This document shows, in pieces, positions 1-64,000 of a stretch of 64,000 nt of DNA. A program made the translations under genes and the position numbers. Position 1 is the first letter of the stretch. Each line of letters begins with the position of its first letter. Under the pieces are notes generated by a model that saw only the letters and a program-made list of their open reading frames with translations, was not told where the DNA came from and searched no databases. This stretch comes from Sandaracinaceae bacterium (GTDB lineage: Bacteria; Myxococcota_A; Polyangia; Polyangiales; Sandaracinaceae), in contig JAVJQK010000037.1 in assembly GCA_040218145.1 (NCBI GenBank), forward strand, positions 1 through 64,000, given 5' to 3'.

Positions 1-808
1 CGTGCGCATCCCGGAAGGCCTCCGTCTCCTTCTCGCAGTGCGCCTCCAGCTCGTCGTCGTCGATCACGCGGAAGCTCGGGATCGGCCCGGGGTTGCGCTT
101 CCGCGGAGACGCGGGCTCCGCCCACGGGTGCTGCTTCATCAGGCGCTCCGCGCCCAGGACGGGGAACTTCCGCTCTTTCGCGTGCGCCTGCTCCATCGAC
201 CGCCGAGCCCGCTCGAGGTGCTCCACCACACGGTCCGCGCCCAGCTCGCGCTGCAGCAGCGGCGGCATGGAGAATCGCAGCTCCTCCACGGGCTCCGTCG
301 TGCGCGGGTCGAAGTACAGCGCCGGGCGCGCGACGCGGATCACCGTGCCCTTCATCATCGCCGGGTCGCTGACGAATCCGGGGTATTCGTCGACGGTCCG
401 GGTCAGACCGTCCTTCACGACCTGGCCGTCCGAGTAGTGCAGGTAGACCAGCTGCGCGGCGGAGTTCACGAGCCGCATGTGATGGCTCCGCCCATCCCCG
501 AACACGCGCGCTGGCGCCTCGAAGCCGTTCTCTTTCAGGAACGCTTTGACGAACTTGGAGACCTCGCCGTGGAACAGCCGCTTGAAGTCCGGCAGGTTCG
601 CCTTCGTGGTCGTCACCGTGTCGTGCATGTGGTTCGGCTCGATCGTGATCTGATGCAGCAGCGCACCCGTCTTCCGCTGCGCAGCCGCCAGCGCGTACAG
701 GATCCCCTCGTGCAGGTCGGGCGCGAACGGCGTCAGGAAGAGCTTCCGGAACGCGCAACGCACGGTCAGCCCGTACGTGGCCGCCGCGTGGATCGACGGC
801 GGGCTCAC
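1..808 (-). CDS. IS200/REP-associated-type HUH transposase, 3' end cut by window edge
   Basis: The reverse strand is open without a stop from GTG 808 to the window edge (269 codons visible). GAGGGG lies about 7 bases before the GTG and supports this start. Near residue 57 the protein has EPNHMHDTV, matching the His-hydrophobic-His metal site of Y1/HUH transposases (usual form PNHVH). Further on, a segment around VYLHYSDGQVVKDGL resembles the Y..NPV..GLV helix that carries the catalytic tyrosine in REP-associated transposases (RAYTs). A basic tail follows (SPRKRNPGP). The family is inferred from these motifs and their spacing. The C-terminus and any flanking ends lie outside the window. RAYTs are usually single copy and are thought to act on REP-type repeats; one REP-like element occurs 21 kb away (22187-22301). 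Confidence 0.75.
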   Translation of the reverse strand, partial: MSPPSIHAAATYGLTVRCAFRKLFLTPFAPDLHEGILYALAAAQRKTGALLHQITIEPNHMHDTVTTTKANLPDFKRLFHGEVSKFVKAFLKENGFEAPARVFGDGRSHHMRLVNSAAQLVYLHYSDGQVVKDGLTRTVDEYPGFVSDPAMMKGTVIRVARPALYFDPRTTEPVEELRFSMPPLLQRELGADRVVEHLERARRSMEQAHAKERKFPVLGAERLMKQHPWAEPASPRKRNPGPIPSFRVIDDDELEAHCEKETEAFRDAH

Positions 809-1029
809 GGTCTTCCCCTCTCGGCGCTGGCGGGCACGCCGGCGGACTACGCAAGCCCCGATCCGGATCACCTCGCATGTGATCTCGCGGACTTGCGAGC
901 CCCGATCGGCGGAGGTGGCGGGTCGAGAGGTGGCGGACGCCGGCGCGGAGGGGGGTCCAAACCGTCATCCTGCATAGATGTGACTTGCATCGAAGCCTAA
1001 GATGCGCCATGCATCTATCCGGAGGGGCG
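809..1029. other. Divergent intergenic region between transposase and NADAR gene
   Basis: This 221-base region carries the 5' signals of both flanking genes. Its right half holds nested inverted repeats (972-1018) directly before the Shine-Dalgarno sequence of the NADAR gene. I see no gene in it. Confidence 0.5.
974..1018 (+). promoter_or_regulatory. Nested inverted repeats upstream of NADAR-PARG pair
   Basis: ATAGATG (974-980) pairs with CATCTAT (1012-1018), and inside it GCATC (987-991) pairs with GATGC (1001-1005). The outer right arm ends just before GGAGGGG (1021-1027), the ribosome binding site of the NADAR gene. The repeats could be an operator or an RNA hairpin near the ribosome binding site. 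No promoter boxes are clear. Confidence 0.35.
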
Positions 1030-1572
1030 ATGCTGGATGTGAGCGAGCTGCGGGCGCGGACCGAGTCGGGAGAGCGGTTCGAGTACCTGTTCTTCTGGGG
1101 GCACCGCTCGGAGGGACGGGTCACGTCGACGTGCCTCAGTCAGTGGTATCCCGCGGGCTTCGTGGTCGACGGGGTGAGGTACGCGACGGCGGAGCACTGG
1201 ATGATGGCGGGCAAGGCGCGGCTCTTCGGCGACGCAGAGCACCTGTCGAAGATCCTGGAGGCGCCGGACCCGGGGGCGGCGAAGAAGCTGGGCCGGCGGG
1301 TGCGTGGGTTCGAAGAGGCGCGCTGGCGAGAGGCGCGGGTGGGGCTGGTGACGGAAGGCAACGTGCACAAGTTCGGACAGAACGAGGCGCTGGGGCGCTT
1401 CCTGGCGGACACGGGCGAGCGCGTGCTGGTGGAGGCGAGCCCGCTGGATCGCGTCTGGGGCATCGGGCTGTCGGTGAAGAACCCCGCGCACCTCGATCCG
1501 GCGCAGTGGCGAGGAGAGAACCTGCTCGGGTTCGCGCTCATGGAGGCGCGGGAGACGTTGAGGGCGCGATGA
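1030..1572 (+). CDS. NADAR-domain N-glycosidase (YbiA-like)
   Basis: Predicted 180-residue protein. ATG 1030 is chosen because GGAGGGG ends two bases before it; in-frame ATGs at 985 and 1009 have no comparable site. Signature segments are YATAEHWMMAGKA near residue 45 (the EH...KA pattern of the family), and KFGQNEALGRFL followed by LVEASPLDRVWGIG in the C-terminal third. Known NADAR proteins hydrolyse N-glycosidic bonds: YbiA acts on riboflavin-pathway intermediates, and NADAR partners of DarT1 toxins remove ADP-ribose from guanine in DNA. The stop overlaps the start of the PARG gene (ATGA), so the two are translationally coupled. That makes ADP-ribose removal more likely than a flavin role here, by inference. 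Confidence 0.9.
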   Translation: MLDVSELRARTESGERFEYLFFWGHRSEGRVTSTCLSQWYPAGFVVDGVRYATAEHWMMAGKARLFGDAEHLSKILEAPDPGAAKKLGRRVRGFEEARWREARVGLVTEGNVHKFGQNEALGRFLADTGERVLVEASPLDRVWGIGLSVKNPAHLDPAQWRGENLLGFALMEARETLRAR

Positions 1573-2360
1573 ACAGGCGAGACCGGAAAGCGCAGGCGGA
1601 GGAGACGGTGCGCGCGCTGGGAGACGGGCGCTACGTCACGGCCTCGGGGGCGAACGTGGAGATCCGTCACGCGCTCGACGAGGCCGTGAGGGGGACGCGG
1701 CTCTACACGCCCGACGCGCCGCCGCCGCCCGCGTCGCCGGGGACGCTTCGCACGCAGGTCGAGGTCGCCAACGAGACCACGCTCGCCGGCGCGCGCGCGC
1801 TCCTCGACGCGGGAGAGAACCCGGCGGCGCTCAACTTCGCGTCGGCCAAGAACCCGGGCGGCGGCTTCCTCGGCGGCTCGGAGGCGCAGGAGGAGAGCCT
1901 GGCCCGCGCTTCCGGCCTCTACGCCTGCCTTCGCGGCTCGCCGTACTACGACTTCCACCGCGCGCAGCGGGATCCCGTCTACAGCGATCACCTGATCGTG
2001 TCGCCCTCCCTGCCGGTGATCCGGGACGACGAGGGCGCGCTCCTCGAGGCGCCGTGGCCGTGCACGTTCGTCACGTCGCCCGCCGTCAACCGCGGCGCGC
2101 TGAAGCGGCCGGTCGACGTCGCACCCATCATGCGCCGCCGCCTCGCGAAGGTGCTCGACGCGTTCGCGGCGCACGGCTGCGTCGCGATCGTGCTCGGGGC
2201 CTGGGGCTGCGGCGTGTTCCGCAACGATCCGGTGGAGGTCGCGCACCTCTTCGCGGAGGCGCTCCGCACGACGCACCGCGGCGTCTTCTCCCGCGTGCGC
2301 TTCAGCGTGCTCGACCGCGGCGACCGCGGCACGTACCGGGCGTTCGCGCGCGCGCTCTGA
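1569..2360 (+). CDS. Microbial-type poly(ADP-ribose) glycohydrolase (TIGR02452-like)
   Basis: Predicted 263-residue macro-fold hydrolase. The segment LNFASAKNPGGGFLGGS followed by EAQEESLARAS carries the GGG and QEE motifs that define bacterial PARG; the second Glu of QEE is the catalytic acid in the family. ILGAWGCGVFRNDP further on matches the conserved GAWGCGVF.N region. The length is typical of the microbial-type subfamily, and an N-terminal helical segment precedes the macro core. It starts inside the stop codon of the NADAR gene. Both products are expected in the cytoplasm and both act on ADP-ribosyl links. No ADP-ribosyltransferase is visible nearby. Confidence 0.9.
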   Translation: MNRRDRKAQAEETVRALGDGRYVTASGANVEIRHALDEAVRGTRLYTPDAPPPPASPGTLRTQVEVANETTLAGARALLDAGENPAALNFASAKNPGGGFLGGSEAQEESLARASGLYACLRGSPYYDFHRAQRDPVYSDHLIVSPSLPVIRDDEGALLEAPWPCTFVTSPAVNRGALKRPVDVAPIMRRRLAKVLDAFAAHGCVAIVLGAWGCGVFRNDPVEVAHLFAEALRTTHRGVFSRVRFSVLDRGDRGTYRAFARAL

Positions 2361-2377
2361 GAGCGACAGGGGTGCGA

Positions 2378-3385
2378 TCAGCGGCGGACGCCCAGGGCCT
2401 CGGCGAGCTCTGCTCCCGAGAGGCCGGGCGAGCCTTCGCCGGCCTCCTCCGCCGCGTGCACGAGCGCGACGATCCGGCGGTTGATGGGCGCGTCGAGCCC
2501 CACGCGCTCGGCGACGCGCACGATCTCGCCGTTGAGGTACTCGACCTCGGTCTCGCGGCCGCGGCGCAGGTCTTCCCACATCGATGAGCGAGCCTCGGCG
2601 TCGACCTTCACCTGCGCGCGGGTCACGAGGCGCACGATCGGGGTGGGCAGACGCAGGATCTTGGGCATGAGCCACACGGGGACGCCGCGCAGCGAGGGCG
2701 GCCGGACGCCGTCGGCGCGCAGGACCCCGACGGCCTCTTCGATGATGGCGGCGACGACGAGCCGCAGCTCCCGCTCCTGAAGCATCCGCTGGGTGGGCGC
2801 GTCGGTGAGCGCGCTGACCGCGTTGTTCAGGTTCACGAGCAGCTTGGTCCACTGCGCGGGCGCGATGTCGTCCACGACCTTCGTCTCGAGCGCCCGCGCC
2901 AGCAGCGCGAAGAGCGCCTCGGCGCGCGGCTCCCGCGACAGGACCAGGGGGCCGCTGAAGCCGCGGTGGAAGACGCCCTCGCCCCGCGAGACGACGTTGA
3001 AGTCGACGATGGTGGGGACGACGGTGCGCGAGCCGAGATGCGCGCGGAGCGTGGTCGTGTTCCGCACGCCATTTTGCAGGCTTAGGATCAGGCAATCGGG
3101 GGTCAGGACCGCGTCGAGGGCGCGCGCCGCGGCTTCGGTCTGGGCGCTCTTCACGCACACGAGCACGGCCTGGCAGGCGGCCAGCGCGGTGACGTCGGTC
3201 TCGTAGCGCACAGCCTCGGGTGCGTGTCGATCGCGCCGCTCGAAGTCGCTCGCCGTCAGCCCGTGCGTCGCGATCTCGGCCTTCAAACGCGCGCGCCCGA
3301 CGAAGGTCACGTCGGCGCCCGCGCTCAGGAGCCGCGCCCCGACGAAGCAGCCGACCGAGCCCGCGCCGTAGATCCCCACCCTCAC
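2378..3385 (-). CDS. 2-dehydropantoate 2-reductase family protein (PanE/ApbA-like)
   Basis: Predicted 335-residue NADP-dependent ketopantoate reductase-like enzyme. It opens with a Rossmann motif (VGIYGAGSVGCFVGA), has VLVCVKSAQTEAAA then LSLQNGVRN, and the conserved QWTKLLVNLNNAVSAL segment containing the catalytic-type lysine and asparagines. GTG 3385 is the likely start; it overlaps the TGA of the upstream ABC transporter gene (GTGA), so the two are coupled. In pantothenate synthesis this enzyme makes pantoate, but ApbA paralogs act on other 2-oxoacids. The pairing with an ABC exporter and the lack of other pan genes argue against assuming the housekeeping role. Confidence 0.85.
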   Translation of the reverse strand: MRVGIYGAGSVGCFVGARLLSAGADVTFVGRARLKAEIATHGLTASDFERRDRHAPEAVRYETDVTALAACQAVLVCVKSAQTEAAARALDAVLTPDCLILSLQNGVRNTTTLRAHLGSRTVVPTIVDFNVVSRGEGVFHRGFSGPLVLSREPRAEALFALLARALETKVVDDIAPAQWTKLLVNLNNAVSALTDAPTQRMLQERELRLVVAAIIEEAVGVLRADGVRPPSLRGVPVWLMPKILRLPTPIVRLVTRAQVKVDAEARSSMWEDLRRGRETEVEYLNGEIVRVAERVGLDAPINRRIVALVHAAEEAGEGSPGLSGAELAEALGVRR

Positions 3386-5205
3386 CGGTACGCCTCGGCC
3401 TGGGTCTCGAAGAGCGCCGCGTAGAGGCCCTCCTCCGCCACGAGCGCGTCGTGCGTGCCCCGCTCCGCCACGCGCCCCTCGTCGAGCACGAGGATCTGAT
3501 CGGCGATGCGCGCGGTGGCGAGGCGGTGGCTGACGATGAGCCCCATGCGCCCGTCGAGGATGTCCGAGAGCCGCTCGTCGATCTCCGCCTGTCGCTTCGG
3601 GTCCGCGGCCGACGTCGGCTCGTCGAAGATCAGCAGATCGTTGCCGGTGGGCATCAGCGCGCGCGCGAAGGCGAGCCGCTGCCACTGTCCGCCGCTCAGC
3701 TCCGTCGCGCCCCGGAACGCCTTGCCGAGGCGCGTGTGATAGCCCTCGGGAAGCCGCTCGATCAGCGCGGCGGCGAGGCCCTGATCGGCCGCGCGTCGCC
3801 AGCCGTCTTCGTCCTCGAAGCGAGTGGGGTCGCCGGCGCCGATGTTCTCGCCCGCCTTCAGCTTGTAGCGGTTGAAGTCCTGGAAGAGCACCGAGATCCG
3901 CGCGCGCAGCCCGGCCACGCTCCACTCTCTCAGGTCGAGGCCGTCGAGGAGGATGCGTCCCTCCTGCGCCACGTAGCGGCGCGTGAGCAGCTTGACGAGC
4001 GTGGTCTTGCCGCTCCCGTTGTGCCCGACCACGGCGAGGGTCTGGCCCGGCTGCAGATGAAAGGACACGTCCGACAGCGCGGGCTGCGGCGCGCCGGGGT
4101 AGGTCCAGCTCAGGCCCTCGACCCGCAGTCCGTCGCTCGGGTTCGGCCCCTCGGTCGCGGACCCGGCGAGCTCCGGCACGGCGTGCTCGAGGTACGCGTC
4201 GAGGTTCTCGAGGTAGAGCGCGTCCTCGTAGATGCCGCCGAGCGCGGCGAGCGCGCTGGTCACCGCGGTCTGCCCCTGGCGGAACACGACGAGGTACATC
4301 GTCATCTGGCCGAGCGTCAGGTTGCCTTCCACCGTGTCCCAGACGATCCACAGGTAGGCGCCGAAGAACGCGGCGGTGCCGAGCAGCCCGAGGACGAGGC
4401 CCCACGCGTGCCGCTTGACCGCGATCTTGCGGTCCTCGCCGTAATAGGTCTGGAAGAGGGCGTCGTAGCGTCCGAGGAGGAGCTCGCCGAGGCCGAAGAA
4501 GCCGACCTCCTTCGCGAACTCCTCGCGCGTCAGCACGGTCTCGATGTAGTGGCGCTCGCGGTTCTCGGGCGAGTGCTGCTTGAAGAACCGGAAGGTCTGC
4601 TCGCTGAAGCGTGCCTCGGCGAGGAAGGACGGGATGCCGGCGAGCACCAGCACGAGCACCGCCCACCAGCTGAGCTGCGCGAGGAGCGCGAAGTAGCCGA
4701 CGAGGCTGATGGCGTAGCGCGCGAGGGTGAAGGCGCGGGTGATCAGGCTGAGCGGCCGCACGGTCGCCTCGCGCCTCGCCTCCTCCATGCGGTCGTGGAG
4801 CGACGGGTCCTCGAAGTCGCTCAGCCGCAGGGTGATCGCCTTCTCGAGGATGAGGTGGGTGACGGTGTGGGCGAGCTTCGCCTTGAGGAGCTGCTGGCAG
4901 AAGGTCAGCCCGCGGCCCGCCGCGACGACCGCGCCGACGAGGAGCGCCTCGGCGCCGATCGCCCACATGGCCGTGTCGCGCGCGCCGGCGACGCCGTCCA
5001 TCGCCGCGACGGTCTGGTCGACGACGATGCGCGCGACGTACGCCGCGATGGCCGGCGCGACACCCGCGACGACGGTGCTGAGCACGAGCAGGACGGTCAG
5101 CCCGCGGCTCGTGGACCAGGCCAGCTGCAAGGCGCGCAGGGAGTATCGGAGAGCGCTGGCCGCTTTCCGCGGCACGGGCAGCGCCCGAGCGTCGTCGTCG
5201 TTCAT
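3382..5205 (-). CDS. ABC transporter, fused membrane and ATPase domains
   Basis: Predicted 607-residue half-transporter of the exporter type. The N-terminal half (about residues 25-340) is hydrophobic with the six-helix layout of exporter membrane domains. The C-terminal nucleotide-binding domain has Walker A GHNGSGKTT near residue 398, signature LSGGQWQRLAFARAL near 505, Walker B LLIFDEPTSA near 525 and a switch histidine in GLIVSHRLATA. It would work as a homodimer in the inner membrane. The substrate cannot be read from sequence. It is the first gene of a two-gene unit with the PanE-like reductase. Confidence 0.93.
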   Translation of the reverse strand: MNDDDARALPVPRKAASALRYSLRALQLAWSTSRGLTVLLVLSTVVAGVAPAIAAYVARIVVDQTVAAMDGVAGARDTAMWAIGAEALLVGAVVAAGRGLTFCQQLLKAKLAHTVTHLILEKAITLRLSDFEDPSLHDRMEEARREATVRPLSLITRAFTLARYAISLVGYFALLAQLSWWAVLVLVLAGIPSFLAEARFSEQTFRFFKQHSPENRERHYIETVLTREEFAKEVGFFGLGELLLGRYDALFQTYYGEDRKIAVKRHAWGLVLGLLGTAAFFGAYLWIVWDTVEGNLTLGQMTMYLVVFRQGQTAVTSALAALGGIYEDALYLENLDAYLEHAVPELAGSATEGPNPSDGLRVEGLSWTYPGAPQPALSDVSFHLQPGQTLAVVGHNGSGKTTLVKLLTRRYVAQEGRILLDGLDLREWSVAGLRARISVLFQDFNRYKLKAGENIGAGDPTRFEDEDGWRRAADQGLAAALIERLPEGYHTRLGKAFRGATELSGGQWQRLAFARALMPTGNDLLIFDEPTSAADPKRQAEIDERLSDILDGRMGLIVSHRLATARIADQILVLDEGRVAERGTHDALVAEEGLYAALFETQAEAYR

Positions 5206-5257
5206 ATCGTGAGCGCGGGGATGCTACCCGAAAGACGAGCCGTGGGCTGGCCGTCGC

Positions 5258-6949
5258 TCAGCGGGGCGGCGGTGAGCCCCAGTCGGGCTCGAGCGGGCCG
5301 TCGATGGCGGAGGCGGGCGGCGGGCGCGGCGGCGGCGTGACGACCGGAGCCGGAGCACGGCGGACCGGCGCGCGACGCGGGGGGCGGGGTCTGCGGACCG
5401 CGGGCGCCTCGACGGGAGCGGGCTCGACCACCGGCGTCTCCACTCCGACGGGCGCCGGCTCCGGCGCGGGCTCGACCTCGACCGCGACCTCGGCGGGCGA
5501 CGGCGTCCCCTCGGCGGGCGTCCGCTCCGTGGGCGCCGGCGGGCTCGGCTGGCGGTGGTCCGGCGTCGCGGCAGACGGCGTCGTCGGCGCGGCGGCCAGG
5601 TGCCAGACCCACAGCCCGACGAGGACGAGCAGCCCGCCGCTCATGCCCACCGCAAGCCCCAGCAGCCAACCGCGCGCCCTGCGGCGCGGCGGGACACGGG
5701 CGGGCTCGGTGACCGGCGGTTCGACCGGCGCGCTGGCCTGCGCGTGGGGCCGGGTCACGCCTCCGCGAGGGAGCGTCGCCGGGCGCTCGGGCGCGCGCGT
5801 CTCGGGGAAGCGTCGCGCCGGCGGCGGGGCCGGCTCGGGGGCGTCGCCCAGCTTGCCGAGCCCGCGCTGGGTCCCGCCGGGCAGCGCGGCCATCGTCGCT
5901 CGCGAGCCCAGCTCCTCGCGCGCGAGGTCCTCGCGCGCGATGGCGGGCATCGTCTCCGACGACTCCACCGCGCGCCGATCGCGCGCGGAGCCGGTGTGCA
6001 TGCCCCCGGCGACCCCGGTCTGAACGCCCTCGGACGGACGCTGCGTCTCGGCGTCCGTGGAGATCGCCTCCCCGCTCGAGGGCTCGGACAGACCGCGGGC
6101 GGCCGCGCGCAGCGCCTCGGCCATCTCCTGCGCCGTCGCGAAGCGGTCGGCGGGGTCCTTCTCCATCGCGCGCTCGACCAGCGCGACCAGCTCCGCCGCG
6201 ATCCCCGGCCTCCGCTCGCGGATGGAGGGCGCCTGCTCGAGCAAGATCATGCCGCGCAGGGCCACCGGGGTGGCGGCCGCGAAGGGCAGCTGTCCGGTGA
6301 GGCACTCGTAGAGCGAGACGCCCACCGCGTAGAGGTCGCAGCGCGCGTCCACGGGGGCGCCGCGGACCCGCTCGGGCGACATGTACGCCGGTGTGCCGAT
6401 CGCGATGCCGGTCGCCGTCAGCTTCTTCGCCGCCGCCTCCTCCAGGAGGTACGCGAGCCCGAAGTCGAGCAGCTTCACGAGCTCCGAACCGTCGGCGAGC
6501 GCCGTCAAGAAAACGTTCGAGGGTTTGATGTCTCGGTGCACCACGCCCTGGTCGTGCGCGGAGGCGAGCGCGTCGAGCAGCTGCAGGTGGATCTTCACCG
6601 CGCGGGCCGGGTCGAGCCGGCCGACGCGCGAGACCCGCTCCTCCAGCGTCTCTCCCGTCAGCTGCTCCATCACCAGGAACGCGCCATCGTCCGCCTGCCC
6701 GAAGTCGAGCACCCGCACGATGTTGGGGTGGCCGAGCTTGGCCGCGCTGAGCGCCTCGCGCTCGAGCCGCGCGATGGCGTCGTCGGCGGCGTCGCGGTGA
6801 GGGTGGATGAGCTTGAGCGCGACGGGCCTCGAGAGCCGATGATCGAGCGCGTCGTACACCACGCCCATGCCGCCCGCGCCGATCTCTTGCCGCAGCTCGT
6901 ACCGACCCGCGATCAGACGCGCCTCCCCGCTGGTCTCGGCCTCCGCCAC
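5258..6949 (-). CDS. Membrane-anchored Hanks-type Ser/Thr protein kinase
   Basis: Predicted 563-residue protein. The kinase domain spans about residues 15-280: glycine loop IGAGGMGVVYDA, ATP-binding Lys46, catalytic HRDIKPSN with Asp140, DFG at 162-164, and activation segment GTPAYMSPE. A low-complexity linker leads to one transmembrane helix (about 415-445, WLLGLAVGMSGGLLVLVGLW). A Pro/Glu/Ala-rich tail of about 100 residues would lie outside the membrane. This is the common PknB-like topology, but with no recognisable PASTA or other sensor domain. GTG 6949 is the first in-frame start before the kinase fold. It is divergent from a lipoprotein gene. Confidence 0.93.
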   Translation of the reverse strand: MAEAETSGEARLIAGRYELRQEIGAGGMGVVYDALDHRLSRPVALKLIHPHRDAADDAIARLEREALSAAKLGHPNIVRVLDFGQADDGAFLVMEQLTGETLEERVSRVGRLDPARAVKIHLQLLDALASAHDQGVVHRDIKPSNVFLTALADGSELVKLLDFGLAYLLEEAAAKKLTATGIAIGTPAYMSPERVRGAPVDARCDLYAVGVSLYECLTGQLPFAAATPVALRGMILLEQAPSIRERRPGIAAELVALVERAMEKDPADRFATAQEMAEALRAAARGLSEPSSGEAISTDAETQRPSEGVQTGVAGGMHTGSARDRRAVESSETMPAIAREDLAREELGSRATMAALPGGTQRGLGKLGDAPEPAPPPARRFPETRAPERPATLPRGGVTRPHAQASAPVEPPVTEPARVPPRRRARGWLLGLAVGMSGGLLVLVGLWVWHLAAAPTTPSAATPDHRQPSPPAPTERTPAEGTPSPAEVAVEVEPAPEPAPVGVETPVVEPAPVEAPAVRRPRPPRRAPVRRAPAPVVTPPPRPPPASAIDGPLEPDWGSPPPR

Positions 6950-7026
6950 GCGCGGAGGGTAGCAGCGTCACTGCGCGCGGGCAGCCGCCCATGGACAGGG
7001 CGCAGCGAGTGCGTACATGCCGCGCC

Positions 7027-7659
7027 ATGCCGACGAAACACGCATGGTGGACGCTCGCGCTGCTCGCGCTCGCGTGCGGAGGGCCCCAGGATCCCGCGAC
7101 GGAAGATCTGACCGCGGAGGAGCACGAGGCGGAGGCGGCGCGCGAGGAAGCGGCCGCGTCCGAGCACGAGGATCGCTACGATCCCGACGCCCGGCTGACC
7201 ACGGGCGGGCAGCAGCCCGGCACCGATCTCTACTACGGGACCGACCACTACAACCCGACGGAAGTGCACTTGCACGCGGCGGTCGAGCACCGCGATCACG
7301 CGGACGCGCACCGGGCGCGCGCGGAGCAGCTGCGCAGCTTCGCGGAGGCGGAGTGCGCGGAGTTCCCGCCGGAGACGCGCGCGTCTTGTCCGCTCTTGCT
7401 CGGGCTCGAGGAGGTCGAGGACATCGACGGCGGCATCCGCATGACCTTCGCGTCCGAGCAGGATCTGGCCCCCGTCGTCGACCACATCCGCTGCCACATC
7501 GCGTTCGCGGCCGCGCAGGGGAGCGAGGGCATGGACCATTGCGCGCTCTATGTACACGGCGCGGCCGTGACGGTGCGCGCCAACGTGGTGGACCTCACGA
7601 CCGACCAACCGGCGTACGTGGCGGAGCTCCGCCGCCGCGTCCGCGTGCAGGCGCCCTGA
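7027..7659 (+). CDS. Hypothetical lipoprotein
   Basis: Predicted 210-residue secreted lipoprotein. ATG 7027 gives a short signal peptide ending LALLALACG, a lipobox with the modified Cys about 17 residues in; the in-frame ATG at 6991 would add 12 residues that spoil the signal. The first mature segment is rich in Glu/Ala and His (EEHEAEAAREEAAASEHED). The rest is compact with a few Cys (AECAEF, SCPLLL, RCHIAF, HCALYV) that could form disulfides. I do not recognise the family. It diverges from the upstream kinase gene and converges on the protease gene three bases after its stop. Confidence 0.8.
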   Translation: MPTKHAWWTLALLALACGGPQDPATEDLTAEEHEAEAAREEAAASEHEDRYDPDARLTTGGQQPGTDLYYGTDHYNPTEVHLHAAVEHRDHADAHRARAEQLRSFAEAECAEFPPETRASCPLLLGLEEVEDIDGGIRMTFASEQDLAPVVDHIRCHIAFAAAQGSEGMDHCALYVHGAAVTVRANVVDLTTDQPAYVAELRRRVRVQAP

Positions 7660-7662
7660 CGC

Positions 7663-8766
7663 TCACTGCGCGTCGGTGGGGCCGCCGTCGGTCCGGCCGA
7701 TCGAGATCGCGCGCAGGATGGGGAACAGGCGCCGGACGTGCGGCCCGTTCTCCAACGCGCGCCGCGCGAGTCGACCCGACGCCGCCTGCAGGAGCGCCGC
7801 CTGATCGCGGTCCGCCGGCGGCAGGTTCTCCACGTCGGCGGCGCGGCGCTCCTCGAGCAGGCCGAGCAGGGTGTTCCAGGCGAGCGCCGCAGCGAGCGCG
7901 TCCCGATCGGGGTCGTGCTGCTCCCAGCTGACCGCCCGTCGGATCAGGAGCGCGACGCTGCTGCTCTGCTCGTGGAGCGGGCGATCCTCGACGTCGGCGA
8001 GCACCGAGATCACCTGGGCCACGTCACGATCCACCTGGGTGAACGTGGGCGGGGGGCTCGGCAGTCGGCCGCGGGCGGCGAGGATCTGTCGCATCGGCAC
8101 CGCGATCGCGAGCCCCTCGACGCCGCGATCCATGCGACCGCGCGCCGAGAGGATGCCCACCAGGTGTCCCTCCGCGTCGATCACCGGGCCGCCCGAGTGG
8201 CCGGGGTTCACGGTCATCGTCAGGTGCAGGTCCCCGTTGCGCGTCACGCGGCTGACCTCGCCGCTCGCCGCGGCGGGGATCGTCTCTCGCAGATCGAGCG
8301 GGTAGCCGCTGACGCTCACGCGCTCGGACAGCGTCAGGCGCCGCTCCTCGAGCCCGGTCACGACCTCCTCGAGCGGCGAGTCCAGCGTGAGGAAGGCGAT
8401 GTCCCGATCGGGGTCGACGTAGAGCGGCCGCGCGGCGATGGGCTCGTTGCTGTTGGGCGCGAAGACCACCCACGCGTTGGCGGACCACACGACGTGTCGC
8501 GCGGTGAGCACGAGCCGCGGGCCGATCACGACGCCCGAGCCGTGGCTGCTCAGCGGGTTGGCGGCCACGCGCGTGACGTGCGTCGTGCGCCCTTCGCCCC
8601 GCGAGACGTCGAGGCCGCGGAGCGAGAGGATGCGGACCGTCGCGCGGTCGATGGGGCGGAGGTTGACCGCGGGCTCGGCGTCTTGCGCGAGGGCTGGCCC
8701 CGCGGGGAAGGCCGCCACGATCGCGAGAGAGAGAGCCGGGAGGGACAGGGTAGATAGCCAGCGCAT
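7663..8766 (-). CDS. Secreted trypsin-like serine protease
   Basis: Predicted 367-residue protein. A signal peptide runs to about residue 28 (ALAQDA cleavage region). The chymotrypsin-fold triad is visible: His91 in LTARHVV, Asp122 in DPDRDIAFL, Ser191 in NPGHSGGPVID. No PDZ domain follows; the C-terminal 130 residues are helical and unrecognised, so this is not a standard DegP/HtrA. It is expected in the periplasm or exported. Its ATG overlaps the TGA of the upstream lipoprotein gene (TGATG), which suggests the two are made together and may act on the same envelope target. Confidence 0.9.
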   Translation of the reverse strand: MRWLSTLSLPALSLAIVAAFPAGPALAQDAEPAVNLRPIDRATVRILSLRGLDVSRGEGRTTHVTRVAANPLSSHGSGVVIGPRLVLTARHVVWSANAWVVFAPNSNEPIAARPLYVDPDRDIAFLTLDSPLEEVVTGLEERRLTLSERVSVSGYPLDLRETIPAAASGEVSRVTRNGDLHLTMTVNPGHSGGPVIDAEGHLVGILSARGRMDRGVEGLAIAVPMRQILAARGRLPSPPPTFTQVDRDVAQVISVLADVEDRPLHEQSSSVALLIRRAVSWEQHDPDRDALAAALAWNTLLGLLEERRAADVENLPPADRDQAALLQAASGRLARRALENGPHVRRLFPILRAISIGRTDGGPTDAQ

Positions 8767-9797
8767 CAGTGAATCCGGAAAGAGTCGAAGAACTGTCCTG
8801 CGCGCGAGGCGTGCTCGCTCGCGCCGCGCCGATGAGCCTCGTCGACGATGTAGACGCGCCCGGCCGTGACGTAGATGCGGGCCTCACCCTCACCCGTCTC
8901 GCTTCGCCGCTCGTAGATGTGGCCCGGGAAGCCCGACGCGCTGGTCGGCCCGGCGCTGTCCCCCAGCGACAGCTGGGCGCGGAGGGTCTGCACGACGCCC
9001 TCCGGGGGTGGGCCGTCGAAGGCGATCACCCGGATGCGGTAGCGGGCGTCCCCGCCCCGGCTCTCGTAGGTCCAGCTGTCGCGGTCGCGCCCGTCGACCT
9101 CCACCTCCGCCGACGAGCGGTGGGTGAGCGCCGGCATGCGGACCGAGAAGTCGGCCTCCGGCATGTAGATCGCCTCGAGCTCGCCCGGCTGGCCGAAGGG
9201 CAAGAGCGCATCCGAGCGCTGGAGCTCGACCGAGGCCATGAAGCGCTCGGCGATCTGCAGGGCGTGCTGCTGGTTGGGGACCACCGCGAGCGCGACGTAG
9301 ACGCGGTGCGTCCCGACGAACTGGCGCAGCGCCACGAACGCCCCGTTCGAGGACACGCCGAGATCCTCGCGTCCGTAGAAGCCGGGGATGTCGAGGCGGG
9401 TGGAGCGCCGCCGACCGAGCTCCTGCGTCTCGAACAGCTCGTCCGCAACCTCCTCGGCCGAGATGAGCGGGTCTCCGACGAGCCCTCCCTCCCACTCGGT
9501 CACGATCAGCGCGAAGCTGCCCATGCGGGTCTGGCTGCGCAGCATGGTCGAGTGGAACCGCGCGCCGTCGTCGTCGCGCCCGGTGCGGGTCGACGTCGCC
9601 GCGCCCCCGGGCATCTGCAGCGTCACGCCGGTCCGCGGCGGCCGGACCACCACCCAGCCGGCCATCGCGGCACCACCGGGCGCCGCCGCGCCGTACTGGG
9701 GCTGCGCATAGCCGGTGTTCGGGTAGTTGCGCCTCACGCGTCGGGCGCACGCGGGCAGCAGCAGGAGGATGAGGCTCGAGACGACGATCCAGCGCAC
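8766..9797 (-). CDS. Hypothetical lipoprotein
   Basis: Predicted 343-residue lipoprotein. GTG 9797 starts a signal peptide with lipobox LLLLPAC (Cys at residue 17), followed by Arg residues and a Tyr/Gln/Gly/Ala-rich linker. The body contains two similar-looking beta-rich halves, around WVVVRPPRTGVTLQMPGGA and DFSVRMPALTHRSSAEVEV, that could be an internal duplication. I do not recognise the family. It is the first gene of a coupled pair with the serine protease downstream. Confidence 0.8.
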   Translation of the reverse strand: MRWIVVSSLILLLLPACARRVRRNYPNTGYAQPQYGAAAPGGAAMAGWVVVRPPRTGVTLQMPGGAATSTRTGRDDDGARFHSTMLRSQTRMGSFALIVTEWEGGLVGDPLISAEEVADELFETQELGRRRSTRLDIPGFYGREDLGVSSNGAFVALRQFVGTHRVYVALAVVPNQQHALQIAERFMASVELQRSDALLPFGQPGELEAIYMPEADFSVRMPALTHRSSAEVEVDGRDRDSWTYESRGGDARYRIRVIAFDGPPPEGVVQTLRAQLSLGDSAGPTSASGFPGHIYERRSETGEGEARIYVTAGRVYIVDEAHRRGASEHASRAGQFFDSFRIH

Positions 9798-9851
9798 GGC
9801 GATAGTCTTGCGCGCTCGATGCGCGCTGTCGACGTGCGATCGGAGCCGCGC

Positions 9852-11090
9852 TCAGCGGAAGAGGAGCCCGGTGTCGCTGCGAACCGTTCGGCCAGCGGCC
9901 GTGGTGATGGTGAACCCCTCGGCGTTCGCCGACAGTCGACCGCGGGGCGTGGGGCTGGGGGCGCTCCACGCGTCGCGGGATCCGTGGCCGACCCGCGCGA
10001 CGGTCAGACCGCTCTCGGGGTCTCGGCCCGTGGCCACGACGGCTCCGTCGTGCACGGCGATCTGCAGATCGCCGCCCATCGTCAGCGGCGGCAGCGCGGC
10101 GCAACCCGCCCGGTCACAGCGGGCGAGCGTGAAGCGGTCTTCGTCGGGCCACGCGAGCACGACCGCGGTCGCGTCGCAGGCCACCCGCACGCCCGCGCGC
10201 GGCGGGGTCGGCCGGATGGGCCGCGCGGGCGCGAGGTACACGCCGTGCTCGGCGCCGACGATCCAGTGCGCGTCCCCGCAGACGGCGAGCTGCGTGGCGC
10301 CCTCGACCTCGTGGGGCACGGTGACGTCCTCGAGGTGGATGACGCCGTCGTCGAGCCAGGCGATGCGTGGCTCCAGGACCCGTGGTTGCGCCAGCCGGGC
10401 GTCGACGAAGCGCGGGTGACGCGCCGCCGGCGTGGGCGGCGTCAGCGCGGTCGGCGGACCGTCCGGGGTCTCGAGCGCGAACGGCCCGCCGGTCGCGCCC
10501 GTGATCCGTCGGTCCCCGAGCTCGTCGAAGAGGACCGCGTCGCCCGCTCTGGCCTCGAGGAACGGCCGGCGCGGTGGCTCGAACGGGACGTCGAGGCTCT
10601 CCACGATCAGCGCGATCGGGAGCGGCTCGGGCGGCGGCACGTCATAGCTGGCCCCCGGCGGCATGGTCTCGTCGAGCACGGCGATCGGCGCGGCCAGCGC
10701 GCGCAGCGCCTCGGCCGCGGCGGAGGGGGCCATCTCGGGCGTCACGCGCGGCGCGAGGACCTCGAGCGTGGCGAGGGCGTCCGCGTCGCCGCGCCCGCGC
10801 ACGCTCGCGAGCAGGCCGACGCAGCGCTCTGGCCAAGGCGTCCCCTCCGGCGGTCGCAGGCGGCTCTCGAGGAGCTGCGCCCAGAGCTTCACGACCAGCT
10901 CGCTCTCCGGCTCGCCTCGACCGACCGGCGTCCCCACGAAGCAGCTGCGGGCCACGTCCCACTGCTCGCCCGCCCAGCGGTGGGCGCTCTCTTCGCCCTC
11001 GCGATCGCTGCGCCAGGTCGACCAGACGACGAGGCCCAGGACCCCGGCGACGGTGACGACCGCGGCCAGCCCGCGCTGCCGCGCTTTCAT
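9852..11090 (-). CDS. Hypothetical secreted or membrane-anchored protein
   Basis: Predicted 412-residue protein. The N-terminus has one hydrophobic helix after a basic start (about residues 8-24, AAVVTVAGVLGLVVWSTW), acting as an uncleaved signal anchor or signal peptide. The mature part has an N-terminal helical segment and, in the second half, short repeating strands (IAWLDDGVIHLED, HWIVGAEHGVYLAP, GDLQIAVHDGAVVAT) that look like a beta-propeller-type protein. Scattered Cys pairs fit an extracytoplasmic place. The family is not recognised. It lies 28 bases after the kinase gene on the same strand and may be co-transcribed with it. Confidence 0.78.
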   Translation of the reverse strand: MKARQRGLAAVVTVAGVLGLVVWSTWRSDREGEESAHRWAGEQWDVARSCFVGTPVGRGEPESELVVKLWAQLLESRLRPPEGTPWPERCVGLLASVRGRGDADALATLEVLAPRVTPEMAPSAAAEALRALAAPIAVLDETMPPGASYDVPPPEPLPIALIVESLDVPFEPPRRPFLEARAGDAVLFDELGDRRITGATGGPFALETPDGPPTALTPPTPAARHPRFVDARLAQPRVLEPRIAWLDDGVIHLEDVTVPHEVEGATQLAVCGDAHWIVGAEHGVYLAPARPIRPTPPRAGVRVACDATAVVLAWPDEDRFTLARCDRAGCAALPPLTMGGDLQIAVHDGAVVATGRDPESGLTVARVGHGSRDAWSAPSPTPRGRLSANAEGFTITTAAGRTVRSDTGLLFR

Positions 11091-11118
11091 CGGCGCGCTC
11101 TCATCGTGCGTGCGCTCT

Positions 11119-11994
11119 TCATCCGACGGCGGCGCGGAAGGCCCGCGCGAGCGCGATCGCGCTGCCGAAGCGCCGCGTCGGCTGCCGGCTCATCGCCTGC
11201 GAGACGACCAGCGGCACGTCGGGCGGGAGCGCGGGGGCCAGCTCCGCGAGGGGCGGGTGGTCGCCCATCACGATGTCCATCATCAGCTTGCCGGGGACCT
11301 TGCCCTCGAACGGCACGCGGCCCGAGAGGCACTGGTAGAGGATCACGCCGAGCGCGTAGGTGTCGATGCGCGCGTCCGGCTCGCCTTTGCCCGTCAGGAG
11401 CTCTGGCGCCATGTAGGCAGGCGTCCCGATGAGCTCGCCCGTGCGCGTCAGGCGCTCGAGGCCGAGCACCTTGCTCAGCCCGAAGTCGAGGAGCTTGACC
11501 GGGGAGGCGGCCTCCGCCGCGTCGCGGAGGAGGAACACGTTGGCCGGCTTGAGGTCTCCGTGGATCACCCCGTGCTCGTGGGCCGCGGCGAGGCCCTCGG
11601 CCATGCCGTGGACGATGGGGAGGAGCGCGTGAGGGGACATCGCGCCGCTGGCCTCGAGCCGCTCGTAGAGGGTCTCTCCGTCGAGCAGCTCCATCACGGA
11701 GAAGAGCAGCTCGTCGTCGCTCGCCCCGACGTCGAGGAGGCGCACGATGCTCGGGTGGTCGAGCGCGAGCAGGACCGAGGACTCCCGACGGAACCGCCGG
11801 CGCACGTCGCGCTCGCTCGTCAGCTCCGGGTGGAGGAGCTTGAGCGCCACCTGCCGCCCCGCCTCTTCGTCTTCGGCCTCGAACACCGCGCCCATGCCGC
11901 CCGCCGCGATCAGCCGGGTCAGGCGGTAGCGGCCCCCCATCACCGTGCCGGCGGGCGGCAGGCTCTGGCGCGACGGATCGGCTTCGGCGCCCAT
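11119..11994 (-). CDS. Soluble Hanks-type Ser/Thr kinase, non-RD
   Basis: Predicted 291-residue protein that is almost only a kinase domain. It has a glycine loop (AAGGMGAVFEA), Lys52, catalytic motif HGDLKPAN (Asp147), DFG at 170 and GTPAYMAPE. The usual Arg of HRD is Gly146, so it is a non-RD kinase; such kinases are generally not switched by activation-loop phosphorylation. ATG 11994 is chosen because an upstream extension to 12159 would run into the divergent gene and has shadow-like composition. No membrane helix or sensor domain is present. The start is 65 bases from the divergent glycine-rich gene, a likely shared control region. Confidence 0.92.
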   Translation of the reverse strand: MGAEADPSRQSLPPAGTVMGGRYRLTRLIAAGGMGAVFEAEDEEAGRQVALKLLHPELTSERDVRRRFRRESSVLLALDHPSIVRLLDVGASDDELLFSVMELLDGETLYERLEASGAMSPHALLPIVHGMAEGLAAAHEHGVIHGDLKPANVFLLRDAAEAASPVKLLDFGLSKVLGLERLTRTGELIGTPAYMAPELLTGKGEPDARIDTYALGVILYQCLSGRVPFEGKVPGKLMMDIVMGDHPPLAELAPALPPDVPLVVSQAMSRQPTRRFGSAIALARAFRAAVG

Positions 11995-12059
11995 GCCAGG
12001 CGCATCGTTTCGCGCGCGCAACCACCGCGTCAAGCTGGCTGCGATATCCTCGGCCCCGC

Positions 12060-15000
12060 ATGGTCTACCGCCAGCACGCCTTCGAGATGCCCGACGCGGA
12101 CTCGGGCGAGCCCGATCGGAGCCTCGCGCGGCTCGTGGTGTCGGGGGCGCACGGCGCAAACGGCGCGCACGGCGCCCCGGGTGGGAGCGGCGTCGGCGCC
12201 GGGGCGGATGGGCACCCCGGCGGCGACGCGGGCCAGGCCCGGATCGGGCAGAGCGCCGGCGCGATCCGCGTTCGGCTCGCTCCGGAGGCGCACGAAGGAG
12301 ATCGCGCGCTCCGGCTCGACGCGTGGCTGCGCGGGCCCGACGGCGCGTCGCACGAGCGGACCGAGGAGATCGCCTTCGACGAAGGGGGCTTCATCGATCT
12401 CCGGGCGCGCGGGGGGCGCGGGGGCGACGGCGGTGTGGGCGGGGACGGCGGCGACGGGGCGCGCGGCCATCGCGGCGCCAACGCGACGCGGTACTCGAGC
12501 GGCGGGAACGGCGGCCGCGGTGGCGACGGAGGGCGCGGCGGGAACGGGACGAGCGGCGCGAGCGGCGGGAGCGGCGGGAACGTCGAGGTCGCGGTCTCGG
12601 GCGACGACACGCACCTGCTCATGCTCGTCCGGCACGACGTGCGCGGCGGCGACGGCGGCGTCGCGGGGCGCAACGGTCGCGGCGGGAGCGGCGGCGCGGG
12701 CGGCGCCGGGGGGAGCAGTCACCACTGGACGACGACCGAGTCGTACCGGGACGCCAACGGGAACTCGCGCACGCGAACCCGCCACCACTCCAACCCTGGC
12801 GGCTCGAGCGGCCCGAGCGGGAGCGCCGGCTCGCCCGGGCGCGCGCGCCTGCACGACGGCGCCGACGGCCCCGACGGCCGCTTCCGCATCTCGGTGCACT
12901 ACGCCGACCGCGTCGAGGCGTACCCCGATCGCTACCGCCTCCGCCTGGTCTCGTTCCAGCACCTCTGCGCCAACCGAGACGGCGTCTACGAGCCGGACGA
13001 GCGCGTCGAGGTGCGGGGGCTGAAGGTGATGAACGTCGGCGCCATGCCGACCCCGCACAACCACGACGTGCAGCTCGCGCTCGAGTCGGAGGGCTGGGTC
13101 TGGCCGGACCGGGACGCCCACCTGCTCCTGCCACGCGCGCTCGGGCCCGGGGAGATCGCCGACGTCGAGGGGAGCCTGTTCTTCACCATCGGGGACTGGA
13201 CGCCCGACGCTCCGGCCGACGCCTTCGCGGCCGCCGACCACATCATGCAAGGCGCCGTGCTGCCCGCGGCGCATCGCGCCTTCGAGGGCTATCACGGCCC
13301 CGAGGATCCGCAGGGGCGCTTCGACGTGCGCTTCCCGGTGCAGGCGTCGGTCCTGGAGAGCCTCCATTCGCTCGCGCCGGGCGAGGCGGCGAAGGTGCGC
13401 TTCGCGGTCCGGAGCGTGAGCGCGCGGAGCTTCGGGCACGCGGGAGAGCTGGGCCGGGAGCTGCGGTTCCGGCTGCGGCCCGAGGGCTCGGAGCTCGGCC
13501 CGGAGCACGTGACGCTGCACGACGACACGGGCGCCGCCCTGCCGTGGGACGAGGGCTGGCTGCTCCGCATCGCGTCGCTGGGCCCGCGGGAGACGCGCTC
13601 TTTCGAGGCGACGCTCTCGCTCGCGCCGGACGCGCCCTTCTATCGGAGCGCGCGCTTCCGGCTGAGCCTCGAGCTCGAGCGGCCCCACCGACCCGAGGTG
13701 CGCCCGATCCAGCTCCGCGACTTCGAGTGGCGGGTGGCGCGGCGCTATCGGCGCGTCGAGGGCTGCGACCTGCTGCTCGTGACCAGCCATCGCACGACCC
13801 GCGAACAGATCGAGGCCTGGGAGCGGCTCGCGGCGCGGCTGGGGCTGTCGGTCGCGATCTGGGACTGCTCGCTCGAGGGGCACCTCGACCTGCGCGCGGA
13901 GCTCGGCGCGCACGTCGGGGGCGGGAGCCTGCTCGCCCACGTCTCGGGAGGCACGGTGGTGATCCTGGACGCAGCGATCGAGTCCGCGGCCGGACCCGCG
14001 CGACCCCACCGGCTGCTGGATCGCGACGCGATCGCCCTGATGAAGGCGCGCGACGTGTCGGTCGCGGTGATCGGAGGCCAGGAGGGCGACGTCGACATCG
14101 TGCGCTGGCTCATGCCGGATGACGCGAGCGAGCCAGACGCGCGTCGTGAGAGCCCCGCCGCCCTGCGCGATTCGCTCGCCGGGCTCGGAGACCTCCACGG
14201 TCAGGGAGAGCTCGACGTCCACGAGGTGTGCGAGGTTCATCATGTCGGGTTCTTCTTCGAGCCGCCCTCCGAGGCGCTGCTGCAGCGACGCGCGGAGTCG
14301 CTCTCCCGGGATCTCCGGGACGCGTACCCGAACCGGCGCTTCGTGGTCAGCCCGCGCTACGCGCCCGAGGAGGTCTCGAGCGTGGGCCTCGTCAAGCGCT
14401 GGAGGCTCGGCGAGATCGAGGTGCGCACCACGCTCGAGTCCGCGCGCGGTCGCGTGGTGCACGTCGCCGAACGGCTGGGAGAGGCGCGTCCCGAGGACAT
14501 CGACGGCCCCCACTTCCAGCAGGTCCTGCTCCTGGCGCGCGACTTCGAAAAGAAGCTCGAGCGGCTCGAGCGTGCGGTCGCCGAGGGCGCGGACGCGCTC
14601 CCCGAGGTGCGCGCGATCCTGGTCGACCTCGTCAACGAGCAGCGCGCGGTGCTCGCCTCGCCGTGGCGGCGAGGGCTCTCCCGCTCCGAGATGGAGCGCG
14701 CCCTGCCGCTGCTCCGCATGATGCGCGACCGCGCGGGTCGCCTCGACGCGCGCTCGCCGGAGCAGGAGCCCGCGCTGATCGAGCTCGCGGCGCGGCTGCG
14801 CTACTTCTCGCGGGCCCAGCCCCGCTGGTGGGAGTGGCCGCTCTCTCCGCTGCGGCGCGCGCCCAGCCTGCGCTGGGTCACGCGGCGCCTGCTCGACGAC
14901 TGGATCGAGGCCACGTTCGGGGTGGCTTCGACGCAGACCGACGACCGCGCCGATCAGGGCCGTGGCCGCGTGAAGGACGCGCGGAGGAGAGTCCGCGACC

Positions 15001-15347
15001 GCGAGGCGGCGCTCCGAGACGGGCGTGCGGCGTTCGAGGAGACGCACGGACCGGTGGACGCGCGCGCCCACAGCCGGCTGCTCATGCGCGAGCCGATCGA
15101 GTGGCGCGGCGTCACGACCGACGCCGAGCTGCTCGAGGAGGCCTCCGACCGGGTCCGCTCGACGTCTCGACTGGCCGCGCTTCGGGCTCGGGACGCGGCG
15201 GATGACGCGCTCCGAAAGCGGGTGCGGGAGGCGCAGTCGAGCGCGCGGGAGCGGCTCCTGGTCCGACGGCGCGTCGCGGAAGAGGAGCCCGCGGCGCCCG
15301 TCGAGGTGATCGAGACGGCGCGCGCGCAGGAGCAGGCGAAGCTCTGA
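12060..15347 (+). CDS. Large glycine-rich protein of unknown function
   Basis: Predicted 1,095-residue protein with no signal peptide. Residues about 25-270 are low-complexity Gly-rich stretches (GGRGGDGGVGGDGGDG type) interrupted by ordinary segments, a collagen-like or PGRS-like appearance. Residues about 280-560 look beta-rich, with repeated domain-like blocks. Around 565-680 there is an alpha/beta segment (CDLLLVTSHRTTREQIEAWE, then VSVAVIGGQEGDVDIVRWL). The last 350 residues are charged and probably coiled coil. I do not recognise a named family. ATG 12060 has no clear ribosome binding site; ATG 12087 is the alternative. It is divergent from a non-RD kinase, a possible regulator of it. 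Confidence 0.85.
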   Translation: MVYRQHAFEMPDADSGEPDRSLARLVVSGAHGANGAHGAPGGSGVGAGADGHPGGDAGQARIGQSAGAIRVRLAPEAHEGDRALRLDAWLRGPDGASHERTEEIAFDEGGFIDLRARGGRGGDGGVGGDGGDGARGHRGANATRYSSGGNGGRGGDGGRGGNGTSGASGGSGGNVEVAVSGDDTHLLMLVRHDVRGGDGGVAGRNGRGGSGGAGGAGGSSHHWTTTESYRDANGNSRTRTRHHSNPGGSSGPSGSAGSPGRARLHDGADGPDGRFRISVHYADRVEAYPDRYRLRLVSFQHLCANRDGVYEPDERVEVRGLKVMNVGAMPTPHNHDVQLALESEGWVWPDRDAHLLLPRALGPGEIADVEGSLFFTIGDWTPDAPADAFAAADHIMQGAVLPAAHRAFEGYHGPEDPQGRFDVRFPVQASVLESLHSLAPGEAAKVRFAVRSVSARSFGHAGELGRELRFRLRPEGSELGPEHVTLHDDTGAALPWDEGWLLRIASLGPRETRSFEATLSLAPDAPFYRSARFRLSLELERPHRPEVRPIQLRDFEWRVARRYRRVEGCDLLLVTSHRTTREQIEAWERLAARLGLSVAIWDCSLEGHLDLRAELGAHVGGGSLLAHVSGGTVVILDAAIESAAGPARPHRLLDRDAIALMKARDVSVAVIGGQEGDVDIVRWLMPDDASEPDARRESPAALRDSLAGLGDLHGQGELDVHEVCEVHHVGFFFEPPSEALLQRRAESLSRDLRDAYPNRRFVVSPRYAPEEVSSVGLVKRWRLGEIEVRTTLESARGRVVHVAERLGEARPEDIDGPHFQQVLLLARDFEKKLERLERAVAEGADALPEVRAILVDLVNEQRAVLASPWRRGLSRSEMERALPLLRMMRDRAGRLDARSPEQEPALIELAARLRYFSRAQPRWWEWPLSPLRRAPSLRWVTRRLLDDWIEATFGVASTQTDDRADQGRGRVKDARRRVRDREAALRDGRAAFEETHGPVDARAHSRLLMREPIEWRGVTTDAELLEEASDRVRSTSRLAALRARDAADDALRKRVREAQSSARERLLVRRRVAEEEPAAPVEVIETARAQEQAKL
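12145..12860 (+). repeat. Glycine-rich low-complexity coding repeats
   Basis: Irregular GGN/GGC-rich triplet and hexamer repeats encode Gly-Gly-X runs broken by short non-repetitive segments. They lie wholly inside the 1,095-residue gene and are a likely site of slippage variation. Confidence 0.7.
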
Positions 15348-15431
15348 GGCGTCCAAGATCGCGGCGCGCGTCGGGGTCAGCCTGCCGTGGCGACTTCTCT
15401 GGTACCGTACCGATCCGTCATGGGGGGGCAC

Positions 15432-18400
15432 ATGCGCGCGGCGATCGGGCTGCTCTTGTTGGTGGGCTGCGGCAGCGACGCGGCCCTCGATCGCACGCTG
15501 GCGACCGTGGTCGAGGTGCGGGGAGAGGCGACCGTCTCCGAGGACGCGGTGGCGCGGCTCGGCCGCGCGGCGGCGGACCAGGAGCTGGCGGTCAGTGGGC
15601 TGGCGCGCCTGGAGATGGACGTCGGGCCGCAGCTCCTGCTCGACGACGGCGCGCGTCTGACGATCGTGGACGAGCACACGCTCGCGCTCGGCGCGGGCCG
15701 CGTCTACGCCGAGGCGGGGGAGGGCGAGGAGCTGCTCCTCTCCCGCGGCGAGGTCACACTTCGTCTCGCGGACGCGGCCGTCAGCGTCACCGCCGAGCCG
15801 CTCTCCCTGTACGTGATCCGCGGCTCGGTCAGCTGGCGGAGCGGCGACGAGCGCGGCGTGGTCGAGTCGGGTCAGCGGCAGACGTTCGCGCCGCCGGCCA
15901 CGGAGCCGGTCACGCTCTGGCACGACTGGACGGGCGGGCTGGCGCGGCCCGGACCGGGCGACGCCAGCGGGCCGGCGGGGGTCGGCGTGCTCGAGGCGCG
16001 CGTGCCCGAGGAGGTCGGCCAGGCGCGCTGGCCGCTGGTGATCCGTCGGCTCGACGTGCAGGTGCGCGTGGTGGGCGACATGGCGCTCACCGAAGTCGAG
16101 CAGGTCTTCTTCAACCCGGCGAGCGAGACGGTGGAGGGGCTCTACCGCGTCCGGGTGCCCGAAGGGGCGGTGCTGCAGCGCTTCGCGGTGGATCGGAGCG
16201 GGCGCATGGTCGACGGCTACGTGCGCGAGAAGGCGCAGGCGCGGCAGGCCTACGAGGCGCAGGTCTACCGCGGCTCGACGCTCGACCCCGCGCTGCTCGA
16301 GTGGGTCGCGCCCGGGCGCTACCAGGCGCGCATCTACCCCATCGCGGCCGGCGAGACGCGGCGCATCGTCGTGCGGTACGCGGAGTGGCTCACGGCGCGC
16401 GACGGCGCGCGGCTCTATCGCTACCCGATGGGGGCCGGGCGGCGCGCGCCGCGCATCCAGGAGCTGTCGGTCACCGTCGAGCTCGACGAGTCGGGGGCGG
16501 AGCACGTGCGGGCCGGGATGGGCGCGGCGATCGAGGAGGGGCGCGTGCGCCTCCGCCGGAGCGACTTCGCGCCGCGGGCGGACTTCTGGCTCGAGCTGGA
16601 CGCGCCCCAGGGCGGGCAGCGCGCCTGGCAGGCGCCGCACGAGCCGCCGCCGCGCGCTCCGAACGCGCCGGCCGCCATCGGCGAGGCGGACGAGCGCGAC
16701 TACTGGTACCTCCCGCTGCGCTTGCCCGACGCGCTGTTCGAAGACGCCGCCGAGGAGGGCATGGACCTCGTCGTGGTGGCGGACGTGAGCGCCGCGACGG
16801 ATCGCGCGCACCTCGAGCTCGGCCGCAGCATGGTCGAAGCCTTGACGGCTCACCTCGGCGACAACGACCGCGTGGCGATCGTGACGAGCGACCTGACCAT
16901 CCGCTCGCTCGCGGGCGAAGAGGGGCTCGGGCCGGCGACCGAGGCGCGGGTGGACGGCCTGCTCGACGCGCTCGCGCGCGCCCCTGCGGGCGGCGCGACG
17001 GACCTGGGGGCGGCGCTGGGCGCGGCGGCGAGCCTGCTCGCGGAGGATCGGCCGGGCGCGGTGATCTACATCGGCGACGGCGCGCCCACGGTGGGTGAGA
17101 TGGAGGCGGCCGGGCTGCTCGAGCGCCTCGCGCGGCTGCCGGCGCCGCTCCGGCTCTACGCGGTCGCGATCGGCGCCGACGCCAACCTCGATCTGCTCGA
17201 GGCGCTCACGCGCGGGGGCGGCCTGGCGCTCCGGGTCGAGGAGCGAGCGGCGGCGGCCGACGCGGCGCTGTCGATCCTCGCCCACGCCACCGAGCCCGTG
17301 GCCCAGCGGGTCGAGGTCGACCTCGGGACGGGCATCGAGAACGTCTACCCGCGCCGGCCGGTGGACGTGGTGCGCGGCGCGGTGCTGCCCGTGGTCGGTC
17401 GCGTGCGCGACGCGCCCCCGACGCAGATCACCGTGCGGGGGCGGATCGCGGGCGAGCCCTTCGAGGAGACGCTCGACGTGGCCACGCTCACCACGGAGGC
17501 GGCGACGGACCTGCGCCTCCGCTGGGCCGCGGAGCGGCTGCGGCAGATGCTGCTCGATGGCGGTGGGCGCGAGGAGGTCGCGGAGCTCGGCACGCGTTAC
17601 GGGCTGATCACGCCCTTCACCAGCTACTACGTGCCGAGCGCGCAGGAGCTGGGGCACCTCGGCGCGGCCGCGCTGCCCTGGATGGATCGGCCGAGCCTGC
17701 TCGCCGAGGCGCGACCCGAGGCGTCGGGCTGGCAGGGCGCGTTGATGACGATCGCGCTCGGACCGCTCGCGCTCGCGGGCTGCGCGGACCGGGAGGCGGC
17801 GTCCGTCGGCTCGACCCGCGCCGAGCTCGATCTCGAAGGCGAAGCGATGGAGGAGATCCCCAGCGCCGCGCCCATGGGGGCGCCCGAGGAGACGGCGACG
17901 GACAACCGCTACGCGATCCAGGGCGCCGCGGACGACAGCGTCGCGCCGGCCCAGCGGGCGCAGCCGACCACCGAGTCGGAGCGCAGCCGCGGCTACTACG
18001 CGGACGACCCCGCCGAGCCCGAGCCCGAGGCGGTGGCGGCGGCTCGGCCCGCGACGCCGCCTCCGCCCCGGTCCGCGAACGAGCCGGCGGACGTCGCGGG
18101 CGAGGACTTCGGCCTCATGGGCGCGGGGAGCGGGGGCGGCGGCGGGCAGCGGCGCGCGCGTCGCAGCTCGGCGTCGTCGGGGGCCCGAGCCCTGCTCGAC
18201 ACCTTCGGCGGCGGAGACGGCGCGCCCGCGCGAGATCGCGGCGAGCGCTCGGATCGCCTCGCCGACTCCACGACCAGCCAGGAGCAGTCCAACCTGCGCC
18301 AGAACGCGCGCGGGCCGGCGGGCGCCGAGGGCCGCACGCTGGGCTGGGCCGCGGGCGACGACGACGAAAGGGACGAAGACCTCGACACGCTCGACCTCGA

Positions 18401-19781
18401 TACGGGGGTGCGGCTCGTCACCCGCGGCGGCGCCACCCGCACGACCCGCGTGACCCACGAGCGCCGACGCTGCTCGGACGCGTCGCATCTCTCTCTGGGA
18501 GATCGCGCCGCGCTGTGGGACGAGCGGCTCGGGCTCGAGCCGAGCGCGGTCGGCTGGCTGCGGGTCTATCGCGCGGCGCGCCGCGGCTGCGAGCTGTCCA
18601 CCTGGCGGGACCGCAGGACCCTGCTGTCGCGCATCCTGCACCGCGCGGGCAACGTCGAGCGCATGATCCAGGTCTACCGCCTCTTCGACGCCGCCTCCGC
18701 GCGCGGCTACCTGCGGGGGGAGATCCTGCGCCGTGTACGTTCGCCACAGGACTTGCGGGTCGTGCGCGAGGCGTTCGGGCTCGGCCAGGAGCCGGACTGG
18801 GAGCTCGTCGAGCAGGTGCTCGAGCGGGCGAACGGCGACGAGGCGCGGCTGCGCGCGCTCCGGCGGCTGGCGGCGCAGTACGAGGAGAGCTTCGACCTGA
18901 AGCTGCGGCTGCTCGAGCTGCTCGAGACGAGCGGCCACGGGCCCGAGGCGCGGCGCCTGGCCGAGCGCCTCCGCACCGACCCGCGCTCCGACGCGGGCGT
19001 GCGGACGGCGGTGGGCGAGATGTACCTGCGCATGGACCGCGAGGAGGACGCGCGGCGGGTGTTCAGCGAGATCGTGGAGTTCGCCCCGCTGGACGAGCTC
19101 GCGCGGCGACGGCTGGGTGACCTCTACCGCGCGCACGGCTGGTACGAGGACGCCTATCGGCAGTACCAGACGCTCGCGAGCATCCGCCCCGACGACCCCA
19201 GCGCGCTCTTGCTCCTCGCGCAGGCTGCGGCGGGGACGGGGCGCATCGACGAGGCGCTCCGGCTGGAGCAGCGACTGATGGAGACGGGACAGCCGGGCAC
19301 CACGCAGGGCATCGCGCGCGTGGCCCAGCTCTGGACGTCGGTGCGGCTCGCGAAGCTGCGACGCGACGCGCGCGAGGCGGACGACGACGCGCGCCTGGAC
19401 GCGCTGAAGCGCCGCATGCGCCGCGGTGGGGTGCTCACCGGCGCCGGGGACCTGCGCGTGACCCTGGTCTGGTCGCACCCGGACGCCCAGATCGCGCTCT
19501 GGGCCGCGCACCCGGGGGAGGGCCTCGCCCGCCCCCTCGAGCTGACCCCCGAGCACGGCATCGAGGCCTTCGACGTGCCCGAGCAGGAGGACGGCGTGTA
19601 TCGCTTCGAGGCGCGCCGCATGGACGCCGAGTCCCCCACCGATCTCGACGCCGAGCTCGTCGTGGTCTGGCACGAGGGCGAGCAGGACGAGGTGATCCAC
19701 GTGCTGCCGCTCGCGTTCGCCGAGGGGCGCGCGCGCTACGCGTGGACCCTCGAGGGCGCGACCCTGGCGGAGGCGCGGTGA
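15432..19781 (+). CDS. Giant FecR-VIT-VWA-TPR lipoprotein
   Basis: Predicted 1,449-residue lipoprotein. ATG 15432 follows a G-rich ribosome site and gives a signal ending LLLLVGC. Order of parts: FecR-like beta domain (about 30-155), VIT domain (about 190-320, EVEQVFFNPASETVEGLYR is typical), VWA domain (about 435-600, VVADVSAATD then GGATDLGAALG and IGDGAPTVG), a long Pro/Glu/Ala-rich linker (about 790-1020), and helical TPR-like repeats (about 1060-1330). The metal site of the VWA is DVSAA rather than DxSxS, so metal binding may be weakened. VIT-VWA proteins are usually adhesive or scaffold proteins at the cell surface. The stop overlaps the next lipoprotein start. Confidence 0.9.
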   Translation: MRAAIGLLLLVGCGSDAALDRTLATVVEVRGEATVSEDAVARLGRAAADQELAVSGLARLEMDVGPQLLLDDGARLTIVDEHTLALGAGRVYAEAGEGEELLLSRGEVTLRLADAAVSVTAEPLSLYVIRGSVSWRSGDERGVVESGQRQTFAPPATEPVTLWHDWTGGLARPGPGDASGPAGVGVLEARVPEEVGQARWPLVIRRLDVQVRVVGDMALTEVEQVFFNPASETVEGLYRVRVPEGAVLQRFAVDRSGRMVDGYVREKAQARQAYEAQVYRGSTLDPALLEWVAPGRYQARIYPIAAGETRRIVVRYAEWLTARDGARLYRYPMGAGRRAPRIQELSVTVELDESGAEHVRAGMGAAIEEGRVRLRRSDFAPRADFWLELDAPQGGQRAWQAPHEPPPRAPNAPAAIGEADERDYWYLPLRLPDALFEDAAEEGMDLVVVADVSAATDRAHLELGRSMVEALTAHLGDNDRVAIVTSDLTIRSLAGEEGLGPATEARVDGLLDALARAPAGGATDLGAALGAAASLLAEDRPGAVIYIGDGAPTVGEMEAAGLLERLARLPAPLRLYAVAIGADANLDLLEALTRGGGLALRVEERAAAADAALSILAHATEPVAQRVEVDLGTGIENVYPRRPVDVVRGAVLPVVGRVRDAPPTQITVRGRIAGEPFEETLDVATLTTEAATDLRLRWAAERLRQMLLDGGGREEVAELGTRYGLITPFTSYYVPSAQELGHLGAAALPWMDRPSLLAEARPEASGWQGALMTIALGPLALAGCADREAASVGSTRAELDLEGEAMEEIPSAAPMGAPEETATDNRYAIQGAADDSVAPAQRAQPTTESERSRGYYADDPAEPEPEAVAAARPATPPPPRSANEPADVAGEDFGLMGAGSGGGGGQRRARRSSASSGARALLDTFGGGDGAPARDRGERSDRLADSTTSQEQSNLRQNARGPAGAEGRTLGWAAGDDDERDEDLDTLDLDTGVRLVTRGGATRTTRVTHERRRCSDASHLSLGDRAALWDERLGLEPSAVGWLRVYRAARRGCELSTWRDRRTLLSRILHRAGNVERMIQVYRLFDAASARGYLRGEILRRVRSPQDLRVVREAFGLGQEPDWELVEQVLERANGDEARLRALRRLAAQYEESFDLKLRLLELLETSGHGPEARRLAERLRTDPRSDAGVRTAVGEMYLRMDREEDARRVFSEIVEFAPLDELARRRLGDLYRAHGWYEDAYRQYQTLASIRPDDPSALLLLAQAAAGTGRIDEALRLEQRLMETGQPGTTQGIARVAQLWTSVRLAKLRRDAREADDDARLDALKRRMRRGGVLTGAGDLRVTLVWSHPDAQIALWAAHPGEGLARPLELTPEHGIEAFDVPEQEDGVYRFEARRMDAESPTDLDAELVVVWHEGEQDEVIHVLPLAFAEGRARYAWTLEGATLAEAR

Positions 19782-20362
19782 GGGCGACGCTGATGGTGCT
19801 CGCCCTCGTGGGCTGCGCCGGCTCGGGGCCCGGCGCGACGTCGCCGCCCGAAGCCGTGGCCGAACCCGATCCCGTAGCCGATCCCGTGGCCGATCCCGAT
19901 CCCGATCCCGTCGGCGCACGCGACCCCGACCTGGGCGCCCGCCTCGTCCTGCTCCACCCGGTGATGCCCGCGCACGGCGATCCCGGTCGCGATCCGTCCG
20001 CGCGCCTCGACGCGCGCCTCTTCGTGCGGGGCCCGCCCGGCTGGCGGACCCAGATGGTGGTGCCGCTGGGGTCGGAGCTCGACTGGGAGCTGACGGCCGC
20101 GGACGGCACCCGCTGGTCGCCCATGTTCCTGCCTCCCCCCGTGCCGCGGCCGGGCGGCCCGCCGCGGACGAGCGTCGTGATCCCCGACTCCGGGGAGGTC
20201 GAGGTGGGCACCGTGCACGGGGTCAGCGGCTTCTCTCGCGAGGGATCCGACGACTGGCAGGGCGGGCTCCCCGCCGGCACGTACACGGTCCGGGTGTCGG
20301 GCATCGACCTCGGGGACGGCGTGCGGCGGAGCGCGCCGCCGCTGACCCTGACCGTTCGGTAG
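19778..20362 (+). CDS. Small lipoprotein coupled to the VIT-VWA gene
   Basis: Predicted 194-residue lipoprotein. GTG 19778 overlaps the upstream TGA (GTGA); an in-frame ATG at 19793 is possible and keeps the same lipobox (LALVGC). After the Cys there is a Ala-Asp-Pro repeat linker of about 25 residues. The globular part is beta-rich with segments WRTQMVVPLGSELDWELTA and GTYTVRVSGIDLG, resembling an Ig-like or beta-sandwich fold. The family is not recognised. Coupling suggests it works with the VIT-VWA protein in the envelope. Confidence 0.8.
   Translation: MRATLMVLALVGCAGSGPGATSPPEAVAEPDPVADPVADPDPDPVGARDPDLGARLVLLHPVMPAHGDPGRDPSARLDARLFVRGPPGWRTQMVVPLGSELDWELTAADGTRWSPMFLPPPVPRPGGPPRTSVVIPDSGEVEVGTVHGVSGFSREGSDDWQGGLPAGTYTVRVSGIDLGDGVRRSAPPLTLTVR
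19861..19913 (+). repeat. GATCCC-type hexamer repeat coding Asp-Pro
   Basis: Several near-tandem copies of GATCCCG and GCCGATCCCGT lie inside the small lipoprotein gene and encode an Asp-Pro/Ala-Asp-Pro spacer just after the lipobox. Copy number is likely variable. Confidence 0.75.
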
Positions 20363-20405
20363 CGACCGCGTTGCGGCTCGACGCGGGTGGCCACAAGGTC
20401 ATCGC

Positions 20406-21347
20406 GTGAAGGCGATCCAGTTTCATCGCTACGGGCCGGCCGATGTGCTCCGCTGGGAGGAGGCGCCCGATCCCCAGCCGGGTCGCGGGGAGGTCCGCGT
20501 TCGCGTTCACGCGGCGGCGCTGAACCCCAAGGACGTCCTGGTGCGCAAAGGAAAGTTGCGGGTCTTCACCGGGCGTCGGTTCCCGCAGCGATCCGGCTAC
20601 GACCTCGCCGGGGAGGTGGACGCGCTGGGTCCCGGGGTCCGCTCGCTCCGGATGGGGGAGGAGGTGTTCGCGATGATCCAGAGCTGGCGCGCGGGCGCCT
20701 GCGCGGAGCTCGCGATCGTGCCGGAGGGGGAGCTCGCGCCGAAGCCGCGCTCGATCTCGATGACCGACGCGGCGGGCATCCCGCTCGCGGCGCTCACGGC
20801 CCTGCAGGCGCTGCGCGATCTCGCGCGCGTGCGGCGGGGTGAGCGGGTCGTGATCAACGGCGCGTCGGGCGGCGTGGGCGTGTTCGCGGTGCAGATCGCG
20901 AAGCTCCTCGGCGCGCACACGGTCGCGGTGTGCAGCGCGAAGAACGCCGAGCACGTCTCGCGGCTCGGGGCGGACGAGGTCGTGCCCTACGACGAGCGCG
21001 CGCTCGAGGCCGAGCCGGGTCCGTTCGACGTGATCTTCGACGTCTTCGGGAGCGCGCCGCACCGGAAGGTGAAGCACCTGCTGGGTCCGCGCGGCCGCTA
21101 CGTCACGACCATCCCCTCGCCCGGCCACGTGTTCCGGGATCTGACGACCCGCTGGACGAAGCGGCCGGCGCGCCTGGTCGTGGTGCGGAGCCGCCGGCGG
21201 GACCTCGAGCAGCTCGCGCGGTGGGTCGACGCGGGGGAGCTGGCCCCGGTGACCGACCGGGTCTGGCCGATGGCCGACGCGGCGGAGGCGCACGCCTACA
21301 TCGAGACCAAGCGCGCCCGCGGCAAGGTCGTCCTGGAGGTGGGCTGA
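20406..21347 (+). CDS. Quinone-oxidoreductase-like medium-chain dehydrogenase
   Basis: Predicted 313-residue NADPH-dependent oxidoreductase of the zinc-free QOR/enoyl-reductase type. It begins MKAIQFHRYGPADVLRWEEA, has LNPKDVLVRKG and SGYDLAGEV in the substrate domain, and the nucleotide-binding motif INGASGGVGVFAVQIAKLLG near residue 150. The zinc ligands of alcohol dehydrogenases are absent. GTG 20406 is preceded by AAGGT. The natural substrate is unknown. It ends one base before the glycosylase gene, whose ribosome site lies in its last codons, so the two form a unit. Confidence 0.9.
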   Translation: MKAIQFHRYGPADVLRWEEAPDPQPGRGEVRVRVHAAALNPKDVLVRKGKLRVFTGRRFPQRSGYDLAGEVDALGPGVRSLRMGEEVFAMIQSWRAGACAELAIVPEGELAPKPRSISMTDAAGIPLAALTALQALRDLARVRRGERVVINGASGGVGVFAVQIAKLLGAHTVAVCSAKNAEHVSRLGADEVVPYDERALEAEPGPFDVIFDVFGSAPHRKVKHLLGPRGRYVTTIPSPGHVFRDLTTRWTKRPARLVVVRSRRRDLEQLARWVDAGELAPVTDRVWPMADAAEAHAYIETKRARGKVVLEVG

Positions 21348-21348
21348 G

Positions 21349-22188
21349 ATGCCGGAGCTGGCCGAGGTGGAGCACGCGAGGCGCATCCTGGAGGAGGCGT
21401 GCGTGGGCGCGCGCATCGAGCGCATCGAGTGCGACGCCGACGACATCGTGCTCGAGGACCGCGCCGCGCTTCTGGCGCTGGCCGGACGTGACGTGCGCCA
21501 GGCGCGCCGTCGCGGCAAGTACCTCTGGCTCGTCCTCGACCGCGGCCCGCACCCGATCTTCCACCTCGGCATGACCGGCGCCTTCCGCCGTCGCGGGGAC
21601 GAGCCGCTGAAGCTCGCCTCGAGCGCGAAGGAGGTCGACCGGACCTGGCCTCCGCGTTTCACGAAGGTGCACCTGTTCTTGACGCGCGGCGGCGACGAGG
21701 GTGGAGAGCTCGTCTACCTCAACAAGCGCCGTCTGGGTCGTGTGCTGCTCCGGGACGCGCCCGAGACCGAGGCGCCGATCGGTGAGCTCGGCTTCGACCC
21801 GTGGACCGACATGCCCAGCCTCTCGCGCTTCCGTGAGCTGCTGGCGCGCCGCCGCGGCGTCCTCAAGGGCTTGCTGCTCGATCAGCGCTTCGCCGCGGGC
21901 GTGGGCAACTGGGTCGCGGACGAGGTCCTGTTCCAGAGCGGCATCGCTCCCCGGCGCCGCGTCGACTCCCTGAGCCCCGAGGAGATCGAGCGCATGCACG
22001 CCTCCTTGCGAGACATCGTGCGCCTCGCCGTCGAAGCCGACGCCCGCGCCGACCGCTTCCCCCCCGACTGGCTCTTCCACCGCCGCTGGGGAAAAGACCC
22101 GAACGCAACGACCGCCGACGGCCACCCCATCGAGCACATCCAGGTCGCCGGCCGCACCACCGCCTGGGTCCCCACCAAACAGGGCTAA
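21349..22188 (+). CDS. Zincless Fpg/Nei-family DNA glycosylase
   Basis: Predicted 279-residue base-excision repair enzyme with AP-lyase activity. It starts MPELAEVE; after Met removal Pro would be the nucleophile and Glu the general acid, as in Fpg. The middle carries LDQRFAAGVGNWVADEVLF, the helix-two-turn-helix region. The C-terminus lacks the four-Cys zinc finger and ends HIQVAGRTTAWVPTKQG, whose Arg sits where the zincless finger of plant FPG, NEIL1 and viral Nei proteins carries the DNA-contacting Arg. GGAGGTGGG eight bases before the ATG is a strong ribosome site. The stop codon lies in the first bases of a REP-like inverted repeat. Confidence 0.92.
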   Translation: MPELAEVEHARRILEEACVGARIERIECDADDIVLEDRAALLALAGRDVRQARRRGKYLWLVLDRGPHPIFHLGMTGAFRRRGDEPLKLASSAKEVDRTWPPRFTKVHLFLTRGGDEGGELVYLNKRRLGRVLLRDAPETEAPIGELGFDPWTDMPSLSRFRELLARRRGVLKGLLLDQRFAAGVGNWVADEVLFQSGIAPRRRVDSLSPEEIERMHASLRDIVRLAVEADARADRFPPDWLFHRRWGKDPNATTADGHPIEHIQVAGRTTAWVPTKQG

Positions 22189-22301
22189 GGGGACGGTGTT
22201 CACTTGTTAACTTCTGCTCTGCAATCTTTGCGGGGGCCTCGACAGGTTGTCGGAGACTGACAGCTTGGCACCATAACTTAACAACCGAACACCGTCCCCT
22301 T
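22187..22301. repeat. REP-like inverted-repeat element
   Basis: Left arm 22187-22213 and right arm 22275-22301 are 27-base inverted copies matching at 24 positions, beginning AAGGGGACGGTGTTC and containing TTGTTAA. The 61-base centre includes a small perfect hairpin (CGACA 22240-22244, TGTCG 22248-22252). It abuts the stop of the glycosylase gene. From memory, GGGGACGGTGTTC-type palindromes are dispersed in other bacterial genomes and linked to REP-associated transposases; this needs a search. The base composition is lower in GC than the neighbours. Confidence 0.75.
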
Positions 22302-22381
22302 GTCCGTGTATGGGGATGGGCTCGGAGAAAAATGCGCAGTTGGGTCGACGCGCGGCGCTGATAGTCCTACTTGCTACTTTC

Positions 22382-23770
22382 ATGAACACCCGATTGGCTG
22401 TGTTGGCCCTCGTCCTCGCCGCGTGCGACGGCGAGGCTCCCGCGAACCCCGACGGCGGCGGCCTCGACGGCGGCGGCGACCCCTCGTTCGTCGCCTCCTG
22501 CGTGTACGAGAACACGTTCGCCATGAGCCCGGAGTGCCGCGAGTACCGCGGGCCCGGATGGGACGAGGCCAGCGTCACGCGGGACTGCCAGCGCGTGTTC
22601 CTCAACAGCGCGGGCGAGCTGACCCTCGGCGCCGCGTGCGCCTTCGACGACGAGATCGGGCGCTGCACGGTCGGCGACCTGGGCGCGGACGGCTACCTCA
22701 TCGTCAGCGCCGGCGACCCGTCGTCCTGCGGCGCGGCCCAGACGGGCTGCGAGACCTTCGCGGGCGGCACCTTCGAGGGCGCCCCCTCCTGCGACGGCTG
22801 CGCCGCGACGGGAGACGAGGGTCCGGGCGCGATCGTGCCCGAGACGCCCGATTGCCGAGACCCGCTCCCGGGCGAGCCGCCCGGCCTCAGCGACGGTCAG
22901 GTCTGCACCCCCACGATGATCAGCGGGTCGACCGAGCCGGGCCGCCGCTACGACCAGTACGCCGACTGCGACGTCGTGCGCACGCAGCGCCCCTACTACG
23001 CGATGCCCACCCCCATCGAGGAGGATCCGTCCGACCCGCGCCTCGCAGACGACGGCTACATGGCCGAGGTGGACTGGCTCAGGGAGCAGGCCGAGGCGTC
23101 GGCGTGCACGTGCTGCCACTCGGCGAGCTCCACCCCGAGCGGCGCGGCCGCCTGGGACACGGAGGCGGGCCGGCTCTGGATCGACACGCTCAGCGACGAG
23201 GCGGTGGCGATGTTCGCCGGCTTCACCGACTCGGCCGCGTTCGGCTACTTCCCGGTCGAGGTCAGCAACGGCTTCGACCGCTCCGAGACGGGGCTGCCCA
23301 CCACCGACGTGCCGCGCCTCCGGGCCTTCGCGGAGCGCGAGCTGACGCGACGCGGGCTCACGCTTTCGGAGGCGCGCGAGCTGGCGCCCTTCGCCCCGCA
23401 GTTCCGCGAGCTCGTCGAGTACGAGCCGGAGCCCTGCGAGGACGGGATCGGTCTCGACGCCGACGGCCTGGTCCGCTGGAGCGGCGGCGGCGCGCGCTAC
23501 GTCTCGATCCTCGAGGAGGGCTCCACGTCTCCCGGCGTGCCGCCGAACTGGGATCTGCCCGACGGAACCATCTGGGCCATCCGCGCCGAGTTCGACGGCC
23601 CGGCGATGAGCTGCGGCATGAGCTACGGCGAGGCGCCGAGCGGCACCGTGCAGCGCATCCCGAGCGACGGCAGCGCGGCTCCCGCCCTCGAGTCCGGCCG
23701 CACGTACTACCTCGCGGTGATGCGCGACATCGCCCAGCCCATCACGCGCTGCACGTTCACGGCTCCATGA
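22382..23770 (+). CDS. Lipoprotein with a CxxCH haem-type motif
   Basis: Predicted 462-residue lipoprotein. ATG 22382 gives a signal ending LALVLAAC; an extension to 22310 is open but would destroy the signal. After a Gly/Asp-rich linker the protein is Cys-rich. CTCCH at residues 242-246 reads as CxxCH, the covalent haem c motif, in the phrase ASACTCCHSASS. This suggests an exported c-type cytochrome-like protein, although most of the chain is not a known cytochrome fold. A Pro-rich, Trp/Gly-containing C-terminal domain follows. It is coupled to a second small lipoprotein by an ATGA overlap. Confidence 0.8.
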   Translation: MNTRLAVLALVLAACDGEAPANPDGGGLDGGGDPSFVASCVYENTFAMSPECREYRGPGWDEASVTRDCQRVFLNSAGELTLGAACAFDDEIGRCTVGDLGADGYLIVSAGDPSSCGAAQTGCETFAGGTFEGAPSCDGCAATGDEGPGAIVPETPDCRDPLPGEPPGLSDGQVCTPTMISGSTEPGRRYDQYADCDVVRTQRPYYAMPTPIEEDPSDPRLADDGYMAEVDWLREQAEASACTCCHSASSTPSGAAAWDTEAGRLWIDTLSDEAVAMFAGFTDSAAFGYFPVEVSNGFDRSETGLPTTDVPRLRAFAERELTRRGLTLSEARELAPFAPQFRELVEYEPEPCEDGIGLDADGLVRWSGGGARYVSILEEGSTSPGVPPNWDLPDGTIWAIRAEFDGPAMSCGMSYGEAPSGTVQRIPSDGSAAPALESGRTYYLAVMRDIAQPITRCTFTAP

Positions 23771-24198
23771 GGCACGCGACCCTGGCGCTGCTGCTCGTCG
23801 CCTGTGGATCCGACCCCGTCGCGCCGCTCCGGCCCGACTCCGGCGCGACCGACGCGAACCTCGCGTCGCTCTCCTGCGCCGAAGAGGAGGGAGTGCGCCG
23901 CCGCGTGTTCGAGCGCTACTGCGGCGACGCCGACTGCCACGACGCCGACCGCCCGGAGGCAGGCATGGACCTCGTCACGCCCGGCGTCACCGAGCGCCTG
24001 TCCAATCGCAACTCGGTGATCGAGGGCTGCGAGGAGCGCGTGGTCGTCGTGCCCGGCGTGGCGCGCGCCAGCTTCATGCTCGACAAGGTGCTCGCGACGC
24101 AGGGGGGCTGCGGCGACCCGATGCCGCTCGAGGGCGACCTGCCGCTCGAGGGCCGCCGCTGCCTCGTCGAGTGGATCGACGCGCTCGAAGCGCCGTGA
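23767..24198 (+). CDS. Small lipoprotein with CxxxxCH motif
   Basis: Predicted 143-residue lipoprotein. The ATG overlaps the previous stop. The signal ends LALLLVAC. The segment RYCGDADCHDADRPEAGMDL has a Cys-X4-Cys-His arrangement and resembles the haem-site region of planctomycete-type cytochrome c domains (C..xxCH followed by a G.L phrase). The C-terminal CLVEWIDALEAP also fits that family, where a W.I.. helix closes the domain. Haem attachment is plausible but unproven with the longer spacing. It is co-transcribed with the preceding CxxCH lipoprotein and converges on argS. Confidence 0.78.
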   Translation: MRHATLALLLVACGSDPVAPLRPDSGATDANLASLSCAEEEGVRRRVFERYCGDADCHDADRPEAGMDLVTPGVTERLSNRNSVIEGCEERVVVVPGVARASFMLDKVLATQGGCGDPMPLEGDLPLEGRRCLVEWIDALEAP

Positions 24199-25932
24199 CT
24201 ACATGCGCTCGGGCGCCTCGATCCCGAGCAGCCCCAGCCCGCGCTTCATCTGCCGCCGCGTCAGGTTCACGAGCGCGAGCCGGCTCTCCCGCTGGGCGCC
24301 TTCGCTCTTGAGGACCTGGCAATTGGTGAAGAACGCGCTGTAGTCGCGCGCCAGCGCGTAGAGGTGGTCGGTGATGTAGTGCGGCATCGCCTGCTCGGCC
24401 GCCGCGTGCACCACGTCGGGGAACTTCGCGAGCCGCCGCCCGAGCGCCTTCTCGTCGTCGTGCGCGAGCGTGATGGCGCCGCCGAGCCCGCTCGGGTCGA
24501 TCTCGCCCTTGCGCAGGATCGAGCAGCAGCGCGCGTGCTGGAACTGGAGGTACGGCCCCGCGTTGCCGTCGAGCGCGACCATCTTGTCGAAATCGAACTT
24601 GTAGTCGCTGGTCCGGTTCTGCTTGAGGTCGGCGTACTTCACCGCCCCGATGCCCACCGTCTTCTTCAGGCTCGCGGCGAGCTCGGCGTCGAGCTTCAAC
24701 TCCTCCAGCATCTTCTGCTCGGCGCGCTCCTCGGCTTCGTCGAGCAGGCTCGCGAGCGTGATCGGCTTGCCGTCCGCGGAGCGGGTCCGGATGAGCTTGC
24801 CCTCGGCGTTCAGCACGCTGCCGAACTCGACGTGCTCGAGCTTCATCCCCACCCCGAGCTGGCGGACCACCTCGAAGAGCTGCTGGAAGTGCTGCTTCTG
24901 CGGCTGCCCGACCACGTAGAGGCTCTCGTCCGCGTCCCAGCGCTCCTTGCGGTAGAGGACCGTGGCGATGTCGCTCGTGGAGTAGAGGAAGGCGCCGTCG
25001 CCCTTGCGCACGATGAAGGGCACCTCTTGCTTGGCGAGCTTGCCCGGCACGCCCTCGAGCTCGTTGAAGAAGACGCAGATCGCGCCCTGGTCCTCGCGGG
25101 CGATCTTCTTCTCGAGCAGCGTCTCGACCACGCCCGGCAGCATGTCGTCGTAGGCGCTCTCGCCGAGCCACTCGTCGAACTCCACGTCGAGCCGGGCGTA
25201 GAGCGCGTTCAGCGAGCGCTTCGAGACGGCGACGAACTTCTCCCACAGCGCGCGGTTCTCCGCGTCGCCCTGCTGGAGCTTGGCCAGCTCGGCCCGGGCG
25301 CTCTCCGCGAAGGCCTCGTCTTCTTTCGCCTTGGCGCTCGCGAGCTTGTAGACCCGCTCGAGCTCGGGCACCGGGTCGGCCTCGAGCGCGGCCTCGTCAC
25401 CCCACTCGCGCATGCCCACGATGAGCAAGCCGAATTGCGTGCCCCAGTCGCCGAGGTGGTTGTCCCCGATGACCTCGTGCCCGACGAAGCGCAGGAGCCG
25501 CACGATGGCGTCGCCGATGATGGTCGAGCGGAGGTGCCCGACGTGCATCTGCTTGGCGATGTTGGGGCTCGAGAAGTCGACCACGATGGTCTTGTTCGCC
25601 TCCGACGCGTCCACCCCGTCGCGCTCGCGGTCGGCGTGCGCGGCGTCGAGCAGCCCGGCGAGCCAGGCCTCGTCGAGGCGCAGGTTCACGAAGCCCGGGC
25701 CGGCCACCGTGGCCTCCGAGATGGCCTCGTGCGCCACGAGCTTCTCGGCCACGCCGGCCGCCAGCTCGCGCGGGTTCTTCTTCAGTCGCTTGGCGAGCCC
25801 CATCACGCCATTGACCTGGTAGTCGCCGTGCTTGGGGTCCTGCGTCGGGCGCAAGACGGCGGGCGCCTCGAGGTCGAGCGCGTCCTTGATCGCCTGCTGG
25901 GCCAGCTGGTCGAGGAAGACTTCGATCCGCAT
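24199..25932 (-). CDS. argS: Arginyl-tRNA synthetase
   Basis: Predicted 577-residue class I synthetase that charges tRNA-Arg. The HIGH-type motif is in SPNIAKQMHVGHLRSTIIGD near residue 125. GDNHLGDWGTQFG is an ArgRS hallmark, and LIRTRSADGKPITL stands where the KMSKS-equivalent loop occurs. The C-terminal alpha-helical anticodon domain runs to a typical ending (ALVNLTRRQMKRGLGLLGI). Length matches the family. ATG 25932 is used. Its 3' end abuts the convergent small lipoprotein gene without a gap (stops at 24198 and 24199). Confidence 0.97.
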   Translation of the reverse strand: MRIEVFLDQLAQQAIKDALDLEAPAVLRPTQDPKHGDYQVNGVMGLAKRLKKNPRELAAGVAEKLVAHEAISEATVAGPGFVNLRLDEAWLAGLLDAAHADRERDGVDASEANKTIVVDFSSPNIAKQMHVGHLRSTIIGDAIVRLLRFVGHEVIGDNHLGDWGTQFGLLIVGMREWGDEAALEADPVPELERVYKLASAKAKEDEAFAESARAELAKLQQGDAENRALWEKFVAVSKRSLNALYARLDVEFDEWLGESAYDDMLPGVVETLLEKKIAREDQGAICVFFNELEGVPGKLAKQEVPFIVRKGDGAFLYSTSDIATVLYRKERWDADESLYVVGQPQKQHFQQLFEVVRQLGVGMKLEHVEFGSVLNAEGKLIRTRSADGKPITLASLLDEAEERAEQKMLEELKLDAELAASLKKTVGIGAVKYADLKQNRTSDYKFDFDKMVALDGNAGPYLQFQHARCCSILRKGEIDPSGLGGAITLAHDDEKALGRRLAKFPDVVHAAAEQAMPHYITDHLYALARDYSAFFTNCQVLKSEGAQRESRLALVNLTRRQMKRGLGLLGIEAPERM

Positions 25933-25945
25933 GGCGAGCCGTTTA

Positions 25946-26578
25946 CTACGGATGCCCGCCTCGCGCCCGCTGCATCGTCCAGATGGGCGGGCTCGAGTCG
26001 AGGCGGGTGGTGCGCGTGATGCGGAAGCCGTAGCGCTCGTAGAGCCGCAGGTTCGCGGGCTTGCTCGTCTCGAGCACGCTGGCCACGTCGTCCCGGTCCG
26101 CCATCGCGAGCGCCTCCCTCAGCATGCGGCTCCCGATGCCGCGGCCCTGGCGCGTCGGGTCGACGCCGAGGATCTGGAGGTACCAGAAGGGCTCGGTCGG
26201 GTGCCCCTCGTCGAGCAAGGTCTCGATGCGCAGCGCGGTGGTGATGACCTCGGGCTTCGCGCGGGACGGGGCCGCGATCCAGCTCGCGATCGTGCGCGCC
26301 ACCGAGCCGCCGCGGGCGAGCGCCGCGCGCCACGCGGGAGGCGGATACGCCCCCGGCGCGAACCACAGGCAGACCCCCTCGACGCGCTCCTCCGAGGCGA
26401 GCCCGAAGGCGTTCTTCGCGCCCAGCGCGAGCTCCACGTTGCCGCGCATGACCTCCTCGATCAGCGCCGCTCGCTCCCGCGGGTCGGGCTCCATGAAGCG
26501 GAAGAACGGGTCCGCGTCGAAGGCCACCGTCAGGAGCGCCACCGCCGCCTCTCGCTCCGCCTTCGTAAGCTCGTCCAC
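25946..26578 (-). CDS. GNAT-family N-acetyltransferase
   Basis: Predicted 210-residue acetyltransferase. The acetyl-CoA site is seen in LQILGVDPTRQGRGIGSRML (Q/R-x-x-G-x-G/A pattern), followed by the usual segment where a residue-rich beta-bulge leads to LETSKPANLRLYERYGFRI. GTG 26578 (VDELTKAERE) is preferred; the open frame continues to a TTG at 26617 with an unconvincing leader. The substrate is not predictable. It lies 13 bases upstream of argS on the same strand and may share its transcript. Confidence 0.88.
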   Translation of the reverse strand: MDELTKAEREAAVALLTVAFDADPFFRFMEPDPRERAALIEEVMRGNVELALGAKNAFGLASEERVEGVCLWFAPGAYPPPAWRAALARGGSVARTIASWIAAPSRAKPEVITTALRIETLLDEGHPTEPFWYLQILGVDPTRQGRGIGSRMLREALAMADRDDVASVLETSKPANLRLYERYGFRITRTTRLDSSPPIWTMQRARGGHP

Positions 26579-26635
26579 GGGCGCGAGGATCCGACATGGA
26601 TCCGCGCGGGACAACAAATCAAAGCTGCGCGGCGA

Positions 26636-27205
26636 CTACCACTGGGAGGGCGGGCGACGGCGCTCGCTCACCGGTTGCCCGGTCTGCACGTCGATGCCGC
26701 GGAAGCGGACGTACTCCACGCCGAGCGGGCGGAGCTGCACGAAGACCCGGTCGACGAAGGCCGGGCGGTTGCGCACCGGGATCTGCGCGCGGGCGACGCA
26801 CTGCCCCTCGTGGCGCTGGATCAGGACCAGGATGCGCATCTCGGGGAAGGCCGCGAGGTGCATCTCGACCCAGGTGCCGTTGTCGGAGCGGGTGCGCACC
26901 GCCTGCGAGGTGATGCCGTAGACGCGGCTGTCCATGAAGCCGAGGTCGCCGAAGCGCGGGTGGCCCGGCTCGAAGCGGTGCCAGTAGGCGTAGACCGGCT
27001 CCTCGCCCACCGGCTGGCACTGGGCGTTCAGGTGCACGCCGTAGTCGACGCGGTTCCGGTCGTCGCTCTTGGCGATGTGGAACACGGTCCGCACGTCGTG
27101 GGAGCCGAAGGAGGGCGTCGCGTGGGCGGTGGCGACGAAGGCGAGACCCGAGAGGAGAACGAACAGAAGCGTCCCCACCGCGGACGCCTTCGAGTGCCAA
27201 GTCAT
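26636..27205 (-). CDS. Secreted DUF4833-like protein
   Basis: Predicted 189-residue exported protein. The signal peptide runs to about residue 29 (FVATAHATPS). The mature part contains FHIAKSDDRNRVDYGVHLN, EEPVYAYWHRFE and a C-terminal strand pattern VRFRGIDVQTG, which I associate with DUF4833; the function of that family is unknown. It has few Cys. The ATG is at 27205. It is divergent from aroC with a 103-base spacer and lies 57 bases before the start of the GNAT gene on the same strand. Confidence 0.75.
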   Translation of the reverse strand: MTWHSKASAVGTLLFVLLSGLAFVATAHATPSFGSHDVRTVFHIAKSDDRNRVDYGVHLNAQCQPVGEEPVYAYWHRFEPGHPRFGDLGFMDSRVYGITSQAVRTRSDNGTWVEMHLAAFPEMRILVLIQRHEGQCVARAQIPVRNRPAFVDRVFVQLRPLGVEYVRFRGIDVQTGQPVSERRRPPSQW

Positions 27206-27308
27206 GGGACCAAGATAGCGAGTTTGCGCGGCGTGTCTCCCCTGACCGCGTTTTCGGACCTCTGGCGGGGACACGGATCGCTGGCCGTGGAGACCGCGCT
27301 TCGCCATC

Positions 27309-28412
27309 ATGCGCCGCATGGCGGGAAGTACCTTAGGCACCCTCTTCCGGGTCACCACGGCCGGCGAGTCGCATGGCCCGGGCAACGTGGTCATCGTCGA
27401 CGGCTGCCCGCCCGGCCTCGCCCTGAGCGTCGACGACCTCGAGCCGGATCTGCAGCGCCGCCGCCCCGGGCAGTCGAAGATCGTCACCCAGCGCAAGGAG
27501 CCGGACGCGCCCGAGATCCTCAGCGGGGTCTTCGAGGGCAAGACCACCGGGACCCCCATCGCCATCCTCGTGCGCAACGCCGATCAGCGCAGCCGGGACT
27601 ACTCGGAGATCCAGGACCTCTACCGACCGGGGCACGCCGACCACACGTGGGACGCGAAGTTCGGCTTCCGCGACCACAGAGGCGGGGGCCGCTCGAGCGC
27701 GCGCGAGACGGTGGCCCGCGTGGCGGCGGGCGCCATCGCCAAGAAGCTCCTCCGCGAGGCCTGCGGGACCGAGGTGCTCGGCTACGTCAGGCAGGTCGGG
27801 CACCTCGTCGCGGACGTGCCGGACCCGACCGCCGTCACCCTCGCCCAGGTCGAGGCGAACATGGTGCGCTGCCCGGACCCGGCCCAGGCGGAGGCGATGA
27901 TCGCGCTCATCGAGGCGGTTCGAAAAGACCAGGACTCCATCGGCGGGGTCGGGGAGATCGTCTGCAAGGACGTGCCGGCCGGGCTCGGGGAGCCGGTCTT
28001 CGACAAGCTGAAGGCCGACCTCGCCAAGGCGCTCTTCTCGCTGCCGGCGGTGCTCGGCGTCGAGTACGGCAGCGGCTTCTCGGCCGCGACCCTGCGGGGC
28101 TCCGAGAACAACGACCTCTACCAGCCGGGAGATCCCGCTCGCCTCCGCACGGCCACCAACCGCCACGGCGGCATGCTCGGCGGGATCTCGAGCGGCATGC
28201 CCATCGTGATGCGCGCGGTGGTCAAGCCGACCAGCTCCATCCCCAAGCCGCAGAGCACCGTGAACCGCGCGGGCGAGGCGGCCGAGATCCGCACCAAGGG
28301 CCGCCATGACCCTTGCTTGCTACCCCGTTTCGTGCCGATGGCCGAGGCGATGGTCGCGCTCACCCTCGCCGATCACTGGCTCCGCTGGCGCGCGCAGCGT
28401 CCGATCGACTGA
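27309..28412 (+). CDS. aroC: Chorismate synthase
   Basis: Predicted 367-residue enzyme that converts EPSP to chorismate with reduced FMN, the last step of the shikimate pathway. Signatures are [12 protein letters not shown] near the start, [41 protein letters not shown] split across the FMN/EPSP site, and [20 protein letters not shown] near the end. Length is normal. ATG 27309 or 27318 are both possible. Its last 53 bases overlap the 3' end of the convergent radical SAM gene. Confidence 0.97.
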
Positions 28413-29259
28413 GAGGCGCGTTCGGGATGCGCTCGAGCAGTCCGTCGCCAAAGACGCGGTCGAGGCGCAGCCGCTCGAGGTGCACGTACCCGATGTGGCA
28501 GCCGCAGGTGGCGTTGGGGCACGGCGCGGGCGCGTCGTCGAGGCGCAGGCTTCCGTCGTAGAGGTTCCCGCGCGGGGCGTCGGTGAAGTGGCAGCGCCGC
28601 GCGTTTCCGTCGCCGTCCACGCTGAGCACGCTGTGGCCGGCCCGACACGCGTGTCCGCGGCTCGGGTGGCGGACGTTGTTCCAGCCGAACAGAGGGTCCA
28701 CGGCCATCAGCCGGGCGAGGGTCGTGTCGTCGTAGTACGCGGGCGCCCGCTTGTAGGCGTTGACCCAGACGTAGACGTCGGGCGGGAGCGCGGCCCGCAG
28801 CGCCTCGGCCTCGTCGACGTGCTCGCGCAGGCCGACCACCCCCACGCTGAAGCGGACATGCATCTCGCGCAGCGCCTCACACCGGGCGAGGAAGCGCGCG
28901 CGCGAGGTCTGGTCCGGGTGGTAGGTGCACCAGAGCGCGACCCGGTCTCGCGCGGCCTCGCGCAGGAAGTCGAGGGGCGCGTGCAGGTTGGTCTGGATGG
29001 CCACGCGGCGCAGGTGCGGCAAGTGGCTCAGCCGCACGATGGCGTCGCGGTACCAGCGGCGGACCAGCGCCTCGCCCCAGGGCGTGAAGAAGACCGAGGT
29101 CTCGTCCCGGCGCGCCTCGACCCAGGACACGAAGCGGTCCAGCGCGTCTCGGTCCCGGGCCAGCTCCGCCGGCGACTCCTTGCGCTTGGCGAAGGGACAA
29201 TATTCGCAAGCATAGTTGCAGCTCGAGAGCGGGCCGCGGTAGAGCAGGCTCAGCGCCAC
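28360..29259 (-). CDS. STM4011-like radical SAM enzyme
   Basis: Predicted 299-residue radical SAM enzyme. The cluster motif is CNYACEYC (Cys14, 18 and 21), very near the N-terminus. A C-terminal set of Cys ([21 protein letters not shown]) resembles SPASM-type auxiliary cluster ligands. GTG 29259 overlaps the end of the previous gene by 10 bases. From memory this matches the family named after Salmonella STM4011, always found beside STM4012-4015 homologs; no reaction is known. An auxiliary-cluster radical SAM enzyme next to an ATP-grasp ligase suggests modification of a peptide or protein. It is last in the five-gene unit. Confidence 0.85.
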
Positions 29260-30566
29260 GCGAAGGCCTCCATGCGCGCCTTGATCTCGGCGGAGTAGAG
29301 CCATGGGCCGATCGCGTCCGAGCGCTCCAGGCCGGCCGCGGTCGGCACCAGCCGCCCCTGCGCCTCGACGAGCCAGCCACGCCGCTCGAGCTCGGAGAGC
29401 GGCAGCTCGAGGCGTGGGTCGCGGCCGAAGCGCGCCACGAAGCGGTCGAGCGCGAGTCCGTCGCGGTGCAGGATCGACATGAGCACGTGGCGGCGGACGC
29501 GGTCCGCGCGCGACAGCGCGACGCCGTGATGCGCCTCCGCGAGCTGGGCCGCAGTGCGCGAGAGGTAGTGGGCGATGCCCTCGCGCACGCCCTCGCGCGA
29601 GACGGCGTAGGGCCACGCGTAGTGCAGCCGCTCGGTGTAGGAGCGCGCGCCCGCGCCGAGCCCGACCATGCCGTCCTCCTGACAGCGATAGCGCGCGCCG
29701 GCCTCCCCATCGGCGTCGGCCCGGCGGAAGAGGCGCATCGAGATCTGCGCGTAGCCGCGCTCGAGCAGCAGCGCCCGCCCGGCCCGGTACGCGTCCAGGC
29801 GCGCCTCGTCGTGCGCCGCGTCGTGGGTCCAGGCCTCCCGCGTCCCGAGCGCGGTCAGCGGCCGCACGTAGAGCGGGTAGAGGAACAGCTCCTCCGGGTC
29901 CCACTCGAGCGCGGCGCGGATCGAGTCGAGCCAGCCCTCGGTGGACTGCCCCTGCGCGCCGTACATCAGGTCGAGGTTGAGCACGTCGAAGTCCGCGTCA
30001 CGCAGCGCCCGGAGCGCCCGGTCGAGCTCGACCTCGCGCTGCGAGCGCCCGAGGGTCTTGGTCACCCGCGGGTCGAAGCTCTGCACGCCCATGCTCACGC
30101 GCCGCACGCCCGCCTCGCGCAGCACGGCCAGCCGCTCGGGGGTGGCGGTCCTCGGTGAGGTCTCGACCGACGTCGGCGCGGAGGCGGCGCCGAGCCGCGC
30201 CGCGATCGCGAAGAGCCGCTCGAGCTGCCGCGGACTCAGCAGGGTGGGCGTGCCGCCGCCGATCGCCATTCGCGCGAACGCCGCCCCCGCGAGCGCCTCG
30301 TGGGTGACCTCGGCCTGCCGCGCGAGCTGGCCCAGGTAGCGATCGATCTCGTCGTCGCCCGCGCCCGTCGTGGTGAAGAGGTTGCAGAACCCGCAGCGCA
30401 TCTCGCAGAAGGGCACGTGCAGGTAGAGGAAGAGCGCGGAGCGATCCTCGTCCGCCCACACCTCGCGGAGCGGACGCGCGGGATCGAGCGGTCGATGTGC
30501 CGTCTTGTGCGGGTAGCTGTAGGTGTAGCCCTGATAGGGCGAGCCCTCGAGAGGGTGCTGCGTCAT
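29250..30566 (-). CDS. STM4012-like HemN-type radical SAM enzyme
   Basis: Predicted 438-residue protein related to coproporphyrinogen III dehydrogenase (HemN/HemW). Motif CEMRCGFC (Cys54, 58 and 61) in FLYLHVPFCEMRCGFCNLF is typical of the HemN group. IGGGTPTLLSPRQLERLF and RVSMGVQSFD are also diagnostic. The C-terminal winged region (residues about 330-438) is present. The ATG overlaps the upstream TGA. From memory it matches the STM4012 family, distinct from true HemN; context argues against haem synthesis because no other haem gene is near. Confidence 0.88.
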   Translation of the reverse strand: MTQHPLEGSPYQGYTYSYPHKTAHRPLDPARPLREVWADEDRSALFLYLHVPFCEMRCGFCNLFTTTGAGDDEIDRYLGQLARQAEVTHEALAGAAFARMAIGGGTPTLLSPRQLERLFAIAARLGAASAPTSVETSPRTATPERLAVLREAGVRRVSMGVQSFDPRVTKTLGRSQREVELDRALRALRDADFDVLNLDLMYGAQGQSTEGWLDSIRAALEWDPEELFLYPLYVRPLTALGTREAWTHDAAHDEARLDAYRAGRALLLERGYAQISMRLFRRADADGEAGARYRCQEDGMVGLGAGARSYTERLHYAWPYAVSREGVREGIAHYLSRTAAQLAEAHHGVALSRADRVRRHVLMSILHRDGLALDRFVARFGRDPRLELPLSELERRGWLVEAQGRLVPTAAGLERSDAIGPWLYSAEIKARMEAFAWR

Positions 30567-31357
30567 GTCAGCCTCGCTTCCATGTAGGGGACCTCCCAGA
30601 CCACCGGCTGCGCGTGCCGGTGCCCGACGTGACCGCCCTCTCCGTAGGCCGTGCCGTGGTCGGAGCACATCACCATCAGCAGCGGAGCCCGCCCTCGCAT
30701 GCCGCGCACCAGGCGCCCGAGGTGCGCGTCGGCGTAGGCGAGGGCGGCGATCTGGCCCTCGACGTCGTCCTCCGCGCGTCCGCTGAAGATGCGGTTGGGC
30801 TGATGGATCGCCGAGACGTTGAGGAACACGAAGGCGCGGCGCGCGGCGGGCAAGGCGGCCAGCGAGGCGAGCGCGGTGTCGACCTGCCGGGCCGTGCTGT
30901 CCGGGGCCGTGACGCCCATCGCCTCGCTCCAGTGTCGCTCCCGGAAGAGCGACGGGAGCCGCTCGCCGAGCCGGCTCGCGGGGTTGAAGAAGCCCACGCC
31001 GCCGACGCAGATCGTGTGATACCCGGCCTCCGCCAGCCCGGTCGGGAGATCGGGCGCGTCGAACACCCAGGTCTCCGCCGCGGTGCTCTCGCTCCCGGGG
31101 AAGCGCGCGGCGAAGAGGCGCGGGTGCGGTCCGGGGCCCGTCGGCGTGGGGAGGAAGCCCGCGAAGAACGCGTGGTGCGCGGCGTAGGTGAAGCTCCCCG
31201 GGCTGTGTCGGCGCTCCCAGCGACCGCCCGGGAGGAGCGCGCCGATCTCCGGCGTGCGCCCGCGCGCGAGCGCCTCCTCCGCCGCGTCGCAGCGCAGCGT
31301 GTCGAGCGTCACGAGCAAGACGTCGTGCGTGCCGATGCAGGCGCTCGCGTTCAGCAC
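30563..31357 (-). CDS. STM4013-like alkaline-phosphatase-superfamily hydrolase
   Basis: Predicted 264-residue soluble metal hydrolase. The N-terminus HDVLLVTLDTLRCD fits the first metal-binding Asp of the sulfatase/phosphodiesterase fold. SFTYAAHHAFFAG supplies a candidate Thr/Ser nucleophile region, and CSDHGTAYGEGGHVGH the C-terminal metal ligands (DHG...H.GH). No signal peptide, so it is cytoplasmic, unlike most sulfatases. GTG 31357 overlaps the ATP-grasp stop. It matches, from memory, the STM4013/SEN3800 family. The substrate may be a phospho- or sulfo-ester in the pathway made by the neighbouring enzymes. Confidence 0.87.
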   Translation of the reverse strand: MLNASACIGTHDVLLVTLDTLRCDAAEEALARGRTPEIGALLPGGRWERRHSPGSFTYAAHHAFFAGFLPTPTGPGPHPRLFAARFPGSESTAAETWVFDAPDLPTGLAEAGYHTICVGGVGFFNPASRLGERLPSLFRERHWSEAMGVTAPDSTARQVDTALASLAALPAARRAFVFLNVSAIHQPNRIFSGRAEDDVEGQIAALAYADAHLGRLVRGMRGRAPLLMVMCSDHGTAYGEGGHVGHRHAQPVVWEVPYMEARLT

Positions 31358-32358
31358 GCGATCTTCCCCGCGTCGATCGCGTCGAGCTGCGCGTCCTGGG
31401 GCGTGCGCCCCGCGGCGTCGGTCGCGCCGTGCACGAGGTCGCCGAGCGCGTTCACCTCGAGCACCACGTGGTGGCGTCGATCGGAGGTCACCGCGACGTC
31501 GATCCCGAGGCTCAAGCAGCCCCCGAAGCGGCGCGCCACCTTCTCGCAGTCGGCCTCCATGCGGGCCCACACCTCCTCGGTGACCTGCGCCCGCAGGGTC
31601 GACGCGGGGGCACGCGCGCCGCCGAGGTGCAGGTTGGTGAAGGGCGTGTCGGACAGCCGCGCGACGGTGTGGCTCACCCGGCCGGCCACCGTGACGACCC
31701 GCAGATCGGCGGCCCGCCCCGCCACCGACGCCTTCGGCACCCACCGCTCGACGTGCGCGCCGAGGCCGGCGAGGTGGTCCAGCAGAGCCCGCAGCGTCGG
31801 CCCGTCCTCGAGCCGGCGCACGCGGCGCGTGTTGAAGAGCGCAGCTCCCTTCGACTCCACCGTGGTCCAGGCCCGGGTGCGGCCTCGCGCGCGGGCCAAG
31901 GCGACGAGCCCGACCGCGCAAGCGCCTCTGTTCAGCTTCACGAAGACGCGCCCGGGTGGGCCGTCGAGGAGCGCGTCGGCGCTCCCGAGCGGGCCGAGGT
32001 CGGGCGCGGTCGGCACGCCGATCTCCGCGAGCGCACGCTTGCATTCGGGCTTGTCGAACGCGAGCGCGATCTCGGCCGGGTCGTGCGTGAGCCGCCCGCC
32101 GACCTGCGCGGCGACGGCGGCGAAGCGGGCGCAGAGCCGGTCGTGGAGCGCGTTGGGGTCTCCGAGCGCGGTGCTGCGCGACAGCGCGCCCTGCTCACGC
32201 GGCGGGTCGCGCGGCGGCGGCTCGAGGCGCACCCATCCCTCGAGCGGTCCGCAGACCTCGTCCAGAGACATGACGCGCGGCGCCTCCCACCCTCGCCGCG
32301 CGCAGGCCGCGCGCCAGGCCGCGTGGCGCGGCGCGTCACCGCCGAGGATCGTCAGCAT
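31351..32358 (-). CDS. STM4014-like ATP-grasp protein
   Basis: Predicted 335-residue ATP-grasp enzyme. The central RVFVKLNRGACAVGLV is the nucleotide-binding loop, VERWVPKASVAGRAADLRVV the hinge and substrate segment, and HHVVLEVNALGDLVHG the Glu-x-Asn metal site. Members of this superfamily join a carboxylate to an amine or thiol through an acyl-phosphate (RimK, glutathione synthetase and RiPP ligases). Position and relatives suggest a peptide-bond or similar ligation here. ATG 32358 directly follows the LRR gene stop with no spacer. It matches, from memory, the STM4014 family. Confidence 0.87.
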   Translation of the reverse strand: MLTILGGDAPRHAAWRAACARRGWEAPRVMSLDEVCGPLEGWVRLEPPPRDPPREQGALSRSTALGDPNALHDRLCARFAAVAAQVGGRLTHDPAEIALAFDKPECKRALAEIGVPTAPDLGPLGSADALLDGPPGRVFVKLNRGACAVGLVALARARGRTRAWTTVESKGAALFNTRRVRRLEDGPTLRALLDHLAGLGAHVERWVPKASVAGRAADLRVVTVAGRVSHTVARLSDTPFTNLHLGGARAPASTLRAQVTEEVWARMEADCEKVARRFGGCLSLGIDVAVTSDRRHHVVLEVNALGDLVHGATDAAGRTPQDAQLDAIDAGKIAC

Positions 32359-33285
32359 CTACTCGGAGTGCGCCACGAAGCGCCACTCCGGGTCGCCGTC
32401 GTCGTCGGGCGAGTCGGCGCCGACGGTGGTCACCTCGGGCCCGAGCTTCTGGAGCGCCGCGAGGGCTTCGTCGGAGGCGTAGTGGTGGTGCACGTCGAGC
32501 CGCTTCAGCTTGGCGATGCGCGGGTTGTCGATCAGCGCCTGGACGCCGACGTCGCTCAGGGTGCCGAGCGAGAGATCGAGCGCCTCGACCCCGTCGAGGA
32601 TGGGCGCCTCGTGCAGAGCCTTGGCGACCTCGTCGGCGATCTGGGCGTTGCGCAGGCCGAGCGTGCGCAGCGACGGGAAGGTGCGCGCGAGGAGCGGCTT
32701 CACCGCGTCGGCGGTCGACGGGCCGCCGTACTCGTCGGTGCCGAGCCAGAGCTCCAGGTGTCGAAGCGCGGGCAGCTCCGAGGACGCGAGCGCGGACGGG
32801 ACCGCGAAGGGCAGGCCGCCCGACTGGAAGACGAGCTTCTCCAGGCCTGCGTGCTTCACGGGGGACAGCTCGATCGCGCCGCCCCGGATCCACAGCTCCT
32901 TCAGGCTCTCGATCTCGAAGAGCGCGGTCAGGTCGCCGTGCTCGATCCAGGAGATCTCGCAGTCCTCGAAGGTCATGTCGCCGAGGAAGAGCGCCTCGAG
33001 CGCGGGGAGCCGATCGGCGGCCTCCACGAGCGCGGCCACCGCGGGCTCGGAGGGATCCATCTGCCCGGCCTGGCCCCAGTCGCCGATCAGCAGGGCGCGG
33101 ACCTCGCCCGCGTTCTCGTCACCCGCGAGCGCCTCGATGAGCGCGACCGCGTCTTGCCCCTCTTCGGCTTCGTCCCAGCCGACGTGGATCCGGATCGCGG
33201 CGCCCGGATCCTCGACGCCGCGCTCGGGGTCGAAGGGCACGACGGGGAGACCATGGAAGCGGGTGGTGGGGTCGCTGATCGCCAT
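32359..33285 (-). CDS. STM4015-like leucine-rich repeat protein
   Basis: Predicted 308-residue soluble LRR-type protein. Repeats such as LPALEALFLGDM, FEIESLKELWIRGG, LPALRHLELWLG and PSLRTLGLRNAQI have the LxxLxLxxN-like spacing. They run from about residue 90 to 280; residues 1-80 form a capping region. No signal peptide, so it is intracellular. ATG 33285 is the first gene of the five-gene unit; an upstream extension to 33351 is open but has no better start. An LRR protein in a modification cluster could be the scaffold that presents the substrate, or itself the substrate. From memory it matches the STM4015 family. Confidence 0.87.
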   Translation of the reverse strand: MAISDPTTRFHGLPVVPFDPERGVEDPGAAIRIHVGWDEAEEGQDAVALIEALAGDENAGEVRALLIGDWGQAGQMDPSEPAVAALVEAADRLPALEALFLGDMTFEDCEISWIEHGDLTALFEIESLKELWIRGGAIELSPVKHAGLEKLVFQSGGLPFAVPSALASSELPALRHLELWLGTDEYGGPSTADAVKPLLARTFPSLRTLGLRNAQIADEVAKALHEAPILDGVEALDLSLGTLSDVGVQALIDNPRIAKLKRLDVHHHYASDEALAALQKLGPEVTTVGADSPDDDGDPEWRFVAHSE

Positions 33286-33376
33286 GGGGCAGGAGGGTAC
33301 AGCGTCGCGCCCCGCCGCGGGAGAGGCGTCACGCCCGTGGGGAGCGCGCACGCCTCCGAGGCGTCAGGATGGCGGG

Positions 33377-34675
33377 ATGCGCCTCCGCGTCTCGCACGGC
33401 ATCGGCCTCGCGCTGCTCCTGACCTCGGGGGCGGTGGCGTGGCGTGCGCTCTCCGCGGAGCCGCCGCGAGCCGTGCCCCCGCCGCCCGCGGCCGCCGCGC
33501 CCCCGGCCTCCGGCCCGACGCTCGAGGAGCTGCTCCGCGCGGAGGGGGAGCTGGGGGAGGACGTCGCGATGGAGTCGCCGGACGCGCTCGCGCATTTCCA
33601 CGACGCGCTCGCCCGCGCGGAGGCCGGCGAGGGCCAGGCTCGCGTGCTCGTCTATGGGGGCAGCCACACCGCCGGCGACCTCTACGTCGGTCGCATGCGC
33701 GAGGCGCTCCAGGCCCGCTTCGGCGACGCCGGCCACGGCTTCCTCCCGCTCGTGCCCTGGGTCGACAACCACTGGGCCTGGGGGATGCGGGTTGACGAGG
33801 CGGAGGGCTGGGGCATCGAGACGGTCGGCTTCAAGCACCGCGACGTCGCGCGCTACGGCCTCGCCGGCGCGGCCTACGAGACCGACGAGGCGGGCGCCTT
33901 CGCGGCCGTCGAGGCGGACACCTGGGGCAACGGGCGGCAGGCCTCGCGCGTCGAGGTGCTCTACGACCGACAGCCCGGCGGCGGCGCGCTCGAGGTCTGG
34001 ATCGACGGACGGCTCGTCGAGACGCTCGACACCGCGAGCGATCCCCCCGAAGCCGGGCGCGCCGTCTACGACGTCAGCGACGCGACCCACCGCCTCGAGG
34101 TGCGGGCGGTGGGCGACGGGCCGGTGACGGTCTACGGCGCGGTGATGGAGCGGGCCGCGCCCGGCGTGCTGGTCGAGAACCTCGGGCTCGTCGGCTCGAA
34201 GGCGCGCCATCAGCTCCTCTGGGACGCCGCGCTCTGGCGCGCCCTCTTCGTGACCCGCCGCCCCGACCTCGTGGCGCTGGCGTACGGCAACAACGAGACG
34301 ACGGACACGCACCTCTCGATCGCCGAGCACGAGGCGCACCTGCGCGCGGTGATGACGCGCATCACGGAGGCGGCGCCCGAGGCGTCGTGCCTGCTCATCG
34401 GCCCGACGGATCGGCCCCGCGTGACCGAGGACGGGGAGCTGGCGGCCCGGGAGGTCGTGGGCGGCTTGACGGCGATGCAGCGACGGGTGGCCGAGGCGTT
34501 CGGCTGCGCCTTCTTCGACACGCTCGCCTTCCAGGGCGGGCTCGGCGGGGGCATCGCGTGGCTCGCACACGACCCGCCGTACATGCGGAGCGATCGGCAG
34601 CACCTGAGCCGCGAGGGCTACCTGCGCTGGGGCGAGGTGCTGACCAGGGCGTTGCTGGACGGCTACGAGCCCTGA
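33377..34675 (+). CDS. SGNH/GDSL-type hydrolase, exported
   Basis: Predicted 432-residue protein. The N-terminal hydrophobic segment (about residues 8-22) with a Pro/Ala linker indicates export. YGGSHTAGD (Ser96) is the nucleophile block. YGNNETTD is the oxyanion-hole block. The Asp/His pair is in MRSDRQHLSREGY near the C-terminus. A beta-rich insert (about 160-290) splits the catalytic motifs, reminiscent of SGNH enzymes acting on cell-wall or exopolysaccharide acyl groups. ATG 33377 is preceded by GGATGGCGGG. The likely substrate is an ester-linked acyl group; I cannot say which. Confidence 0.85.
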   Translation: MRLRVSHGIGLALLLTSGAVAWRALSAEPPRAVPPPPAAAAPPASGPTLEELLRAEGELGEDVAMESPDALAHFHDALARAEAGEGQARVLVYGGSHTAGDLYVGRMREALQARFGDAGHGFLPLVPWVDNHWAWGMRVDEAEGWGIETVGFKHRDVARYGLAGAAYETDEAGAFAAVEADTWGNGRQASRVEVLYDRQPGGGALEVWIDGRLVETLDTASDPPEAGRAVYDVSDATHRLEVRAVGDGPVTVYGAVMERAAPGVLVENLGLVGSKARHQLLWDAALWRALFVTRRPDLVALAYGNNETTDTHLSIAEHEAHLRAVMTRITEAAPEASCLLIGPTDRPRVTEDGELAAREVVGGLTAMQRRVAEAFGCAFFDTLAFQGGLGGGIAWLAHDPPYMRSDRQHLSREGYLRWGEVLTRALLDGYEP

Positions 34676-34752
34676 ACGGGGACCGGTTGCGCAGCCACGA
34701 TTCGTCTCCCTTCGCCCTTTACGAAGTGCCTCCCGTGTCGTTCTTTCGAGTC

Positions 34753-37326
34753 ATGGGTGAGGGTGCGCTCTGGGCGCGGGGTGAGGCGCGAGCTCGACGA
34801 GCGGGCCCGGCGTCGGAGGACGGCTCCGTCGACGTGACGCGACCGGCCGCGATCTGGCTGTGCGACGGTCGGGGGACGTTGGTGCTGCTCACGGGGGCCG
34901 GAGTGCCGTGGTCGGGTGCGGTCGAGGTGGGGGCCGCCGTGGAGGCGCTCGTGCCCGGGCCTTCGCGTCCGCGGATGTCGTCCACCGTGCGCGCGGCCCT
35001 CGATGGGACCCCCGGCGGCTTCGAGGTGGTCCACGGCGGCGTGCGCTGGGTCGTGCGCGTCGAGCCCTCTCGCGACGGCGCGTCGGGCACCATCACCCGC
35101 GCCCCCGAGTCCGACATTCACCGCGAGATGGTCGAGCGCGCGCCGCTCTGCGTGCACCGCATCGGGCGAGACGGAGCCTTCGCGTCCATCAACCAGGCCG
35201 GAGTCGAGATGCTGGGCCTGGCCGACGCGAGCGAGGCGCTCGGGCGATCGTACCTGCAGGGCGTCGACGAAGCGGACCTCCCGCGCCTCCGCGAGCTCAT
35301 GGATCGCGCCTTCGCCGGCCACGGCTCGCACTTCGAGCTCCGGCTCGGCGGCCGCGTGTTCGAGTCCTGTTTCGTGCCGCTGCCGGACTCCGATGGGCAG
35401 GTGGAGTCGATCTTCGGCCTCTCGCAGGACGTGACCGAGCGCAAGCGCACGGAGATCGAGCTCGGTCGCTCCGAGGAGCGCTACCGTCTGCTCGTCGAGC
35501 GCTCGCCGTACTGCATCCACCAGATCGATCAGCGAGGCTGCCTGACCTCGATGAACGCGGCCGGCCTTCGCATGATGGGGGTCGAAGACGAGGCGGAGGT
35601 GCGCGGCATGCCCTACCTCGACTCGGTCTGTGCGCGGGACCAGCCGCGCATCGCCCAGCTCCTCGCGGCTGCGTACGATGGCGTGCCGTCACAGTTCGAG
35701 TTCGAGGCGGCGAACGGACAGAGCTTCGCCTCGACCTTCGTGCCAGTGGTGGACGACGGCGGCGTCTCGAAGCTGATCGGCCTCACCCATGACGTCACCC
35801 TGCGCACGCAAAGCGCAAAGGCGTTGGCCGACAGCGAGCATCGCCTCGCCATGACCCTGCGCGCGGCCGACCTGGGGCTCTGGGTCTGGGACACCGTGGC
35901 GGACGTCATGAGCGGCAGCCGGCGTACGGCGGAGATCCTCGGCGAGGCGGGGGACGAGATCCAGATGAGCCAGGCGGAGCTGATGTCGCGCATCCACCCC
36001 GAGGATCGCGACGCGGTGATGGCCAGGGCCCGCGCGCACCTGGCCGGGGAGACGGACCAGTTCGAGAGCGAATATCGCCTGCGCACCAAGGACGGGGAGT
36101 GGCGCTGGCTGCGGGATCGAGGCCGCGTGATGGAGCGGGACGAGGCGGGCGAGCCGGTGCGCATGTTCGGGATCACCCAGGACGTGACCGAGCGCGTCAG
36201 GGCCGAGGCGAAGCAGCAGGAGCTTCATGCGCAGCTGGTCCAGGCGCAGAAGATGGAGAGCGTCGGCCAGCTCGCGGGGGGCATCGCGCACGACTTCAAC
36301 AACCTGCTCACGGTCATCCTCGGCAACCTGGAGATGGCCCTCGAGGACGTGCAGGAGGCGGGGCTCGAGACCGCCGATCTGGAGGAGACGCGGGCCGCGG
36401 CGGAGCGCGCCTCGAGCCTCACCCGGCGGCTCCTCACCTTCAGCCGTCAGCGCAGCCTGGAGAAGTCAGCCACCGACCTGAACGCGATCGTCGAGGGGCT
36501 CGGCGGCATGCTCGAGCGCGTGCTCCCCGACTCCATCACGCTCGAGCTCTCGCTCGATCCCGCGCTGCCGCCCATCGACGCGGACGCGGGCCAGATCGAG
36601 CAGGTGCTCCTGAACCTCAGCGTGAACGCGCGCGACGCCATGCCCGGGGACGGCACGCTGCGCATCGAGACCCGCAGCCGCGACGGCATGGCGGAGCTGA
36701 CGGTGCGCGACGACGGGGCGGGCATGAGCGAGGAGACGCGGCGGCGCGCGCTCGAGCCCTTCTTCACGACCAAGGAGCCCCAGGGCGGGACGGGCCTCGG
36801 GCTCGCGATGGTGTACGGGATCGTCACCCAGCACGGGGGCGAGCTCCTGCTGGACAGCGCGCTCGGGCGCGGCACGCGCGTGGTGATGTGCTTCCCGGCC
36901 CTCCGCGAGGGCTCGGTCCAGCCGCCGCCACCGAGCAGCGAGGAGGCGCTGGGCCGCGGCACGGTCCTGGTCATCGAGGACGAGTCACACGTCCGCAAGC
37001 TCGTGTGCAGAACTCTGGTTCGCGCCGGATACGAGGTGCTCGAGGCGGCCGACGGCGTCGACGGGGTCGCGCTCTTCGAGGCCCACGCCGACGAGATCGA
37101 TCTGGTGATCGTCGACGCGATCATGCCGCGCATGGACGGCCGGGAGGCGACGAAGCGCATCCTGGCGCTGCGCCCCGACACCCGGCTGCTGTTCTCGACC
37201 GGCTACCACGCGGGCGGCTTCGGAGACCTCGTCGATCAGCACCGGCTCCTGTCGAAGCCCTACACGCCGCGCGTGCTGCTCGACACGGTGAGTCAGGTTC
37301 TGGACCCCGCATCTGCTACACCCTGA
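34753..37326 (+). CDS. Hybrid histidine kinase with PAS domains and receiver
   Basis: Predicted 857-residue cytoplasmic sensor kinase. An N-terminal PAS-like part leads to three PAS domains (about 120-480), the last with the [19 protein letters not shown] signature of a PAS-PAC pair. The phosphoacceptor is His513 in [19 protein letters not shown]. The ATPase domain has [16 protein letters not shown] and [11 protein letters not shown]-terminal receiver domain carries Asp788 ([11 protein letters not shown]) and a lysine in LLSKPY. No transmembrane helix, so the signal is internal. ATG 34753 is the likely start; GTGs at 34735 and 34726 are possible. Four bases separate it from the lipase gene. 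Confidence 0.93.
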
Positions 37327-37329
37327 GGG

Positions 37330-38460
37330 GTGAGGCATCACGTCTATCTGATCCCCGGCTTCTTCGGCTTCGCGAACTTCGGGGACTTCAAGTACTTCGC
37401 CCACGTGCGCGAGCACCTGCGCGACTGGCTCGACCGGCGGGGCGTGAACGCGGCCATCCACTACGCGCCGAGCTTCCCGACCGCGTCGCTGCGACGCCGC
37501 GCGGGGCGGGTGATGGAGATCGTCGCGGAGACGGCGTCCGACGACGACGGGCCGATCCACCTGATCGGCCACAGCACGGGCGGGCTCGACGCCCGGCTCG
37601 CGGTGGCGCCGCGCGCGTCTCTGTTGACCGCGGTGGACCACGAGCCGTTCGCGCAGCGCGTGCAGTCGGTGGTCGCGGTGACGGCGCCGCACTACGGCGC
37701 GCCGACCGCGGCGTTCTTCACGAGCCTGCTCGGCCAGCGCCTCCTCGCGCTCCTGTCGCTGACCACGGTGCACGCGATCCGCCTCGGCTCCATCCCCATG
37801 CCCGCGCTCGTGGTGCTCGCGGGCGCCCTCGGCTCGACGGGCGCGCTGCGCTCGATCAGCGGGGGCGTGCTCGACCAGGTCTTCCAGCAGGTCCTGAAGG
37901 ACTTCGACGCCGAGCGGCGACAGACGCTGCAGGACTACTTCGGCTACGTCATCCACGACCAGACGCTGCTCGTGCAGCTCACCCCCGAGGGGATGGACCT
38001 GTTCAACGCGATGGCCACCGAGCGGGCCGGCGTGCGGCGCGGCTGCGTCGTGGCCCAGGCTCGCCCGCCCGCGCTGGGGCGCAACTTCGAGGTCGGTCTC
38101 GACCCCGTGCACCAGGCGAACTACGGCCTCTTCCGCGCGCTCTACCAGCTGGCCTCGACCCTGGGCGAGCACCTCCTGCCCGAGCTCTCACCCGCGCAGC
38201 GGGACCGGCTGATCGCCTCCTACGGTCGGCTCCCCACCGCGAAGGCCAACGACGCGATGGTGCCCCTGCGCTCTCAGGTGTGGGGCGAGGTCTTGCACGC
38301 CGCGTGGGCCGACCACCTCGACGTGATCGGGCACTTTCACGATCCGGCGCATGCCCCCTTGCACGTGGACTGGCTGCGCACGAAGAGCGGCTTCGCGCGG
38401 CCCCAGTTCGAGCAGATGTGGGACGCGGTCGCGCGCTTCTGCTTCCCCGAGCACGTATGA
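37330..38460 (+). CDS. Alpha/beta-hydrolase, lipase-like
   Basis: Predicted 376-residue protein. It begins YLIPGFFGF and has the nucleophile elbow LIGHSTGGLDARL (Ser in GHSTG). Later VTAPHYGAP and the C-terminal DHLDVIGHFHDP supply candidate Asp/His. Lipases of this fold act on acylglycerols or esters; no signal peptide is evident. GTG 37330 is in close proximity to GAGGG. It follows the hybrid kinase by three bases, so the kinase may control it, by inference. Confidence 0.82.
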   Translation: MRHHVYLIPGFFGFANFGDFKYFAHVREHLRDWLDRRGVNAAIHYAPSFPTASLRRRAGRVMEIVAETASDDDGPIHLIGHSTGGLDARLAVAPRASLLTAVDHEPFAQRVQSVVAVTAPHYGAPTAAFFTSLLGQRLLALLSLTTVHAIRLGSIPMPALVVLAGALGSTGALRSISGGVLDQVFQQVLKDFDAERRQTLQDYFGYVIHDQTLLVQLTPEGMDLFNAMATERAGVRRGCVVAQARPPALGRNFEVGLDPVHQANYGLFRALYQLASTLGEHLLPELSPAQRDRLIASYGRLPTAKANDAMVPLRSQVWGEVLHAAWADHLDVIGHFHDPAHAPLHVDWLRTKSGFARPQFEQMWDAVARFCFPEHV

Positions 38461-38490
38461 TCGGGCACGTGTAGGACGGCGCGCAGTCTC

Positions 38491-40194
38491 TCAGCTGCAG
38501 TCGCGCGAGCTCGCGCACTGCGTGGCGCCCATGCTGAGGCAGCACTCCTCGACCACCGAGCAGAGCGCCCCGTCCCCCGGGTCGGCGCTCGCGCTCCCAC
38601 ACCGGCACGCGCCGCCCGCGCAGCGCTCTCCGCGCCCGCAGCGCACGCCGCATCCGCCGCAGTTCATCGTGTCCGCGTCCGTGTCCTGGCAGCCCGTGCC
38701 GCAGCAGGTCTGGGCTGCACCGCAGAGGCGTCCCGCGCCCACCTCGCCGGCGTCGGTGCCACACTGACACGCGCCGGCGTTGCAGAACTCGCCCGGCCCG
38801 CAGCCGATCCCGCACCCGCCGCAGCTCGCCTCGTCGAAGCCGAGATCCGCGCACGCGTCAGTGCAGCAGGTCTCGGTCGGACCGCACGCCGGGCCCGCGC
38901 TGCCCCGGGTGCTGCCGCAGCGACACTCGCCTCCGTCACAGGACTCGCCGTCCCCGCAGCGCACGCCGCACGCGCCGCAGTTGGCGACGTCGGTGTCGAG
39001 GTCGACGCACGCGTCGTCGCAGCACGCGCCGCCGCAGAACGCGCCCGCGCCGACGCCGCCGCGGCCTGGCCCGCACGCGCACTGGCCGTCGCGGCAGGTC
39101 TCGCCCGGGGCGCACGCCGCGCCGCACGCGCCGCAGCTCGTCGGGTCGCGCTGCAGGTCGGCGCACGCGTCGCCGCAGCAGGTCTCGGAGCCGAGGCACG
39201 CCGGGCCGGAGCCGATCCCGCCGAAGCGCGCGCCGCAGCGGCACTGGCCGATCGACGTGCACGTCTCGCTCGCGCCGCAGGCCACCCCGCAGTCGCCGCA
39301 CTCCGCGACGGTGGTCACCGACGTCTCGCAGCCGCTGCTCTCGTCGCCGTCGCAGTCGCCGAAGCCCGGGTCGCAGAGCAGCAGCGAGCACGCGCCGCTC
39401 GCGCAGAGCGCGGTCGCGTTCGGGATCTCGCAGCGCACGTCGCAGCCGCCGCAGTGGTTGGGGTCGAGGGCGACGTTGACCTCGCAGTCCGAGGGGTCGT
39501 CGTCGCAGTCGACGAGCGTGTCGCCGCACATCGGCGCGCCCGCGTCGCTCTGCTCGGGGAAGCGGAGGCAGCCGCGCTGGGGGTCGCAGTAGTCGGTGGG
39601 AGCGCACGCGCCCTCGCGCATCTCGAAGAAGCAGAAGCCCTCGTCGCATCGCGCGTCCGCGCAGTCGGCCCGGGCCGGGCAGTCCGCCGGGCTCGCGCAG
39701 GCTGGGGTCTCCCCGCACTCGCCGGGCGTCGTGAGCGCGCAGTCCTCGTCGACGCACTCGCCGCGCTCGCAGAGCTGCCCCTCGGCGCACCCCGCGTAGG
39801 CGCACGCGCGCTCGACGCGCACCGAGACCACCGTGTCCTCACGGACCCGGACGAGGGTGCCGCCCGTGGCGAGGATCCCGCCGGACGCGTAGAGGCGGGC
39901 GCGCACGTGATAGACGCCCTCGCCGGGCGCGGCGAGCTCCGCCACGCGCACTCCGTCGATGAAGCGGTCGTCGGGGGACACGCTCCGACGCGCGCGCCCG
40001 ACCTCGGTGGCCCCGCTCCCCTCGCGACGCTCGAGCCAGATCTCCAGGGCCTGGAACTCGGCGCCCGGGACCAGGTCCGTGCGCAGATCGACGAAGACCG
40101 TCGGTCCGCGCTGACACCCTGCCAGGAGCAGGCACCCGGCGAGGAAGAGGCGTCCCGCGACGAGGTGCCGCCACGGGAACCGGGCCGACCTCAC
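38491..40194 (-). CDS. Cys-rich repeat lipoprotein
   Basis: Predicted 567-residue lipoprotein. GTG 40194 overlaps the preceding TGA (GTGA) and gives a signal with LLLAGC lipobox. After a beta-rich region (about 35-140) the chain is dominated by Cys-rich modules with the phrase CCGDACADLQRDPTSCGACG repeated with variations at least five times, alternating with GETCRDGQC and CGADAG-like spacers. Such modules occur in secreted proteins of Myxococcota. They should be disulfide-bonded. It is coupled downstream of a HEAT-repeat gene and may be its partner at the envelope. Confidence 0.88.
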   Translation of the reverse strand: MRSARFPWRHLVAGRLFLAGCLLLAGCQRGPTVFVDLRTDLVPGAEFQALEIWLERREGSGATEVGRARRSVSPDDRFIDGVRVAELAAPGEGVYHVRARLYASGGILATGGTLVRVREDTVVSVRVERACAYAGCAEGQLCERGECVDEDCALTTPGECGETPACASPADCPARADCADARCDEGFCFFEMREGACAPTDYCDPQRGCLRFPEQSDAGAPMCGDTLVDCDDDPSDCEVNVALDPNHCGGCDVRCEIPNATALCASGACSLLLCDPGFGDCDGDESSGCETSVTTVAECGDCGVACGASETCTSIGQCRCGARFGGIGSGPACLGSETCCGDACADLQRDPTSCGACGAACAPGETCRDGQCACGPGRGGVGAGAFCGGACCDDACVDLDTDVANCGACGVRCGDGESCDGGECRCGSTRGSAGPACGPTETCCTDACADLGFDEASCGGCGIGCGPGEFCNAGACQCGTDAGEVGAGRLCGAAQTCCGTGCQDTDADTMNCGGCGVRCGRGERCAGGACRCGSASADPGDGALCSVVEECCLSMGATQCASSRDCS

Positions 40195-41483
40195 GGCGCG
40201 CCCCCTGGCGAGCGCGGCCGCGACGACGCGGGCGGTCGCTCGCGGATCTCGGCCAGCTGTCGCTCGAGCCGGGCCTCCTCGTCCATGGCCCGACGCCACG
40301 CCGCCTCGAGCGCCTCCCGCGCCGCGCCCGAGAGCTTGTCCCGCAGCCGCGCGTAGCTCGCCGCGGGGCGCTTCCGGAGGCGCGTCACCGCCACCAGGGC
40401 CTCCGCGCCGGCCGCCTGATGCTTCGGCGGCAGGGTCGGCAGCGCTTCGATCAACGCCGCGCGGGCCGCCCGCTGACGCTCCATCACCAGGACCGCGCGC
40501 TCGTGGGCCCATCCGTCCTCGAGCCGATAGGCCGCGCTCGCGATGATCTCCGCCGCTCGCCGCTTGTCGCGCCCACGGGCCAGGTCCTTGTCGAGCAGGG
40601 TCGCGGCGAAGGTCGCGCGGTGGGCGAGCCGCCGGTCGTCGAGCGCGCTGACGAGCGCGTCGGTCGCGCGACCCCGGTCGAGCGAGACCAGCGCGCTCGC
40701 CGCCGCCGCGGCCACGTCGTCGTCGGCGTCGTCGAGCGCGGCGTGCACCGCGTCCCATCGATCGATCGCCCCGAGCCGCCCGAGGCAGACCAGCGCGCGG
40801 GCGCGCTCGTTGACGTCGCCCGAGCCGAGGAGCGCCGTGAAGCGCTCGGCCCAGCCCACGCGGTCCTGCGCCTCGAAGCGGGACGCGGCGCCCGAGACGA
40901 GCAGCTCCTCCGCCGCGCCCAGCGCCTCGTCGCGCGTCGCCGGGTCGTCGAGCCCGTGCATGGCCGCCGGCAGCCCGAGCGGATCGCCCAGCGTCTCGTA
41001 GGCGAGGAAGAGCCCCTCGGGGAGCGGCCGCCGCTCGGCCCGCACCCGCTCGAGGCACGCGAGCGCGTCGCCGCGGGAGCAGCCCATGGCGCGCACGGCC
41101 AGCGCGGCCTCGGCGTCCGACCCCACGAGCGCGCGCGTGAGCAGGCCGGGGAGGGCGACGTCGCCCAGGGCTCCGAGCGCGTCGATGGCGTAGTCCGGGT
41201 CGAGCCAGTCCTGGGGCGCGACGGTCAGCGCGAAGAGCGGATCGACCGCGCGCGCGTCCGCCGAGCGCCCGAGCAGATACGCCGCCGCGTGGCGCGCGCC
41301 CGGGTCCGGGTCATCGAGCAGGGCGAGCAGCCCATCCGCCTCGCGCCGGGCGAAGCGGCCCAGCTTCCCGAGCCCCTCCGCGTCGAACGCGGGCGGTGAA
41401 GCGAGCCGGGCGAAGGGGCCGATCCCGACCGCCTCTCCCCGCAAGCGCCGCTCCATGGCTTCGATCAGCTGCTCGGCTCTCAT
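40191..41483 (-). CDS. HEAT-repeat protein
   Basis: Predicted 430-residue protein of helical pairs. Repeated phrases such as DDPDPGARHAAAYLLGRSA, LDDADDDVAAAAASALVSL and ALVGSDAEAALAVRAMG show the HEAT/PBS-lyase repeat pattern over about residues 50-310, ending in a charged helical tail with a Pro/Ser-rich C-terminus. No signal peptide is obvious. HEAT repeats act as scaffolds; no enzyme motif is seen. ATG 41483 is used. It is coupled with the Cys-rich lipoprotein by a four-base overlap. Confidence 0.85.
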   Translation of the reverse strand: MRAEQLIEAMERRLRGEAVGIGPFARLASPPAFDAEGLGKLGRFARREADGLLALLDDPDPGARHAAAYLLGRSADARAVDPLFALTVAPQDWLDPDYAIDALGALGDVALPGLLTRALVGSDAEAALAVRAMGCSRGDALACLERVRAERRPLPEGLFLAYETLGDPLGLPAAMHGLDDPATRDEALGAAEELLVSGAASRFEAQDRVGWAERFTALLGSGDVNERARALVCLGRLGAIDRWDAVHAALDDADDDVAAAAASALVSLDRGRATDALVSALDDRRLAHRATFAATLLDKDLARGRDKRRAAEIIASAAYRLEDGWAHERAVLVMERQRAARAALIEALPTLPPKHQAAGAEALVAVTRLRKRPAASYARLRDKLSGAAREALEAAWRRAMDEEARLERQLAEIRERPPASSRPRSPGGAP

Positions 41484-41627
41484 CGCGCGCCATCCTACCG
41501 CCCCCCGGTGGGGCTTGCAGGATTGTCGCAGGCGGCTGGGTGGCGGCTGGAGTGGCCAGTTGCGGAGTCACCCGAGTGCTTCTGCGGTGCAGGTGGGCTT
41601 GGCGCGGGCCTTGCGGTGCGTCCGGCC

Positions 41628-43268
41628 ATGACCCGACGCGCCCTCACCCTCCTCGCCTGCCTCGCCACCCTCGCCGGCTGCGCCGTCAGCCCGGCCCCGG
41701 CCGACGTCGACGACGGCGTCGTCGTCCCGAACGGCAAGGAGGACGACTTCCTCAGCCTCTCCGCGGCGGAGTTCGTGGTCAGCGGGCGGGCCACCGTCAC
41801 CCTCGAGGCGGAGTACGCCGAGGCGGACGAGGAGACCCGGACCGAGCGCCTCCGCGAGCTCGCCGGCTACCAGCAGGTCGCGATCAGCTGGTTCCTCAAC
41901 CAGTACCTCGTCGACAAGCACGACGGCGACGCGAACGAGGAGTACGGCGGCTTCGGCGCGATGGCGCGGGCCAACACCTACGACTCCCTCGCCTTCGAGC
42001 TCGAGGGCGAGAGCGAAGCCGGCGTGACCTACAGCTTCTACTTCGAGCAGCTCGTGGCCGGCCGCCGGGACCTCATCTCCCAGCTGAACACCGAGCGCGG
42101 CGAGGACGGCGAGCGGGTCTTCACCCTCGAGATCGGCACGCCCAGCAACGAGGACCTCGCCCGGCTCGAGACCAACCACGAGTGGTACCGCAGCGCCCCC
42201 TGGAGCCCGTGGAACCCGAGCGCGGTCGACCCCTCGCAGAAGGCCGAGCTCCCGCTCGCGATCCGGCCCGAGGTCGAGAGCGAGGACGCGTGGTTCGACT
42301 TCGCCGAGATGATGCGAGACGGCGTGCTCGACATCGACGTGCACTTCGGCTGGGACTACCACGACGCCTACCACGTGCGGCACGCGGAGGCGCTCTTCGG
42401 CTGGCTGGCGCGCGAGGGCTTCGAGAAGCCGGTCGAGACCTTCGCCGAGCTCGACCGCGACAGCGGCCCGTTCACCCGGACCGTGCTCGCGGGTGGACGT
42501 GGGGTGCGCGTCGAGATCCGCCTCTTCTACGGACACGAGGGCGGTGACACCGACCCCGACACCGACGCGGGCGGCCGCCTCCTCGAGGACGACATGCGGG
42601 CCAGCCTCGCGAGCCGCGACGTCATCATGTACTCCGGCCACAGCGGGCCCTTCTACGGCTTCGCGCTCGGCAACTGGCGCACCACCTCGGAGGGCGACCT
42701 CGACGACAGCGAGATGCGCACCGTCGAGATGCCGTCCGAGCGCTACCAGCTCATCGTCGCCGAGGGCTGCGACACCTACCAGATCGGCGAGGCGTTCCGG
42801 AACAACCCCGCGAAGCCGGGCGGCCGCTTCGTCGACATCGTCACCACCACCGCGCCGTCGAACGCGTCCACGAGCGCCGCGGTGCAGGACGTCGTCGCGC
42901 AGCTCACCCGCGAGAACCAGGCCGGCGAGCACGACCCGCAGCCGATCCGCGCCCTGCTCCGGGACCTCGACTCGAACAGCCGCTGGTTCCACACGATGTA
43001 CGGCGTGCACGGCATCGACGACAACCCGCAGCTCCACCCCTGGGCCGCGGTCGAGAACGCGTGCCTCGCCTGCGAGAGCGACGCCGACTGCGGCGGCGCC
43101 GGCAACCGCTGCGTGGGCATGGACGCCGGCGTGCGCAGCTGCGCGCCGAGCTGCACCACCGACGCCGGCTGCGGCGAGGGCTACCTCTGCCGCGACGTGG
43201 CGAGCCGCTCGACGCGCTCGATCTACGACTCGGTCTGCGTCCCCGCCGGCCTCAGCTGCGGCGGCTGA
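41628..43268 (+). CDS. Lipoprotein with caspase-like His/Cys dyad
   Basis: Predicted 546-residue lipoprotein. ATG 41628 gives a signal ending ATLAGC. The middle contains VIMYSGHSGPFYGF (His338) and YQLIVAEGCDTYQIG (Cys381), 43 residues apart. The order His-Gly/Ser then Ala-x-Gly-Cys, preceded by hydrophobic strands, matches clan CD peptidases (caspase, gingipain, clostripain). The C-terminal 60 residues are Cys-rich with CGGAGNRC and CTTDAGCGEGYLCRD modules as in neighbouring secreted proteins. No homology to a named family is recognised, so the peptidase role is an inference. Its 3' end overlaps the convergent DUF2330 gene by 17 bases. Confidence 0.8.
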   Translation: MTRRALTLLACLATLAGCAVSPAPADVDDGVVVPNGKEDDFLSLSAAEFVVSGRATVTLEAEYAEADEETRTERLRELAGYQQVAISWFLNQYLVDKHDGDANEEYGGFGAMARANTYDSLAFELEGESEAGVTYSFYFEQLVAGRRDLISQLNTERGEDGERVFTLEIGTPSNEDLARLETNHEWYRSAPWSPWNPSAVDPSQKAELPLAIRPEVESEDAWFDFAEMMRDGVLDIDVHFGWDYHDAYHVRHAEALFGWLAREGFEKPVETFAELDRDSGPFTRTVLAGGRGVRVEIRLFYGHEGGDTDPDTDAGGRLLEDDMRASLASRDVIMYSGHSGPFYGFALGNWRTTSEGDLDDSEMRTVEMPSERYQLIVAEGCDTYQIGEAFRNNPAKPGGRFVDIVTTTAPSNASTSAAVQDVVAQLTRENQAGEHDPQPIRALLRDLDSNSRWFHTMYGVHGIDDNPQLHPWAAVENACLACESDADCGGAGNRCVGMDAGVRSCAPSCTTDAGCGEGYLCRDVASRSTRSIYDSVCVPAGLSCGG

Positions 43269-44940
43269 GCTTGCGCGTGCGGCGGGCGAGCCAGAAGAAG
43301 AGCAGCCCGCCGAGCACGCCGCCCTGGATCGGCGCCAGGCCCGCCACGGTGCAGAGCCCGCAGCCGCTGCTGGCGGGCGGGTCGCTGCAGTCGGTGGCCT
43401 CGTAGTCCGGGATCCCGCCGACTTCGTCGCAGTAGTCCTGATCCGAAGGGGCGCGCCTGCCTTCGCTCGCGGAGCTCGTCGTCCCATCGGGCAGGACGTC
43501 TTCCTGTGGTGCGTCCCCGCGGTAGTACTGGCTGCTGCAGCGCTCGACGCGGGTCAGGACGTGCACGTTGCCCACGTCCTCGAGCCCGTCGTCGAGCTGG
43601 AAGACCGGGTCGACGGTCATCTCCTCCGCGCTCATGGTCGTGAAGAGGCGCGTCAGGTAACCGTGCCTGTGGACGAGGTCGTGGGCCGCGTCGCTCGGGG
43701 CGCGGATCTGCGCCTCGATCGCCTCGGTCAGCCCGACCGGGTCGAACGAGGCCGGCTCGCCGCAACCGTCTTCGCCTCGGCTCAGGCAGTTGTAGTAGGT
43801 GCGCTCGTCCTCTCCCTCGGGCGGCACGACGAAGGCGCGGAAGAGCCGCAGGAGGTTCGCGTCTCCCGCGTAGCCGCGCGCGGCGAGCTCCATGATGTAG
43901 CGGCCGGGGTCGTCGAGGGTGGCGAGGTCCGCGACCTCCTGCATGCGAAGCGAGATCGCGGGGGTCCGGCCCGCGTACTCGGTCACGAACGCTCGCCCGT
44001 CGAGGCGGTCGACGCGGCGCGTGACCTGCTCCGTCCAGGTGGTCGTCCCGTACCAGAGGCCGGGGTTGTCGGCCGGGGACTCCACGAGCGAGTAGTTGAC
44101 GGGGGCGGCGCGCGCGTCGCCGAGGAAGAACGCCGTGATGGGCATGTCGGGCACGGTGGCGATGGCCGTGAGCCGGATCGGCAGGCACGCCTCGTCGGTG
44201 GCCATGCGCATCACGATCGGCTGGATCATGCGGGTCTCGGCGTCGCTCGAGAGGCGCAGCGCGACGAACACCTGACCGCCCGCCGCGTAGCTCTCGAGCA
44301 GCGGCTCCGACGCGTCGGGGATGTCGTAGCCGTTGGCCTGGAGCCAGTCGAGCATCTCGCGGGCGCTGACCGCGCCGAGCACCGTGGTGTCGTAGGGGCC
44401 CACGTCGCGCCGGGAGAAGACGGTCACGCCGCCCGCGTCCACGGGCGCGCCCGCGTCGCTCGCCGAGGCGTCGAACACCGTGACCGCGGACGCGTCCACG
44501 AAGTCGCGGGGCGTGAGCGGCTCCGGGTCGTCCCAGTCACCGTCATAGCCGCAGCCGTCCCCGCCTCGCGGGCTGCAATCCACGGGGCTGACGCAGCGCG
44601 GCGGCTCCGCGCACGTGCCCTCGGTGCGGAAACGCCGCGCGAAGGTCGGCTCGGTCGCCGCGCGGAGCCGATCGAAGAGCTGATCGGTCCCGGGCGAGAT
44701 CTCGGGCACGGCCGGCACGGGCAGGATCCACGCGAAGTCGTCGTCGTTCCCCGCGTAGCGGATCTGGACCGCCATGGTGAGCGTGCCGTCCGCCTCGAGG
44801 CCGTAGACGATGGTCTCGCCCGCCTGGTCGATCGGCGACGACGAGCAGAAGAAGCCGCCACAGGCGGACGCCTTCGGTTGCCCCACGGCCAGCCCGAGCG
44901 CGAGCGTCGCCGCGCCCGCGAGCATCGATTTCGTTCTCAT
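43252..44940 (-). CDS. DUF2330 secreted protein with C-terminal anchor
   Basis: Predicted 562-residue exported protein. Signal peptide to about residue 25 (PKASACGGFFCSS, a typical DUF2330 start). IVYGLEADGTLTMAVQIRYAG and FAWILPVPAVPEISPG are DUF2330 hallmarks. The tail is Cys (CGLC), a hydrophobic helix (VLGGLLFFWLA) and RRTRKLSRRS, which looks like the surface-sorting tails common in Myxococcota. Function of DUF2330 is unknown. ATG 44940 is used. Confidence 0.88.
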   Translation of the reverse strand: MRTKSMLAGAATLALGLAVGQPKASACGGFFCSSSPIDQAGETIVYGLEADGTLTMAVQIRYAGNDDDFAWILPVPAVPEISPGTDQLFDRLRAATEPTFARRFRTEGTCAEPPRCVSPVDCSPRGGDGCGYDGDWDDPEPLTPRDFVDASAVTVFDASASDAGAPVDAGGVTVFSRRDVGPYDTTVLGAVSAREMLDWLQANGYDIPDASEPLLESYAAGGQVFVALRLSSDAETRMIQPIVMRMATDEACLPIRLTAIATVPDMPITAFFLGDARAAPVNYSLVESPADNPGLWYGTTTWTEQVTRRVDRLDGRAFVTEYAGRTPAISLRMQEVADLATLDDPGRYIMELAARGYAGDANLLRLFRAFVVPPEGEDERTYYNCLSRGEDGCGEPASFDPVGLTEAIEAQIRAPSDAAHDLVHRHGYLTRLFTTMSAEEMTVDPVFQLDDGLEDVGNVHVLTRVERCSSQYYRGDAPQEDVLPDGTTSSASEGRRAPSDQDYCDEVGGIPDYEATDCSDPPASSGCGLCTVAGLAPIQGGVLGGLLFFWLARRTRKLSRRS

Positions 44941-45095
44941 CTCGAACCTCCCCGTTCACAAAAGCCAAGTGGAGGGGAAGCATCGCCAGGCCCGTGCCAG
45001 GCGCTCCGGACCCCGGTTCCACGGGGCTCGAGCGGCGCTGGCCCAGCCTGACACGTGCGTGTGTGAAGGGAGGCCACGCTCTCGGAAGCCTCGCC

Positions 45096-45124
45096 TTGAC
45101 GCGCTGCGTCGGAGACTCCATATC
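45096..45124 (+). promoter_or_regulatory. Candidate promoter of acyl-CoA dehydrogenase gene
   Basis: TTGACG (45096-45101) and CATATC (45119-45124) are spaced by 17 bases. The -35 box is nearly perfect and the -10 box is partial. It lies 55 bases before the GTG start and immediately upstream of the palindrome at 45132-45151. Confidence 0.45.
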
Positions 45125-45131
45125 TGGACTC

Positions 45132-45151
45132 GACTGAAGCCTCATTCAGTC
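45132..45151. promoter_or_regulatory. Operator-like palindrome GACTGAA-N6-TTCAGTC
   Basis: A perfect 7-base inverted repeat with a 6-base centre lies at the expected transcription start of the acyl-CoA dehydrogenase gene. Size and position fit a TetR- or GntR-type repressor of fatty-acid genes. No regulator is encoded nearby in the window. Confidence 0.5.
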
Positions 45152-45178
45152 TATGTGGGGGTCGTCGGAGGTTATCGC

Positions 45179-47026
<1,848 letters not shown>

Positions 47027-47049
47027 GCCGCCCACCAAGTTCCTTCGAG

Positions 47050-47084
47050 AGCCCGCCTGAAGGCCCCGCCTTCACGCGGGCTTT
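47050..47084 (+). terminator. Rho-independent terminator after acyl-CoA dehydrogenase
   Basis: AGCCCGC pairs with GCGGGCT, and inside TGAAGG pairs with CCTTCA, with C:C mismatch between and a five-base loop CCCCG. TTT follows. It starts 24 bases after the stop codon. Confidence 0.85.
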
Positions 47085-47182
47085 CGCTGTTGATGGGCTC
47101 GCGCACCTTCAGAGGAGGGAGGCGACGTCGTCTGTACTCGACCACACACACCACGAGCGTCGGTGGGAGATTCTTCTATTTG

Positions 47183-47210
47183 TTGAATTTTCCGCTGATG
47201 GGGGTAGTGT
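47183..47210 (+). promoter_or_regulatory. Weak promoter candidate for OmpA/TSP3 gene
   Basis: TTGAAT (47183-47188) and TAGTGT (47205-47210) are spaced by 16 bases in an unusually AT-rich tract. The start of transcription would fall at or just before the GTG 47217. The boxes are only moderately similar to consensus. Confidence 0.3.
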
Positions 47211-47216
47211 CCGCCT

Positions 47217-49082
<1,866 letters not shown>

Positions 49083-49159
49083 GGACCCCCCGCGTCATGA
49101 AGCGAGCCTCGTCAGCCCTGCACCTCGATCCCTCCCTCTGCTCCAGATCCGAGAGAAAC

Positions 49160-52100
49160 ATGAACTTCAGAATGACAGCGCACGAGTGGACCCGACTGAT
49201 CGTGGGAGCGGTGGCGCTCTGCGTGCTCTGCACGGCGCCGACCTCGGCTCACGCCCAGTTCAGCGCCGGCAACCACTGGTACGCTGGCAACAACGTCCAC
49301 ATCGACTGGAGCACCCCGGCCAGCCCGGTGGTCACGTGTGATGGACCGTTCGCCACCATCGAAGGTGTCGCTGCGACGTCCGACACGACCACGGGCGCGC
49401 CCCTGCTGAGCACCGACGGACGGACGGCGTACGACGGCGCGGGCGTGGCGATCCCTGGCGCCACCGGGCTCGGTGGCGGCGGGTCCTCGTCCCAGAGCGC
49501 GATCCTGGCTACCGATCCCGGTGATCCGAACCGCGTGTGGCTCTTCGCGGTTCGCGAGTCGGGCGGGCCCGTCACCCCGCACCTCTTCGACCTGACGGGA
49601 CCGACGCTCGTTCGTTCCGAGGCCAGCTATCCGAGCTCGACTCACGAGCGGGCCACGGTGATCCCGCACGGCAACGGGACGGACATCTGGCTCCTCTACA
49701 CCTCCGACGCAGGCGGGGTCGGCACGGTCTACTCGCGCCTGATCACCGCGACCGGTGTCGGGCCGGAGCAGGTCGCCGGGACCACCCCCGGAGCCACCTT
49801 CGGCTCGATCGGCTACATCGTGGGCTCGGCCGACAACTCCATGGTGGCCATCTCGGCCTACACCGGGGGTGGGTTCTTGGTCATCTCCGACTTCGACAAC
49901 TCGACGGGCCGGCTGGCCGGAGCCCCGAGGATCGACCCGGTGAGCGGCACGTACGGCGCCGCGTTCTCGTCGGACGGCGCCTATCTCTACGCCACGATCT
50001 TCGGCAGCTCGGAGCTGCTGCAGTACGACCTCGCGACCGGCGCGCCTCCCGTTCGGCTCACGCTGCCAGGCCCTGGCCAGGCGGGCGCGATCACGGGCGC
50101 GCCCGATGGCCACATGTACATCACTCGGTTCAGTCAGCCTTCGATCACCCGCCTCATCGACCCGCTGGCGCCCCTGACCGCGGCGAACCTCACCGCCGGA
50201 GTCCTGGCGGCGCCCGGCTGTACCTACACGGCGGGCCTCCCCAACTTCATCGCGTCCGCGACCGTGGCGCCGGCCGTCTGCGGTGACGGCGTGGTGGAGG
50301 GGCTCGAGGGATGTGATGACGCGAACACCACCGCCGGCGACGGATGCAGCGCGGCGTGCGAGATCGAGTCCGGCTGGAGCTGCCCCACTCCAGGGGCGGC
50401 CTGCTCGGAGATCTGCGGTGACGCGGTCGTGGTCGGCGCGGAGAGCTGCGACGACGGCAACACGACGTCTGGAGACGGCTGCGACGCCTCGTGTGACGTC
50501 GAGACCGGTTGGTCTTGTCCTCCGGCGAGCTCCTGCATGCCGGTCTGCGGAGACGGCCTGACGGTGGGCGGCGAGACGTGTGACGACGCCGGAGAGAGCG
50601 CGTCCTGCGACGCGGACTGCACCCCCGCCGTCTGCGGTGACGGCACGGCCAACGCGACCGCGGGCGAGCCCTGCGACGACGGCAACACGGTGAGCGGGGA
50701 CGGCTGCTCGGCGGACTGCGGGAGCACCGAGGTCTGCGGTAACGGCTACCTCGACGTCGGCGAGTCGTGCGATGACGGAAACCTCGCCGCGCTCGACGGC
50801 TGCTCGGGCACGTGTACGCCCGAGTCCGGCTGGGCGTGCAGCTGTTCGTCCCCGACCTTCAGCTACTCGATGGAGGTGTCGGCTGGGCTGCTCGGCGGCT
50901 CGGGCGGCGGACCTGGTCCGCAGATGGGCTGCTCCGGGAGCGACGTGCTGATCGGCCTCGCGATCAACTGGAGCAACTCGCGGGGCGAGGGGGTCCGGAC
51001 GCGCGCGATCTGCGGGTCCTTCAGCGTGGACACGGGCGGGAGCGTCACGACCACGCGCACGACGAGCCAGGAGAGCGGCGGCGCGGGCTGCGGTGGATGG
51101 GACCCGTCCACCTGGTCGCCCGAGGTCACCTGCCCGAGCGGGTGGGGCATCGTCGGTCTTCGCGGCCTGGCGTCGAACCTGAGCGGCACGACCACCCTCT
51201 TCCGAGACGCGAGCATCGTGTGTCAGCAGATGGGCGTGGACGGCAACCCGGCGGGCCCGACCATGACGCTGAACATCAGCGGCGGTGGCGGCACGGGCAC
51301 GCCTCAGGCCATCGACTGCCCCTCCGGCACCATCGCGCGCTGGTTCCAGACGCGGAGCGGCTGCGCCCAGGACGCGCTCGAGCTGTTCTGTGGAGAGCCG
51401 AGCGTCTCCTGTGCGGGAGGCAGCTCGATCTGCCGGACGCAGTGCGGCGACGGGGTCGTGGGCGCGCCCGACGAGGCGTGCGACGACGGGAACGCGACCA
51501 GCGGGGACGGCTGTGACGCCACGTGCAGTCCCGAGGCCGGCTGGAGCTGCACGATGAGCGGCGCGCCCTGCACCTCGATCTGCGGCGACGGCATCGTCGT
51601 CGGGAGTGAGGAGTGCGACACGATGACCGCCTCGGCCACGTGCGACGCCGACTGCACCTTCGCCGTCTGCGGCGACGGCGTCGTCAACATGGCGGCGAGC
51701 GAGACCTGCGACGACGGCATGGAGACGGCAAGCTGTGACGCCGACTGCACCGCTCCGGCGTGTGGGGACGGCGTCCTGAACACGAGCGCGGGTGAGACCT
51801 GCGACGATGGCGGGGAGTCTGCGGCTTGCGACACCGACTGCACCCCGGCGTCGTGCGGAGACGGCGTGGTCAACGCCGCTGCCGGCGAGGCCTGTGATGA
51901 CAGCGGCGAGTCGCTGACCTGCAACGCGGACTGCTCCGCGGCCTCTTGCGGCGACGGGATCGTCAACACCACCGCGGGCGAGACCTGCGACGACGGGATG
52001 GAGACGGCGAGCTGTGACGCCGACTGCACCGCCCCGGCGTGCGGCGACGGGGTCACGAACGCGGCGGCGGGCGAGACCTGCGACGACGCGGGCGAGTCCT

Positions 52101-53404
52101 CCACCTGCGACGCCGACTGCTCGGCCGCGAGCTGCGGCGACGGCACCGTCAACGTGGCGGCGATGGAGGTCTGTGACCGCGGGACCGACAACTCCGACAC
52201 GATGGCGGACACCTGCCGCACGACCTGCGTGTACCCGAGCTGCGGCGACGGCGTCGTCGACGGCGGAGAGACGTGCGACGAGGGCGCGATGAACTCGGAC
52301 GAGCCAGGCAGCGCCTGCAGCACGAGCTGCGGACCGCTCACGTGTGGCAACGGGGTCGTCGAGGGCATCGAGGAGTGCGACGAGGGCGCCGCCAACTCCA
52401 ACTCCGATCCGGACGCCTGTCGGCTCAGCTGCGCGCTCCCGCGCTGCGGGGACGGCGTGCTGGACGCGACGGAGACGTGCGACGAGGGCTACGCGAACTC
52501 GGACGCGCCGGGCGCGACGTGCAGCTCCACCTGCGCCCTGCCCAGCTGCGGAGACGGAGTCACCGACACCGGTGAGCAGTGCGACGACGGCGCTAGCAAC
52601 TCCGACACCGACGTGGACGCCTGCCGGACCAGCTGCGTCGCGGCGCTCTGCGGCGATGGCGTGGTCGACACCGGCGAGGTGTGCGACGAGGGCCGCGGCA
52701 ACTCCGACACGGCGCCGAACTCGTGCCGTCGCACCTGCGTCACCGCGACCTGCGGTGACGGGGTCGTCGACGCGGGTGAGGGCTGTGACGAAGGCGCCGC
52801 CAACTCCGACGACCCGGACGCGACCTGCCGCACGACCTGCGCGCTGGCCTCCTGCGGGGACGGCGTGCTGGACATGGGCGAGGAGTGCGACGACGGGGCG
52901 GGCAACGCCGACATCGCCGACGCGTGCCGCACGACGTGCGTGAACCCCAGCTGCGGCGACGGCGTCGTCGACATGGCCGAGGGCTGCGACGACGGCGCGA
53001 TGAACAGCGACACGCGCGCCGACGCGTGTCGCACGGACTGCTCCGTGGCGATCTGCGGAGACGGCGTGGTGGACATGGGCGAGACCTGTGACGACGGCGC
53101 CGACAACAGCGACACCGACGCGGACGCGTGCCGGACCGACTGCTCGGCGGCGCGCTGCGGGGACGGAGTCGTGGACGGGGCCGAGGAGTGTGACGACGGC
53201 GCGGGCGGCTCGGCCACCTGCACCAGCGCGTGCACGCTGGCGCCGACCTCGAGCGACGGAGGCGTCGCGGACGGTGGAACCGCTCCGACCGGCTTCGGGG
53301 TCTCCGGCGGCGCGCTGTGCTCCGCGCAGCCGGGGTCCCGTCACGACGGCTGGGCTCTGCTGCTCTTCGCGGCGGCTCTCCTGATGCGCCGTCGTCGGCG
53401 CTGA
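49160..53404 (+). CDS. Giant Cys-rich repeat surface protein
   Basis: Predicted 1,414-residue exported protein. ATG 49160 with GAGAG upstream gives a signal peptide ending HAQFSAG; an open extension to 49079 overlaps the OmpA stop and lacks a signal. Residues about 40-360 have beta-propeller-like repeats. From residue about 370 to 1,360 tandem Cys-rich modules dominate (CGDGVVEGLEGCDDANTTAG, then CETCDDGMETASCDADCTAP type). The tail is CSAQPG then WALLLFAAALLMRRRRR, a Cys-helix-Arg sorting tail. Disulfide-bonded and surface-displayed, by inference. Confidence 0.92.
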   Translation: MNFRMTAHEWTRLIVGAVALCVLCTAPTSAHAQFSAGNHWYAGNNVHIDWSTPASPVVTCDGPFATIEGVAATSDTTTGAPLLSTDGRTAYDGAGVAIPGATGLGGGGSSSQSAILATDPGDPNRVWLFAVRESGGPVTPHLFDLTGPTLVRSEASYPSSTHERATVIPHGNGTDIWLLYTSDAGGVGTVYSRLITATGVGPEQVAGTTPGATFGSIGYIVGSADNSMVAISAYTGGGFLVISDFDNSTGRLAGAPRIDPVSGTYGAAFSSDGAYLYATIFGSSELLQYDLATGAPPVRLTLPGPGQAGAITGAPDGHMYITRFSQPSITRLIDPLAPLTAANLTAGVLAAPGCTYTAGLPNFIASATVAPAVCGDGVVEGLEGCDDANTTAGDGCSAACEIESGWSCPTPGAACSEICGDAVVVGAESCDDGNTTSGDGCDASCDVETGWSCPPASSCMPVCGDGLTVGGETCDDAGESASCDADCTPAVCGDGTANATAGEPCDDGNTVSGDGCSADCGSTEVCGNGYLDVGESCDDGNLAALDGCSGTCTPESGWACSCSSPTFSYSMEVSAGLLGGSGGGPGPQMGCSGSDVLIGLAINWSNSRGEGVRTRAICGSFSVDTGGSVTTTRTTSQESGGAGCGGWDPSTWSPEVTCPSGWGIVGLRGLASNLSGTTTLFRDASIVCQQMGVDGNPAGPTMTLNISGGGGTGTPQAIDCPSGTIARWFQTRSGCAQDALELFCGEPSVSCAGGSSICRTQCGDGVVGAPDEACDDGNATSGDGCDATCSPEAGWSCTMSGAPCTSICGDGIVVGSEECDTMTASATCDADCTFAVCGDGVVNMAASETCDDGMETASCDADCTAPACGDGVLNTSAGETCDDGGESAACDTDCTPASCGDGVVNAAAGEACDDSGESLTCNADCSAASCGDGIVNTTAGETCDDGMETASCDADCTAPACGDGVTNAAAGETCDDAGESSTCDADCSAASCGDGTVNVAAMEVCDRGTDNSDTMADTCRTTCVYPSCGDGVVDGGETCDEGAMNSDEPGSACSTSCGPLTCGNGVVEGIEECDEGAANSNSDPDACRLSCALPRCGDGVLDATETCDEGYANSDAPGATCSSTCALPSCGDGVTDTGEQCDDGASNSDTDVDACRTSCVAALCGDGVVDTGEVCDEGRGNSDTAPNSCRRTCVTATCGDGVVDAGEGCDEGAANSDDPDATCRTTCALASCGDGVLDMGEECDDGAGNADIADACRTTCVNPSCGDGVVDMAEGCDDGAMNSDTRADACRTDCSVAICGDGVVDMGETCDDGADNSDTDADACRTDCSAARCGDGVVDGAEECDDGAGGSATCTSACTLAPTSSDGGVADGGTAPTGFGVSGGALCSAQPGSRHDGWALLLFAAALLMRRRRR
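50275..53230 (+). repeat. Tandem Cys-rich module coding repeats
   Basis: Roughly twenty-five modules in at least three subtypes. Modules from about 51,660 to 52,160 are near-identical at DNA level (for example around 51705-51760 and 51975-52035). The later modules (52,160-53,230) carry CDEGAANSDDPDATC-like phrases. The array is likely subject to recombination. Confidence 0.85.
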
Positions 53405-53422
53405 GTCAGCGATCGAGACCGC

Positions 53423-53459
53423 GAGCGGGCGTCGGCTGTGCCGGCGTCCGCTCTCTTCC
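53423..53459 (+). terminator. Hairpin terminator after giant surface protein
   Basis: GAGCGGGCGTCGGC (53423-53436) can pair fully with GCCGGCGTCCGCTC (53440-53453) if two G:U pairs are allowed, loop TGT, then TCTTCC. It lies 19 bases after the stop of the giant gene, before the convergent small gene. Confidence 0.6.
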
Positions 53460-53460
53460 G

Positions 53461-53778
53461 TCAATCCGCCCAGATCTCGTCCAGCCAATCGAGGAGCTCG
53501 CGCTCCGACGCCTCGAGGCCGTCGGCGCGCGCCAGCTCCTCGAGCGCGTCCCGGATGAGGGCGCGGATCTCCGGGCGCTGGACGAGCCGCGCCTGCTCGC
53601 GGGTGCGCTCCATGCTCGGCAGCTCCAGCTCCGCGCGCACCAGCGCCGTCCAGAGCTCCGCGCCGAGCCGGATCGCGAGGTCTCCCACCGCCGCGTTCTC
53701 GCGCAGCGTGACCTTGCCATCGGCCTGCAGCATCAGCCGGATGAGGCCTCCCAAAGCGAGCCATTCCGCGGGGTTCAT
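53461..53778 (-). CDS. Small TerB-like protein
   Basis: Predicted 105-residue all-helical soluble protein. ADGKVTLRENAAVGDLAI near the N-terminus and ADGLEASERELLDWLDEIW at the C-terminus are similar ADG-x-x-x-x-E phrases, as in TerB/DjlA-type domains. This is a fold-level resemblance only; function unknown. ATG 53778 is used. It converges on the giant surface-protein gene with a hairpin between. Confidence 0.7.
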   Translation of the reverse strand: MNPAEWLALGGLIRLMLQADGKVTLRENAAVGDLAIRLGAELWTALVRAELELPSMERTREQARLVQRPEIRALIRDALEELARADGLEASERELLDWLDEIWAD

Positions 53779-53830
53779 GGCTGGACCCTAACCGGGTGGC
53801 TCCATCGCGTCGACGCCGGTCCGGGCGTCG

Positions 53831-54667
53831 TCAGTGGCGCGCCGGGCGGCAGATCGGTCGGGCCTCGGAGCGGCGATCGCAGAAGAACCCGCGAGGGCAG
53901 GGGTGCGCGTCGCCGCAGCTCGGGACGCAGAGCTGCAGATCCACGATGCGCTGACAGGCGTAGCCGAGGGCGCAGTCGTCGTGGCCCCGACACTCCGTGA
54001 CGCAGCCCCCGAGGCCGCCCGGGCCTTCGACGGAGGTCACGGCCACGCAGCGCGCGTCGGCGGGGCAGTTGCTCCGCGCGTCGCCGTCGCGGAGCTCACA
54101 CGGCCGCGAGCAGTAGCCGTCGAGCCGGGGATCGACGAAGGACCAGAGACACATGCCGCCCGCGCACTCCGAGGGGTGGTCACAGTGCTGGCCGAGATCG
54201 TGGCCGCGCGGAGGCGCGACGTCCGTGGAGACGCAGCGACCGGACGCGATCTCGCAGCGGGCGCCCTCGCAGTCGCCGTCGCCCCCGCAGTGGCTCTGAC
54301 AATGGAGGGGCGCGTGGGCGTCGGCCACGCAGACGTACCCGCGGCGAGGGCAGGTCGTGCGACACCCGCGCCGACAGTGCCCCTCGACGCAGACGCCGCC
54401 TTCGGGACAGCCCGCGTCGACCCGGCACGGGCGGGTGCAGAGGCCTCCCACGAACCCATCGGCCGCGGTCAGGCACACGGACGCTTCGGGGCTGCACTCG
54501 CGGGCGTGGGCGCATCCCTCGAAGGGCTCGGCCAGGGGACGCGCCGGGGCCACGTCGGCGTCGAGCGTGACGTGCAGCTGCCCGTCCGGCGCGTCCGCGA
54601 GGGGCGCACACGCGGCGAGCCCGAGCGCCGCCAGCGCCGAGCCAAGGCTGTTCCACCCCCGGTACAC
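53831..54667 (-). CDS. Cys-rich lipoprotein
   Basis: Predicted 278-residue lipoprotein with signal LAALGLAACA. About 32 Cys occur in the mature 258 residues, in repeated modules such as CTRPCRVDAGCPEGGVC, CSRPCELRDGDARSNCP and CVPSCGDAHPCPRGFFC. This is the EGF-like or disulfide-knot composition common in secreted proteins here. Family not named. ATG 54667 is used. Confidence 0.85.
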   Translation of the reverse strand: MYRGWNSLGSALAALGLAACAPLADAPDGQLHVTLDADVAPARPLAEPFEGCAHARECSPEASVCLTAADGFVGGLCTRPCRVDAGCPEGGVCVEGHCRRGCRTTCPRRGYVCVADAHAPLHCQSHCGGDGDCEGARCEIASGRCVSTDVAPPRGHDLGQHCDHPSECAGGMCLWSFVDPRLDGYCSRPCELRDGDARSNCPADARCVAVTSVEGPGGLGGCVTECRGHDDCALGYACQRIVDLQLCVPSCGDAHPCPRGFFCDRRSEARPICRPARH

Positions 54668-54799
54668 GGGTGGGGTCCGAGCAATCGAGGTGCCAGGGAC
54701 GTTGGCGGCGTTCGACCGGTCGACGAGCGCAGCCCCTGCGAGGATCGCGCATGTCGTTACGCCACGGTCGTGCCGCTGGTGACGGTATCTCTCGAGGTC

Positions 54800-55189
54800 T
54801 CAGGTCGCGGCTTCGCGCAGCGTGTTGCGGTGCTGGACCGCGTGCGAGAGCAGGGCCTCGAGCGCCGAGGCGATCTCGCCGAAGTCGAGCGACTCGGTCG
54901 GGAGCTCCACCGTCAGGACCACGTCGCCGTCTTCGTCATAGGCGAACTTGCACTGGTACATGTCGCGGTTCATCCGCAGCAGCCAGCGCGCGAGCTCGAA
55001 GGAGTTGTCCCCGCGCGTCGTCAGGAACGGCACCACCGAGGCGATGAGCCAGTTGTCGGTCAGCCGGACGTAGACGGTGAGGGGCCCCTCCGCGGTCTCG
55101 TGCATGACCTTGTAGGTCTGATCCCCGTAGGGCTTGGCGTCCCACCCGATCTTGTCGAGCGTGCGCGCGAGCTCCGACTCGTCCATCAT
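54800..55189 (-). CDS. YbjN-like small protein
   Basis: Predicted 129-residue soluble protein resembling the YbjN/type III secretion chaperone fold: LARTLDKIGWDAKPY, VYVRLTDNWLIASVVPFL, FELARWLLRMNRDMYQCKF, then VVLTVELPTESLDFGEIAS. Start choice is uncertain between ATG 55189, ATG 55186 and GTG 55216. Role likely protein binding; not specified by context. A 132-base gap follows to the Cys-rich lipoprotein. Confidence 0.75.
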   Translation of the reverse strand: MMDESELARTLDKIGWDAKPYGDQTYKVMHETAEGPLTVYVRLTDNWLIASVVPFLTTRGDNSFELARWLLRMNRDMYQCKFAYDEDGDVVLTVELPTESLDFGEIASALEALLSHAVQHRNTLREAAT

Positions 55190-55257
55190 TCGAGAGAATC
55201 GGGAGACGGCGGCCACCGTGTCAAGCGGCGTCCGTCTGGAGTCGGGCGGTGGAGCGC

Positions 55258-55476
55258 ATGCAAGGGATCATTCGAAAGATCGGGATCGAGGGCGGCGTCT
55301 GGGCGCTCATCACCGACGATGGCGCGCAGGTGGAGCTCATCGAGCCGCCCGAGGGGCTGCGAAAGAACGGAGCGCGCGCGGAGATCGAGATCGACGAGGC
55401 GCGCCCCGTCGAGGTCTCGATCGGCATGCTCGGGCAGGCCGCGAGGGTGAAGTCCTTCCGGATCCTGTCCGACTGA
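55258..55476 (+). CDS. Small hypothetical protein
   Basis: Predicted 72-residue protein, MQGIIRKIGIEGGVWALI at the start. The strand-rich pattern is compatible with a small OB- or SH3-like barrel. ATG 55258 follows GGTGGAG closely; GTG 55249 is an alternative. It is divergent from the YbjN-like gene by about 70 bases and convergent with the histidine kinase gene. No family recognised. Confidence 0.6.
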   Translation: MQGIIRKIGIEGGVWALITDDGAQVELIEPPEGLRKNGARAEIEIDEARPVEVSIGMLGQAARVKSFRILSD

Positions 55477-55482
55477 GGCGCT

Positions 55483-56154
55483 CTACTTGGGAGCGTGGAT
55501 GCGGAAGACGGCGTCGCCGTCCTGCCCGTCCGCCTCGAGGCGCGCACCGAGCGCGTCGGTGAGCGTGCGCACCGCGAGCAGGCCCACGACCCGCGAGTAG
55601 CGCCCATCGGCGCGTCCCTTGAGGATCTGCTGTCCCTCGAGGGTGAAGGCCTCCTCGCGCAGCTCCTCGCCGATCGCCCGGCCCGCGTCACGGATCTCGA
55701 CCACGCCTTCGGGGCCGTCTCGGACGATGACCTGCACCGTCTCGGCCGCGGCGTTCGCGAGCGCGTTGCGGACCAGCAGCTCCACCACCCTCGCCATGGC
55801 GCCGCCCGCGCGCGCGACCTCGACCGGCTCGTTGGGCAGGCGCACGTCGACCGGCGCGTTCGCCCGCCGGACGCCCGCCTCGACCGCGCTCCGCAGGTCC
55901 CCGGCCGAGCCCTCCATCGCGTTCTGTCCGGCGATCCAGCGGCCGACCCAGCCGACCTGCTCCAGCCCGCGCATGAGGTCTCCGAGCGCCGTCTCGACGT
56001 CGTCGAGCGCCTCGATCACGTCTTCGTCATCGCCCGCGCCCACCTCTTTGACGAAGGAGACGTTCGCGCTGATCGTCGCGACGGGGTTTCGCAGATCGTG
56101 CACGACGAGGGCGAGTAAATCGCCGATGGCCGCGCGCAGCTTTTCTTCGCTCAC
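55483..56154 (-). CDS. Soluble degenerate histidine kinase
   Basis: Predicted 223-residue protein. LLALVVHDLRNPVATISANV has the phosphoacceptor His (H-box HDLRNP, residue about 19). VELLVRNALANAA resembles the N-box. The G1 box is DAGRAIGE instead of DxGxG, and the glycine-rich G2 box is missing (SRVVGLLAVRTLTDALG), so ATP hydrolysis may be weak. No sensor domain or transmembrane helix. GTG 56154 overlaps the stop of an upstream membrane protein, which may supply the membrane anchor. Confidence 0.8.
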   Translation of the reverse strand: MSEEKLRAAIGDLLALVVHDLRNPVATISANVSFVKEVGAGDDEDVIEALDDVETALGDLMRGLEQVGWVGRWIAGQNAMEGSAGDLRSAVEAGVRRANAPVDVRLPNEPVEVARAGGAMARVVELLVRNALANAAAETVQVIVRDGPEGVVEIRDAGRAIGEELREEAFTLEGQQILKGRADGRYSRVVGLLAVRTLTDALGARLEADGQDGDAVFRIHAPK

Positions 56155-56510
56155 GTCTCCTCCGGACGCCTCGGGCGAGACTCCAGCTCTCTGTCGAGCT
56201 CGGCCCGCGCGACCTCGACGGTATCACCGAACGGCAGGTCGACGGATTCTTCTTGTTTTTTGATGGCCGCGGCGAGCGCCAGCGTCAACGGGACCGCCCC
56301 CTCGACGCTCACTCCGCGCTCGGATGGCGGGACGCCCAGGACGTCCGCGCGCCGCTCCAGCACGGGCACGACCACGCGCCGCAGCCGCGTCTCGAGCTCC
56401 AGCTGCTCGCGCCAGACCCGCCTGGTGTGCCGCCCGATCCAGACCGCGGCCCCGCCCAGCCCCAGGGCGAGACCGAAGAGCACACCCAGCGCGGCGTCGA
56501 GGCTCGGCAC
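56151..56510 (-). CDS. Small membrane protein upstream of histidine kinase
   Basis: Predicted 119-residue protein with one transmembrane helix (about residues 5-25, AALGVLFGLALGLGGAAVW), followed by a basic and then charged helical cytoplasmic part. It is translationally coupled (GTGA) to the degenerate histidine kinase, so the pair looks like a split sensor. ATG 56510 is used. No family recognised. Confidence 0.7.
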   Translation of the reverse strand: MPSLDAALGVLFGLALGLGGAAVWIGRHTRRVWREQLELETRLRRVVVPVLERRADVLGVPPSERGVSVEGAVPLTLALAAAIKKQEESVDLPFGDTVEVARAELDRELESRPRRPEET

Positions 56511-56576
56511 GCGCGGATCCTAGCCCCAATCGAGCGCTTCGCGCTTGCTCCGGGCCTAGCAATTCTAGAGCAGTGT

Positions 56577-57536
56577 TCAGTCCCAGGTCAGGACGGCGGC
56601 TTCGCCGTGCAGGGCGATCAGGCCGCCCACGTAGGACAGGAGCGCGCGCCGCCGCTGCATCACGCCCGCGATCTGCGCGTCGTCGAGGATGTCGCGGATC
56701 TCGGCCTCCGGGTCCTCGGCCAGCGAGGCGCGCAGCCTCACCTCGCTCAGCCCACGCACGGCGTCGACGAAGCGTCGCGAGAAGCGCTGGGTGCGCTCGA
56801 GGTGGCCCCGGATCCGCTCGTAGCGGTGATCGGTCAGGGGCGTCTGGAACGCGACGTTGTGGTCCCGCACGAAGAGCCTCCGCCCCTCGTCGTCGGTCGA
56901 GACGTTCCCGCCGCTGAAGCGGTCCCAGTTCCCGATGAGGTAGTCGAACGCGAGCATGGTCGAGAGATCCCGGGCCACCTGGCTCGACTCGGCGGGCGGC
57001 ATCGGCTCCCCGACGCGCAGCCAGGGCGCGACCTCGGAGAGCCCCTCGAAGGTGGCCAGCTCGCTCGAGCGCATCCTCGGGATCCAGTAGATCGCGGCTC
57101 CGCGCGCCACGCCGGGGGCGTCCCAGAGGATCTCCTGGCGGATCGGCTCCCAGTCCTCCTCGTGCTCGCTCTCGAAGCGCGCCTCCATCAGCCGCCGCGG
57201 GATCCGCAGCCCCACGGCCGGCGGCACGTTGTCCATCTCGAGCGCGCGCGCGACGCGGTAGGCGGCGATCTCCGACAGGTAGCCGCGCGGATGAGAGCGC
57301 GTGCGCGGCTTGAACGCGGCGTTGGCCCCCACCCCGAGGTCGAGCTTCAGGGTGACGCTGCTCGTGCCGACCTGCTCGAGGGAGCGCGGCACGCGGGTCG
57401 TGAGCCGGGCGAGGATGGCGTCCTGTCCGAGCTCGCCGCCGACGAAGGGGAGGGGAGGGGCCTGCGCGGCCACGCTGCCGGCGACGCCCAGGGCGGCGAA
57501 GAGGAGGAACGCTCTCGCGTGTCTCGAGTGGCTCAC
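56577..57536 (-). CDS. Secreted Fam20-like kinase candidate
   Basis: Predicted 319-residue exported protein. Signal peptide to about residue 25 (GSVAAQAPP). Lys76 in NAAFKPRTR and Glu89 in YLSEIAAYRVARAL fit the ATP-binding Lys and helix C Glu. LAFDYLIGNWDRFSGGN (Asp205) and LFVRDHNVAF (Asp225) match the catalytic and metal-binding aspartates of Fam20/Four-jointed kinases (family form: IGNxDR...DN). This is a motif-level call; homology should be tested by structure. Such kinases phosphorylate exported proteins or glycans, with ATP outside the cytoplasm. GTG 57536 is used. Confidence 0.75.
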   Translation of the reverse strand: MSHSRHARAFLLFAALGVAGSVAAQAPPLPFVGGELGQDAILARLTTRVPRSLEQVGTSSVTLKLDLGVGANAAFKPRTRSHPRGYLSEIAAYRVARALEMDNVPPAVGLRIPRRLMEARFESEHEEDWEPIRQEILWDAPGVARGAAIYWIPRMRSSELATFEGLSEVAPWLRVGEPMPPAESSQVARDLSTMLAFDYLIGNWDRFSGGNVSTDDEGRRLFVRDHNVAFQTPLTDHRYERIRGHLERTQRFSRRFVDAVRGLSEVRLRASLAEDPEAEIRDILDDAQIAGVMQRRRALLSYVGGLIALHGEAAVLTWD

Positions 57537-57598
57537 CGTGATTCCCTCATGGTCGGGCGGCGTGTGTCGGGCGGCATGTCGGAATGCGGGCTCGAGAG

Positions 57599-57724
57599 CT
57601 ACTTCTTGCGCTCGCGCTGGCGCCGCTCGAGCTCGGCGCGCGCGGCCCGGGCCCCGAGGACGTAGCCCACCGCGACGCCCACCAGCAAGATCCCCGGGAT
57701 GTAGATGATGTGCTCGACCGGCAA
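57599..57724 (-). CDS. Very small CcmD-like membrane protein
   Basis: A 41-codon frame from TTG 57724 to TAG 57599. It encodes EHIIYIPGILLVGVAVGYVL (one helix) then an Arg/Glu-rich tail, ARAELERRQRERKK. GAGGG is about 8 bases upstream. Length and layout match CcmD, the small haem-chaperone partner in cytochrome c maturation. It lies 4 bases after the stop of the second small Ccm protein. Confidence 0.65.
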   Translation of the reverse strand: MPVEHIIYIPGILLVGVAVGYVLGARAARAELERRQRERKK

Positions 57725-57728
57725 CGGC

Positions 57729-58034
57729 TCAGCCCTCGCGCTTGGACAGATCCGCGCGCAGCCGATCGAGCTCGCGCGCCGTGCGCGCCTGCCGCATGCC
57801 GATGCTCACCACGTAGCCGAGCAGCAGCACGAGCGTGACCCCGTACGCGCCGACCATCAGCATCCCGCCCGGGATGTTCTCGGTCTGCGCGCCCTCGGCC
57901 GCCTGGAAGCTCTCCGCCCGCGACTCGGCCGCGTCCTCCTCCTGCGCCAGCGCCGCGCTCGGGGCGAGCAGGGGGACGAGCAGGGGCGACAGGGACATCC
58001 CGACCACGAGCGCGAGCATGCCGAGCGACTTCAT
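57729..58034 (-). CDS. Small membrane protein in ccm unit
   Basis: Predicted 101-residue protein with a signal-like N-terminal helix (about 5-30, ending AALAQEED), an acidic linker, and a second hydrophobic helix (MLMVGAYGVTLVLLLGYVV) with a basic tail (RQARTARELDRLRADL). It overlaps ccmC by ATGA and precedes the 41-residue frame. It could be a CcmD-like or adaptor protein of cytochrome c maturation. ATG 58034 is used. Confidence 0.75.
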   Translation of the reverse strand: MKSLGMLALVVGMSLSPLLVPLLAPSAALAQEEDAAESRAESFQAAEGAQTENIPGGMLMVGAYGVTLVLLLGYVVSIGMRQARTARELDRLRADLSKREG

Positions 58035-58744
58035 ACGTCCTCCAGGAGACCGCGCTCCGCCGCCTCGAGCTCGAGGGCCTGGAGCGCCTGCCGGTCGCGT
58101 TCGGTGCGCATCCGGGTCCATATCAAGAGCGCGACGAGCGCGGTGAAGAGCACGAACCCGACGAGCAGCGCGTGCGTCATGTCGGGGTGCAGCCCGCCGC
58201 CTCGCGAGGTGATCACCGTGGGGTGCGTGCCCCGCCAGCGCTGCACGGAGTAGTGGATCACGGGCAGGTCGAAGAGGCCCACGATGGCGAGCCCGGCCGC
58301 GAACCTGCGCTCCGCCTCCCCGCCCCCGAAGGAGCGCAAGACGACGTACGCGGTGAAGATCATGCCCGCGAGGAGCGTGGTGGTCAGGCGCGGATCCCAG
58401 GTCCACCAGTAGCCCCACGCCTTGCGGGCCCAGAGCGGGCCGGTGATCAGGACGACGAGGCAGAAGACGAGCCCCACCTCGGCCCCGGCCACCGCGAGGG
58501 CGTCCCACTTCTCGTCCCGCTTGATCAGGAAGATGGCGGAGCCGAACGCGCAGACGACGAAGCCGACGTACATCGCGTACGCGCTGGGCACGTGGATGTA
58601 GAAGATCTTCTGCACGATCCCCATGCGCATCTCGGTCGGCGCGTGGAAGAAGGTGGCCCAGACGCTGACCAGGACGAGGGCCATCGTGACGGCCGCCAGG
58701 ATCAACCAGCCGAGGGGCGGTCGGGTCGCGCTCGTGTCCTTCAT
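58031..58744 (-). CDS. ccmC: CcmC/CcsA-family haem-handling protein
   Basis: Predicted 237-residue membrane protein of six helices. IVQKIFYIHVPSAY and the tryptophan-rich WGYWWTWDPR motif bind haem on the outer face in the family; conserved His flank it (FYIHVPSA, VIHYSVQRW). System I maturation delivers haem to apocytochromes in the periplasm. Length matches CcmC rather than the larger CcmF. It heads a coupled three-gene unit; other ccm genes are not in the window. Confidence 0.9.
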   Translation of the reverse strand: MKDTSATRPPLGWLILAAVTMALVLVSVWATFFHAPTEMRMGIVQKIFYIHVPSAYAMYVGFVVCAFGSAIFLIKRDEKWDALAVAGAEVGLVFCLVVLITGPLWARKAWGYWWTWDPRLTTTLLAGMIFTAYVVLRSFGGGEAERRFAAGLAIVGLFDLPVIHYSVQRWRGTHPTVITSRGGGLHPDMTHALLVGFVLFTALVALLIWTRMRTERDRQALQALELEAAERGLLEDV

Positions 58745-58825
58745 GGGGTGGGTCGTGGGGTCGGAGAGGTGAGGGTTCCAGAGCCTACCGTGTCCACGCG
58801 GGGAGGGTATAACCCGGGGACCCGA

Positions 58826-59980
58826 ATGTCGCCTCATCCGTCCGCCGTCGCCCTCGATCCGCGCTGGGTCACCCTCGTCGATCGGCTCGCGCCGCGCCTG
58901 CTCGGGCGCGACGACCGCACCGGAGAGGCCCTCGCCTCCGAGATCGTGCGTCTCAGCGAGCTCTACACCCGCGAGCGCGCGCAGATCGGGCTCGCGAGCG
59001 GGGCGCTGGCCGCGCGGCTGCGCTTCTTCCTCCTGCGCGATCTCCCCAAGGTCCAGGGGCCGCTCGAGGAGCTGGCCCGGGCGGGCGCGCTCGCGGAGGG
59101 GGAGACCTGGCGGGTGCTGGATCTCGGGGCGGGGCTGGGTACGACCACGCTCGGCCTCGCGGAGCTGGCGCAGCGCGCGGGGGTGAAGAAGCTCGAGGTC
59201 ACGGCGGTGGAGCAGGACGCGGCCAGCCTCGACGTGTTCGCCACCCTGGCCCGCGAGGCGCACGCGGTCGGGCTCGTGCCCGAGGTGAAGCTCGAGGCGC
59301 GCCGCGAGGATCTCGAAGATCTCGATCTCGCGCGGCTACCGAAGGCCGATCTCGTCGTGCTCGGGCTGGCGCTCAACGAGCTCTACCGGGATCGCGAGGA
59401 CGCCGATCGGCTCGACGCCCGCGAGGCGGCGCTCCGCGCCCTGCTCGGGCGGCTGCGCCCCGGGGGCTCGCTCGTCGTGGTCGAGCCGGCGACGCGTGAG
59501 CTGTCCCGCGAGCTACAGACGCTGCGCGACCGGCTCGTCGAGCGCGTCTTCGCCCCCTGCCTCCGGGACGGGCCTTGCCCGCTGCTGACCCGCGAGCGCG
59601 ACTGGTGCCACGCGCAGCTCCCGTTCGACCTCCCCGAGGGGCTCGCCGAGCGCGCCGAGAGCGCGGGCCTGCGCCGCCAGCGGCTGACGTACGCCTATCT
59701 GACGCTGCGCACGGACGGCCGACGCCTCTGGGACGTGTTCGATGGGAGCCCGCGCGCGCATCGCGTGGTGGGCGGGCCCGTGCGCAGCAAGGGCAAGACG
59801 GAGTGGGATCTCTGCTCGGCCGAGGGGCTCGTGCGGATCCGCCGCCTGGACCGGGAGCGGAGCGACGCGAGCGCGGTCCTCGACACGGCCGAGCGGGGGA
59901 CGCTGCTGACGCTGGACCGCGACGTGGAAGACGGACGCGACCTGCGGATCCGGCCGGACGTCGGGGTCGACGGAAGCTGA
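58826..59980 (+). CDS. Rsm22-like SAM-dependent methyltransferase
   Basis: Predicted 384-residue protein. VLDLGAGLGTTTLGLAEL is the SAM-binding motif near residue 95. The set FAPCLRDGPCPLLTRERDWC plus a later WDLCS supplies the four Cys of the Rsm22/METTL17 group, thought to bind an iron-sulfur cluster. Rsm22-type proteins assist small ribosomal subunit assembly. ATG 58826 is used; it is divergent from ccmC with about 80 bases between. Confidence 0.85.
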   Translation: MSPHPSAVALDPRWVTLVDRLAPRLLGRDDRTGEALASEIVRLSELYTRERAQIGLASGALAARLRFFLLRDLPKVQGPLEELARAGALAEGETWRVLDLGAGLGTTTLGLAELAQRAGVKKLEVTAVEQDAASLDVFATLAREAHAVGLVPEVKLEARREDLEDLDLARLPKADLVVLGLALNELYRDREDADRLDAREAALRALLGRLRPGGSLVVVEPATRELSRELQTLRDRLVERVFAPCLRDGPCPLLTRERDWCHAQLPFDLPEGLAERAESAGLRRQRLTYAYLTLRTDGRRLWDVFDGSPRAHRVVGGPVRSKGKTEWDLCSAEGLVRIRRLDRERSDASAVLDTAERGTLLTLDRDVEDGRDLRIRPDVGVDGS

Positions 59981-59982
59981 CC

Positions 59983-60423
59983 TCACGCGGGGCGCGGGAA
60001 CGCGCGCCACAGGAACGGCAGCGGCGTGCCCAGGAGCAGGAGCGCGCCGAGGTTGAACAAGGCGTTCGGCCACGCGCCGTGGAGCAGGGACGCCGCGGTG
60101 TCGGGCACGAACCACGAGAGCAGCGAGACGGCCACGCACCCGAACGCCCAGCGCTCCCGGGCCAGGAACGGGCCCCGCAGGACGAACAGGAGCGCCACCG
60201 CCCAGCTGATGATGGTCGCACCGAGCACCGCGTTCATGAAGCGGTGGTAGGTCACCACCTCGGCCGGCAGCGCCTCGGCGCCGAAGAGCGCGCCCGCCAT
60301 GGCGCCCGGATACCAGGGCATCCAGCGCGTGTCGGCCAGCACCAGCAGCGCGCCGAGGCCGACCATCGACGCTACGGCGACGAAGAGCCAGCGGTACCAG
60401 AACCGAAAGGCGACCTCCCCCAC
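59983..60423 (-). CDS. Four-helix membrane protein
   Basis: Predicted 146-residue integral membrane protein with four hydrophobic segments (about 10-30, 60-80, 90-110, 120-140). It has a YHRFMNAVLGATIISWAVAL segment and a Pro/Arg-rich end. No family recognised. GTG 60423 is used, without a clear ribosome site. It converges on the Rsm22-like gene with two bases between. Confidence 0.7.
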   Translation of the reverse strand: MGEVAFRFWYRWLFVAVASMVGLGALLVLADTRWMPWYPGAMAGALFGAEALPAEVVTYHRFMNAVLGATIISWAVALLFVLRGPFLARERWAFGCVAVSLLSWFVPDTAASLLHGAWPNALFNLGALLLLGTPLPFLWRAFPRPA

Positions 60424-60490
60424 ACGGTGGGGGTAGGGGGGCTCGCGATCCGGGTCAAGGGTCGCTCAGCGCATGCGCAAGGAGATGCCG

Positions 60491-62224
60491 TCAGAACGGC
60501 CAGAGGACCGGGATGAGCGCGACCGCCAGGCCCCACAGGATCAAGTCGAGCGGCGTGCCCACGCGGGTGAAGTCGCCGAAGCGGTAGCTGCCCGGGCCGT
60601 AGACGAGCGTGTTGGTCTGGTAGCCCACCGGCGTCATGAAGCTGAGCGACGCCGCGAACGTCACGGCCATCAGCATCGGCCGCGCGCTCACGCCCAGCAG
60701 GTGCGCCGACTCGATCGCGATGGGGGCCAGGAGCGCGGCCGTCGCCTGGTTCGAGATCACGTTGGTCAGCAGGAGCGACGCGCCGAAGAAGCCCGCCAGG
60801 ACGACGTGCGCGCCCATCGGGCCGAGGCCGTCGGTGAAGAAGTGCGAGACCAGCTCCGAGGCGCCGGTCCGATCCATCGCGGTCCCCAGCGGGATGACCC
60901 CCGCGAGGAGGAAGATGACCTTCCAGGAGATGCTCTCGTAGGCCTCCCGCGGTCGCAGCGTGCGCGTCAGGAGCAAGACCACGCAGCCGGCGAGGGCGCT
61001 CACCACGATGGGCAGCACGTCGAGGGCGGCGAGCCCGACGACCGCCGCGAGCACGGCGAGCGCGACGGGGAGCTTCTTGCGGCGCTGCACGGGAGGCTGC
61101 TCGACCTGGGAGACGACGACGAAGGAGGCATCCCGGCTCAGCGCGGCCGCCTGCTCTCGCGCCGTGGACAGGAGGAGCGAGTCCCCGGGTCGCAGGATGC
61201 TCGCCGCGAGCCGCTCGTTCTGCAGCTCGTCCGGCCTCCGCAGCGCGAGCACCACGGCGCCGAAGCGCTCGGCGAAGCTCACGTCCTCGATGCGCTGCCC
61301 GGCGATGGGCGCGTCCGGCGCGACGACCGCCTCGACCAGCTCGCGCTCGCTCGTCCGGAGCGCCGCGTCCCCCCACGTCGTCACGGGCTCGATCGTCACG
61401 TCCTGGCGCGCGACGAGCTTCGCGATCTCCCCCGGGGCCCCGACGACGCGCACGACGCGACCGCCGTCGCGGGCGAAGACCTCGACGATCTCGACCTCCA
61501 GCCCTTCGAGGAGCGCGCGCGTCTCGCGGCGCTGGTCACGCACGCGCACGTCGGTGAGGTACTGGCGCACGCCGTAACGCGACGTGAGATCCTCGAGGCT
61601 GCGTCGGGCCGGCGTGAGGCGGATCCCCACCAGCGCGAGGTAGGCGAGGCCGACGACGAAGAAGAGCAGGCCGAGCGGCGCCATCTCGAACATGCCGAAG
61701 GGCGCCAGCCCGTGCCCCGCCGCGATGGAGCTTACCAGGAGGTTGGTCGACGTGCCGATCAACGTGCAGACGCCCCCGAGCATCGACGCGAAGCTGAGGG
61801 GCATCAGCAGCTTGGACGGGCTCAGGCCGAGGTCTCTCGAGACCGCGAGCACGACGGGGATGATGATCGCGATGGCCGCGGTGTTGTTGATGAAGCCGCT
61901 GACCAGGCCGACGGAGAGCAGCATGCCGCCGATCGCGAGCCAGCGGCTGTGGCGGCCGAGTCGGCGAAACAGCCCGCCGACGTGGGCGAGCGCGCCGGTC
62001 CGCCGCAGGCCTTCGCTGAGCACGAACATCGCGCCGATGGCGATCGTCGCGGGGTTCGAGAAGCCCGCCAGGCCCTCCGCGGGGCTCAAGATGCCCGTCA
62101 CCATCAAGGTCACGCAGACGATCAGGGCCGTGACCTCGTACGAGACCCGCTCCCACGCGAAGAGGACGAGGGCGAGGGCGATCAGCGCGAAGACGATGGC
62201 GATCTCGAAGGTCACCGCACCCAT
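60491..62224 (-). CDS. SLC13-family transporter with RCK_C domains
   Basis: Predicted 577-residue inner-membrane transporter. Two hydrophobic halves (about 1-190 and 400-577) contain INNTAAIAIIIPVVLAV and NVISNQATAALLAPIA, the SNT-like signature of divalent-anion/sodium symporters. Between them (about 210-390) lie two TrkA-C/RCK_C-like regulatory domains. Substrate could be sulfate, phosphate or dicarboxylates. ATG 62224 is used. Confidence 0.9.
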   Translation of the reverse strand: MGAVTFEIAIVFALIALALVLFAWERVSYEVTALIVCVTLMVTGILSPAEGLAGFSNPATIAIGAMFVLSEGLRRTGALAHVGGLFRRLGRHSRWLAIGGMLLSVGLVSGFINNTAAIAIIIPVVLAVSRDLGLSPSKLLMPLSFASMLGGVCTLIGTSTNLLVSSIAAGHGLAPFGMFEMAPLGLLFFVVGLAYLALVGIRLTPARRSLEDLTSRYGVRQYLTDVRVRDQRRETRALLEGLEVEIVEVFARDGGRVVRVVGAPGEIAKLVARQDVTIEPVTTWGDAALRTSERELVEAVVAPDAPIAGQRIEDVSFAERFGAVVLALRRPDELQNERLAASILRPGDSLLLSTAREQAAALSRDASFVVVSQVEQPPVQRRKKLPVALAVLAAVVGLAALDVLPIVVSALAGCVVLLLTRTLRPREAYESISWKVIFLLAGVIPLGTAMDRTGASELVSHFFTDGLGPMGAHVVLAGFFGASLLLTNVISNQATAALLAPIAIESAHLLGVSARPMLMAVTFAASLSFMTPVGYQTNTLVYGPGSYRFGDFTRVGTPLDLILWGLAVALIPVLWPF

Positions 62225-62289
62225 GGATACAGGCGCGGCCCGCGGTCATGGCCAGAGCAGCGCTTCGAGGAGGGGGGCTTCGGCCGCGG

Positions 62290-63063
62290 TCAGGGCTCGG
62301 GCAGGAGCGCGGCGATGCGGGCGTACGCCTCGAGCTTCGCCGGCTCGAGCGCGTCCGCCTCCATGGCCAGCCGGAGCGCGGGCAGGCCGGCCGTGATCCG
62401 CTTCGTCAGCGCGTCCGCGCGCGCGGGCTCGAGGGCGCGGGTCAGGATGAGCGCGTCGGTCGGCACGGCCTGGGTGATCAGCAGCGCCTCGAGCCGGGTC
62501 GCGCCCGCGCGCCCGCCGTGCAGGGCGAGGGCCTCCTCGACCCGCGCGTCCTCGTCACCGGCCACGGAGATCGCGGCGACGTCGGCGTCCCCGTCGAGCA
62601 CGGCGGCGAGCGCCGCGGGGTGACTGCCGAGGAAGCGCTCCGACGCGAAGGTCTGCTCGGGGACCAGCCCTCGCTCCGCGAGGTGCGCGCGCACGAGGAG
62701 GTAGCCGCCGAGCGAGAGCGGATCGACCCACGCCGCGCGCGCACCGCGCAGGCGGCTCAGGCCGAGGTGCGCCGCGCGGTCCGCCACGAGGGCCGAGCGA
62801 TAGGTCGAGCGCCCGGCGCGGACGACCCGGTAGACCGCGTGGATGTGCGACGAGCACTGGGCGCAGACCGCCGACGGCAGCCAGGCCAGCTCCACGTCGC
62901 GCGCGCGCACCCGGAAGCGGAGGGCGTCGTAGCTCTCCGCCACCTCGACCTCCACGCGCTCCCCCAGATCCCGCGTGAGCGAACGCTCGAGCAGCTCGCC
63001 CCGCGCGCGAGCCCGGGCGTCGCCCACCGACGGCGGCATGAGGAAGCGCAGGGTCACGCGCAC
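62290..63063 (-). CDS. PhnD-like substrate-binding protein without signal peptide
   Basis: Predicted 257-residue periplasmic-binding-fold protein (two alpha/beta lobes). LAWLPSAVCAQCSSHIHAVY and DPLSLGGYLLVRAHLAERGL are where PhnD-type phosphonate binders place the ligand loops (S.SGY-like). GTG 63063 starts directly with the first strand (MRVTLRFLMPP), so no signal peptide is present and it may be cytoplasmic. The CAQC pair is unusual. It precedes the SLC13 gene on the same strand by 65 bases, which suggests an anion role. Confidence 0.75.
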   Translation of the reverse strand: MRVTLRFLMPPSVGDARARARGELLERSLTRDLGERVEVEVAESYDALRFRVRARDVELAWLPSAVCAQCSSHIHAVYRVVRAGRSTYRSALVADRAAHLGLSRLRGARAAWVDPLSLGGYLLVRAHLAERGLVPEQTFASERFLGSHPAALAAVLDGDADVAAISVAGDEDARVEEALALHGGRAGATRLEALLITQAVPTDALILTRALEPARADALTKRITAGLPALRLAMEADALEPAKLEAYARIAALLPEP

Positions 63064-63099
63064 GTCATAGCCGCGATCCGCGGGCTTTCGAGGACGCGG

Positions 63100-64000
63100 T
63101 CAATCCTCGTCGGGCTCGACCGGATCCGGCCGCAGGAACCAACTCGCCACGAAGAGCGCGCTGAACATGATGAGCTGCACCAGGACGGCCATGGAGTAGG
63201 CGTAGTAATTGGCGATGGCGAGCCCGAAGACGATGGGGACGAGCAGCCCGCGCACCCAGAGGTGGCCGTGCGTGTTGAACGAGAACCCGGGCTCGCGCTT
63301 CGCCTTGCGGGTCAGCCAGTCGTAGCCGACGAGTAGGAGCATCGAGCCGAGGCCGATCAGGGTGAAGACGAGCCACATCGACTGCGGCTCGTAGGTCTGC
63401 CACAGCAGCTCGCGCGCGCCCCAGGCGTCCACGCCGAGCGTCCGCTCGAAGAAGTCCATCACCGCGCCGCGGTCGAGGGCCTCGACCGCCTGCGCGTTCA
63501 CGTTGGACTGCTCCACGAGGTAGCGGCGCGCCAGCACGACCTTGTCGCCGTTCTCCTGGTACATCTCGCCCGCCACGATCGAGCCGATCGACCAGCCGAT
63601 GCCCACCGTCATGTTGACGTACCCCATGTAGAGGCCGTCTTTGCCCTTGGGCGCGATGCTGGCGAGGTACCGCATCTTGGTGGGGCTGGCCATCATCTCG
63701 CCGACCGAGAAGATCGCGATGGCGCCGAGGGTGACCCAGCCGCTCATGCTCACGCCGAGCACGTAGATGCCGACGGCGGAGATGGCGATGCCGATGACGA
63801 TGGCGGTGAGCGAGCGGAGCCGCCCGGTCAGGAAGCCGACGAGGAACGCGGCCACGCTGATCATCGCCGCGTTGAAATTGATGATCCACTCCTGCGTGAG
63901 GTTGCCGCCGTTGACGGTCGGCACCGCGCCTTCGCCGAGGATGGACTGCAGCGCCGCGGCGGGGCCGCGCGAGTCGACCCAGTCGTCGATGAAGTTCGGG
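63100..64000 (-). CDS. MFS transporter, N-terminus beyond window
   Basis: Reverse frame open to the right edge; about 300 codons visible, ending VEPDED. At least six hydrophobic helices are seen, with VGEMMASPTKMRYLASIAPK, a motif placed like the MFS loop signature. A family with peptide (POT/PTR) transporters is possible. The start codon and first half are missing. Confidence 0.8.
   Translation of the reverse strand, partial: PNFIDDWVDSRGPAAALQSILGEGAVPTVNGGNLTQEWIINFNAAMISVAAFLVGFLTGRLRSLTAIVIGIAISAVGIYVLGVSMSGWVTLGAIAIFSVGEMMASPTKMRYLASIAPKGKDGLYMGYVNMTVGIGWSIGSIVAGEMYQENGDKVVLARRYLVEQSNVNAQAVEALDRGAVMDFFERTLGVDAWGARELLWQTYEPQSMWLVFTLIGLGSMLLLVGYDWLTRKAKREPGFSFNTHGHLWVRGLLVPIVFGLAIANYYAYSMAVLVQLIMFSALFVASWFLRPDPVEPDED

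Follow-up and report, generated by a model that had tools for sequence, protein, structure and literature searches.

A predicted exported Fam20-like kinase in a myxobacterium of the family Sandaracinaceae

Fam20 kinases and the gene in the window

Animals use Fam20 kinases to phosphorylate secreted proteins and sugars, and the family has so far been described as an animal one. In animals, phosphorylation beyond the cytoplasm has been studied extensively; for bacteria it is hardly known at all. Published work follows the evolution of Fam20 no further back than sponges (PMC5865150) and describes the FAM20 cluster as eukaryotic- or Metazoa-specific (PMC9758233). Fam20 proteins have four disulfides, Glu306 in the beta3-alpha3 loop is essential in FAM20C, and the catalytic base of hydra Fam20 is Asp299 in the numbering used there (PMC5865150). 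In FAM20C, Asp451 and Arg459 are both mutated in Raine syndrome (PMC7948968). Among bacterial kinases, CotH resembles Fam20C in sequence (PMC12189002). A search of the open-licence literature, which omits most subscription journals, turned up no report of Fam20 in myxobacteria.

We analysed a window of 64,000 nucleotides from a Sandaracinaceae bacterium with a genome of 11.06 Mb. An initial annotation had described an open reading frame in it as a secreted kinase of the Fam20/Four-jointed type. The frame lies exactly at the coordinates given there, on the minus strand, with a GTG start and 319 codons' worth of protein, and the signal peptide, Lys76, Glu89, LIGNWDR with Asp205 and VRDHNVAF with Asp225 were all found at the residue numbers claimed. 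The features of the gene are as follows.

56577..57536, minus strand: gene for the predicted exported Fam20-like kinase (open reading frame of 319 aa, GTG start; homologs, AF2 model and FAM20C profile match)
57465..57536, minus strand: predicted Sec signal peptide, residues 1-24 (from sequence, homolog scan and low pLDDT)
57309..57311, minus strand: Lys76, at the position of the ATP-phosphate lysine and opposite the Lys of FAM20C ALFKPMK in the alignment (homologs have Lys or Arg)
57270..57272, minus strand: Glu89, the helix alpha-C glutamate, in LSEIAAYR (invariant; opposite the Glu of FAM20C NAEIAAFH in the alignment)
56904..56948, minus strand: catalytic loop FDYLIGNWDRFSGGN, with Asp198, Asn203, Asp205, Arg206 and Asn211 (from the alignment)
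56847..56870, minus strand: predicted metal-binding motif VRDHNVAF with Asp225, the DFG equivalent (aligned to FAM20C HLDNGRGF)

This is a real gene and not a chance frame, because homologs are encoded in 79 of 96 related genomes (protein search, E <= 0.001) and the catalytic residues are invariant in 38 homologs. The same search found up to six copies per genome, and the 30 nearest homologs could be aligned along their entire length.

Fold, family and catalytic residues

The AlphaFold2 model, built with 38 homologs, reached a pLDDT of 89.9 and a pTM of 0.87, with disorder confined to the signal peptide. When the model was searched against the PDB with Foldseek, the first 27 matches were without exception Fam20 chains (E 2e-12 to 1e-9); PI4-kinase type II (PI4KII; 2e-7) came next, and CtkA (7e-5) later. 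A second aligner (VIA) gave Z scores of 22.4-23.6 for Fam20 over residues 30-319, and of 18.1 for PI4KII, 16.6 for CtkA, 13.5 for actin-fragmin kinase, 12.8 for HipA and 12.2 for CotH. Set against FAM20C, HipA and CotH, the structures with which the initial annotation had proposed to compare it, the modelled protein is kinase-like in fold and closest to Fam20 by both methods. No solved chain of Four-jointed turned up for structural comparison.

The likeness to Fam20A/B/C extends over the whole kinase-domain fold including the C-terminal helices (Z 22-24), and the C-terminal end of the model is covered by Fam20 and not by most other matches. PI4KII, the next nearest fold (Z 18), has a similar N-lobe motif and a 120-residue alignment, but its alignment stops at about residue 307-315 and does not reach the Fam20-like C-terminal end; its sequence link to the window protein is marginal (E 0.03), and it is a cytosolic membrane lipid kinase. 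HipA, HipA_2 and SCO1664 share a kinase-like fold and a short motif match near Asp205 and Asp225, but they are cytosolic, HipA reaches a Z of 12.8, and the window protein lies under their family cut-offs. CotH, a spore coat kinase that acts on spore coat proteins, is much more distant than Fam20.

Single-sequence searches of Pfam and TIGR gave weak matches, all below cut-offs: HipA_2 (PF20613; E 4e-5, 23.5 bits over 54 residues, cut-off 27), SCO1664 (TIGR03843; E 5e-5, 22.8 bits, cut-off 172.4) and Fam20C (PF06702; E 0.3, 11.1 bits, curated cut-off 26.8). The window protein had no match to the CotH Pfam family and none at E 10 to FAM198 (cut-off 25 bits), against which one sister-branch protein (L074) scored 26.1 bits. 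Two assignments were rejected here: a HipA-type toxin, for its weak sequence match, the fold score of 12.8 and no HipB neighbour seen; and membership of the SCO1664 family, for a score far under the cut-off. A CotH kinase was set aside as improbable, for the missing Pfam match and the Z of 12.2. A profile of the family (A2) searched against the PDB found human FAM20C at E 2.4e-16, and the chains below 0.01 were Fam20 only. In a 21-member set, 18 proteins matched the Pfam family Fam20C with an E of 1 or less (best 6e-9), and some orthologs linked to ccm genes scored above the Fam20C cut-off (G019:C28, 38.3 bits; G011:C8, 35.5 bits).

The 38-sequence alignment showed E89, W151, D198, N203, D205, R206, S208, G209 and D225 to be invariant, and N211, the catalytic-loop Asn, was kept in 35 of the 38. 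Substitution of the two aspartates in homologs had been named beforehand as evidence against a kinase; both are unsubstituted in this alignment, and one degenerate ortholog (L081, described below) lacks them. Asp205 aligns with hydra Fam20 Asp299 and Asp225 with the Asp of HLDN, while Asp198 and Arg206 align with FAM20C Asp451 and Arg459. The motifs FKP, EIAAxxxxR, FDxLxGNxDR and an LDxxxxF-like element are common to Fam20 and the window family, as is the secretory route.

The differences from animal Fam20 are also clear. Glu306 of Fam20C (Asp in Fam20B) is Arg84 in the window protein, and homologs mostly have R, D, H, S, A or G there. Whereas Fam20 has four conserved disulfides, the window protein contains 0 Cys; it is also shorter, without the Cys-rich insert. 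The GGN of the catalytic loop (NWDRFSGGN) is kept, its Asn being missing from Fam20, and the Lys76 position, unlike that of Fam20, may be Arg in homologs. Because the Glu306 equivalent and the Fam20 disulfides are absent and the loop carries an Asn that Fam20 lacks, the window protein is a Fam20 relative and not a Fam20A/B/C orthologue. The Fam20-like reading of the initial annotation is supported by the fold, the profile match and the retention of both Asp, with kinase activity itself a prediction.

Export signals and the sister branch

The predicted signal peptide of the window protein is MSHSRHARAFLLFAALGVAGSVAA, followed by QAP, with the cleavage site between VAA and QAP placed by eye; AF2 pLDDT is under 50 for residues 3-24. 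A scan that was rule-based rather than a trained predictor assigned a signal peptide to 35 of the 42 homolog loci, 26 of Sec type and 9 of lipoprotein type; visual inspection also picks out a lipobox in several of the 26. As a control, the same scan scored 1 of 36 proteins from three cytosolic neighbour families. Among the seven loci without a signal, the start is cut by a contig end or masked bases in L038, L059 and L062; L070-L072 are distant forms preceded by apparent TPR-type repeats; and the seventh is L066. Tat motifs occur in copies from a different family of the order: SRRALL (L089), SRRHLL (L124) and SRRQMI (L129). The secretion claimed at the outset is thus supported at the level of the family, in which signal peptides, lipoboxes or Tat motifs recur. 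Since three kinds of export signal (Sec, lipobox and Tat) occur in one family, we would argue from these sequences that location outside the cytoplasm matters for the kinase.

With Tat in place of Sec or lipoprotein signals at L089, L124 and L129, the enzyme family may exit the cell folded. Tat exports folded proteins, so a bound nucleotide could in principle travel along. A further form, in other bacteria (Myxococcota where known), is a longer protein in which a stretch that looks TPR-type by eye precedes the Fam20-like kinase domain (L070, L072, L133, L134 and L136); no export signal was seen in these five.

A second copy in the same genome as the window (G000:C7:2302-3174) belongs to a sister branch and scores 31.5 bits, above the Fam20C cut-off. 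Fam20C matches were found in 65 of 183 genomes of the order, against 0 of 14 control genomes. A profile of 14 paralog proteins (A3) finds FAM20C at E 1e-38, and the Lys is invariant in all 14. In two trees, which were unrooted because too few HipA_2 sequences were usable as an outgroup and in which five PDB sequences stood for the animals, the five animal Fam20 sequences grouped with bacterial members of what we label, by inference, the Polyangiaceae type (support 100/95 and 100/99). The window gene fell in the other, ccm-linked branch in both. The branch leading to the animals is long (1.6-1.9). In AU tests, a tree in which 18 bacterial sister-branch rows exclude the animals was not rejected (p 0.15), nor was one in which 11 Polyangiaceae-type rows exclude them (p 0.49), and therefore no direction of transfer is claimed.

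All eleven Polyangiaceae-type members of the second tree have exactly two Cys (L074-L078, L093-L095, L101, L104 and L111). In the five that were aligned (L074-L078), the pair corresponds to hydra Cys341 and Cys400, which make up one of the four disulfides of Fam20. A possible, if doubtful, account is that Fam20 is not an animal invention: the myxobacterial exported family would be old and varied, and animals would have acquired a Polyangiaceae-type member that already had an export signal and one disulfide.

At L079, L080, L082 and L086, the next gene after the sister-branch kinase, in the same orientation, is a PAD_porph gene of the agmatine deiminase type, and most of these loci continue with a carbon-nitrogen hydrolase gene, as in putrescine synthesis. 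The second kinase copy of the window's genome (L073, on G000:C7) stands head to head with a gene for a phosphodiester glycosidase of the NAGPA type (2299-3693 minus and 3563-4693 plus), and a similar gene adjoins the kinase copy at L084.

Proposed activity, alternatives and gene neighbourhood

With a probability of about 0.62, the product of the window gene is an exported atypical kinase, either periplasmic or attached to the surface, that belongs to the Fam20 branch of the protein-kinase-like superfamily and acts on an envelope or secreted target. A nucleotide and a metal would be bound between the two lobes, and Asp205 would act as the base on a hydroxyl group. The phosphate would pass to an envelope or secreted acceptor, either Ser/Thr of a protein, the Fam20C case, or the hydroxyl of a sugar, the Fam20B case. 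The weak point of this mechanism is ATP outside a Gram-negative cell: we know of no established ATP pool in the bacterial periplasm, and release from lysed cells or leakage would be possible sources.

A sub-case of this explanation, which we put forward tentatively, is an exported sugar or lipid kinase that marks lipopolysaccharide, exopolysaccharide or phospholipid. PI4KII is the next nearest fold, the window family is without the FYFS motif, which in Fam20C shuts sugar out of the pocket, and the Fam20B sugar kinase has been argued to be ancestral in animals (PMC5865150). However, no glycan-synthesis genes were recognised nearby at the window locus, and conservation does not extend to Fam20B sugar-pocket residues such as His301.

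Position 76 bears on whether the protein phosphorylates at all. The initial annotation had counted Lys76 as part of the kinase pattern, and it is indeed present in the window protein (AAFKPR), but between a quarter and two fifths of homologs have Arg instead: the 38 aligned homologs comprise 29 with K and 9 with R, and the 30 closest genome homologs 18 with K and 12 with R. A change from Lys to Arg at the ATP-phosphate position usually cripples canonical kinases. The Arg in these homologs would fit an exported pseudokinase, or a kinase fold with other chemistry (AMP transfer as in SelO, glutamylation as in SidJ), which would bind a nucleotide or some other ligand and phosphorylate nothing. The missing Glu306 and the loss of both Asp in L081 point the same way, and Fam20A is a precedent for pseudokinases in the Fam20 family (PMC5865150). 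We consider this unlikely for the window protein, as both Asp, the alpha-C Glu and the loop Asn (35 of 38) are kept in very divergent members, and position 76 is always Lys or Arg, with Lys throughout the paralog branch.

The L081 gene (G009:C18:289500-297500, kinase at 3555-4397 on the minus strand) is an ortholog at the same ccm locus. Both Asp are lost: NWDR has become NWGR, and the metal-Asp motif reads WGYARAF. Judged from these motifs, it would be a natural pseudokinase, in a relation like that of FAM20A to FAM20C.

The neighbours of the window gene are all on its strand.

58031..58744, minus strand: CcmC-like cytochrome c assembly protein, upstream (Pfam Cytochrom_C_asm, E 6e-27; synteny)
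57729..58034, minus strand: CcmD-like haem exporter protein, upstream (Pfam CcmD, E 9e-5, below cut-off; synteny)
57599..57724, minus strand: small membrane protein of 41 aa, upstream
56151..56510, minus strand: small protein with an N-terminal membrane segment, downstream (no Pfam match; kept in nearest relatives)
55483..56154, minus strand: single-module histidine kinase (HisKA + HATPase_c), downstream (overlaps the small-protein gene by 4 bp)

A YbjN-like gene lies further downstream, past the histidine kinase. The conserved run reads ccmC, ccmD, small membrane protein, in many relatives acyl-CoA dehydrogenase, then the exported kinase and the histidine kinase. The exported kinase adjoins the histidine kinase in most loci, and this gene order suggests that the two may share a regulatory role.

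The placement in this run, with ccmC, ccmD and the small membrane protein upstream in 28 of 42 homolog loci, would suit a helper of cytochrome c maturation. We consider that role improbable. Where relatives have a wider gap between the small membrane protein and the kinase, the gap holds an acyl-CoA dehydrogenase gene (read in L039 and L034), and the functional tie to haem handling is therefore weakened. Moreover, the distant loci L065 and L067 keep the pair of exported kinase and histidine kinase without ccm genes nearby, and the second paralog of the window's genome is located elsewhere. Assignment as a cytochrome c maturation factor, for which gene order was the support, was rejected. A cytoplasmic enzyme like HipA or PI4-kinase with a misread signal peptide is scarcely credible: HipA_2 is the best Pfam match of the window protein (under cut-off), but three types of export signal recur in the family and not in cytosolic neighbours, and HipA reaches Z 12.8 against 23.6 for Fam20.

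For the exported Fam20-like kinase, the significance lies in what a conserved bacterial family of this kind would make testable. With such a family, experiments could ask if envelope or secreted molecules of bacteria are phosphorylated once exported and from what source the nucleotide is drawn, and the origin of the secretory-pathway kinases of animals would become open to test in the same way.
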